DNA of 33,217 nucleotides from positions 1-33,217 of the forward strand of contig JAGAVH010000018.1 in NCBI GenBank assembly GCA_017942025.1. Reading direction: 5' to 3'. Both the position numbers and the translations under genes were made by a program. The stretch is from Ruminiclostridium sp. (GTDB lineage: Bacteria > Bacillota > Clostridia > Oscillospirales > Ruminococcaceae). Positions 1 to 33,217 of this stretch are shown here, piece by piece. Under the pieces are notes generated by a model that did not search any database, was not told where the DNA came from, and saw only the letters and a program-made list of their open reading frames with translations. Positions within the stretch are counted from its first letter, which is position 1; every line of letters starts with the position of its first letter.

Positions 1-102
1 CATATGCTCAAAAAGAATAGAAATACAGTATTTATCCATATACCGTCAATCAAGGGAATGAATGATGTGCTTATGAATCAGCTTTTGAGATTGTTCCAGT
101 AG
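1..102 (+). CDS. C-terminal tail of an unidentified protein (partial)
   Basis: Frame 1 is open from the left edge to a TAG at 100-102 and is followed 23 bases later by a strong intrinsic terminator, so this is very likely the 3' end of a plus-strand gene. Only 33 residues are visible. They contain a VFIHIP segment, which loosely recalls the C-terminal part of pyroglutamyl-peptidase I (peptidase C15), but the stretch is too short to assign and no catalytic residue can be checked. Confidence 0.5.
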   Translation, partial: HMLKKNRNTVFIHIPSIKGMNDVLMNQLLRLFQ

Positions 103-125
103 GCATATTTTTTGTCAATACATCT

Positions 126-157
126 AAAAAAGTCGCACAAAAGTGCGACTTTTTTTA
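126..157 (+). terminator. Intrinsic terminator of the upstream partial gene
   Basis: AGTCGCAC at 131-138 pairs perfectly with GTGCGACT at 143-150 around an AAAA loop. It is preceded by an A-run and followed by seven Ts, so it could work on both strands. Confidence 0.85.
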
Positions 158-158
158 T

Positions 159-289
159 CCATTGCGAAAGCAATGGCATATCGTCTTCTTCAAACACCGG
201 CCTTAGTGAGAACATCACAAAGCAGTTTTGAAACCGCCGCACAAACAAAGTGTTAAACAGCGCTTGTTTATTGTGCGGCAAAACTGCTT
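159..289. repeat. Consecutive stem-loops between terminator and TIR-gene promoter
   Basis: CCATTGC (159-165), GAAA loop, GCAATGG (170-176) is a perfect 7-bp stem with a GNRA tetraloop. A second hairpin pairs AAGCAGTTTT (220-229) with AAAACTGCTT (280-289) and GCCGCACAA (236-244) with TTGTGCGGC (271-279), with a 6-nt bulge on the left. No gene is visible here. It may be a dispersed intergenic repeat or a structured RNA; the window gives no second copy to decide. Confidence 0.5.
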
Positions 290-337
290 AAAGGCTTCCT
301 TTCCGTGTGTTTTTGTTTTTTGTTTTTGCTGTTTTAA

Positions 338-367
338 TTGACACAATACACCATCTTATGCTATAAT
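338..367 (+). promoter_or_regulatory. Sigma-A promoter of the TIR-protein gene
   Basis: TTGACA at 338-343 and TATAAT at 362-367 with an 18-bp spacer. Both hexamers are perfect consensus, and the gene begins about 55 bases downstream. Confidence 0.85.
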
Positions 368-425
368 TATGTAAATTGTTAATTTAATTCCATTTTAATA
401 AATGAAAAAAATTTGGAGGAAATAT

Positions 426-2402
426 ATGGCGGTTTTCAGATGTAAAATGTGTGGCGGCGATCTTGATGTTACAGATACCTCCACCAATATATTTACTTGT
501 AAGTATTGTAACACACAGCAGACGATACCTACCCTTGACAGCGAAAAGAAAGTAAATCTTTTCTCCCGTGCCAACAGACTTCGTATGAATAACGAGTTTG
601 ATAAGGCGGCAGGTATTTACGAAACGATAGCGTCCGAATTTATAGAGGAGGCAGAAGCTTACTGGGGACTTTGTCTTTGCAAATACGGTATAGAGTATGT
701 TGACGACCCTGCTACCGCAAAGAAGATACCCACTTGTCACCGTACCTCATACCAGAGCATTTTTGAGGATGAAAACTTCACTACCGCTCTTCAGTATTCT
801 GATGCAGAGGCTACGTCTGTATATCGTAGGGAAGCAAAGGAAATTGACAGACTGCAAAAGGAGATACTAAGCGTTGCGGCTAACGAAGAGCCCTTCGATA
901 TCTTTATATGCTATAAGGAAACCGATGAGGAGGGCGAGCGTACAAAGGACAGCGTTTTAGCTCAGGAGATATATGACGCTCTCACAGAAAAGGGTTATAA
1001 GGTGTTCTTTTCAAGAATTACTCTGGAGGATAAGCTTGGTAAGGCGTACGAGCCTTATATCTTTGCGGCTTTAAGCTCTGCGAAGATAATGCTTGCGGTA
1101 GGTACAAAGTATGAGTATTTCAATGCGGTATGGGTAAAGAACGAGTGGGGAAGATTCCTTGAAATGATGAAGGAGGATAAGAGCAAGACTCTCATTCCCT
1201 GCTATGCTGATATTGATGCTTATGATATGCCTGCCGAATTCAAGAACTTCCAGGGACAGGATATGACCAAGATAGGCTTTAAGCAGGACCTTGTCAGAGG
1301 TATTGCCAAGCTTATGGGAGGCGGAACGCCTGCACCTGTTACATATGCGGCGGCAGCTCCTACTCTTGATAAATGCATAGAAAATGCCGAAGTGTATATG
1401 AATTTGAAGAATTATCCTGCGGCTTATGAAACGTATCAGACAATGACCCGTGAATATCCAGGTCATTACCTCGGCTGGTGGGGACTTATCATTGCTTCAT
1501 CAAGAAATCTGACTGCAGTTTCAGACGAAGACGAAAACAAGATAAAGGAATGGTACGGCTATGCTTTAAGTCTTGCTGATGACGGTCAGAAGGCTGAAAT
1601 CAAGTCTGAAATGAAAGAATATCTCCGTATCAAATCTTCGGCCTATGCAGAAGGCTCAAGGGATATGTACAGCGAGATGCTTGCAAGGGCAAACGGTATG
1701 ATAAAAGCGTCAGAATCAGCTATCCAGAAGGAAGAAAGACGTGTTGCCGATGCCATAAAATCCTGCAACCATAATATTGAACGTCAGAAAGACGATATAA
1801 AGGAATGCCGCAGTCTTATAAAAAAATACGGTACACTTAAAAACAGAATAACAAGAGCAAAGGTTACTAAATTCTTTTTCACACTTGGTATTATCACGCT
1901 TATTGTTTGTTTCTTTATAGCTATTTCCACCCCGAAGTCAGAATCGCAGGAAATAAATGATATAGTTTCGGTTGTTGCTTCGATTGCTCTTATCGGGACA
2001 CTGGTTATGGCGCTCGTTCATGCTATATCATCAAGCCTTGTTAATTCCTTCAGACGAAAGAATCCGGGCGTATCTGCATATTCGCCAAGTGTGTGTAAGG
2101 CTAATATGAGGGACTTAGGCAGTCAGATAAACAAGAATAATGCCGCTATAGAAGTATATCAAGGACAGCTTGCAGAGCTTTCAAATCCCGAAAACAGAAT
2201 AATTGAAGAAAATAAACGTCGGATAGAGCTTACAAGAAATGCTATTGCGGATATCGAAGCGATAAAGGATGACAGAGAAAATATCGCTTTATATGATTTC
2301 TACTTATCCTGCAAGGATTACGGATGCGAAACACCTACTCTTAACGAAGCCTTTGTACCCGTCTGGGATAAAGCAATGGCAGCTATGAAATTTATCGGAT
2401 GA
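426..2402 (+). CDS. Zinc-ribbon, TIR domain and membrane-anchored protein
   Basis: A protein of 658 residues. The N-terminus is a four-cysteine zinc ribbon (Cys 6, 9, 25, 28). A helical TPR-like stretch follows (about 40-95). A TIR domain runs from FDIFICYK at residue 157 to about 290 and includes NEWGRF, whose Glu240 is at the position of the catalytic glutamate of NAD-cleaving TIR domains. Next come a second TPR-like stretch (about 320-420), a coiled coil, two hydrophobic segments (about 482-502 and 512-535) and a second coiled coil. The start is taken at ATG 426 because GGAGGA at 415-420 is correctly placed; an upstream in-frame ATG at 402 has no ribosome site. The gene is single, with its own promoter and terminator. 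Bacterial TIR proteins are often NADases of anti-phage defence, but this soluble-plus-membrane layout may instead be a housekeeping or stress sensor. The function is inferred. Confidence 0.85.
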   Translation: MAVFRCKMCGGDLDVTDTSTNIFTCKYCNTQQTIPTLDSEKKVNLFSRANRLRMNNEFDKAAGIYETIASEFIEEAEAYWGLCLCKYGIEYVDDPATAKKIPTCHRTSYQSIFEDENFTTALQYSDAEATSVYRREAKEIDRLQKEILSVAANEEPFDIFICYKETDEEGERTKDSVLAQEIYDALTEKGYKVFFSRITLEDKLGKAYEPYIFAALSSAKIMLAVGTKYEYFNAVWVKNEWGRFLEMMKEDKSKTLIPCYADIDAYDMPAEFKNFQGQDMTKIGFKQDLVRGIAKLMGGGTPAPVTYAAAAPTLDKCIENAEVYMNLKNYPAAYETYQTMTREYPGHYLGWWGLIIASSRNLTAVSDEDENKIKEWYGYALSLADDGQKAEIKSEMKEYLRIKSSAYAEGSRDMYSEMLARANGMIKASESAIQKEERRVADAIKSCNHNIERQKDDIKECRSLIKKYGTLKNRITRAKVTKFFFTLGIITLIVCFFIAISTPKSESQEINDIVSVVASIALIGTLVMALVHAISSSLVNSFRRKNPGVSAYSPSVCKANMRDLGSQINKNNAAIEVYQGQLAELSNPENRIIEENKRRIELTRNAIADIEAIKDDRENIALYDFYLSCKDYGCETPTLNEAFVPVWDKAMAAMKFIG

Positions 2403-2413
2403 TAAAAAAGGTT

Positions 2414-2446
2414 AATCCTGCACTTTATAGTGCAGGATTTGCTGTT
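2414..2446 (+). terminator. Intrinsic terminator after the TIR gene
   Basis: AATCCTGCAC (2414-2423) pairs with GTGCAGGATT (2430-2439), followed by a weak T-rich tract. Confidence 0.75.
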
Positions 2447-2490
2447 TTACATACTGTACCAATAATTTGACTGAAATTTAACAATACTAC

Positions 2491-2519
2491 TTGCATTTTC
2501 CGATAAAAGAGTGTATAAT
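2491..2519 (+). promoter_or_regulatory. Sigma-A promoter of the pduL-like gene
   Basis: TTGCAT at 2491-2496 and TATAAT at 2514-2519 with a 17-bp spacer. An ATG in frame with the gene lies inside this promoter, so it cannot be the start used by this transcript. Confidence 0.8.
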
Positions 2520-2571
2520 TAAAACAGAAAATATTGCGGATATCCGCTACATAAGAAAGGAATTTATCATT

Positions 2572-3144
2572 ATGATGGAAGTTTTACTCGAAACCTCTGC
2601 AAGACACGTCCACGTGTCCCAGGAAGCACTTGAAACATTATTCGGCAAGGGCTATGAGCTCACAAAGAAAAAGGATCTTTCCCAGCCCGGTCAGTTCGCT
2701 TGCGAAGAAAGAGTTACAGTAGTAGGCCCCAAGAAGTCACTTGCAAACGTATCTATCTTAGGTCCCGTAAGACCTGATACACAGGTTGAGCTTTCCGCTA
2801 CAGACGCACGTTCAATCGGATGTCCTATCGCAGTAAGAGAATCAGGCGACATCAAGGGCACACCCGGCTGTAAGATCATAGGCCCCTGCGGCGAAATCGA
2901 AATCAGCGAGGGCGTAATCGTTGCAAAGCGCCACATCCACTTAGTTCCCGCAACTGCTGAAAAGTGGGGCGTTGAGAACAAGCAGATTGTAAGCGTTAAG
3001 GTTAAGAGCGAAGGCAGAGAAGCTATCCTCGGCGACGTTGTAGTAAGAGTACACGAAAACTTTGCAGACGCTATGCACATCGATACTGATGAGTCCAATG
3101 CAGTTCTTGCAACTCCCGGTATGATGGTAGAAGTTATCAAGTAA
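2572..3144 (+). CDS. pduL: PduL-type phosphate acyltransferase (phosphotransacylase)
   Basis: A protein of 190 residues of the PduL family, which converts acyl-CoA (acetyl- or propionyl-CoA) and phosphate to acyl phosphate and CoA. The two zinc-binding His motifs are visible: RHVHVS near the N-terminus (His12, His14) and RHIHL at His121/His123. The start at ATG 2572 (or the adjacent 2575) follows AGAAAGGA and lies downstream of the promoter. The protein is slightly shorter than microcompartment PduL and lacks an obvious encapsulation extension, and no microcompartment genes are nearby. It therefore probably serves as the cytosolic acetate-forming phosphotransacylase with an acetate kinase encoded elsewhere (inference). 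Monocistronic. Confidence 0.9.
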   Translation: MMEVLLETSARHVHVSQEALETLFGKGYELTKKKDLSQPGQFACEERVTVVGPKKSLANVSILGPVRPDTQVELSATDARSIGCPIAVRESGDIKGTPGCKIIGPCGEIEISEGVIVAKRHIHLVPATAEKWGVENKQIVSVKVKSEGREAILGDVVVRVHENFADAMHIDTDESNAVLATPGMMVEVIK

Positions 3145-3154
3145 ATAACTGTGA

Positions 3155-3187
3155 AGCCCTTTATAGCAATATAGAGGGCTTTGTTTT
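3155..3187 (+). terminator. Intrinsic terminator after pduL
   Basis: AGCCCTTTATA (3155-3165) pairs with TATAGAGGGCT (3170-3180) with one G-T pair, followed by TTGTTTT. Confidence 0.8.
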
Positions 3188-3209
3188 ATAAAAAATTTTT
3201 AAAAAGGTA

Positions 3210-3240
3210 TTGACTCTGACGTTCCGTCATAGTGTATAAT
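3210..3240 (+). promoter_or_regulatory. MerR-type promoter/operator with 19-bp spacer
   Basis: TTGACT (3210-3215) and TATAAT (3235-3240) are separated by 19 bp. The dyad TGACG-TTC-CGTCA (3217-3229) sits between them. An overlong spacer with a dyad between the hexamers is the hallmark of promoters that MerR-family proteins untwist and activate. It lies directly upstream of the MerR gene, so autoregulation is expected. Confidence 0.88.
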
Positions 3241-3260
3241 CATACCGTGAGGTGATGAAA

Positions 3261-3989
3261 ATGAAAATGCAGGTAAAGGAATTTGCGAAAATCTGCGGTG
3301 TAAGTGTGCGCACACTTCATTATTACGATGAAATAGGAATATTAAAGCCCTGCGAAGTGGTCAGATATACCGGTTATCGGTTCTACGACGAGAATTCGCT
3401 TCTTCGTATGCAGGAGATAATGTTCTATCGTGAGCTGGATTTCCCTTTGAAAAGCATCAGCGAAATTTTATCATCTCCCGACTATGACAAGGAAAAGGCA
3501 CTACGCGAGCAGAAAAGCCTTCTTATATTAAAGAAGGAAAGACTGGAAAGACTTATTTCTGCTATCGACGGTGCGATGAAAGGAGAAAATATTATGAAAG
3601 CATTTGATAACACACAGCTTGAGCAGTATAAGAAGGAAGCCAAAGAGCGCTGGGGTAAGACCGACGCCTATAAGGAGTACAGCGGAAAAACAAAGGCTTA
3701 TTCAAAGGATAAATTTGAAAGCCTTGCAGATGGCATGGAGGAAATCTTTGCTGAATTTTCCGTGTATATGACAAACGGTGCTTCGCCCGATTCAAAGGAC
3801 GTACAAAGCCTTGTAAAGACTTTGCAGAGTTATATCACCGAAAACTACTACACCTGCACAAATGAGATACTTGCGGGACTTGGTCAGATGTACGTAGCGG
3901 ATGAACGCTTTAAAAGCAATATCGACAAGCACGCCGATGGCACAGCAGAGTTTGTGGGCAGGGCGATTGAAGTATATTGCAGAAGCTGA
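3261..3989 (+). CDS. MerR-family regulator with TipAS effector domain
   Basis: A protein of 242 residues. The N-terminal winged helix has the MerR signature (VKEFAKICGVSVRTLHYYDE, then GYRFYDENSLLRMQEI). A dimerisation helix follows (about 75-110), and then a TipAS-like helical domain (about 112-242) containing the E.YKKEAKERWG pattern and YYTCTNEILAGLGQMYV. TipAS domains bind multiple drugs, notably thiopeptides, and activate the promoter of their own gene. ATG 3261 is chosen because GAGG at 3249-3252 is 8 bases upstream; GTG 3252 and ATG 3255 overlap or crowd that site. No exporter lies next to it, so its only visible target is itself. Confidence 0.9.
   Translation: MKMQVKEFAKICGVSVRTLHYYDEIGILKPCEVVRYTGYRFYDENSLLRMQEIMFYRELDFPLKSISEILSSPDYDKEKALREQKSLLILKKERLERLISAIDGAMKGENIMKAFDNTQLEQYKKEAKERWGKTDAYKEYSGKTKAYSKDKFESLADGMEEIFAEFSVYMTNGASPDSKDVQSLVKTLQSYITENYYTCTNEILAGLGQMYVADERFKSNIDKHADGTAEFVGRAIEVYCRS
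3579..3596 (+). promoter_or_regulatory. Internal ribosome site and start for a TipAS-like short form
   Basis: AAAGGAG at 3579-3585, an 8-nt gap and ATG at 3594-3596, in frame with the MerR gene (Met112), exactly at the junction of the DNA-binding part and the TipAS domain. The product would be 131 residues. Streptomyces tipA is known to make TipAL and TipAS from one gene by such an in-frame internal start. Confidence 0.7.
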
Positions 3990-4037
3990 AATCATATTAC
4001 GTTACCGTAATGTATAGAACTGTAATTTTATGAAATT

Positions 4038-4088
4038 GCCCTAAAATGACGCCAGATGACACTGGTTTAATTTTAGGGCTTTTGTATT
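4038..4088 (+). terminator. Terminator after the MerR gene
   Basis: GCCCTAAAAT (4038-4047) pairs with ATTTTAGGGC (4070-4079), with a small inner CCAG/CTGG stem, followed by TTTTGTATTTT. Confidence 0.8.
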
Positions 4089-4091
4089 TTA

Positions 4092-4126
4092 AAATAAAAA
4101 TGGCCCCTGGATTAATCCAGAGGCCT
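4092..4126 (-). terminator. Terminator of the minus-strand lipoprotein gene
   Basis: The GGCCCCTGGAT...ATCCAGAGGCC stem (about 4102-4125) is followed, read on the minus strand, by TTTTTATTTT. Confidence 0.8.
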
Positions 4127-4139
4127 CTGAGTGTTAAAT

Positions 4140-5102
4140 TTAATCAATCTGCTGAGTTTCGCCGCAGATGCACTTTTTGCCGTGGTGAGTTACTTCTTCA
4201 GTGATAGCTCTTTCTTCGTAGGTATTGCTCCAACCTCCACATTTTGCATAACGTTCGAGATTGTGACCACCACATGTAGGGCATGTTTCGCGCCACTGTG
4301 CAGGATTCTCGGGGTTGTATTCTATACAGTTTTCTGTATAATTACCACAGTCCAGACAGGTAGCAGCTTTACCAGTAGTCGCTTGATGTGCATCTAGTTC
4401 TGCAGAAGTGTAAAAATGACGATTACAATCACATATATAAACCCAAACACTCTCATATGACTCAACCTCTTCGGTCCACTCGTAGTCCTCCCACTCATGG
4501 ATATGGTCAGGGTGAAGCTTTTTACACACTGTGCAACGGTCGTTCACATATTCACATTCGGGCATAATGCTTCCGGTGTACGACAGACCGCATGTTTCGC
4601 ACTTGTAGAGGCCTTCACCTAATGCCTGGCAATCAGCTGTATGGATAGGTTCCTCGATAACACTTACTAATACGTAGTTATGTGTATGAGGCTGCCACTC
4701 AGTAGGCTTACTTGTCTCAGGCTTAGGAGTTGTGGTAGTTGTCTGAGGCTTATTCTCAGGCTTACTGGTAGTGGTTTCGGGCTTAGTAGTAGTAGTTGTG
4801 GTTTCAGGCTTTACTGTTTCGGGAGTTGTAGTAGTGGCCTGAGTAGTTGTTTCAGGTTCACTAGTCACTGTAGAGGTGGTTTCCTCTGGTTGGCTAGTAG
4901 TGGCCTCAGATTCAACTGTAGGTTCGTTTGTGCCTTCGGGAGTAGTTGTAGTGTCCTCAGGCTTTACAGTTGTGGATTCGGTAGAAGTGGTTGTGGTTGT
5001 AATTTCGGGGACAGAATTATTATTATGTACTGCGCATCCAGATACAACAGACATAACTATAACAATTGATAAAATTAAAGTCGATTTGAGTTTTGTTTTC
5101 AT
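4140..5102 (-). CDS. Lipoprotein with Thr/Pro/Glu stalk and Cys-rich C-terminus
   Basis: A protein of 320 residues with a lipoprotein signal peptide (SVVSGC, lipidated Cys23). A low-complexity stalk of Thr, Glu, Pro and Ser (about 34-135) has repeated KPETTT units. The C-terminal 180 residues carry many CxxC and His motifs (CETCG, CTVCK, CICDC..F.....LDAH, CLDCG, CPTCGG, CICGE) and probably bind zinc in several small ribbons. The stalk suggests a cell-wall-spanning surface protein. The ribosome site GGAGGG is correctly placed before ATG 5102. It follows the next gene upstream by about 70 bases and shares its architecture, so the two may be one surface-protein unit. The specific function is not recognised. 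Confidence 0.85.
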   Translation of the reverse strand: MKTKLKSTLILSIVIVMSVVSGCAVHNNNSVPEITTTTTSTESTTVKPEDTTTTPEGTNEPTVESEATTSQPEETTSTVTSEPETTTQATTTTPETVKPETTTTTTKPETTTSKPENKPQTTTTTPKPETSKPTEWQPHTHNYVLVSVIEEPIHTADCQALGEGLYKCETCGLSYTGSIMPECEYVNDRCTVCKKLHPDHIHEWEDYEWTEEVESYESVWVYICDCNRHFYTSAELDAHQATTGKAATCLDCGNYTENCIEYNPENPAQWRETCPTCGGHNLERYAKCGGWSNTYEERAITEEVTHHGKKCICGETQQID

Positions 5103-5174
5103 TGGATTTGTTCCCTCCCTTCTTTAATTATTTTGTATACAAAAACCCTATATAATTTTTATAATCGTTACAGT

Positions 5175-6377
5175 TTAACCTCTAAGGAAATATATAAGCC
5201 AACCTTCGTCATAGCCGAGTTGCTCTTTTCTATCCGTAAGGTCTACACGCTCAATATAAACATTGAAAGTGTCTCCTGCTTCCATATATCCGCCACTCAC
5301 ACTTGATGCAACTTGCCCCATTACATATTCATCACCTTCAAGGTTTCTCTTGAATATCCAAGCGGGTGTGTTTTTGTGGACTTGCATAGGTGGAAACCAA
5401 GTGCTACCCTCAAACTTATAGTCGGGGTCGTAAACTAAACCATAATTGTTTACAGCGTCGTCTATGATATACTGCTTGATAGCGTTAAAATCAAAGGGAT
5501 AGTGATACATAGCTTCTACAGGGTCAGTCAAAACAACATCAGAACGCTTTACATACAAGCCATCTTCTCGCTTGTAGCAATCCTTACTTTTGATATACTC
5601 TACAACCTTGAACTCTGTACCAGTCCATTCCATCCAAGAATATGTGCCAATTAACTTATCTAAAGGCTCGGATGTTTCACTGTATACAAAAGTACCGTCG
5701 TTTGCTTGTGCCACTCTTATATCAGTGCAATCAGCGTCCAGATATAAGCGAACATTAGGTCTTGCAGAATAAACCGTAAGGTCAACCTGTTCAGCATCAG
5801 ACGCTACAGGAGCTTCTGTCTGTGGCTTGGTTGTTGTAGTTGTTGTAACAGTAACCTTATTATCGCTTAAATAATCGAGATGTATAAATGTACCGTCACT
5901 GAGCTTGCCGTAACCTGTATCTGTAGTGGCTGTTATAGTAACCTTGTCGTTTACATTATAGAGCTTTGCGGTTTCAGCACCCATTACAGCTTCTTTGCGA
6001 GAGTAACATCCTGTGTTTATATACATGGTTTTATTACATTCGCTTTCTGTCCACTGTGGTGCAGGTACTGTAGTTTCAGGTGCAGTAGTAGTTGTAGTGG
6101 TTTCAGGCGCTGTAGTTGTTGTAGTTTCTGGTGCAGTGGTAGTAGTGGTTTCAGGTGCAGTAGTTGTTGTTTCGGCAGTAGTTTCTGATACAGTGGTAGT
6201 TGTTTCAGGTTTTGTAGTTGTAGTAGTTGTTGTGGTGATTTCTTCCTTTGTTACTGTAGTAGAAACTGTAGTTGTCGATTCGTTTTTAGCGTTATTGGTT
6301 TCGCATCCCGTTAAAACTACTGTTAAAGATAACAGCGCAACAAGAGTTGTAATAATGATTGATTTCCTTTTTTTCAT
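5175..6377 (-). CDS. Lipoprotein with Thr-rich repeat stalk and SH3-like domain
   Basis: A protein of 400 residues starting at ATG 6377, preceded by AAAAGGAAAAGG. An upstream in-frame extension would give an implausible 47-residue leader, so this start is preferred. The signal peptide ends at LTGC (Cys25). A Thr-rich stalk (about 35-110) has tandem APETTTTT repeats. A bacterial SH3-like domain follows (NTGCYSRKEA ... YLSDN, about 120-180), then a second short Thr linker (about 182-193) and a roughly 200-residue C-terminal region with Trp and Tyr that I do not recognise. SH3b domains commonly bind the cell wall. Probably surface-exposed; ligand unknown. Confidence 0.85.
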   Translation of the reverse strand: MKKRKSIIITTLVALLSLTVVLTGCETNNAKNESTTTVSTTVTKEEITTTTTTTTKPETTTTVSETTAETTTTAPETTTTTAPETTTTTAPETTTTTTAPETTVPAPQWTESECNKTMYINTGCYSRKEAVMGAETAKLYNVNDKVTITATTDTGYGKLSDGTFIHLDYLSDNKVTVTTTTTTKPQTEAPVASDAEQVDLTVYSARPNVRLYLDADCTDIRVAQANDGTFVYSETSEPLDKLIGTYSWMEWTGTEFKVVEYIKSKDCYKREDGLYVKRSDVVLTDPVEAMYHYPFDFNAIKQYIIDDAVNNYGLVYDPDYKFEGSTWFPPMQVHKNTPAWIFKRNLEGDEYVMGQVASSVSGGYMEAGDTFNVYIERVDLTDRKEQLGYDEGWLIYFLRG

Positions 6378-6411
6378 ATGTATGGCCTTTTCCTTTTTGC
6401 TGTTTTTATGT

Positions 6412-6526
6412 AAAAGCAATATACAATATACATGCATTTGGCTAAGGAGTGATAAGCCAAATGTTAATAATATATTATAACAATTATACCTCAGATATAT
6501 AAAAAAAGCAATATACAAATATACAT
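6412..6526. repeat. Two near-identical 22-bp direct repeats, stem-loop and -10 box upstream of the lipoprotein gene
   Basis: AAAAGCAATATACAATATAC plus AT at 6412-6433 recurs at 6504-6526 with one inserted A. Between them lie a stem (CATTTGGCT 6435-6443 with AGCCAAATG 6455-6463) and, on the minus strand, a TATAAT at 6479-6474 that would serve the lipoprotein gene. A clear -35 is not seen. The TGTATA core also occurs in the palindrome TTTTGTATACAAAA (5131-5144) before the second lipoprotein gene. Confidence 0.5.
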
Positions 6527-6536
6527 AATTTTTAAA

Positions 6537-6571
6537 ATTTTCTGAGGCTTGTCTGCGACTGCCTCAGAAAA
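6537..6571 (-). terminator. Possible terminator
   Basis: TTTTCTGAGGC (about 6538-6548) pairs with GCCTCAGAAAA (6561-6571). The downstream tract on the minus strand is T-rich but interrupted. It overlaps the stop codon of the remnant reading frame at 6564. Confidence 0.5.
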
Positions 6572-6683
6572 TTACATCTTTGAAGTTTTCTATATCAGCA
6601 ATTTTTGGTACTCGTAAAATTGTAATTCTATCAAGCTGTACATCATCTGCATTGTTATAATTAAATAGCACTTCGCATAATAA
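6564..6683 (-). pseudogene. Possible 3' gene remnant (unknown)
   Basis: Read on the minus strand, about 40 codons of protein-like sequence (EVLFNYNNADDVQLDRITIL, then RVPKIADIENFKDVIF) end in TGA at 6566-6564. There is no start codon or ribosome site; the frame begins right after a terminator. It looks like the tail of a decayed gene. Family not recognised. Confidence 0.35.
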
Positions 6684-6709
6684 AAAAGAGACTGAACTTA
6701 ATCAGTCTC
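6680..6709 (-). terminator. Minus-strand intrinsic terminator
   Basis: GAGACTGA (6688-6695) pairs with TCAGTCTC (6702-6709); on the minus strand the stem is followed by TTTTTTATT. It would end transcription from the rRNA methyltransferase gene and the remnant at 6725. Confidence 0.8.
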
Positions 6710-6724
6710 AATTTCAAGTATCAG

Positions 6725-6919
6725 TTATAATTGTACGCCATTGATTACAATAGGCACCTTGTCTAAATCAACAAATGCTTCTGAATATCCGTTTAATACT
6801 TCTCTTTCAAAATGAGAATTTCGTCCCAATCTTTTATAATCAAGAAATGAATATGGTGTACATATTGTCTTAACACTTAATCTTCTTTGCCGTTGTTTCT
6901 TTGTATACACACTATACAC
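6725..6919 (-). pseudogene. Short frame or gene remnant overlapping the methyltransferase 3' end
   Basis: A 64-codon frame whose first part lies inside the methyltransferase gene. The only start is a GTG at 6919 with no visible ribosome site. The last 50 residues (from SVKTICTPYSF to DKVPIVINGVQL) read like a real protein tail and are followed by a good terminator. The likeliest explanation is the 3' end of a gene whose front was lost by deletion; a genuine miniprotein is possible. Family not recognised. Confidence 0.35.
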
Positions 6920-8049
6920 TCTACATGCCTCGTATGCGGAAACATATCCACAGGCTGAATCTTTTCCGCTCTGTAGCCCTTATGTAAAAGATACTGCATA
7001 TCTCTTGCAAGGGTTTCGGGGTTGCAGGAAATGTAAACTATTCTTCTTGGCGACAGCTTTACAAGACTTTGCAGAAACTCTCTGCTACAGCCTGCTCTTG
7101 GCGGATCGGTGAATACAACGTCTGCCTTTTCGCCCTTTTCGGCAAGAGCAACCATAAATTTCCCTGCGTCGTCACAGAAAAATTCTACGCTTGTGATACT
7201 ATTCAGCTCCGCATTTTTAATAGCGTCATCGATAGCCGACTGATTTACTTCAACGCCGATTACCTTCTTTACCTTTTCAGCGGCAATAAGTCCTATTGTA
7301 CCCGTGCCGCAGTAGGCGTCAATTACTACGTCGGAGAGCTTTAAGTCGGCAAGCTCCATAGTCTTGCTATAAAGATATTCCGTCTGAACGGGATTTATCT
7401 GATAGAAGGAACGGGGGCTTATGCGGAATTTCAGTCCGCATAAAATATCCTCGATATATCCGTCGCCATAGAGAATCTCGTTTTTTTCACCGAGGGCAAG
7501 AAAAAGCTCTGTATCGTTTATATTCCATACTATGGTTTTTATATCGGGGAATTTATTTATAAGCGCATTGACAAAGGAACGCACTGACGGGAATTTACCC
7601 TCGGCAGTCACGATAACTACCATAATTTCATTTGTAGCAAAGCCTCTTCTTATCAGCAGGTGACGGACAAAGCCTGTTCCTGCTTCTTCGTTATACGGCT
7701 TCATCTTGAAGCTGTCAAAAAGCTTGCGACAGGCTAACGCAATTTCATTTGATAGCTTATCCTCGATAAGACAGTTTTCTGTTTCGGTTATTCTGCCTGT
7801 TACCGATTGATAAATGCCTGAGGTCAGTTTGCCGTTTTTCTTGAAAAACGCCGCCTGCATCTTGTTGCGGTAATGGTAGGGACAGTCCATACCCTTTATT
7901 TCATCTACATGGCAGAACTTTCCCATAAGCTTTATTACTCTTGTCTGCTTGAAGCTCAGCTGGGAGGGGTAATTCAGGTTTCCCAGCTGACAGCCACTGC
8001 ACTTTTTTATATAGGGACAGCTTTTAATGTTTTCTGTTGTTTCTGACAT
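6877..8049 (-). CDS. rlmCD: 23S rRNA (uracil-5-)-methyltransferase, RlmCD/RumA family
   Basis: A protein of 390 residues. An iron-sulphur cluster is indicated by Cys11, Cys17, Cys20 and Cys93, with spacing like RumA. The SAM site is DAYCGTGTIGL (about 244-254), FTDPPRAG (313-320) holds motif IV, ISCNPETLARD (340-350) carries the catalytic Cys342, and HVECI provides Glu378 as the general base. It methylates C5 of uridine in 23S rRNA (in Firmicutes one enzyme handles U747 and U1939). The N-terminal TRAM domain of the longer relatives is absent, so the protein starts directly at the cluster. Which uridine it modifies cannot be told from the sequence. Confidence 0.92.
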   Translation of the reverse strand: MSETTENIKSCPYIKKCSGCQLGNLNYPSQLSFKQTRVIKLMGKFCHVDEIKGMDCPYHYRNKMQAAFFKKNGKLTSGIYQSVTGRITETENCLIEDKLSNEIALACRKLFDSFKMKPYNEEAGTGFVRHLLIRRGFATNEIMVVIVTAEGKFPSVRSFVNALINKFPDIKTIVWNINDTELFLALGEKNEILYGDGYIEDILCGLKFRISPRSFYQINPVQTEYLYSKTMELADLKLSDVVIDAYCGTGTIGLIAAEKVKKVIGVEVNQSAIDDAIKNAELNSITSVEFFCDDAGKFMVALAEKGEKADVVFTDPPRAGCSREFLQSLVKLSPRRIVYISCNPETLARDMQYLLHKGYRAEKIQPVDMFPHTRHVECIVCIQRNNGKED

Positions 8050-8068
8050 TTTTAGTATTCCTTTATAA

Positions 8069-8104
8069 GATTATTATATATCTGATATATATTATATAAT
8101 AATC
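8069..8104. repeat. Perfect 12-bp inverted repeat, AT-rich
   Basis: GATTATTATATA (8069-8080) is the exact reverse complement of TATATAATAATC (8093-8104), separated by 12 bases. It lies in the 109-bp gap between the ABC ATPase stop and the methyltransferase start, both on the minus strand, and contains candidate -10 boxes for the methyltransferase gene. There is no GC stem, so it is more likely an operator or promoter element than a terminator. Confidence 0.6.
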
Positions 8105-8158
8105 GGCAGGGAATTTCAAGGGGCGGTACTTCCCGTTAAGAAAATGAAACATTAAGGT

Positions 8159-8827
8159 TCAGCGCACTCTTCCGTCCTCTACCTGCAGTATTCTGTCAGC
8201 TTGTCTTGCCGCATTGCTGTCGTGGGTTATCAGAATTACGGTACGACCGTTTTTATTGAGCTTCTTCAGCATATCCATAATTTCGCCACCCGATTTACTG
8301 TCAAGATTTCCGCAGGGTTCATCAGCAAGTATAACGGGCGGATTACTGGCTATCGCCCTTGCTATGGAAACTCTCTGCTGCTGACCTCCCGAAAGTTCAC
8401 AGGGCTTGTGTGTAAGCCTTGAAGAAAGTCCCACCGCCGCCAATGCATTTTCAGCCCTTTCCATTCTTTCACTTTTTGACATACCTCTGTATTCAAGAGG
8501 GAGCGCCACATTTTCAAGAGTGGTGAGGGATGGGATAAGATTGAAGCTCTGAAATATAAATCCGATACTGCGGTTTCTTATATGGCTGATTTCCTTGTCG
8601 GAAAGCTCAGTGATATCCGTACCGTTAAAATAGTAACTGCCGCTGTCAGGGGTATCCAGAAGTCCGAGAATATTCATAAGCGTTGATTTCCCCGAACCGC
8701 TGGCACCGGTTATTGACAGATATTCGCCCTGATCTATATGAAGATTTACCCCCTTCAGAGCCTCTACGCTGTTTGCTCCGTCAGGACTTCGGTAGGTACG
8801 ATAAAGATTTTTAAGCTCTATCAGCAT
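8159..8827 (-). CDS. ABC transporter ATP-binding protein, MacB/LolD type
   Basis: A protein of 222 residues with a complete ABC ATPase core: Walker A GASGSGKS (41-48), Q-loop Gln93, signature LSGGQQQR (145-152), Walker B VILADE (165-170) and switch His202 in ILITHD. ATG 8827 has an AAAAAGGGCGAG ribosome site; an upstream in-frame start would only add an implausible 28 residues that overlap the preceding gene. It belongs to the class that pairs with FtsX/MacB-like permeases, and its partners are the adaptor and permease encoded divergently at 9138-11272. Together they form a peptide, antibiotic or lipid exporter; substrate unknown. Confidence 0.93.
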   Translation of the reverse strand: MLIELKNLYRTYRSPDGANSVEALKGVNLHIDQGEYLSITGASGSGKSTLMNILGLLDTPDSGSYYFNGTDITELSDKEISHIRNRSIGFIFQSFNLIPSLTTLENVALPLEYRGMSKSERMERAENALAAVGLSSRLTHKPCELSGGQQQRVSIARAIASNPPVILADEPCGNLDSKSGGEIMDMLKKLNKNGRTVILITHDSNAARQADRILQVEDGRVR

Positions 8828-8993
8828 AATTCTCGCCCTTTTTATCCTTATAATAATTGTTGGGATCATCGTCCTTAGGAGAAAAATACCTACAGGGTGA
8901 CAAGGATGCATTTGTAATGACTCCTGCGCCCTTCAGAAGGCAGCAGCCGTCGCTCTGATGCCTGCAGGGCTCACAGCAGATTATCATATTCAT
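8811..8993 (-). CDS. Small Cys-rich protein cotranscribed with the ABC ATPase
   Basis: A protein of 60 residues beginning at ATG 8993 after GGAAAGG and overlapping the ATPase start by 17 bases, so translation is probably coupled. Cysteines and a histidine (Cys6, 7, 10, His12, Cys17, 18, Cys34) are clustered in the first 35 residues in a CxxCxH....CC.....CRYF pattern and could bind a metal. The C-terminal third is charged. It has no signal peptide. I do not recognise a function; its place as first gene of the operon suggests a link to the exporter or to a metal/redox signal. Confidence 0.7.
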   Translation of the reverse strand: MNMIICCEPCRHQSDGCCLLKGAGVITNASLSPCRYFSPKDDDPNNYYKDKKGENYADRA

Positions 8994-9052
8994 AGTTTTT
9001 TAATCCTTTCCGTTTTTGTTATGCAACTATTATTTTCGCAAATTTTCCGTTT

Positions 9053-9082
9053 ATTCTACGAAAAACATATAATATTTTGCAA
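9053..9082 (-). promoter_or_regulatory. Promoter of the Cys-rich protein/ABC ATPase operon
   Basis: On the minus strand, TTGCAA (9082-9077) and TAGAAT (9058-9053) with an 18-bp spacer, about 60 bases before the ATG at 8993. No equally good promoter was seen for the divergent adaptor gene. Confidence 0.5.
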
Positions 9083-9137
9083 AAGAAAAGTTAAAATAAA
9101 ACTGTTATGAAATTATGGAAAGGACATTACTATATAA

Positions 9138-10112
9138 ATGAACAGAAAAAAACGAACCAGATACAGTAAAAGTACATTGTTTATGATAGCATTATCAGTT
9201 ATAGTGATAGCAGGCACTTATCTTGTGCTTATAATTCCAACGGCACTAAAAAACAGATTGCCCGGGGTTGCTGTCATATCTCCGATAACTATAAGCTATA
9301 CCCCTTCGGTCGATTGCAAGGGAATTATAGAATATTCGGAGCTTTATAGTATTACCGCCGATATGCCTGTAGTGCTGTCCCGTGTTTTTGTAGCGAGGGG
9401 CGACAAGGTTGACGAAGGGCAGGCAATAGCTGAAATAGATAAGGAAAAGACTATAGCTGTTTTATCAGAGCTTTACGGAGATACAGGCTTTGAATCGGGA
9501 GAATTATATACAGCACTCAGAAAAGCCGGCGAAAGGGTAGTGGCGACAGATTCGGGAGTTATCTACGACATAGCACGAAAGGGCGAAGTTATAATGTCAG
9601 GCGACGACATAGTACAGATAGGCAGAGATAACAACTTGTCAATGACTGCTGTTGTTTCTGAAAAAAGCATCTCAAAGGTGGGAGTTGGACAGCAGGTGGA
9701 GATTATTGCCGAGGCGGTTGAGGAAGGCTTTTCGGGTGAAGTAGTATCGGTGAGCTCTCTTGCCTCAAAGCTTAATAACGGTATGTCAGAGGAGGCTGTC
9801 GTTGAGGTGGAAATCACTATAAAGGGTGATACAAAAAAGCTTAAAAGCGGATATACCGCCAGTGGAAAAATTCTGACAGGGCTTCCTTCCAGCCTGCTTA
9901 CCCTTCCTTACAGTGCGATATGTCAGGATGATAAGGGCGAATATGTGTATGTTTTTGAAAAGGGAAGAGCGGCAAAGCGGTATATCAGGACTGGCAGAGA
10001 GCTTTCCGACTGTACAGAGGTTTCGGGACTTATGCAGACGGATTTTGTTATAGACAGACCTGAAGGACTGAAAGATGGTATGCTGGTTAAGGCAAGGGAG
10101 GGGACAGAGTGA
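9138..10112 (+). CDS. MacA/HlyD-type membrane fusion (adaptor) protein
   Basis: A protein of 324 residues. A positively charged N-terminus precedes one membrane anchor (about 14-36). A split biotinyl-lipoyl-like hairpin follows: VLSRVFVARGDKVDEGQAIAEIDKEK (about 81-106) and ATDSGVIYDIARKGEVIMSGDDIVQIG (about 137-163). After it come beta-barrel domains with VGVGQQVEII...F.GEVVSVSS. The helical hairpin between the lipoyl halves is very short, as in Gram-positive adaptors that have no outer membrane channel to reach. ATG 9138 follows GGAAAGG at 9117-9123 with a rather long gap. Its last bases overlap the permease start (GTGA). Confidence 0.88.
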   Translation: MNRKKRTRYSKSTLFMIALSVIVIAGTYLVLIIPTALKNRLPGVAVISPITISYTPSVDCKGIIEYSELYSITADMPVVLSRVFVARGDKVDEGQAIAEIDKEKTIAVLSELYGDTGFESGELYTALRKAGERVVATDSGVIYDIARKGEVIMSGDDIVQIGRDNNLSMTAVVSEKSISKVGVGQQVEIIAEAVEEGFSGEVVSVSSLASKLNNGMSEEAVVEVEITIKGDTKKLKSGYTASGKILTGLPSSLLTLPYSAICQDDKGEYVYVFEKGRAAKRYIRTGRELSDCTEVSGLMQTDFVIDRPEGLKDGMLVKAREGTE

Positions 10113-11272
10113 ATCTTTTTTCGGTGATATCGGATATTTTAAGAGGCAGAGGCAGGACTATCCTCACTATATCATCTATTGCGGTAGGAATCTTTGCAGT
10201 AATGATAATATCGGCTATAGGTAAAATAGGTACGGGTAAGATAAATCGCAGTCTTGATGAAATGGGTATAAATTCTGTACTGGTCGAATCAGGCGGTGCG
10301 GTTTCTTTAAGCGATGAGGATGTTACCGCTTTAAGCACCGTGAAGGGAATAAGCAAGGCTATGCCGCTTATGGCGTCGGTGACCACCTGCGAGCTGATAT
10401 CGGATAATGTGGTGTGTATGGCGTGGGGCGTCAGCAATAATGCCGATGAGATAATTTCTCTGAAAGCACTGCACGGCAGACTTATAAACGAAAGCGATAT
10501 AAAGGCGACTGAAAGGGTATGTGTAGTAGACAGAGAAATAGCTCTTCAGACCTATGGCAGAGAAAATATCACAGGTAAGACAATAAATATAAATATAGGC
10601 GGCAAATATGAAAGCTTCCGCATAATCGGGGTGGCAACCTCCGGTTTGTCAGGAATACAGGGGACAATAAACGAGGTCGTGCCGTATTTTGTGTATCTGC
10701 CCTATACTACCGTACAGAACATCAGCGGCAGAACGGATTATGATAAAATTGCCCTTCTTACAAAGGGTGCTGAGGATACTGCGGTGATTGACAGAGTATC
10801 AGAATGCATGGAAAAAAGAAAGGGTACAGATAAGATACTTGTAAATAACCTGCTTAATCAGCGCAATACTTTGAATCAGATACTTTCTGTGGCTACCGGT
10901 GCTCTTGGTGTAGTAGCGGCAATATCTCTTGTGGTTGCCTCTATGTCGGTTATGACAGCTATGCTGGTGAGTGTATCGGAGCGGAAAAGAGAAATCGGAA
11001 TAAAGAAATCCCTGGGGGCAAAAAACAGCCGCATAGTAGCGGAATTCCTCGCAGAAAGCGTTATAATATCGGTTTCGGGCAGTATTGTCGGGATAGTATG
11101 TGCTATAGGTGTGACAGCGGTTATGTGTCTTGCTTTGGGAGAAGCGCCCGTTTTTGAATGGGATAAGGCGCTTCAATCCTTGTCGGTAGCGGTGCTTATA
11201 GGAATGCTATCAGGTGGCTATCCTGCTCTGAAAGCGGCACGGATGAAGCCCGTTGATGCGCTTAAAGGCTGA
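10109..11272 (+). CDS. ABC transporter permease, MacB/FtsX family
   Basis: A protein of 387 residues. It has an N-terminal membrane segment (about 16-38), a large extracytoplasmic domain (about 40-260), then three membrane segments near the C-terminus, with the typical VSERKREIGIKKSLGAKNSRI..EFL.E cytoplasmic loop and a final YPALKAARMKPVDALKG. It starts at GTG 10109, overlapping the adaptor stop as GTGA, so the two are translationally coupled. It needs the ATPase encoded on the opposite strand at 8159-8827. Confidence 0.92.
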   Translation: MNLFSVISDILRGRGRTILTISSIAVGIFAVMIISAIGKIGTGKINRSLDEMGINSVLVESGGAVSLSDEDVTALSTVKGISKAMPLMASVTTCELISDNVVCMAWGVSNNADEIISLKALHGRLINESDIKATERVCVVDREIALQTYGRENITGKTININIGGKYESFRIIGVATSGLSGIQGTINEVVPYFVYLPYTTVQNISGRTDYDKIALLTKGAEDTAVIDRVSECMEKRKGTDKILVNNLLNQRNTLNQILSVATGALGVVAAISLVVASMSVMTAMLVSVSERKREIGIKKSLGAKNSRIVAEFLAESVIISVSGSIVGIVCAIGVTAVMCLALGEAPVFEWDKALQSLSVAVLIGMLSGGYPALKAARMKPVDALKG

Positions 11273-11295
11273 AGATATAGTATATATCCTTGCAT

Positions 11296-11332
11296 AAGGG
11301 GAAATTTTTCCCCTTTACATAACTTTTTTTAA
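11296..11332 (+). terminator. Likely terminator after the permease gene
   Basis: AAGGGGAAA (11296-11304) pairs with TTTCCCCTT (11307-11315) around a very short loop. The T-tract starts only a dozen bases later, so efficiency is uncertain. Confidence 0.55.
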
Positions 11333-11357
11333 AAATTTAAAATTTTCAAAAAAAGTG

Positions 11358-11386
11358 TTGACAAATACATTTAACTGTGATATAAT
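11358..11386 (+). promoter_or_regulatory. Promoter of the tRNA cluster
   Basis: TTGACA (11358-11363) and TATAAT (11381-11386), spacer 17, both perfect consensus, about 36 bases before tRNA-Gly. Confidence 0.9.
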
Positions 11387-11422
11387 ATATAAGCGTTACG
11401 AGGTTCGCCTCTTAACATAGAT

Positions 11423-11496
11423 GCGGGTGTAGTTCAATGGTAGAATGTCAGCCTTCCAAGCTGAACACGTGGGTTCGATTCCCATCACCCGCTCCA
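11423..11496 (+). tRNA. tRNA-Gly (UCC)
   Basis: A full cloverleaf of 74 bases including an encoded CCA. Acceptor GCGGGTG pairs with CACCCGC, the anticodon loop is CTTCCAA (anticodon TCC), and the T-loop is TTCGATT. Confidence 0.97.
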
Positions 11497-11530
11497 TCGC
11501 TGAAAAGCGAGTAAATATGATCGACCATAC

Positions 11531-11607
<77 letters not shown>

Positions 11608-11612
11608 TCTAT

Positions 11613-11690
11613 GGTGGGTGTAGCGTAGCTGGTTAACGCGTCGGATTGTGGTCCCGAAGATCGTGGGTTCGAGTCCCATCTCCCACCCCA
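11613..11690 (+). tRNA. tRNA-His (GUG)
   Basis: 78 bases with encoded CCA and the extra 5' G typical of tRNA-His opposite a C discriminator. The anticodon loop is TTGTGGT (anticodon GTG). One T-T mismatch is seen in the acceptor stem (6-67). Confidence 0.95.
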
Positions 11691-11703
11691 TATTTACAAA
11701 TCC

Positions 11704-11746
11704 CGTCCTGCACTGAGGCATACTGAGTGCCGGACGTTTTATTTTT
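11704..11746 (+). terminator. Terminator after tRNA-His
   Basis: CGTCC (11704-11708) and GGACG (11732-11736) close a stem that also pairs GCACT with AGTGC, followed by TTTTATTTTTAT. tRNA-Gln lies just past it, so that tRNA depends on read-through or its own promoter. Confidence 0.8.
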
Positions 11747-11750
11747 ATAT

Positions 11751-11825
11751 TGGGATGTAGCCAAGCGGTAAGGCAACGGACTTTGACTCCGTCACCCGTG
11801 GGTTCAAATCCCGCCATCCCAGCCA
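11751..11825 (+). tRNA. tRNA-Gln (UUG), likely prophage attachment target
   Basis: 75 bases with encoded CCA. Acceptor TGGGATG pairs with CATCCCA, and the anticodon loop is CTTTGAC (anticodon TTG). It is the last host gene before the phage integrase, which points at it; tRNA 3' ends are classic tyrosine-integrase targets. Confidence 0.97.
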
Positions 11826-11870
11826 CGAAAAAACCTCTCAACCAATAGGGTTGAGAGGTCCTTTTCATTT
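11800..11870. other. Predicted left attachment site (attL) region
   Basis: The tRNA-Gln 3' half and the sequence just after it sit between the host tRNA cluster and the inward-facing integrase gene. The core should be a stretch of the tRNA 3' end that is repeated at the right end of the prophage. That end is outside the window, so the core cannot be delimited here. Confidence 0.45.
11833..11870. terminator. Bidirectional terminator between tRNA-Gln and int
   Basis: ACCTCTCAACC (11833-11843) pairs with GGTTGAGAGGT (11849-11859). It is followed by CCTTTTCATTTT on plus and by TTTTTT on minus, so it can end both the tRNA and the integrase transcripts. Confidence 0.85.
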
Positions 11871-11898
11871 TATGGGATATTGCTTAAAATCATCAATT

Positions 11899-11926
11899 AC
11901 GCCATTATTACGCCAATGCTACGCCA
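11899..11926. repeat. Three 11-bp-phased ACGCCA repeats (possible integrase arm sites)
   Basis: ACGCCA at 11899-11904, 11910-11915 and 11921-11926, i.e. exactly 11 bp (about one helical turn) apart. They straddle the integrase stop codon, about 75-100 bp from the end of tRNA-Gln. Phased direct repeats near att are how arm-type sites of lambda- and Tn916-like integrases look. Confidence 0.5.
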
Positions 11927-13007
11927 GACTGTACGTTTTTACTGCCATAATAAGTGTCTGCAAATCATCCATATGGGTATAACCGCCGGTTACTTCCAGG
12001 GAGTGATGACCGAGAATCTTCGACACTATCGCTACCGGCATTCCCTTCTTTTGCATCAGCGTACTGTAGGTGTGACGGGTGCTGTGTGGCGGTAAGACTT
12101 CTATAATCGGTTTGCCATCTTCGGTGAGTTTCTTGTTCAGACGGTCAAAGAACCAGGTGTATCTGCTACGCAGACCCGATTCGGTTATTATATGATCGTC
12201 AATTATATACGGCTGCTCTCTGTTCAGTTTTTCAGCGATAAAGGTCATTACGTTTTCATTTACCGGGACTATCCTCGGCTTTCCGTTTTTAGGCTTTCCG
12301 ATACTGCCATCTCTTTTTACAGCGGTATCTATACGGATTATATTGTTCTGAAAATCGAACTTATCCGGGGACAATGCTCTTAACTCTCCGCTACGTATTC
12401 CTGATGAAAGTAAGATGATTATCGGCAGGCCGAAAAGCTCATCCGTTTTCGCAAATTCGAGTATCTGTGTAGCCTGATCTTCGGTGTAGCTCTTCTTTTC
12501 TCCCTGCTCTTTTTTCGCAATCTGTGCTCTTGCGACGGGGTTTTTATAGCAATAGTCGTTGTCTATCGCATCTGAAAAAAGACCGTGAAGAAGAAAGCGC
12601 AGGCGTTTTCTGACGCTATGGCTATAATTACAGCCGGCGAAAAAGTCCGTGATATGGATAGGTTTAATATCGGTCAGATACATTTTTCCGAGCTTGTGAG
12701 CGGTGACCTTGCCGAGCAGATACACATACTCGTCATAAGTGCTTGACTGCACGTTGTTACGCTTGTAGGTGTTCAGCCAGAGCGGAATCCATTCTGCGAG
12801 GGTATATTCGACAGAAGCTCTTGTCTGTTCTCCGATACCCTTCAGATGCTCTTTGTATTTGCGACGGCATTCCGCTTCGGTATTTCCGTAAAACCTTTTA
12901 CGGATACGCTGACCGTAAATGTCATAACCTTCGGAGATGGTAAGCTCTATCTTACCATTTTTGAGAGTTCTGAAGGAGCCGTCACCGTGTTTTCTGTTTT
13001 TTGACAT
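11919..13007 (-). CDS. int: Phage tyrosine recombinase (integrase)
   Basis: A protein of 362 residues. The N-terminal arm-binding domain (about 1-60) has the GSFR.L.NGK start common in Gram-positive integrases, the SAM-like core-binding domain is at about 65-155, and the catalytic domain is at about 173-355. Catalytic residues visible: Arg205 (SSGIRSGE), a Lys in GKPKNGKPR, His308 and Arg311 (PPHSTRHTY), His334 (LGHHS) and the nucleophile Tyr343 (GGYTHM). ATG 13007 has AAGGGGGA upstream; a start 8 codons earlier would put the ribosome site inside the gene. It catalyses integration into and excision from the tRNA-Gln site. Confidence 0.95.
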   Translation of the reverse strand: MSKNRKHGDGSFRTLKNGKIELTISEGYDIYGQRIRKRFYGNTEAECRRKYKEHLKGIGEQTRASVEYTLAEWIPLWLNTYKRNNVQSSTYDEYVYLLGKVTAHKLGKMYLTDIKPIHITDFFAGCNYSHSVRKRLRFLLHGLFSDAIDNDYCYKNPVARAQIAKKEQGEKKSYTEDQATQILEFAKTDELFGLPIIILLSSGIRSGELRALSPDKFDFQNNIIRIDTAVKRDGSIGKPKNGKPRIVPVNENVMTFIAEKLNREQPYIIDDHIITESGLRSRYTWFFDRLNKKLTEDGKPIIEVLPPHSTRHTYSTLMQKKGMPVAIVSKILGHHSLEVTGGYTHMDDLQTLIMAVKTYSLA

Positions 13008-13025
13008 AAAAATCCCCCTTAAAAC

Positions 13026-13054
13026 TTGCATAATTTTAAGAGGTGTGATATAAT
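13026..13054 (+). promoter_or_regulatory. Promoter of a predicted phage small RNA
   Basis: TTGCAT (13026-13031) and TATAAT (13049-13054), spacer 17, on the strand opposite to int. The -10 lies inside the left arm of a 14-bp inverted repeat (13041-13054 with 13075-13088, 13 of 14 pairs). Confidence 0.65.
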
Positions 13055-13060
13055 ATAACT

Positions 13061-13133
13061 TGCTTAGGGTTGTGATTATATCGCACCTTATATTTGAGCT
13101 CCGGACTGTTCCAGCAGTACGGGGCTTTTTTTA
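13061..13133 (+). ncRNA. Predicted small RNA between int and the repressor gene
   Basis: Starting about 7 bases after the -10 and ending at a strong terminator: AGCTCCG (13097-13103) with CGGGGCT (13120-13126), inner ACTG/CAGT, then seven Ts. This would give a transcript of roughly 70 bases with no reading frame. The start and end are inferred; the promoter and terminator are directly seen. Confidence 0.5.
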
Positions 13134-13137
13134 TTTT
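13097..13137 (+). terminator. Terminator of the predicted small RNA
   Basis: A 7-bp GC-rich outer stem with one G-T pair plus a 4-bp inner stem and a TTTTTTTATTTT tail. No plus-strand protein gene lies upstream to account for it. Confidence 0.8.
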
Positions 13138-13145
13138 ATAATCTC

Positions 13146-13169
13146 AAAAACGCCGAAATTTGCGTTTTT
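13146..13169 (-). terminator. Terminator of the repressor gene
   Basis: AAAAACGC (13146-13153) is the reverse complement of GCGTTTTT (13162-13169), with the T-run built into the stem on both strands. It lies about 90 bases past the repressor stop; the rest of that gap shows nothing else. Confidence 0.6.
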
Positions 13170-13257
13170 AACGAATTTAGGTTTTAAATGTGAAATTACT
13201 TTGGTTTCGTTATGAAATGCAAAATAGGGCTATCAGCGTTTGTATGTGGTGGCTTTG

Positions 13258-13959
13258 TTACACCATCTTGATAACCTGTCTTACAAGCCCTACTACACGG
13301 AGTCTCTGAACCTCGCTACCCTCAAAATGCTTTACGGGATATTCAGGGTTAATAGATATCAAATCTATCCAGTCAGGACCATACTTCACCTTTTTTACAA
13401 GTCCTTCTTCACCGTCAAGCAATATAACAGCTATAGAGCCGCTATCTACACTTTCCTGCTTTCTTACCACTATCGTATCACCATCTTCTATTTTGGGGTA
13501 CATACTATTGCCAGTTACCTTTATGCCGAGTGTGATATTAGCTTCATAGGGATTTGTTAAAACCGTTGGTATATATTCGAGTATTTCATCGCTTGCGTAT
13601 GCACCGAATCCGGCTGATACACTTGCAAAAACAGGTATCATGTGTAGGTTTTCAGCAGGAATAACGTTTGATATGTTGCTGGGTTCGGCGATATCACCAG
13701 GGGATTCTTTATCAAACATTCTCAAATTAAGCTCAAAGTGTGGTTTTCGTGTCATTGGAGTATCTAATCCCATTAACCAAGTTTCACTTACATTAAGAGC
13801 TTTTGCGATTTCATATGTGGCTTTTGATTTGGGAGTATATACGCCGTTTACATATTGGCTCATTCTTGCTTTGCTTATACCGGTTATTTCAGATATATCA
13901 ATAGCTTTCATATTTCTTAATGACATTGCTTCAAGTAATCTATCTTTAAATGTTGCCAT
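13258..13959 (-). CDS. CI/LexA-like phage repressor with S24 self-cleavage domain
   Basis: A protein of 233 residues. The N-terminal XRE helix-turn-helix (about 5-66) includes DISEITGISKARMSQYVNG. A linker follows (about 67-110). The C-terminal peptidase S24 domain has nucleophile Ser152 in GNSMYP and Lys189 in GLVKKVKY. A cleavage site Ala116-Gly117 in SVSAGFGAY matches the Ala-Gly bond cut in LexA and CI. It maintains lysogeny and should be inactivated by RecA filaments after DNA damage. The ribosome site is GGAGGG. It is transcribed leftward from its own promoter, divergent from cro. Confidence 0.94.
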   Translation of the reverse strand: MATFKDRLLEAMSLRNMKAIDISEITGISKARMSQYVNGVYTPKSKATYEIAKALNVSETWLMGLDTPMTRKPHFELNLRMFDKESPGDIAEPSNISNVIPAENLHMIPVFASVSAGFGAYASDEILEYIPTVLTNPYEANITLGIKVTGNSMYPKIEDGDTIVVRKQESVDSGSIAVILLDGEEGLVKKVKYGPDWIDLISINPEYPVKHFEGSEVQRLRVVGLVRQVIKMV

Positions 13960-14063
13960 TGATATCCCTCCTTTTTTATTTTCTGGACATCGTCATTTGT
14001 TTGTAATGTCTGTAAGGGTACCATTTGAAATGTGCCCCTTTTTGAAATATCATCTTTTCTATA

Positions 14064-14092
14064 ATTATTACACAAAGTTAAGGAAATGTCAA
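14064..14092 (-). promoter_or_regulatory. Repressor maintenance promoter
   Basis: On the minus strand, TTGACA (14092-14087) and AATAAT (14069-14064) with a 17-bp spacer. A GTTAAG motif (14077-14082) lies inside the spacer, so a bound repressor or Cro would affect this promoter. Confidence 0.65.
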
Positions 14093-14149
14093 GTTTTTTT
14101 GAAAAAAGTTAAGGAAATTTTGAAAAAACTATTGACAATGAAAGTTAAG
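14077..14149. promoter_or_regulatory. GTTAAG operator half-sites in the genetic switch
   Basis: GTTAAG at 14077-14082, 14108-14113 and 14144-14149; the first two share the longer AAGTTAAGGAAAT. The third is extended to GTTAAGTATGCTATAC, an imperfect version of the full dyad, and overlaps the cro promoter spacer and -10. Confidence 0.6.
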
Positions 14150-14160
14150 TATGCTATACT
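14132..14160 (+). promoter_or_regulatory. Rightward early (cro) promoter
   Basis: TTGACA (14132-14137) and TATACT (14155-14160), spacer 17. It drives cro and the early operon and is overlapped by GTTAAG sites. Confidence 0.85.
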
Positions 14161-14168
14161 CGTGTTAT

Positions 14169-14184
14169 GTTAAGCAAACTTAAC
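14169..14184. promoter_or_regulatory. Full operator dyad at the cro transcription start
   Basis: GTTAAG-CAAA-CTTAAC is a perfect 6-4-6 inverted repeat located just after the cro -10, where a bound repressor would block transcription. Confidence 0.75.
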
Positions 14185-14218
14185 ATTTGCTAATAAACTT
14201 CAGAAGGGAGGAATGTAG

Positions 14219-14434
14219 ATGTCTTTTGATTACAGCAAGCTCCGAGGGGCTATCAGAGAAAAGTATAGAACACAGGAGCGCTTCGCATCAGAGATAGAGA
14301 TGTCTGCGGCATCTTTGTCAGACAAATTAAATGGTAAGAGCGATTTCACCCACAGCGAAATTATTACGTCTTGTGACAAGCTTAATATACCGCTCGAAAG
14401 AATACAGGACTATTTTTTTTGCGAAAAGAGTTAA
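14219..14434 (+). CDS. Cro-like XRE-family regulator
   Basis: A protein of 71 residues that is almost entirely a helix-turn-helix of the XRE/Cro type (KLRGAIREKY.TQERFASEIEMSAASLSDKLNGKSDFTHSEI). The ribosome site is AAGGGAGG before ATG 14219. It is divergent from the repressor across the operator region and is expected to repress the maintenance promoter during lytic growth. Its stop codon lies inside a second copy of the full operator dyad. Confidence 0.88.
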   Translation: MSFDYSKLRGAIREKYRTQERFASEIEMSAASLSDKLNGKSDFTHSEIITSCDKLNIPLERIQDYFFCEKS

Positions 14435-14445
14435 GGTAGCTTAAC
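14430..14445. promoter_or_regulatory. Second full operator dyad, overlapping the cro stop codon
   Basis: GTTAAG-GTAG-CTTAAC, the same 6-4-6 inverted repeat as at 14169-14184, about 261 bp away centre to centre. Confidence 0.7.
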
Positions 14446-14493
14446 CCAGCAATCGAAGCAGAAAGAACAAGCATAAATGAAAGGATGGTGAAT

Positions 14494-14655
14494 ATGGTAC
14501 AAGTACAACTCAAAAATGGTAGAAGATTACTTTTTAATCAGCCTGATATATTTATTGAGCTTGAAGGCGGATGTGTAGTTCTTCGTAAAGAAGAAAGAGT
14601 GATTTGTGTGCTTAACACCGACAGAATTCAAGCTGTATTTATAACAAAGAAATAG
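14494..14655 (+). CDS. Small phage protein of unknown function
   Basis: A 53-residue protein (starts MVQVQLKNGRRLLF, ends VFITKK) with AAGGATGG before ATG 14494. It is predicted to be mostly beta strand with a hydrophobic core and no membrane segment. First gene after cro. No family recognised. Confidence 0.6.
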   Translation: MVQVQLKNGRRLLFNQPDIFIELEGGCVVLRKEERVICVLNTDRIQAVFITKK

Positions 14656-14681
14656 CCGATATGCTTTCAAACACATCGGCT
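14654..14681 (-). terminator. Terminator between convergent small genes
   Basis: AGCCGAT (14654-14660) pairs with ATCGGCT (14675-14681). On the minus strand it is followed by ATTTCTTTGTT; the plus side has no T-run, so rightward early transcription probably passes. Confidence 0.6.
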
Positions 14682-14691
14682 GAGTGCTGAA

Positions 14692-14886
14692 TTACGCCTG
14701 AATTAAAGGTTCTCCGGCTTCAATCTGCTCAATGGTATCAACCATTGATGCATAGAATTCGCTCACCTGACGGCGATTGAATTCATTTTTAGCTTCAGCA
14801 CTGTCGTTTGCGTGACGGTTAGCAACTATCAAGCCCGTCTCCATTGCTTTTAATGTAAGCTGGAGTGCTATTTCATGTGCATTCAT
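14692..14886 (-). CDS. Small antisense-oriented phage protein
   Basis: A 64-residue protein starting MNAHEIALQLTLKAMETG, with AAAGGAGAT before ATG 14886; the ATG 18 bases upstream overlaps that ribosome site. Acidic and helical, no recognised domain. It is the only leftward gene inside the rightward early operon and has its own promoter and terminator. It may therefore be expressed in the lysogen, like a moron or immunity-linked gene (inference). Confidence 0.7.
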   Translation of the reverse strand: MNAHEIALQLTLKAMETGLIVANRHANDSAEAKNEFNRRQVSEFYASMVDTIEQIEAGEPLIQA

Positions 14887-14934
14887 AGTGATATCTCCTT
14901 TCATAATACTCGGCTTGGCGGAGCCTGTATTAAA

Positions 14935-14963
14935 AGTGTATCACATCTATTATTAGTTGTCAA
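14935..14963 (-). promoter_or_regulatory. Promoter of the leftward small gene
   Basis: On the minus strand, TTGACA (14963-14958) and TACACT (14940-14935), spacer 17. The 5' leader then holds a short GGCT/AGCC hairpin before the ribosome site. Confidence 0.65.
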
Positions 14964-14985
14964 ATATATAGGAGGACTAACAGAA

Positions 14986-15693
14986 ATGAACGATTTAATC
15001 ACAATCAACTACGAAAGCGAAAGACCCACAGTAAGTGGCAGGGAGTTACATAAGGCTCTTGAAGTAAAGACACCCTATACACAGTGGTTTGACAGAATGA
15101 GGGAATACGGCTTTACTGAAAGTGAGGATTTCTGGACGGATCACAAAAATGTTATCCGTGCTGACGGTACGGAAATGCCACAGTTTCAGATAGAGCATGC
15201 TATTACAATCCCCATGGCAAAAGAGCTGTGTATGTTACAGAGAAACGAAAAGGGCAAGCAGTTCCGTCAGTACTTTATCAAGGTAGAAGAGGCGTGGAAC
15301 AGCCCCGAAATGATAATGAAGAGGGCTCTTGACATTGCCAACGAGAATGTTAAGAAGCTTCAGATCACAGTTTCCTCTTTATCCGTGGATAACGAGATAA
15401 TGAGACCAAAGGCTGATTACTTCGACGAGCTTGTAGAACGCAACACCCTGACGAATTTCAGAGAGACGGCAAAACAGCTTCAGGTAGGCGAAAAGGTATT
15501 TATCAAATATCTGCTTGACCATAAGTACATATACCGTGATAAGCGTGGTAAGATTATGCCTTATGCGGATAAGAACAACGGCTTATTTGAAGTTAAGGAG
15601 AGCTTCAACGAGAAAACAAAGTGGAGCGGTACACAGACTTTAGTTACACCGAAGGGTAGGGAAACATTCAGACTGCTTTTGCTGAAGGTGTAG
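14986..15693 (+). CDS. ant: Phage antirepressor (AntA plus KilAC domains)
   Basis: A protein of 235 residues. The N-terminal AntA/AntB domain (about 1-100) is marked by VSGRELHKALEVKTPYTQWFD and YGFTESEDFW. The C-terminal KilAC/ANT DNA-binding domain (about 125-235) is marked by NTLTNFRETAKQLQVGEKVFIKYLLDHKYIYRDKRGK and ending TPKGRETFR. ATG 14986 follows AGGAGG at 14970-14975; the long upstream extension in this frame is not needed. Such proteins counteract the repressor or act as early DNA-binding regulators in many Gram-positive phages. Confidence 0.9.
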   Translation: MNDLITINYESERPTVSGRELHKALEVKTPYTQWFDRMREYGFTESEDFWTDHKNVIRADGTEMPQFQIEHAITIPMAKELCMLQRNEKGKQFRQYFIKVEEAWNSPEMIMKRALDIANENVKKLQITVSSLSVDNEIMRPKADYFDELVERNTLTNFRETAKQLQVGEKVFIKYLLDHKYIYRDKRGKIMPYADKNNGLFEVKESFNEKTKWSGTQTLVTPKGRETFRLLLLKV

Positions 15694-15707
15694 AAAGGAC
15701 GGTAAAA

Positions 15708-15941
15708 ATGAACATCCAGAAGGAATGGGAAGAACACTTCAAGCCCGAAATATTGTCCCACAAGAAGGTCCCGAAAGAGATAGTGGCGGAGCTGCTCGAC
15801 GTATCAACACAGACGGTGGATGATATGCTACGTTCAGGGGCTTATCATTTCGGAATAGCAAGGCATTGTGCCGGGGGAAAGTATAAGTACGAAATACACC
15901 CCTTACGCTTTATAGCCTGGTACGAAGGGAGGTTATTATAA
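15708..15941 (+). CDS. Small helix-turn-helix-like phage protein
   Basis: A 77-residue protein. VPKEIVAELLDVSTQTVDDMLRSG (about 21-44) looks like a helix-turn-helix of the excisionase/MerR kind, and the C-terminal half is basic and aromatic (HPLRFIAWYEGRLL). It could be an excisionase or early regulator. Its stop overlaps the next start as TAATG. Confidence 0.65.
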   Translation: MNIQKEWEEHFKPEILSHKKVPKEIVAELLDVSTQTVDDMLRSGAYHFGIARHCAGGKYKYEIHPLRFIAWYEGRLL

Positions 15942-16129
15942 TGGCAAAAACGAACCTCAACCCCGCAATTCTTCTTCTCCAGAAGGTTGCAACCATCGTA
16001 ACAAAGCCCGGTGATTTTATTACGCTTACCTGCCCAATTTGCAAAGGACGAGCCTCAGGCGGTAAAAATGAGCGTGACGGCAAGCTGTACGCTTACTGTG
16101 GCGAGTGCGGAACAGCCGCACAGGAATAG
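15941..16129 (+). CDS. Small zinc-ribbon protein
   Basis: A 62-residue protein. CPICKG and CGECG are 24 residues apart, a four-cysteine zinc ribbon. Start and stop overlap the upstream gene as TAATG, so they are coupled. No specific function recognised. Confidence 0.7.
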   Translation: MAKTNLNPAILLLQKVATIVTKPGDFITLTCPICKGRASGGKNERDGKLYAYCGECGTAAQE

Positions 16130-16144
16130 AAAGAAGGTGAAAAC

Positions 16145-16402
16145 ATGAAAGTCAAAACAAAAATCTTACTGTGGTCTGTATTCTGGTACATAACGAGAAC
16201 ACTTCTTACAAGCTCGGTAGTAATTGCTACTTTGCTCACTCTGTGGAATCTCTCTTATAAGTTAAGAGGTTACTACACCTTTGGCGGTGAGCTTATCCTT
16301 GTAGTGATATTCGGAATATGGGCGCATATTACAGGTAAAATCCTTCACGACTGGCATAAAAAGGCTATGTACGAGGTGCTGAAGGAGAAAACGGAGCAAT
16401 GA
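16145..16402 (+). CDS. Small membrane protein with two transmembrane segments
   Basis: An 85-residue protein with hydrophobic helices at about 8-34 and 45-64, a short loop and a charged C-terminal tail (HDWHKKAMYEVLKEKTEQ). Ribosome site GAAGGTG. Being an early gene it is not a lysis holin; superinfection exclusion is possible but unsupported. Its stop overlaps the next start (ATGA). Confidence 0.65.
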   Translation: MKVKTKILLWSVFWYITRTLLTSSVVIATLLTLWNLSYKLRGYYTFGGELILVVIFGIWAHITGKILHDWHKKAMYEVLKEKTEQ

Positions 16403-16566
16403 GCTTACCAAGACTTGAAATAGCCAAAAGCGAGATAGCTCTCTCGGAGATATGCGCAGAAGCCGAAAAGCTCGGAATGAGCTACGGGGAGTACGTGTCC
16501 TACCTCGAACAGCAGAAGGCAAAAAGACGCAAAAAAAGACCTGCTCGAAAGCAGGCCAAGAAATAA
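16399..16566 (+). CDS. Small basic-tailed phage protein
   Basis: A 55-residue protein starting MSLPRLEIAKSEIALSEICA. A helical N-terminal half with EAEKLGMSYGEYVSYLE, then a strongly basic tail (KRRKKRPARKQAKK), suggesting nucleic acid binding. ATGA overlap with the previous gene. Family not identified. Confidence 0.6.
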   Translation: MSLPRLEIAKSEIALSEICAEAEKLGMSYGEYVSYLEQQKAKRRKKRPARKQAKK

Positions 16567-16616
16567 AATATGATTTGTACAGCTTCATTATAACATGAGG
16601 CGGAAAGGATTGTCAA

Positions 16617-17678
16617 GTGGAAAATGTTATAGAAAGGCATAAACGCCTTGGAACTGACAAGAAAATAGCAGATTTCAGGGTAAAAATGCAGATGCCTTAT
16701 GAATTCAAAGTGAACTATGCCTATACCAGAGTGAAAGAGTTTCAGACAGAATGTGATAAGAGAGGACTTAACACTCACGTATCGGTGGGAGGTCTTGATA
16801 GTATTGCTTTGTTTGTGTTCATCCGGGATTATTGCGGGCTTTCCATACCGGGTGTATCTGCGAGCAGTCTTGAGGATAAGTCGATACAGAAGATACATAA
16901 AATGCTTGGTATAGAAGCGGTCAAGCCTCTTAAAAGCAAAGTTGAAGTACTTAAAGAATTTGGGTATCCCATTCTTTCAAAGGAAATTGCGGGCAAAATA
17001 TCACTTCTGCAAAATCCGTCAGATAAAAATAAAACAGTCCGTCACGCAATTATAACCGGAGAAACAGGCGAATACGGTGGAAACAGAAAGAACACGAGAA
17101 TGAAGCTTTCTCAAAAATGGCTTGAAAAATTCGGCGGTTATGAAAACGAAACCGAGGGCGTAAATTACGGCATCCCTGATTTTAAAGTATCGGACAAGTG
17201 CTGTTATTACCTTAAAGAAAAACCTTGTGATGATTGGGCAAAAGAACATAACAGCGTGCCCTATCTTGGCTTGATGGCATCCGAGGGTGGACGTAGACAG
17301 AAAAGTCTTATGATGAATGGATGTAATTATTTTGGAGCATCTACTATCAGATCAGCACCTTTTGCTATATTCAGCCGTCAGGATTTGTTACAGCTTGCTC
17401 TTGATTTAAAAGTACCTGTTCCCGAAATTTATGGCACTATTGAGAGAAAAGCTGATGGAACTTTATACACAACAAAGGCACAGCGGACAGGCTGTTCTTT
17501 CTGTGGCTTTGGAATTCATCTTGAAAAGAGACCACACAGATTCGACAGGCTGTACGAAAGCAACCCAAAAGAATGGGAGTTCTGGATGATAGAGCAAGGA
17601 TGGGGACACGTTCTTGACTATATCGGTGTCGAATGGCGACAGAGTGAATATATTCAGGAAGAATTAACAAGTAAATAG
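16617..17678 (+). CDS. PAPS-reductase-like adenine nucleotide alpha-hydrolase
   Basis: A protein of 353 residues of the PAPS reductase/DndC-like PP-loop superfamily. The PP-loop reads VSVGGLDS, with Ser56-Val57-Gly58-Gly59-Leu60-Asp61-Ser62, so the usual SGGxDS has Val at its first Ser. A C-terminal GCSFCGFG cysteine pair and FDRLYESNPKEWEFWM are typical of the phage branch. It starts at GTG 16617 after GGAAAGG. Phage members are often annotated as PAPS reductase but the substrate is generally unproven; sulphur transfer to nucleic acid or nucleotide is possible. It is the first gene of a cassette with a helicase and a DNA methylase. Confidence 0.85.
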   Translation: MENVIERHKRLGTDKKIADFRVKMQMPYEFKVNYAYTRVKEFQTECDKRGLNTHVSVGGLDSIALFVFIRDYCGLSIPGVSASSLEDKSIQKIHKMLGIEAVKPLKSKVEVLKEFGYPILSKEIAGKISLLQNPSDKNKTVRHAIITGETGEYGGNRKNTRMKLSQKWLEKFGGYENETEGVNYGIPDFKVSDKCCYYLKEKPCDDWAKEHNSVPYLGLMASEGGRRQKSLMMNGCNYFGASTIRSAPFAIFSRQDLLQLALDLKVPVPEIYGTIERKADGTLYTTKAQRTGCSFCGFGIHLEKRPHRFDRLYESNPKEWEFWMIEQGWGHVLDYIGVEWRQSEYIQEELTSK

Positions 17679-17701
17679 ACAGGAGGATTGTCAAGAGAAA
17701 A

Positions 17702-19078
17702 ATGAATTATATAGATTTTATAGCAACCAAAGCTATACGAGTTGAAGCAAAAGGATTTGATGTAAATAAAAATGAACTTAATCCTATGCTTTTTGAGTTT
17801 CAGAGGGATATTGTACGCTGGGCGTTAGCAAAAGGCAAGGCGGCAATATTCGCTGATTGTGGGCTCGGAAAGACGGCGATGCAACTTGAATGGGCTGATC
17901 AGATCCGCCGCAGAATGAAGGGCGGAAAGGTGATTATAATAGCACCTCTTGCAGTAGCTTCACAGACAAAACGAGAGGGTGAGAAGTTCGGCATTGATGT
18001 TAATATCTGTGCATCTCAGGATGATGTTGTTTCGGATGCTGTGAACATCACAAATTATGAAAAACTTGATAAATTCGTAGCTTCGGAATTTTGTGCTGTG
18101 GTGCTGGATGAAAGCTCAATTATCAAGAGCTTTTCAGGTAAATTGCGTAATCAGATTATCGGAATGTTTCAGCAAATCCCTTATAAGCTTGCCTGTACAG
18201 CGACACCAGCTCCGAATGATTATATGGAGCTTGGCAACCATTCGGAATTTCTTGGGGTTATGACAAGGGCGGAAATGCTTGCAATGTACTTTGTACACGA
18301 TGGCGGTCAGACTTCAAAATGGAGACTTAAAGGTCACGCTGAATCACTTTTCTGGAAGTGGCTATCCTCGTGGAGTGTGGTTATAGACGATCCTAAAAAG
18401 CTCGGCTATGATATTGACGGTTACGATCTCCCGAAACTGAATATACACGAAATAATTGTTGATGGAACAGAGACGGTAAGCGAAACCCTTTCACTTGCCG
18501 AACGCAGACAGGCACGCCGTGACAGTCTTGATATGCGTTGCAATGTGGCGGCTGACCTTGTGAATGACTCTGATAACAGATGGCTTGTATGGTGCGACCT
18601 TAACGACGAGGCAGACGAACTGCACAAACTGATATTTAACAGCGTTAATGTTCAGGGTTCTGACAAAGCAGATTTCAAGGCTGATGCTATGCTGAACTTT
18701 GCAACAGGAAATATAAAATGTCTTGTCACAAAGCCTAAAATAGCAGGCTACGGTATGAACTGGCAGAACTGCCACAAGATGATATTTGTAGGCTTATCAG
18801 ATAGCTTTGAGGCTTATTATCAGGCGGTACGCCGTTGCTGGAGATTCGGACAGGCCTCTGATGTGGATGTGTATATCATTATATCGGCAAAAGAGGGAGC
18901 AGTCAAGGAAAATGTAGAACGCAAGCAAGCGGAAAACGAAGCTATGAAACAGCATCTTATCGAGCTTACAAAGGATATTACAAGCAGAGAACTTACAGCC
19001 ACCTGCAGAATATCGGCTGAATACAAGCCTGAAACAACTATGATTTTACCGAAATGGGAGGAATTTAAATATGCCTGA
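17702..19078 (+). CDS. SNF2-like superfamily 2 helicase
   Basis: A protein of 458 residues. Walker A is ADCGLGKT (about 51-58), the DExx box is LDESS, motif III is ACTATPAPND and motif VI is YYQAVRRCWRFGQ. The acid box is DESS rather than DEAH. The pattern matches the SNF2-like helicases that sit beside a DNA methylase in many Gram-positive phages. Its ribosome site shares the 12-bp AGGATTGTCAAG with the upstream gene. It overlaps the methylase by 8 bases. Probable role: DNA translocation in replication or in loading a modification enzyme. Confidence 0.88.
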   Translation: MNYIDFIATKAIRVEAKGFDVNKNELNPMLFEFQRDIVRWALAKGKAAIFADCGLGKTAMQLEWADQIRRRMKGGKVIIIAPLAVASQTKREGEKFGIDVNICASQDDVVSDAVNITNYEKLDKFVASEFCAVVLDESSIIKSFSGKLRNQIIGMFQQIPYKLACTATPAPNDYMELGNHSEFLGVMTRAEMLAMYFVHDGGQTSKWRLKGHAESLFWKWLSSWSVVIDDPKKLGYDIDGYDLPKLNIHEIIVDGTETVSETLSLAERRQARRDSLDMRCNVAADLVNDSDNRWLVWCDLNDEADELHKLIFNSVNVQGSDKADFKADAMLNFATGNIKCLVTKPKIAGYGMNWQNCHKMIFVGLSDSFEAYYQAVRRCWRFGQASDVDVYIIISAKEGAVKENVERKQAENEAMKQHLIELTKDITSRELTATCRISAEYKPETTMILPKWEEFKYA

Positions 19079-19985
19079 TGTTTTAAATCAGATTGTCAGC
19101 GAAAACTATTCGCTTTATAACGGAGATTGTTGTGAGATAGCGAAAGGAATACCGGATAACAGTATTCATTACACGCTTTTCTCTCCACCATTTGCAAGCC
19201 TCTATACATACAGCAACAGCGACAGAGATATGGGCAACTGCCGTAGTGACAGTGAATTTTATAAGCATTTCAAATATCTTGCTGCTGAACTTTTCAGAAT
19301 CACAATGCCGGGCAGATTACTTTCCTTTCATTGTATGGATCTTCCTAAAATGAAAGAAAGAGACGGTGTAATAGGTTTAAAGGATTTCCCCGCTATAATT
19401 CGTCAGGTTTTTGAGGACTGCGGATTTATTTACCATAGCCGTGTTACAATTTGGAAAAATCCTGTTACTGAAATGCAAAGAACAAAGGCTCTCGGGTTAC
19501 TTCATAAGCAGATCAAGAAGGACAGTGCTATGAATAGGCAAGGCATACCCGATTATATTATCACAATGAGAAAACCGGGAGATAACCCTGAACGCATTAC
19601 ACATACTGATGAAACATTCCCTTGTGATGTGTGGCAGCAGTACGCTTCGCCTGTGTGGATGGATATAAGGCAGTCGGACACTCTTCAGAAAAATTCTGCA
19701 AGAGAGGAAAAGGATGAACGTCACATCTGCCCGTTACAGCTTGAAGTTATTCGCCGTTGCATTGAGTTGTGGACTAATCCTAATGACATTGTTTTTGAAC
19801 CTTTTGGAGAAATAGGCTCTGTACCTTATGTAGCTCGTAAGCTCGGAAGAAGAGCTATCGCCTGTGAGCTTAAGGAAAGCTATTATAATCAGATGGTTAT
19901 AAATGTTGCTAATGCTCTTTCTGAAAGCGTTTCAGCGGTAGGTGAGCAGATATATTTGGATGAGATAGTGGGAGGTAATGAATAA
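19071..19985 (+). CDS. DNA methyltransferase (beta class, N4-cytosine or N6-adenine)
   Basis: A protein of 304 residues. Catalytic motif IV SPPF is near the N-terminus (38-41) and the SAM motif EPFGEIGSVPYVARKLGRRAIACEL is near the C-terminus (from 243), i.e. the beta-class order. SPPx favours N4-cytosine but does not exclude N6-adenine. No restriction enzyme is beside it, so it probably protects phage DNA or marks it. It overlaps the helicase at its start and the next gene at its stop (TAATG). Confidence 0.88.
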   Translation: MPDVLNQIVSENYSLYNGDCCEIAKGIPDNSIHYTLFSPPFASLYTYSNSDRDMGNCRSDSEFYKHFKYLAAELFRITMPGRLLSFHCMDLPKMKERDGVIGLKDFPAIIRQVFEDCGFIYHSRVTIWKNPVTEMQRTKALGLLHKQIKKDSAMNRQGIPDYIITMRKPGDNPERITHTDETFPCDVWQQYASPVWMDIRQSDTLQKNSAREEKDERHICPLQLEVIRRCIELWTNPNDIVFEPFGEIGSVPYVARKLGRRAIACELKESYYNQMVINVANALSESVSAVGEQIYLDEIVGGNE

Positions 19986-20137
19986 TGTACATCTGCTACA
20001 ACTGCAATCAGCTCTCTGACGAAAGCGATCTTGACTACATAAGCAACCGTTACGGAGAATTTTACAAGCGTGAAAGGGTTTGTCCCTACTGCCACAGCAA
20101 CGAAATAGAACCATACGAAAACGAGGAGGATTTTTAA
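19985..20137 (+). CDS. Small zinc-ribbon protein
   Basis: A 50-residue protein with CYNCNQLSDESD and CPYCHSNEIEPYE, a four-cysteine zinc ribbon of rubredoxin-knuckle type. TAATG overlap with the methylase stop. Function unknown. Confidence 0.7.
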   Translation: MYICYNCNQLSDESDLDYISNRYGEFYKRERVCPYCHSNEIEPYENEEDF

Positions 20138-20139
20138 AA

Positions 20140-20604
20140 ATGGCAAGTCTTTATGAAATCAATGAGCGAATCCTCGCTCTTGTTGACGATGAAACAGGCG
20201 AGATAGCCGACTATGAGGCGTTTGAAACGCTGGAGCTTGAAAGAGAAACAAAGCTTGAAAACATCGCCCTGTGGATTAAGAATTTAAAGGCCGACGCTGA
20301 AGCCTACAAAGCAGAAAAGCAGAACTTTGCCGATAAGCAGGCAAGAGCAGAACGTAAGAGAGAAAGCTTGCTTAAATACCTTGCTTCTGCTCTGAACGGC
20401 GAAAAGTTCAAGACCTCAAAGGTAGAATGTACCTTCAGAGCTTCCACAAGCGTTGAAGTCCCTGACGTGTATGAGCTTCCTGAAGAGTACTTAAAATATG
20501 AAATGCCGAAGCCGGATAAAACGGCTATCAGAGAAGCTATAAAGGAAGGAAAGGAGATAACGGGTGCGAGCCTTGTAACAAAGACGAGCCTGTACGTGAA
20601 GTGA
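20140..20604 (+). CDS. Siphovirus Gp157-family protein
   Basis: A protein of 154 residues. It has the family pattern: an N-terminal YEINERILALVDDETGEI helix, a central long coiled coil (KLENIALWIKNLKADAEAYKAEKQNFADKQARAERKRESL) and a beta C-terminus ending TKTSLYVK. ATG 20140 follows GAGGAGGA. Gp157 genes usually stand next to a phage ATPase and an SSB-like protein, as here; the molecular role is not established. Confidence 0.9.
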   Translation: MASLYEINERILALVDDETGEIADYEAFETLELERETKLENIALWIKNLKADAEAYKAEKQNFADKQARAERKRESLLKYLASALNGEKFKTSKVECTFRASTSVEVPDVYELPEEYLKYEMPKPDKTAIREAIKEGKEITGASLVTKTSLYVK

Positions 20605-20605
20605 T

Positions 20606-21241
20606 ATGGGATTACCGGTACTTATTATCGGAAAAAGTGGTAGTGGAAAATCTACCTCTTTACGAAACTGTCAGGACTTCGGTGTGTTCAACGTCATCGG
20701 CAAGCCCTTGCCCTTCCGTAATCAGCCTAAAACGGTGGTAACAGATGACTACGCTGCTATAATGCAGGGTATGACACGATGTAAGGCGAAATCTATAGTA
20801 ATAGATGATGCAGGCTATCTGATGACCAATCAGTTTATGAGAGGACATAGCACCAAAGGTGCAGGAAGTGCAATATATGGCTTTTACAACAATATAGGAG
20901 ACAGCTTCTGGAGCCTTATCGAGCACGCAAAGACACTTCCTGAAGATAAGATAGTGTACTTTATAATGCACACCGATACCGATGACTTCGGTAACGTAAA
21001 ACCTAAATCCATCGGTAAGATGCTGGATGAAAAGGTGTGCATCGAAGGGTTGTTCACAATAGTGCTTCACTGTAAATATGAAGACGGTAAGCATATTTTC
21101 CGCACACAGACAGACGGCCTTGACGTAGCGAAAACACCCCTCGAAATGTTTGACAGCGAGGAGATTGACAACGATCTTAAGATGGTGGATGACACTATCA
21201 GAGAATATTACAACTTTAACGGAGGAAACGAAAATGATTAA
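20606..21241 (+). CDS. Phage P-loop ATPase (AAA_24/Sak4-like)
   Basis: A protein of 211 residues. Walker A is GKSGSGKST (about 9-17), Walker B is KSIVIDDAGYL, and an FIMHTDTD sensor-like strand follows. It belongs to the phage nucleotide-binding proteins related to RecA-fold Sak4 single-strand annealing or recombination factors. Its neighbours (Gp157 before, SSB-like after) fit a recombination/replication module. Confidence 0.85.
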   Translation: MGLPVLIIGKSGSGKSTSLRNCQDFGVFNVIGKPLPFRNQPKTVVTDDYAAIMQGMTRCKAKSIVIDDAGYLMTNQFMRGHSTKGAGSAIYGFYNNIGDSFWSLIEHAKTLPEDKIVYFIMHTDTDDFGNVKPKSIGKMLDEKVCIEGLFTIVLHCKYEDGKHIFRTQTDGLDVAKTPLEMFDSEEIDNDLKMVDDTIREYYNFNGGNEND

Positions 21242-21830
21242 ACCTAAAGATTATGACAACGTACAGGGCTACGGTGAATACGAAGCCCTGGAGCTCGGCG
21301 GCCACGTTATGAAGATTGTGAACGTCGAAGAAACGGTATCATCGACAGGCAAGCCGATGGTAAAAATTTACCTTGATACTGATAAGAGCGACAAGCAGCC
21401 CCAGTATTTCAAGGCAAGATACGACAGTGATACCAGAGCAAACAAGAAATGGCCCTGCATCGTTTGTCAGCTGGTATATGATGATACGGGTGCTACAAAC
21501 AGAGGCCTTAAAGCCTTCCACGAATGTGTCGAGAAGTCCAATGAAAGCAAGTTCAGGCTTCTTTGGGGTGATAAGTACTGTGACTGCTTCAAGGGTAAGC
21601 TTATCGGCGGTGTATTCGGCAGAGAGGAATTTATAGCCTCTGACGGCTCTGCAAAATGGGCTACAAAGTGCTTCTTTTTCCGCAGCGTAGGTGTTATCTT
21701 AAAGGGCGTACCCGTGCCTGAGGACAAGCCCCTTAGCGGAAATAAGCCCGTAGCAAGACAGAACGTAGTAGTTCAGGCACAGCCGGGAGAATTACCTATC
21801 CCCGGTGATGATGACGATTATCCGTTTTAA
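21234..21830 (+). CDS. DUF669-like protein with SSB-type acidic tail
   Basis: A protein of 198 residues. The body is beta-rich (MKIVNVEETVSSTGKPMVKIYLD ... FFFRSVG). After a Pro/Gln/Val linker it ends in GDDDDYPF, which resembles the acidic C-terminal tip of single-stranded DNA-binding proteins. ATG 21234 follows GGAGGAAA and overlaps the ATPase stop by 8 bases. It is probably the phage ssDNA-binding partner of the ATPase. Confidence 0.75.
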   Translation: MIKPKDYDNVQGYGEYEALELGGHVMKIVNVEETVSSTGKPMVKIYLDTDKSDKQPQYFKARYDSDTRANKKWPCIVCQLVYDDTGATNRGLKAFHECVEKSNESKFRLLWGDKYCDCFKGKLIGGVFGREEFIASDGSAKWATKCFFFRSVGVILKGVPVPEDKPLSGNKPVARQNVVVQAQPGELPIPGDDDDYPF

Positions 21831-21851
21831 TTTTTAAGGAGGAAAATAACA

Positions 21852-22229
21852 ATGGTAACAAATTCAAACAGCATCTTAGAAATGGCAAAGGGTGCCATTA
21901 TGGAACAGGTAAACGTTGAGACTTCAAAGGTAGTGCAGAATATCCTTGATCCCAATACTGCACCTACAAAGAAGCGCAAGATTACATTGACGGTAGAGTT
22001 TACTCCCTCTGCAGATCGTCAGAAGGTCGGAATAAAAGCAATAGCAAAATCTACTCTTGAACCTAACAATGCAATCGAAACAGCTCTTTATGTAGGAGCT
22101 GACAGCACCGGCACGATTTCCGCAATGGAAATGACACCAAATATACCCGGACAGATTACCCTTGATGGTGATGAAGAGGATTCGCCCAAGGTAATAACCT
22201 TCGGCGGAAGAACAGCAGTTAATCAGTAA
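21852..22229 (+). CDS. Phage protein of the so-called replication terminator protein family
   Basis: A 125-residue protein with the recognisable layout: a helical N-terminus (ILEMAKGAIMEQVNVETSKVVQNILDPNT), then KKRKITLTVEFTPSADRQKVGI and a beta-rich C-terminus ending FGGRTAVNQ. Database names call it replication terminator protein, but that is not tested for phage members. Ribosome site AAGGAGGA. Confidence 0.7.
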   Translation: MVTNSNSILEMAKGAIMEQVNVETSKVVQNILDPNTAPTKKRKITLTVEFTPSADRQKVGIKAIAKSTLEPNNAIETALYVGADSTGTISAMEMTPNIPGQITLDGDEEDSPKVITFGGRTAVNQ

Positions 22230-22246
22230 GTAAAGGAGAATAAAAG

Positions 22247-22954
22247 ATGATAAAAGCAGCAATAGAAAAGATATTAGAAATGAGCAAGCCCAACATTACA
22301 GAATTACACGGTGCAAGCTACACAGACAAGAAGCTTCACGTGGTTGCAAAGCCTCACCCTGAATGTCTGACCTTCCATTCACTTTTAGGTCTTACAGATG
22401 TGATAAAAAGAGAGGCGATTTGTTATTGTGGCGCTCCTCTTATCGTAAGAGTAACAAATGAGTGCGATGTCGACGTATTTGGCACAACTCATCACGAAGA
22501 TGGCGTGCGTGACTTCTGGTACAGCTGTAAGGCTGATGTACCACGTCAGTATTTCAACAGCTATATGCCTTATGAAGAAATGATCATAAATCTTCGTTCA
22601 AAGTTTGTCCGTGACGAAAACCTTGACGAGCTTGTGGCTCTGCTCGGCAACATAGTAGAAGAAAACGCTACGGCTGTGAGCGATGACGGCATTACGCAGA
22701 CTGCAGTCGTAAAGCAGGGAGTGGCGCTCAAGGCTAACAAGATCATAAAGCCTATAGTTACACTTACTCCTTTCCGTACATATCTTGAAGTCGACCAGCC
22801 CTCAAGCGAATTTCTGCTACGCTTGAAGCAGGGCGGAGGTGCGGCACTTTATGAAGCTGACGGTGGTGCCTGGAAGATAGAAGCAAGACACAATATAGCA
22901 GAGTTCCTCAGAGAACAACTCGAAGGCTTAATTGATGTGCTTGTAGTAGAATAA
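22247..22954 (+). CDS. DUF2303/YfdQ-like phage protein
   Basis: A protein of 235 residues. The segment VTLTPFRTYLEVDQPSSEFLLRLKQG resembles the conserved core of DUF2303 (E. coli YfdQ), and the N-terminal part (KLHVVAKPHPECLTFHSLLGLTDVI) fits this too. No catalytic motif is visible. It is followed by a strong hairpin at 22962-22981. Confidence 0.55.
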   Translation: MIKAAIEKILEMSKPNITELHGASYTDKKLHVVAKPHPECLTFHSLLGLTDVIKREAICYCGAPLIVRVTNECDVDVFGTTHHEDGVRDFWYSCKADVPRQYFNSYMPYEEMIINLRSKFVRDENLDELVALLGNIVEENATAVSDDGITQTAVVKQGVALKANKIIKPIVTLTPFRTYLEVDQPSSEFLLRLKQGGGAALYEADGGAWKIEARHNIAEFLREQLEGLIDVLVVE

Positions 22955-22961
22955 AAAATAA

Positions 22962-22981
22962 CGGGGCGGTCATCCGCCCCG
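22962..22981 (+). other. Strong GC stem-loop without T-run
   Basis: CGGGGCGG (22962-22969), TCAT loop, CCGCCCCG (22974-22981), perfect. It lies 12-30 bases before the ribosome site of the next gene. It lacks a T-tract, so it is more likely an mRNA stabilising or processing element than a terminator. Confidence 0.7.
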
Positions 22982-23008
22982 AAATATACAGGAAAGGAGG
23001 AATAGACC

Positions 23009-24892
23009 ATAAAAAAAGAAAACGCTGAAAAAATAGCGGAACTTTGCGATAATAAAGAGCTTTCCGAAAAAATAGAAAAGCTCTTTAAGGATATAGAGGA
23101 ATATACAAAGGATGATTTTCTGAACGGCACGGAGCCTTATGAATACTGCTGTATGTTTCTCGGCAATCGTTTTGAGTTTGAACAGCAGAAAAACAAGATG
23201 TCCGACGTAGCGAAGAAATGCGGTGTGCGGAACTTCCTTTCAATGCTCGGCCATTATTGTACGAAGGTCGGCTATGACGTGGCGGATAATAACTATACCA
23301 ATTTTCCCGATCAGCCGATAACTTTAAGCTGTGGCTCTTACACCTGCGATATGCTTGGGGTAAGAAGTGATACGGATACCGTCTGCCCTCATCCTATAAT
23401 GCCGGTTATGAGATTATCAAACATCGATACAGGCATTGAAAAGGTAAAGATAGCCTACACAAAAGGCCGTGGCTGGAAATCTCTTATAGTCGACAGAAAG
23501 ACCATTTCTGCCGCAAGTAAGATTGTAGATTTATCAGACAGCGGTATAGCCGTTACCAGCGAATCAGCAAAGGCACTTGTTAAGTATTTCGCTAAAATAG
23601 AGCAGCTGAATATGAAGCTATTACCTGAAACCGAATGTGTAACAAGACTCGGCTGGATAGATAAGGATGACGAGCATTTATTCTCGCCTTACGTTGATGG
23701 AATCAGTTTTGATGGTGAGACGGAATATAAAAAGCACTATGACAGCGTAAAGATAAAAGGCGATTTTGCGGGCTGGACGGAGCTTACGAAAAGAGTTATC
23801 CGCAATAACAACGTGGCGGCAAGAATGGTTTTTGCCGCAAGTCTTGCAAGTGTTCTTGTAAAGCCTCTCGGGTGTAACTGCTTCTGGCTTCATCTCTGGG
23901 GAGAAACTGAAAGCGCAAAGACGGTACTTGCTATGGTGGCGGCGTCTGTGTGGGGGAATCCTGAAATAGGCAGCTTTATACATACCTTCAATTCCACCTT
24001 TGTGGGAATGGAGAAGACAGCCGCTTTCTATAACAATCTGCCCTATATACTCGATGAGCTTCAGATCGTAAACGACAAGAAGGATCTTGACAATCTGATA
24101 TATATGCTGACAGAAGGAAGCGGCAGAAGCCGAGGTAATAAGCTCGGCGGGCTCGAAACCGTACCAAAGTGGAAGAATGCCACTATCACCACGGGAGAAC
24201 GCCCGATAGTCACCGCCAGAAGTGGCGGCGGAAGTGTCAACCGTGTACTTGAAATTGAATGCAAGGAGAAATTCTTTGCAGAGCCGAGAGAGGTCGCAAA
24301 TTACGTAAAGGCAAACTACGGCGCTATGGGTAAGCTGTTTATAGCTTATTTGCAGGAAAAAGGCTTTTCTCACGCTGAGGAGCTTTTTACAGCCTATCAG
24401 AAGAAGCTCGTAGCTGAATATGACATAATGCAGAAGCAGGCACAATCTGCCGCACTTATCCTTACCGCTGACACGATAGCAGGAGAACTGCTCTATGGCG
24501 AGGATACCAATCTCACTACAGACGATATAGCGGTATATCTTAAAACAAAAGACGATGTATCGGTAAATCCCAGAGCATACGAGTACGTATGTGAGTACGT
24601 GGCTACAAATCAGCTGCATTTCATTCGTAGCGAAGAGCGTCTTATAGATATGTGGGGCGAGCTTCGGGGAGATGAGGTTTATATCATAAAATCCAAATTC
24701 ACACAGATATGTGATGAAGGAGGATATAACGCCCAGAGCCTTTTAAGCTGGCTTGCAGATAAAGGACTCATTGAGCGAAAGAACGGAAAGAACACTGTTA
24801 CAAAGAAGATTATAGGCGTAACTACAAGGTGCGTGCATTTGTCATTGCCGAGTGAAAGCGGTGATGATATACACGACGATATCGACTTTTAG
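23009..24892 (+). CDS. DUF927-family phage helicase/primase-like protein, AUA start
   Basis: A protein of 627 residues. DUF927 motifs: Walker-A-like WGETESAKT (about 297-305), Walker-B-like LPYILDELQIV, and NATITTGERPI as sensor. A C-terminal winged-helix-like domain (about 520-600) follows. The frame is closed by TAG at 23003-23005, and no ATG, GTG or TTG occurs before codon 49. AAGGAGG at 22994-23000 sits before ATA 23009 with normal spacing, and the codons from there are plainly coding (helical, charged). Probably the replicative helicase of the phage, beside the proposed origin. Confidence 0.85.
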   Translation: MKKENAEKIAELCDNKELSEKIEKLFKDIEEYTKDDFLNGTEPYEYCCMFLGNRFEFEQQKNKMSDVAKKCGVRNFLSMLGHYCTKVGYDVADNNYTNFPDQPITLSCGSYTCDMLGVRSDTDTVCPHPIMPVMRLSNIDTGIEKVKIAYTKGRGWKSLIVDRKTISAASKIVDLSDSGIAVTSESAKALVKYFAKIEQLNMKLLPETECVTRLGWIDKDDEHLFSPYVDGISFDGETEYKKHYDSVKIKGDFAGWTELTKRVIRNNNVAARMVFAASLASVLVKPLGCNCFWLHLWGETESAKTVLAMVAASVWGNPEIGSFIHTFNSTFVGMEKTAAFYNNLPYILDELQIVNDKKDLDNLIYMLTEGSGRSRGNKLGGLETVPKWKNATITTGERPIVTARSGGGSVNRVLEIECKEKFFAEPREVANYVKANYGAMGKLFIAYLQEKGFSHAEELFTAYQKKLVAEYDIMQKQAQSAALILTADTIAGELLYGEDTNLTTDDIAVYLKTKDDVSVNPRAYEYVCEYVATNQLHFIRSEERLIDMWGELRGDEVYIIKSKFTQICDEGGYNAQSLLSWLADKGLIERKNGKNTVTKKIIGVTTRCVHLSLPSESGDDIHDDIDF

Positions 24893-25178
24893 TAACACCC
24901 GGTAACACGAAAGTAACACCCGGGGTGTTACCGCTCAAACCCTCTTATAGAGTGGTTTTACAAAGACGGTAACACCGGTAACACCTTTTTCGGATATAAC
25001 ACTTATATATAATTAAAAATTTTTCAAAACTGCAAAATTTTATTATTTCCCATGCGAGAAACACGTTTTTAGGTGTTACCGGTGTTACCGAAGTCCGCAA
25101 ACCCGCTTGTAAAGTGGGATTGATACGGTAACACCTTGACGAAAAGCAGGGTGTTACCAAGGTGTTACCGGTGTTACC
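24892..25178. repeat. Candidate phage replication origin with 12 mirrored GGTAACACC iterons
   Basis: This is the only gap over 250 bp in the early operon. GGTAACACC (one mismatch allowed) occurs forward at 24891, 24901, 24912, 24968, 24977 and 25127 and reversed (GGTGTTACC) at 24924, 25072, 25081, 25150, 25161 and 25170. Order: F F F R F F, then an 85-bp AT-rich core (24986-25071), then R R F R R R, a mirror image. Each arm also holds one copy of an imperfect stem-loop with CAAACCC.CTT.TA.AGTGG (24935-24953 and 25098-25117). It lies between the DUF927 and DExH helicase genes. Confidence 0.75.
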
Positions 25179-25201
25179 CGACGTAAAAAGGAGATGATAA
25201 C

Positions 25202-26506
25202 ATAGAGCTATATGATTATCAGAGTAATCTTATAACAGAGCTTCGTACAAGCTGGCGTGCAGGCTTTCGGCGTCCTTGCCTTGTGCTTCCCTGCGGTGGC
25301 GGTAAGAGCGTCATTGCTTCCGAAATAGCAAAGAGAACGACCGACAATAAAAACGAGGTAATGTTTCTTGTACATCGTCAGGAGCTGTGTCAACAGATAA
25401 CGGATACCTTTACTGCTTACGGCGTTGATATGGATCTATGCAGCGTCAATATGGTGCAGACGGCAACACGTCATCTTGACAGATATAAACCCTCTCTGAT
25501 TATTACAGATGAAAATCATCACTGCCTTGCCACTACCTACAGAAGAATATACGAGGCTTACAGTAACGCCTACTGTGTAGGACTTACTGCAACTCCTGTA
25601 AGGCTTGGCGGCGGAGGACTGGGAGACGTCAACGACAAGCTGATTATAGGACCATCGGTAAAGTGGCTTATAGAAAATAAAAGGCTTGCACCCTATAGCT
25701 ACTATGCACCAAGCCTTGCGGACGTGTCGGTGCTTAAAACAAGAGCAGGCGACTATTCTGCCGATGAAGCTGAAATACTGCTTGATAAACCGAAAATATA
25801 CGGTGACGTGATAAGGTATTACAGACTGCTTGCGGATAATCAGAAGGCAGTATGCTATTGCTCTACAAGAAAGCATTCAAAGACTATGGCACAGCAGTTC
25901 GTGAAGGCAGGTATAACGGCAGAGCATATTGACGGAGAAACGCCCGAAAACAAAAGGGCGGAAATAATAAAGGCGTTCCGCAGGGGTGATATAAAGATAC
26001 TCTGCAACGTGGATCTTATCAGCGAGGGCTTTGACGTGCCTGACTGCACGGTATCTATACTGCTCCGTCCTACAAAGAGCCTTACTCTTTTTATCCAGCA
26101 GTCAATGAGGTGTATGAGATATCAACCCAATAAAAAGGCTATAATCATAGACCACGTCGGAAACGTTCATCGGCACGGACTGCCTGACGCTGACAGAGAG
26201 TGGAGCTTATCTCCGAAAAAGCTCACCAAAAAGCAGACGGAGGCTAAAGTAAAGATAAAGCAATGTCCCAACTGCTTCTACACTCATGAGCCTGACAGGT
26301 ACTGTCCTAATTGCGGTCACGTTTATGAGCTTACGAGAGAGGAGCTGAAGGAACAGCAGGAAGCAAGGCTTATGCAGATAACTTCCGCTTATAAATCTCC
26401 CGACCAGTGCCGAAATGTTCAGGAATTACATGCTTTCGTCAAAAACAAAGGCTATAAATCAGGATATGCATATATCCTCGCAAAGCAAAGGGGGTGGCTG
26501 AGATAA
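25202..26506 (+). CDS. DExH-box superfamily 2 helicase with zinc ribbon, AUA start
   Basis: A protein of 434 residues. It begins (AUA)ELYDYQSNLITELR, the usual Q-motif opening of this helicase class. Walker A is LPCGGGKS (about 29-36), the DExH box is TDENHH, motif III is GLTATP, and motif VI is FIQQSMRCMRYQP. A C-terminal zinc ribbon has CPNC and CPNC about 16 residues apart. The first standard start is a GTG at 25283, immediately before Walker A, which would delete the Q-motif. AAGGAGATG at 25188-25196 fits ATA 25202; a stop (TAA 25184-25186) closes the frame upstream. Confidence 0.88.
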   Translation: MELYDYQSNLITELRTSWRAGFRRPCLVLPCGGGKSVIASEIAKRTTDNKNEVMFLVHRQELCQQITDTFTAYGVDMDLCSVNMVQTATRHLDRYKPSLIITDENHHCLATTYRRIYEAYSNAYCVGLTATPVRLGGGGLGDVNDKLIIGPSVKWLIENKRLAPYSYYAPSLADVSVLKTRAGDYSADEAEILLDKPKIYGDVIRYYRLLADNQKAVCYCSTRKHSKTMAQQFVKAGITAEHIDGETPENKRAEIIKAFRRGDIKILCNVDLISEGFDVPDCTVSILLRPTKSLTLFIQQSMRCMRYQPNKKAIIIDHVGNVHRHGLPDADREWSLSPKKLTKKQTEAKVKIKQCPNCFYTHEPDRYCPNCGHVYELTREELKEQQEARLMQITSAYKSPDQCRNVQELHAFVKNKGYKSGYAYILAKQRGWLR

Positions 26507-26817
26507 AGGAAATTGACGTACAGAACGAAATAAGGCTTGCTTTGCGGAATGAAGCTATTATATTCCGTGCAAATGTCGGTACCTTCAGTACGGCAGACGG
26601 CAGGTATATAAGCACGGGACTTCCAAAGGGCTTTTCAGATCTGTTCGGCACCAGGATAAAGGACGGACGGTCAATATACATAGAGGTCAAGACGGAAAAA
26701 GGAAAGCCTTCCCCGGAGCAGATAAATTTTATAAGTCAGATGAAGGCTGCAGGTGCTATAGCGGGTATCTGCAGAAGTAAGGAGGAGGCGATAAGACTTG
26801 TCAATGACAGTCGATGA
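26494..26817 (+). CDS. VRR-NUC domain nuclease
   Basis: A protein of 104-107 residues. VRR-NUC motifs: NEIRLALRN at the start, LPKGFSDLFG (catalytic Asp), IYIEVKTEKGKPSPEQ (catalytic Glu-x-Lys) and a C-terminal GICRSKEEAIRL. VRR-NUC proteins are metal-dependent endonucleases acting on DNA junctions or flaps. The GTG at 26494 is used here conservatively; AAGGGGGTG (26488-26496) overlaps it and is instead ideally placed for ATA 26503, which overlaps the helicase stop as ATAA. Confidence 0.85.
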   Translation: MAEIKEIDVQNEIRLALRNEAIIFRANVGTFSTADGRYISTGLPKGFSDLFGTRIKDGRSIYIEVKTEKGKPSPEQINFISQMKAAGAIAGICRSKEEAIRLVNDSR

Positions 26818-27151
26818 AATATGCGAGCTTGCAAAGAGAAGCAGCCCTATGCCGGCAGATATGCTGTTATCAGAGCAGGGATTATATCTCGCTCTTCGCA
26901 ATATCTATGACAGCTACCGCAGAGGTATCATAGACGATAAGCAGGGCAAACGTGAAAAGCTGAATGCCATAAAGCAGTATGAAAATCTGAAGCTGGGTGA
27001 AGAGATATTCCATCGTCAGGCGAAAATGTCCGTAGAACTCGGCAAGCTCCTAACAAAAGCAAACAAGGAAGGCTGTGAGGTTTGCAAACAGATGGCGGGG
27101 CTGCTTACCGGGAGAATAATCCCAAGTGAAATTGATTGCAAAAAGGAGTAA
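26798..27151 (+). CDS. Conserved-type phage protein, unknown function
   Basis: A 117-residue helical protein (SMTVDEICELAKRSSPMPADMLLSEQ...). The start is taken at TTG 26798, 10 bases after AAGGAGGAG; ATG 26804 is two codons inside but further from the site. It overlaps the nuclease gene by 20 bases. It has three cysteines and no recognised motif. Confidence 0.65.
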   Translation: MSMTVDEICELAKRSSPMPADMLLSEQGLYLALRNIYDSYRRGIIDDKQGKREKLNAIKQYENLKLGEEIFHRQAKMSVELGKLLTKANKEGCEVCKQMAGLLTGRIIPSEIDCKKE

Positions 27152-27157
27152 AAACGA

Positions 27158-27292
27158 ATGAATAAAATCAAATTAGTTGTATACAGACACAAGGAACGTA
27201 AAGATATATTTCTCGTAAGAAATTGGGGTCTTTGCGGTGGCAACGAAAATAGCAATTTCTATCAGGCAACAAAGATATACTGGAAGCTGTAA
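27158..27292 (+). CDS. Very small phage protein (unknown)
   Basis: A 44-residue protein (MNKIKLVVYRHKERKDIFLV to FYQATKIYWKL) with AAAAAGGAG before ATG 27158. It ends abruptly in a hydrophobic stretch and could be a truncated gene. No family recognised. Confidence 0.5.
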   Translation: MNKIKLVVYRHKERKDIFLVRNWGLCGGNENSNFYQATKIYWKL

Positions 27293-27315
27293 GAAGTGTA
27301 AAACTGCAGGAGCGA

Positions 27316-27516
27316 ATGTCTAAAACGTTTGAATATTGGTTTAATCATTTTCTTGACGAGAACGGAAAGACAAAGCTGACCGTAAAAATAACAGACACCA
27401 AAAATTTCGAGTTTGATGGATATAAAGGCTCTGCAACAAAAGAAATCGCATTGCGTGTAGCAGATTTCGAAAAGGTCGAGTTAATTGAAAGCAAGGAGGA
27501 AAAGGAAAATGTCTGA
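27316..27516 (+). CDS. Small phage protein (unknown)
   Basis: A 66-residue, beta-rich acidic protein (FEYWFNHFLDENGKTKLTVKITDTKNFEFDG). Ribosome site AGGAG before ATG 27316. It overlaps the next gene by 8 bases. No family recognised. Confidence 0.6.
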   Translation: MSKTFEYWFNHFLDENGKTKLTVKITDTKNFEFDGYKGSATKEIALRVADFEKVELIESKEEKENV

Positions 27517-27796
27517 ATACATAGAGCGTGAAGCGTTGATAGCTCGATATGACGAAGAGCATATCGGAGAACCGGGAAGAGCAAGACAGCTTATGGTTGA
27601 AGCTCCTGCCTGCGATGTGGCTGAAGTAAAACACGGGAAGTGGGTAGCCGAAAGGGTTAGTGAACGAGATTATGACGGAAGTTATAGTAATTATACCCAA
27701 TATGTTTGTTCCGAATGCAAAAAAGACAACGAAATGAAACAGTCCAATTTTTGCCCTAATTGTGGTGCAAAAATGACAGGAAGCGAAAGGTGGTAA
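27509..27796 (+). CDS. Zinc-ribbon phage protein
   Basis: A 95-residue protein. The N-terminus MSEYIEREALIARYD is a common opening in Clostridia phage genes. The C-terminus is a ribbon with CSEC and CPNCGAKM about 17 residues apart. ATG 27509 follows AAGGAGGAAAAGG; eight upstream codons in frame carry the ribosome site and are excluded. Confidence 0.75.
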   Translation: MSEYIEREALIARYDEEHIGEPGRARQLMVEAPACDVAEVKHGKWVAERVSERDYDGSYSNYTQYVCSECKKDNEMKQSNFCPNCGAKMTGSERW

Positions 27797-27802
27797 AGGA
27801 TA

Positions 27803-27970
27803 ATGAGTAAATACTTTAAGGTTGTAGAAATTAAAGAAGATGAATTTATAAATAAAACAGGGTCAGAGTTAGATTGTCGTCAGTTGGTTGTCCCTGTTGG
27901 CAATGCAGTATTTGTTGCAGTAGACGAACACAGAGAAGACGAAATAGATATACCGCTAGATTGTTTTTAA
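27803..27970 (+). CDS. Small phage protein (unknown)
   Basis: A 55-residue, acidic protein (MSKYFKVVEIKEDEFINKTG to DEIDIPLDCF). Weak ribosome site GGTAAAGG. No family recognised. Confidence 0.55.
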   Translation: MSKYFKVVEIKEDEFINKTGSELDCRQLVVPVGNAVFVAVDEHREDEIDIPLDCF

Positions 27971-27994
27971 TGAGTAAGGTGGTGAAAACAAAGA

Positions 27995-28204
27995 ATGACA
28001 TATAAGGAATTTATAGCTTGGTGTCACGAAAGAGCCTGTGATGGTTTGTGGGGCATACAAACAGCTATGTTTTGTTTAAGTGTTATAACAACTATGAAAT
28101 CTGTACCATTTTGGCAGAGAAAAAAGCTATGGCTGAAAATAAAGGACAATGTTGAAGTTGTTGTTTCTATCGCAAACGATAAAATTAAGGAGTTGAAAGA
28201 ATGA
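27995..28204 (+). CDS. Small phage protein (unknown)
   Basis: A 69-residue helical protein starting MTYKEFIAWCHERACDGLWG. The ribosome site AAGGTGGTG is rather far from ATG 27995. It overlaps the next gene as ATGA. Confidence 0.6.
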   Translation: MTYKEFIAWCHERACDGLWGIQTAMFCLSVITTMKSVPFWQRKKLWLKIKDNVEVVVSIANDKIKELKE

Positions 28205-28584
28205 CAGATAACGATATTATTAAAAACTTGGAGCGTTTGAGCGAAGAAGATCCTGACGGTTTTTCAAGCGATGTTCTTAATTACATCAACGGACAGAAAA
28301 CAGAGATTGATAATCTCAACAGCGAATTGACCTTGCTGAAGAACGATAATAAACACCTGAAAGGGTTGTACGAAGATGAAAAGCAAAGGTTGAAAAAGGC
28401 TAAAGGAAAAGTCATAGACATCTGCAAAAGACTTAAAACAACTAAATCCGAAACTATCAGCGAGTATGAGGAAAGATTGAAAGAAAAAGCCGTATGGGAC
28501 GATAAAGGCGATACAAAGATTGTTTACGAGTACGATATTGGCAAGATTGCAAAAGAAATGGCAGGTGATACGGATGAGAGATAA
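28201..28584 (+). CDS. Coiled-coil phage protein
   Basis: A 127-residue protein starting MTDNDIIKNLERLSEED. Residues about 28-95 form a long coiled coil (INGQKTEIDNLNSELTLLKNDNKHLKGLYEDEKQRLKKAKGKVIDICKRLKTTKSETISEYEERLKEK). It resembles the many Clostridia phage proteins that begin MTDNEIIKAL, but lacks the usual Cys cluster after the first helix. Role unknown. Confidence 0.7.
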   Translation: MTDNDIIKNLERLSEEDPDGFSSDVLNYINGQKTEIDNLNSELTLLKNDNKHLKGLYEDEKQRLKKAKGKVIDICKRLKTTKSETISEYEERLKEKAVWDDKGDTKIVYEYDIGKIAKEMAGDTDER

Positions 28585-28912
28585 GCTGATAGAATTACTT
28601 AAAAGGTCAGACGATTATGCAATGAGTTTGTGTACTGATTATAACGAAGCAATAGAGCATAATGCCGATTTTCTTCTTGATAACGGCGTAATCGTACCGT
28701 CTTGTAAAGTGGGGGATACGGTGTATTGGGAAACATCAGACAATAGGATAGTTGGGGGCAAAATTGTAAAGTCGTCCTATAAATTTAGAGTACAAGTAGA
28801 CTCGGGTTTGGAGTTCTCTTTTGATGACTTCGAATTAGGAAACGTAATATTCCTCACCAGGGAGGAAGCGGAGAGAGCTTTAAAAGAAAGCGAGGTGAAG
28901 AAGGATGGCTGA
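28574..28912 (+). CDS. Phage protein with VGDTVYW-type beta domain (unknown)
   Basis: A 112-residue protein starting MRDKLIELLKRSDDYAMS. The helical N-terminus is followed by a small beta domain (CKVGDTVYWETSDNRIVGGKI). The start at ATG 28574 overlaps the previous gene by 11 bases and avoids an extension inside it. Confidence 0.65.
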   Translation: MRDKLIELLKRSDDYAMSLCTDYNEAIEHNADFLLDNGVIVPSCKVGDTVYWETSDNRIVGGKIVKSSYKFRVQVDSGLEFSFDDFELGNVIFLTREEAERALKESEVKKDG

Positions 28913-29075
28913 AGTAACAAGAATTATCACAGCGGAAATTACAGTAATCGGAGACGTTGAAGAGCATCAGCTTCTGACAGATGAGCAGAAGCAGGAAATG
29001 GCAATAGAGCTGAAGGAAGCTCTTGACGTGGATGGTGTCGTAATAACAAAGGTTCAGGATTTTGTCAGAGAGTAA
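28905..29075 (+). CDS. Small acidic phage protein (unknown)
   Basis: A 56-residue protein (MAEVTRIITAEITVIGDVEE to KVQDFVRE), overlapping the previous gene by 8 bases, with GAAGAAGG as ribosome site. Alternating beta and helix; no family recognised. Confidence 0.6.
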   Translation: MAEVTRIITAEITVIGDVEEHQLLTDEQKQEMAIELKEALDVDGVVITKVQDFVRE

Positions 29076-29084
29076 GGAGGTTAT

Positions 29085-29519
29085 ATGACTACCGAAGAAG
29101 TAAAGCAGTTTTTAAGCTCCTACCGTAATCATCTCGTATCGATAAGACGATTACAGGAGGAGCAGGAACAGATACGTGCTATAGCGACTTCCTGCGGCGG
29201 TGCTTCATCGGGAGGAACGCCGGGAAGTACCTCTGATAAGGTCGGTAAGCTCGCAGGAAGGCTTGCCGATCTTGACAGCATCATACTTGCCGAAATGGAC
29301 GAAGCTATGGTGCAGCGGGATAAAGTCCGCAGGATTATCGGAATGGTCGAGGACTACAGGTTAAGGAATCTGCTCGGGCTTAAATATATCAGCGGATATA
29401 GTTTCGAACATATAGCGGTAGAGCTTAATTACTGCTATAAGCATACCTGCCGATTACATAACGAAGCACTGCAGGCTGTAAAAGATGTCCTTGAATGTCC
29501 CATTCAGAGTGTGGTATAG
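29085..29519 (+). CDS. DUF1492/ArpU-like late-gene transcription regulator
   Basis: A 144-residue protein. The helical N-terminus (LSSYRNHLVSIRRLQEEQEQI), a Gly/Ser spacer with SDKVGKLAGRLADLDS, and a sigma-region-4-like helix-turn-helix at the end (GYSFEHIAVELNYCYKHTCRLHNEAL) match the DUF1492/RinA/ArpU type that switches on packaging and structural genes. The position just before terS is typical. A promoter overlaps its 3' end. Confidence 0.85.
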   Translation: MTTEEVKQFLSSYRNHLVSIRRLQEEQEQIRAIATSCGGASSGGTPGSTSDKVGKLAGRLADLDSIILAEMDEAMVQRDKVRRIIGMVEDYRLRNLLGLKYISGYSFEHIAVELNYCYKHTCRLHNEALQAVKDVLECPIQSVV

Positions 29520-29520
29520 T
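29491..29520 (+). promoter_or_regulatory. Candidate late promoter inside the end of the regulator gene
   Basis: TTGAAT (29491-29496) and TATAGT (29515-29520), spacer 18, with a further TATAAT at 29521-29526. It would start a leader of about 200 bases before terS. Confidence 0.55.
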
Positions 29521-29560
29521 TATAATCAAGAAAAGAGGATAACTCAGCAGAGGTATCATG

Positions 29561-29600
29561 GCGGGGGTGTTGCCGCTAAGAACGGCAAACCCGCACTTTT
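29561..29600 (+). terminator. Terminator-like hairpin 1 in the late leader
   Basis: GCGGG...TTGCCG (29561-29574) pairs with CGGCAA.CCCGC (29583-29594), followed by ACTTTTCTTG. Confidence 0.55.
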
Positions 29601-29630
29601 CTTGTGTTCCGTTTTATATCCTTTTATGCG

Positions 29631-29661
29631 GCCGCCGATGACAGACTTCCTGAACGGCGGC
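29631..29661 (+). other. Stem-loop 2 in the late leader
   Basis: GCCGCC (29631-29636) pairs with GGCGGC (29656-29661) around a 19-nt loop. No T-run. The position upstream of terS makes a packaging-site or regulatory role conceivable. Confidence 0.4.
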
Positions 29662-29675
29662 AAATGAATATTGGG

Positions 29676-29700
29676 GCCCCTTTTTATGAGGGGCTTTTGT
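29676..29700 (+). terminator. Terminator-like hairpin 3 directly before terS
   Basis: GCCCC (29676-29680) pairs with GGGGC (29690-29694) plus weak inner pairs, then TTTTGTT. It lies 30 bases before the terS start. Confidence 0.55.
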
Positions 29701-29729
29701 TATGCCACAAAAAAGAAAGGGGCGGTATT

Positions 29730-30092
29730 ATGACCGACAGACAGAGAAAATTTGCAGAGTGCTATGCTAAAAGCGGCAATACCGTCCGCAGTGCTTTAGA
29801 GGCGGGGTATTCGGAGAACTACGCCAACGCCAGAGCTCACGAATTGTTGGAGAATGTTGGAGTCAAGGCGCTTATAAAGGAAATATCCGATAAGATAAGC
29901 AGTGAGCGTATTCTGACCGCTACACAGCGACAGGAGATATTATCCGATATAGCTAAAAGCAAGGGCCAGCTTTCTGCTGATAGAATCAGAGCTATTGATA
30001 CGCTGAACCGTATGACCGGCGAATACACCGTGAAAACCGAGCTGTCGGGCGGAGTCGGGGTGACTATCGTTGATGATATACCCGGAGAATAA
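29730..30092 (+). CDS. terS: Terminase small subunit
   Basis: A 120-residue protein of the Terminase_2 type: MTDRQRKFAECYAKSGN..RSALEAGYSENYA is the DNA-binding helix-turn-helix, followed by LTATQRQEILSDIAKS and DRIRAIDTLNRMTGEY. ATG 29730 follows GAAAGGGGCGG. It recognises the phage packaging site and recruits the large subunit. It overlaps terL. Confidence 0.93.
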   Translation: MTDRQRKFAECYAKSGNTVRSALEAGYSENYANARAHELLENVGVKALIKEISDKISSERILTATQRQEILSDIAKSKGQLSADRIRAIDTLNRMTGEYTVKTELSGGVGVTIVDDIPGE

Positions 30093-31350
30093 AGTCCGTC
30101 TTACAGAGCTTATAGCTCCGTCCTTTTATTGCCTGCACAGAGCTGTAAAAAGCGGAAAATATACTCACTACTGGGAAAAGGGCGGACGAGGCAGTACAAA
30201 GTCCTCTTGTATCTCTTTGGAAATCGTAAAGGGAATAATGCAGAATCCCGGCACCCACGCCGTCTGCCTTCGTAAGGTCGGCTTATATCTCAAGGACAGC
30301 GTATATGAACAGCTATTGTGGGCTATATCTGCACTGAAGGTTGATAATCTGTGGAAGGAGAAGACCTCTCCTTTAGAGCTTGTCTATATTCCTACAGGAC
30401 AGAGAATCATATTCCGAGGAGCAGACAAGCCGAAAAAGATAAAGTCAACCAAAGTCAGAAGCGGATATATCCGTTATATCTGGTATGAAGAGGTAGACGA
30501 GTTTACCGGTATTGAAGAGATCCGCACCATAAATCAGTCGTTGATGAGAGGCGGCGCAAAGTATGATGTCTTCTATAGCTTCAATCCACCTAAAGCGGTG
30601 AGAAACTGGGTAAATACCGAGGTTACAAAGACTTTCCCCGACCGCTTTATGCACCACAGTGATTACAGAGACGTTCCTGCCGAGTGGCTTGGGGAACAGT
30701 TCCTTATTGAGGCGGAACAACTGAAACAGTCTAACCCTTCCGCTTATGAGCATGAATATCTCGGTAAGGTAACGGGAACGGGAGCAGAGGTCTTTAACAA
30801 CGTATCCGTAAGAGCTATATCGGATGAAGAAATAAGCACCTTTGATAGAATCTACAGAGGGCTTGACTGGGGTTTTGCGGCTGATCCCTTTGTTTATAAT
30901 GCTATGCACTATGACAGTAAGCGGAAGATACTTTACGTCTTTTACGAATTTTACAAGCAGGGCGCAAAGTACGAGGCTATTGCAAAGGCAATCGGCAAAG
31001 AGAATAAAAATGGCGGTATGATAACTGCCGAAAGTGCCGAGCCACGTTCAAACAGCGAGCTTCGTGACAGAGGCTTTAACGTTATCGCGGCAAAGAAGGG
31101 ACCAGGCTCTGTGGAGCATGGTATAACCTGGCTACAGAATTTATCGCAGATAGTAATAGATAATTCCCGATGTCCGAATACGGCACGGGAATTTTTAGAA
31201 TATGAGCTTGAACCTGATAATAACGGTGGCTTTCGTGAGGGCTTTCCTGATAAGAACAACCACAGCATAGACGCCGTAAGATATGCTCTTGAAAGCGTTA
31301 TCGGAAAGAAGACCGCAAAGGTCGGAACAACAAGGAGAGGAATTTATTAA
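30070..31350 (+). CDS. terL: Terminase large subunit, PBSX family
   Basis: A protein of 426 residues. Walker A-like GGRGSTKSS (38-46), Walker B region YIWYEEVDEF, motif YSFNPP, and a nuclease domain with RGLDWGFAADP, TAESAEPRSNSELRDRG and HSIDAVRYALE. It is the ATP-driven packaging motor and headful or cos nuclease. TTG 30070 is better spaced from GGGGTGA than ATG 30073, which is the second codon; either may be used. It overlaps terS by 23 bases and is immediately followed by the portal gene. Confidence 0.95.
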   Translation: MMIYPENKVRLTELIAPSFYCLHRAVKSGKYTHYWEKGGRGSTKSSCISLEIVKGIMQNPGTHAVCLRKVGLYLKDSVYEQLLWAISALKVDNLWKEKTSPLELVYIPTGQRIIFRGADKPKKIKSTKVRSGYIRYIWYEEVDEFTGIEEIRTINQSLMRGGAKYDVFYSFNPPKAVRNWVNTEVTKTFPDRFMHHSDYRDVPAEWLGEQFLIEAEQLKQSNPSAYEHEYLGKVTGTGAEVFNNVSVRAISDEEISTFDRIYRGLDWGFAADPFVYNAMHYDSKRKILYVFYEFYKQGAKYEAIAKAIGKENKNGGMITAESAEPRSNSELRDRGFNVIAAKKGPGSVEHGITWLQNLSQIVIDNSRCPNTAREFLEYELEPDNNGGFREGFPDKNNHSIDAVRYALESVIGKKTAKVGTTRRGIY

Positions 31351-32730
31351 ATGCTTGATATTTTTACAACGGATAAAAAGGCTGACGAGATCACCTTACA
31401 GCTTGTCGCAGAATATATCGAAAGGCACAGGACCAACGAACTGCCGAGGCTTCAGCTTTTGCAGGATTACTATGAGGGAAATCATAGCATTTCAGGCCGT
31501 AGTAAGGACAGAGGACTCAGCAATAATAAGCTGATTATAAATCATGCAGCCTATATTGCAGACTTTGCGACGGGTTATCTTCTCGGTGAGCCTGTAATCT
31601 ACAAAGCACCTGAAGGAGCGGATATATCGCCACTTGTTAAGATGCTGAAGAAGGCAGACAGCGCTACCCAGGACTCTGATCTTGCACTTGACCTTGCTGT
31701 ATTCGGCAGAGCCTACGATATGGCGTATATGTCAAGTGATGAAAAGCCGTATCCTAAGCTTGCAAAGTTATCGCCTCTATGTAGCTTTGTGGTTTACGAT
31801 GATACGGTAGAGCAGAATCCCGTCTTTGCGGTATATTATTATCCTGTTTATGATAACAGAGGCAGAATAAAGCAGTATAAATGCTCATATCAGACCGCCT
31901 TTGTCATTGTTGATTTTACACTTGACGAAAGGCTTAAAAATCCAATTCTGACAGATGAAAGAGAGCATTATTTCGGTGCGGTACCTATCAACGAAATCTA
32001 CAACAACGGTCAGAGAAGAGGAGATTTTGAAAAGGTAATAAGTCTTATTGACGCCTACAATCTCCTGCAGTCGGACAGAGTAAACGACAAAGAGCAGTTT
32101 GTGAACGCTCTGCTTGTACTTAAAGGTGCGACGCTGGGCGATGACAACGAGGAAAAGACGGAAAGCTATAACGCTCTGAAGCTCTTTAACGTGCTGGAGC
32201 TTCCTGACGGAGCAGACGCAGGCTATCTTATAAGACAGTTTGATGAAAACAGCGTAGAGGTGCTTAAAAATTCTATCGTCAGCGATATACATAAAATTTC
32301 GGGCGTGCCTGATATGACGGATCAGAGCTTTGCAGGGAACACTTCGGGCGTAGCTATGAAGTATAAGCTCCTCGGCCTTGAACAGATTACAAGAGTAAAA
32401 CAGAGATTTTTCACAGAAGGACTTAAATACCGTCTTATGCTTTTTTCAAATGTAGCAAGGGTGCAGGGTGCAGATATAAGCATAGCGGATATTGAAATTG
32501 ATTTCCGCCGCAGTCTGCCCTCAAACGTTCTTGAAATAGCGCAGACCATATCACAGCTTTCGGGACTTGTGCCTACAAAGGACCTTCTTGCACAGCTTCC
32601 CTTTATAGCAGACGCTGACAAGGCTCTTTCAGAGCTTGAAAAGGAAAAGGCAAAGAGTATAAAGGAGCAGCAGAAGATGTTCGGCAATACTCCGATAGTT
32701 GCAGGTGACGAGGATGAAGAAGCGCAGTAA
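31351..32730 (+). CDS. Portal protein, SPP1 gp6-like
   Basis: A protein of 459 residues. Typical features: RLQLLQDYYEGNHSI near the N-terminus, NKLIINHAAYIADFATGYLLGEPV, and the C-terminal FAGNTSGVAMKYKLLGLEQ motif, then a long helical and acidic tail. It forms the dodecameric ring at the capsid vertex through which DNA is pumped. It begins directly after the terL stop, with GGAGAGG as ribosome site. Confidence 0.94.
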   Translation: MLDIFTTDKKADEITLQLVAEYIERHRTNELPRLQLLQDYYEGNHSISGRSKDRGLSNNKLIINHAAYIADFATGYLLGEPVIYKAPEGADISPLVKMLKKADSATQDSDLALDLAVFGRAYDMAYMSSDEKPYPKLAKLSPLCSFVVYDDTVEQNPVFAVYYYPVYDNRGRIKQYKCSYQTAFVIVDFTLDERLKNPILTDEREHYFGAVPINEIYNNGQRRGDFEKVISLIDAYNLLQSDRVNDKEQFVNALLVLKGATLGDDNEEKTESYNALKLFNVLELPDGADAGYLIRQFDENSVEVLKNSIVSDIHKISGVPDMTDQSFAGNTSGVAMKYKLLGLEQITRVKQRFFTEGLKYRLMLFSNVARVQGADISIADIEIDFRRSLPSNVLEIAQTISQLSGLVPTKDLLAQLPFIADADKALSELEKEKAKSIKEQQKMFGNTPIVAGDEDEEAQ

Positions 32731-33217
32731 AGCCTACTGGGAGAAGAGAGCCGCCGACAGAATGGTTGACTATATGGCGGATGCCGAGAGAACGTCAAAT
32801 ACTCTCGGCAAAGCCTATTATTCTGTGGGGCGGTATCTGTCCGATGAAGCGGCAAAAATACTTAAAAGCTTTACCGATACCTTCGGGCTTTCGGAATCGG
32901 AAGCAAGACAGCTTATAGGCACTACTCCCGAAAAATCCATTACAGAAAAGCTGAAAAAGGCTTTACCGAAAATTGCAGATAAGGACAAAAGAAGGCAGGC
33001 TGAAGCTATGATAAGCTCACCTGCCTATAGTTATCGCATAAAGAGGCTTGAAAACCTCGGTAACAACGTCAGAAAGCAGTGTAGTCAGCTTTATAACACG
33101 GAGGTCCTTGCGGATGACAGCTTCTTCAGAGGGCTGTGTGACGATGCTTATAAGCATTGTATTTTTGATATGCAAAAGGGTATGGGTGTGTCCTCCGCCT
33201 TTGATATAATGCCGACA
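32714..33217 (+). CDS. Phage minor head protein, SPP1 gp7-like (partial)
   Basis: The first 168 codons; the gene runs off the right edge. It starts at ATG 32714, overlapping the portal by 17 bases, with GAGG nearby. The sequence (KKRSKAYWEKRAADRMVDYM, LGKAYYSVGRYLSDEAAKIL, SSPAYSYRIKRLENL) matches the helical N-terminal part of the minor capsid/head morphogenesis family. The C-terminal domain of the family lies outside the window. Confidence 0.85.
   Translation, partial: MKKRSKAYWEKRAADRMVDYMADAERTSNTLGKAYYSVGRYLSDEAAKILKSFTDTFGLSESEARQLIGTTPEKSITEKLKKALPKIADKDKRRQAEAMISSPAYSYRIKRLENLGNNVRKQCSQLYNTEVLADDSFFRGLCDDAYKHCIFDMQKGMGVSSAFDIMPT

What the first reader, a model, noticed from the sequence alone, without database searches (positions are those of the whole stretch)
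23009..25204. Two phage replication genes appear to start at AUA codons
For the DUF927 gene the frame is closed by TAG at 23003-23005 and holds no ATG, GTG or TTG until codon 49. AAGGAGG lies at 22994-23000 in front of ATA 23009. For the DExH helicase the frame is closed by TAA at 25184-25186, and the first standard start (GTG 25283) would begin just before Walker A and delete the Q-motif. AAGGAGATG at 25188-25196 lies in front of ATA 25202. Aligning both sites to AAGGAGGTG leaves 6 and 5 bases before the ATA, so the placement is nearly identical. Seen directly: the frames, stops and ribosome sites. Known: near-cognate AUU starts exist (E. coli infC) and are sensitive to IF3; AUA is rarer. Inferred: low or IF3-dependent initiation may limit replication helicases in the lysogen. 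Standard gene callers would truncate both proteins.
Basis: partly seen in the sequence, partly recalled or inferred. Interest (0 to 1): 0.85.

Follow-up and report, generated by a model that had tools for sequence, protein, structure and literature searches.

The report
AUA starts in phage replication genes
Two replication genes of a prophage in a gut-type bacterium appear to begin at the very rare start codon AUA, and related phages repeatedly carry other weak start codons at the same two places, which suggests that these genes are kept at low output.

Summary
In detail: both frames are closed by a stop, have a strong Shine-Dalgarno (SD) site, and no ATG/GTG/TTG before codon 49 (DUF927) or 28 (DExH helicase). 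Homologues support the AUA starts. In its own group, 14 of 22 DExH genes have ATG exactly at ATA 25202, and four near DUF927 relatives have TTG exactly at ATA 23009. AUA is not a one-off. Of 18 distinct DExH loci behind a repeat-rich, origin-like gap, 6 have no canonical start near the site (ATA, or ACG once), against 1 of 113 other DExH loci and 3 of 315 sites in 17 other phage gene families. The tree needs at least five changes, four of them in this group, and rejects a single ATA clade. DUF927 relatives use TTG, ATA or ATC as well as ATG. The SD sites are stronger than average. The same host genus appears to start infC at ATC or ATA. Near-cognate starts behind strong SDs are known (infC, S. 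aureus ccpN, Streptomyces sigR); their recurrence on genes flanking a phage origin looks new. That they limit expression, or depend on IF3, is inference.

The parts
22994..23000 (+). Shine-Dalgarno AAGGAGG of the DUF927 gene, 8 bases before ATA
   Evidence: sequence; duplex with a 16S tail -16.3 kcal/mol
23009..24892 (+). DUF927 helicase / initiator-type gene, start codon ATA
   Evidence: PF06048 and HTH_56; TTG starts of four relatives align at 23009; PDB relatives 8tch and 5dgk
24893..25183 (.). origin-like gap: GGTAACACC / GGTGTTACC repeats in both orientations around an AT-rich middle
   Evidence: a role in replication is inference
25188..25198 (+). Shine-Dalgarno AAGGAGATGAT of the DExH gene, with TGAT extension
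   Evidence: sequence; -12.8 kcal/mol; extension in register
25202..26506 (+). DExH/ResIII helicase gene, start codon ATA
   Evidence: ATG of homologues aligns at 25202; invariant L3, Y6, Q7, G21, P25, C26 lie before the first canonical start
25195..25221 (+). possible hairpin that takes in the start codon ATA
   Evidence: -6.8 kcal/mol, z -3.3; weak counterpart in L169, none in L093

Best explanation
Both genes are read from AUA by initiator tRNA, placed by strong Shine-Dalgarno sites (supported by the starts of homologues; not shown by protein data). In this group of phages, mostly of Oscillospiraceae, the two genes on either side of an iteron-like origin, an MCM-like DUF927 helicase and a DExH helicase, repeatedly carry weak starts (AUA, AUC, ACG, UUG) behind strong SDs. 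The likeliest role is a standing brake: poor P-site pairing, screened by IF3, keeps the yield of these helicases low (inferred). What seems to be kept is that one of the pair is weak, rather than which codon is used.
For: Start sites. Recurrence: at least 5 changes to or from a non-canonical start among 30 rows, one of them L205 outside the group; ATA as one clade rejected, p 2.6e-7. Control: 6 of 18 origin-linked DExH loci against 1 of 113 other DExH loci (p 1.9e-5) and 3 of 315 sites of 17 other families (p 7.8e-7); without L182, nearly identical to L178, 5 of 17 against 1 of 113 (p 1.2e-4). Pair: 13 of 17 readable origin-linked loci have a non-ATG start in at least one of the two genes (by hand). 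SD energy: median -14.7 for 11 near-cognate sites against -11.3 for 2057 ATG sites, p 2e-4. infC of the same genus: ATC in 29 of 31 loci, ATA in 2. Precedents: three S. aureus near-cognate sites give about 10% of AUG in poor medium, ccpN AUA up to 30% in rich medium (PMC13009471, passages); Streptomyces sigR GTC is repressed by IF3 (PMC5472188, passages).
Against: No proteomic, profiling or reporter data. L169 (both genes) and L100 (DExH) also have an in-frame GTG two or three codons upstream, inside the SD. The p-values treat related loci as independent. Strong SDs may simply compensate, so net yield need not be low. Four origin-linked loci (L092, L170, L173, L245) have ATG at both genes. Among more distant relatives, 19 of the 60 rows shown match only from residue 26-31, and some are annotated from there. 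The host 16S tail was not found in the incomplete assembly.
Confidence: 0.8

Rival explanations
1. AUA is the true start but carries no regulation: weak codons drift in wherever the SD is strong enough to compensate.
For: Near-cognate sites have stronger SDs; four origin-linked loci keep ATG at both genes.
Against: Concentrated in origin-linked helicases (6 of 18) and rare in 17 other families of the same phages (3 of 315); recurs.
Confidence: 0.22
2. The proteins start at the internal canonical codons ATG 23153 and GTG 25283.
For: They are the first ATG/GTG/TTG in frame; some distant Listeria and Staphylococcus phage helicases are annotated from near or after Walker A.
Against: GTG 25283 drops invariant Y6, Q7, G21, P25, C26; ATG 23153 drops the invariant F26-Y46 block; no SD at either by eye. 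In the four distant loci inspected the LREYQ part is present just upstream in another frame.
Confidence: 0.03
3. Start-codon loss: the genes are dead in this lysogen, or the assembly has an error.
For: The assembly is a draft of 83% completeness.
Against: L169, from another genome and 70% identical at the helicase, has ATA at both sites with full open frames; L093, L095, L178, L182 repeat ATA at the helicase.
Confidence: 0.02
4. A short upstream frame (ATG 25194, M-I-T-stop) feeds the helicase by re-initiation or a frame change.
For: ATG ATA ACA TAG overlaps ATA 25202 in the window.
Against: That ATG lies against the SD; by eye the relatives L093, L095, L176 and L178 have no common frame of this kind. 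DUF927 has none.
Confidence: 0.04

Closest known systems
S. aureus ccpN, infC and citZ AUA starts with extended SD (PMC13009471, passages seen)
   Same: AUA codon behind a strong SD; for ccpN conserved between S. aureus and B. subtilis
   Different: Host genes with measured yield; here phage replication genes, and the codon changes between relatives
infC near-cognate start under IF3 (AUU in E. coli, ATC in Streptomyces; PMC5472188, passages seen)
   Same: Near-cognate start; the same host genus has ATC or ATA at infC
   Different: No feedback loop is expected, as the product is not IF3
Streptomyces sigR GTC start repressed by IF3 (PMC5472188, passages seen)
   Same: Rare codon with a very extensive RBS holding down one partner of a pair
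   Different: Other codon, host gene, shown by experiment
Pathogenicity-island protein 8tch and 'active helicase' 5dgk (SaPI Rep and SCCmec helicase, names recalled)
   Same: DUF927-type protein by profile match; here beside a repeat-rich gap
   Different: Start codons of those genes were not examined

Membership tests
Near-cognate start with strong SD (ccpN / infC type) | Codon one base from ATG at the homologue-defined site, no canonical alternative nearby | tested here: met
   ATA at both sites
Near-cognate start with strong SD (ccpN / infC type) | Unusually strong or extended SD | tested here: met
   -12.8 and -16.3 kcal/mol; 11 near-cognate sites median -14.7 against -11.3. TGAT extension in register at the window's DExH gene, not at its DUF927 gene; 5 of 8 near-cognate DExH sites have TGA in register
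Near-cognate start with strong SD (ccpN / infC type) | Codon identity conserved among relatives | tested here: not met
   Of the nearest relatives only L169 shares ATA; others ATG or TTG, further ones ATA, ACG, ATC
Near-cognate start with strong SD (ccpN / infC type) | Yield below AUG; IF3 sensitivity | not testable with these tools
   needs reporter or proteomic data
DUF927 / Cch-type helicase | DUF927 domain and Cch-type HTH | tested here: met
   PF06048 E 9.1e-47, PF18662 E 3.1e-21; 8tch, 5dgk
DUF927 / Cch-type helicase | Initiator binds repeats of an adjacent origin (recalled for SaPI Rep) | tested here: inconclusive
   Repeat-rich gap next to the gene; binding untested
DExH/ResIII helicase | SF2 helicase domains with N-terminal YQ | tested here: met
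   PF04851, PF00271; invariant Y6, Q7 in 16 rows

The most novel reading that the evidence does not exclude
A conserved translational brake: phages of this group keep at least one, sometimes both, of the two helicase genes flanking their iteron origin on a near-cognate or UUG start with a reinforced SD, so that the dose of the replication helicases follows the IF3 and ribosome state of the host; selection holds the weakness of the start while the codon itself drifts (AUA, AUC, ACG, UUG).
Probability: 0.35. Interest if true: 0.8.

Novelty: new variant of a known kind. Interest (0 to 1): 0.64.

Why it matters
Standard callers allow only ATG, GTG and TTG (recalled; PMC5472188 makes the same point in a passage seen), so such replication proteins lose conserved N-termini in phage catalogues. 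If the weakness is selected, start-codon choice would be a way in which temperate phages set helicase dose and tie it to host initiation factors; it also offers a natural set of AUA, AUC and ACG starts in Clostridia. My searches for earlier reports (open-licence papers only; one search listed 25 of 58 papers) gave host-gene cases and, in what was listed, none in phage replication genes.

Tried and rejected
P0001 alone found no relative in viral contigs; an alignment found 12. A first survey of start codons was spoiled by antisense frames; filtered it is cleaner but insensitive: of the origin-linked near-cognate DExH sites it recovers only L093. Hence the same-method family control. Its 315 control sites are uneven: VRR-NUC gives 135 and the Gam-like family 51. 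The window starts given there for the Gam-like and phrog18107 genes were approximate; ATT is not the start of the latter. The 16S tail was not found in the host genome. The start-codon hairpin is striking in the window (z -3.3), weak in L169, absent in L093; the L178 stretch given lay after its start, so it is not part of the explanation. My hand list of origin-linked loci first had 17 entries and missed L245, which has a repeat-bearing gap too and ATG; recounted with it. In one search one Fisher line (8/8 against 0/11) rests on counts typed by hand and is not used; the script's own count is 5 of 8 against 0 of 7 (p 0.026). Frameshift and dead-gene readings: see rivals.

Full report
OBSERVATION. 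DUF927 gene: TAG 23003, AAGGAGG 22994-23000, eight bases, ATA 23009; first ATG/GTG/TTG in frame at 23153, codon 49. DExH gene: TAA 25184, AAGGAG 25188-25193, eight bases, ATA 25202; first canonical start GTG 25283, codon 28. The window is contig 40 of a 2.5-Mb assembly of 83% completeness.

WHAT THE GENES ARE. P0001 matches DUF927 (9.1e-47) and the Cch helix-turn-helix (3.1e-21); P0002 matches ResIII and Helicase_C. A DUF927 profile finds two distinct solved chains, a pathogenicity-island protein (8tch) and an 'active helicase' (5dgk); that these are SaPI Rep and the SCCmec helicase is recalled. PHROGs names P0001 a primase/helicase and P0002 a DNA helicase; genes upstream match Gam-like and Sak4-like families. 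Between the two genes lie about 290 bases of GGTAACACC/GGTGTTACC repeats in both orientations with an AT-rich middle. This looks like an iteron origin; its function is inferred.

DO HOMOLOGUES START THERE? DExH: 36 viral loci, then the best 80 of 236 viral and the best 80 of 157 genomic relatives (some are the same phage twice). Of these 160 loci 8 were dropped: one at a contig edge, seven whose match begins after residue 8; of the seven, four are cut by the contig end and three (L126, L247, L248) have other reasons. Of the remaining 152, 69 have ATG exactly at the codon aligned with ATA 25202, and most others have a canonical start within a few codons. In the window's own group 14 of 22 have ATG exactly there. 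Six of 152 have no canonical start from six codons before to three after: L093, L095, L178, L182 (ATA), L176 (ACG) and L205 (ATT one codon on). L169 (ATA) and L100 (ACG) have besides an in-frame GTG three codons earlier that lies within the SD and so is an unlikely start; I count them as probable only. DUF927: the nearest relatives are L169 (66%), L003, L004, L171 and L172 (53-58%). L003, L004, L171 and L172 have TTG exactly in the column of ATA 23009; L169 has ATA with a one-residue difference in length, and a GTG two codons earlier inside the SD. Of three further near relatives, L302 and L303 have TTG and L301 ATG. So 8 of 9, window included, lack ATG. More distant: ATC in L042 (eight-base SD match; no canonical start from the upstream stop to 20 codons past the match start), in L010(=L099), L179 and L180 (SD AAGGAGGTGAT; by eye the stretch upstream of the SD differs by an indel between L010 and L179 while that after ATC is the same), and probably in L041; TTG in L043, L305, L307; GTG in L306 and L040; ATG in others. 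The N-terminal codons are constrained as protein: invariant L3, Y6, Q7, G21, P25, C26 in 16 DExH rows and a block from F26 to Y46 in six DUF927 rows. Substitutions are commonest at third positions there, though less so than in the rest (0.40 against 0.57 for DExH, 0.47 against 0.55 for DUF927, window against L169).

A RESULT THAT LOOKED CONTRARY. Of the 60 phage records shown (2126 had a match), 19 match only from residue 26-31, close to GTG 25283; they are Listeria and Staphylococcus phages. In three inspected records the gene is annotated from near or after Walker A. But in these three and in L247 the sequence directly upstream encodes the missing LREYQ...PCG-type part in another frame, with a stop just at Walker A, and L126 shows the same. 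So these are interrupted or recoded genes, not helicases that begin at Walker A. I did not follow this further.

IS IT MORE THAN CHANCE? For 19 window genes, start sites were projected on the loci held and scored for a canonical start from -12 to +6 codons. DExH: 7 of 131 distinct sites have none; DUF927: 1 of 6; the other 17 families together 3 of 315, of which only L116 (VRR-NUC, ATC) looks real. Origin-linked DExH loci (a gap over 100 bases with repeats upstream, listed by hand) number 18 including L245; 6 have none (window, L093, L095, L178, L182, L176), against 1 of 113 others (p 1.9e-5) and 3 of 315 (p 7.8e-7); without L182, nearly identical to L178, 5 of 17 against 1 of 113 (p 1.2e-4). 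Elsewhere the helicase mostly overlaps or closely follows an upstream frame. These p-values treat related loci as independent. The tree is the better guide: among 30 rows the non-canonical state changes at least 5 times, one of them L205 outside the group (L169 and L100 scored as near-cognate), and a single ATA clade is rejected (p-AU 2.6e-7). Parsimony cannot say which state is ancestral.

THE PAIR. By locus (DUF927 / DExH): window and L169 ATA/ATA; L300(=L003, L090), L091(=L004), L171 and L172 TTG/ATG; L179 ATC/ATG; L093(=L006), L095(=L008), L178 and L182 ATG/ATA; L176 and L100(=L012) ATG/ACG; L092(=L005), L170, L173 and L245 ATG/ATG; L097 cannot be read, its DUF927 start being off the contig (compiled by hand). 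So 13 of 17 readable loci have a non-ATG start in at least one of the two; for L169 and L100 this holds even if GTG is the start. The general make-up at homologue-supported sites is ATG 867, TTG 84, GTG 35.

SHINE-DALGARNO. Eleven near-cognate sites pair with a 16S tail at a median -14.7 kcal/mol, against -11.3 for 2057 ATG starts taken as the best-paired start of each frame, which favours the ATG set (p 2e-4). In-register TGA after the core: 5 of 8 near-cognate DExH sites, 0 of 7 ATG sites of the same group with a placeable core (7 of 14 had none), 11% of 1436 ATG sites. By eye the other three of the eight show TGAT one base out of register.

CAN THE HOST DO IT? infC was found in 67 of 71 genomes of the genus; the 30 best loci and the window's own were read. 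The codon at the presumed start is ATC in 29 of 31 and ATA in 2, behind a strong SD; 24 of 31 also have an in-frame GTG within the SD, 7 do not, and three (L284, L288, L292) have an ATG a few codons further in. The window's own genome has ATC. So this genus appears to initiate at AUC and AUA itself.

MECHANISM. Supported: site, recurrence, SD strength. From papers seen in passages: S. aureus near-cognate sites give about 10% of the AUG yield in poor medium and up to 30% for ccpN in rich medium (PMC13009471); IF3 represses the GTC start of Streptomyces sigR, which has a very extensive RBS (PMC5472188). Inferred: the helicases are held at low yield and the yield responds to IF3. Neutral drift under strong SDs is the main rival.

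KNOWN OR NEW. Near-cognate starts, AUA included, are known. New as far as my searches go is their recurrence on phage replication genes flanking an origin-like gap. Hence a new variant of a known kind.

Noticed in passing
L311 (PSA) and L312, L313 around 560-640; L247 around 5630-5680; L126 around 6914-7020: In DExH relatives of Listeria, Staphylococcus and one Clostridia-like phage the N-terminal part and the rest lie in different frames, with a stop codon exactly at Walker A, at the same place in all five. 19 of the 60 rows shown match only from residue 26-31. This may be a conserved recoding site; described only.
   Followed up: partly
window 24893-25183; also upstream of the DExH gene in L169, L090, L091, L171, L172, L170, L173, L092, L095, L093, L097, L179, L176, L100, L245: Each phage has its own 8-base repeat in the gap before the helicase (GGTAACAC, GGTGAAAC, GTAACCAC, TGGTTACA, GTCACCAC, GTAACGAC, GGTGTAAC, AATTTCAC, GTGTAACA, ACCGCCAA, GTCCCACA, GTGGAACA, GGGGAACA, GTCTTACA): iterons that seem to diverge with their phage.
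   Followed up: partly
window 25195-25221; L169 about 9774-9801: The helicase start codon of the window lies in a predicted hairpin made by the TGATAA of the SD extension and the TTATCA of the coding start (-6.8 kcal/mol, z -3.3); weaker in L169, none in L093.
   Followed up: partly
G000:C28 (L299) and L269-L298: infC appears to start at ATC (29 of 31) or ATA (L286, L294) in this genus.
   Followed up: yes
L116, L222, L145: Other candidate near-cognate starts: ATC of a VRR-NUC-like gene, ATT behind a nine-base SD match of an HNH-like gene, ATA of a ParB-like gene (gene names by eye).
   Followed up: no
window 11423-11825 and 11919-13031: Four tRNA genes (Gly, Arg, His, Gln) directly beside an integrase-like gene, a likely attachment site.
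   Followed up: no
window 402-2402: A 666-aa host-side protein whose middle reads like a TIR domain after a zinc-ribbon-like start (by eye, no search).
   Followed up: no
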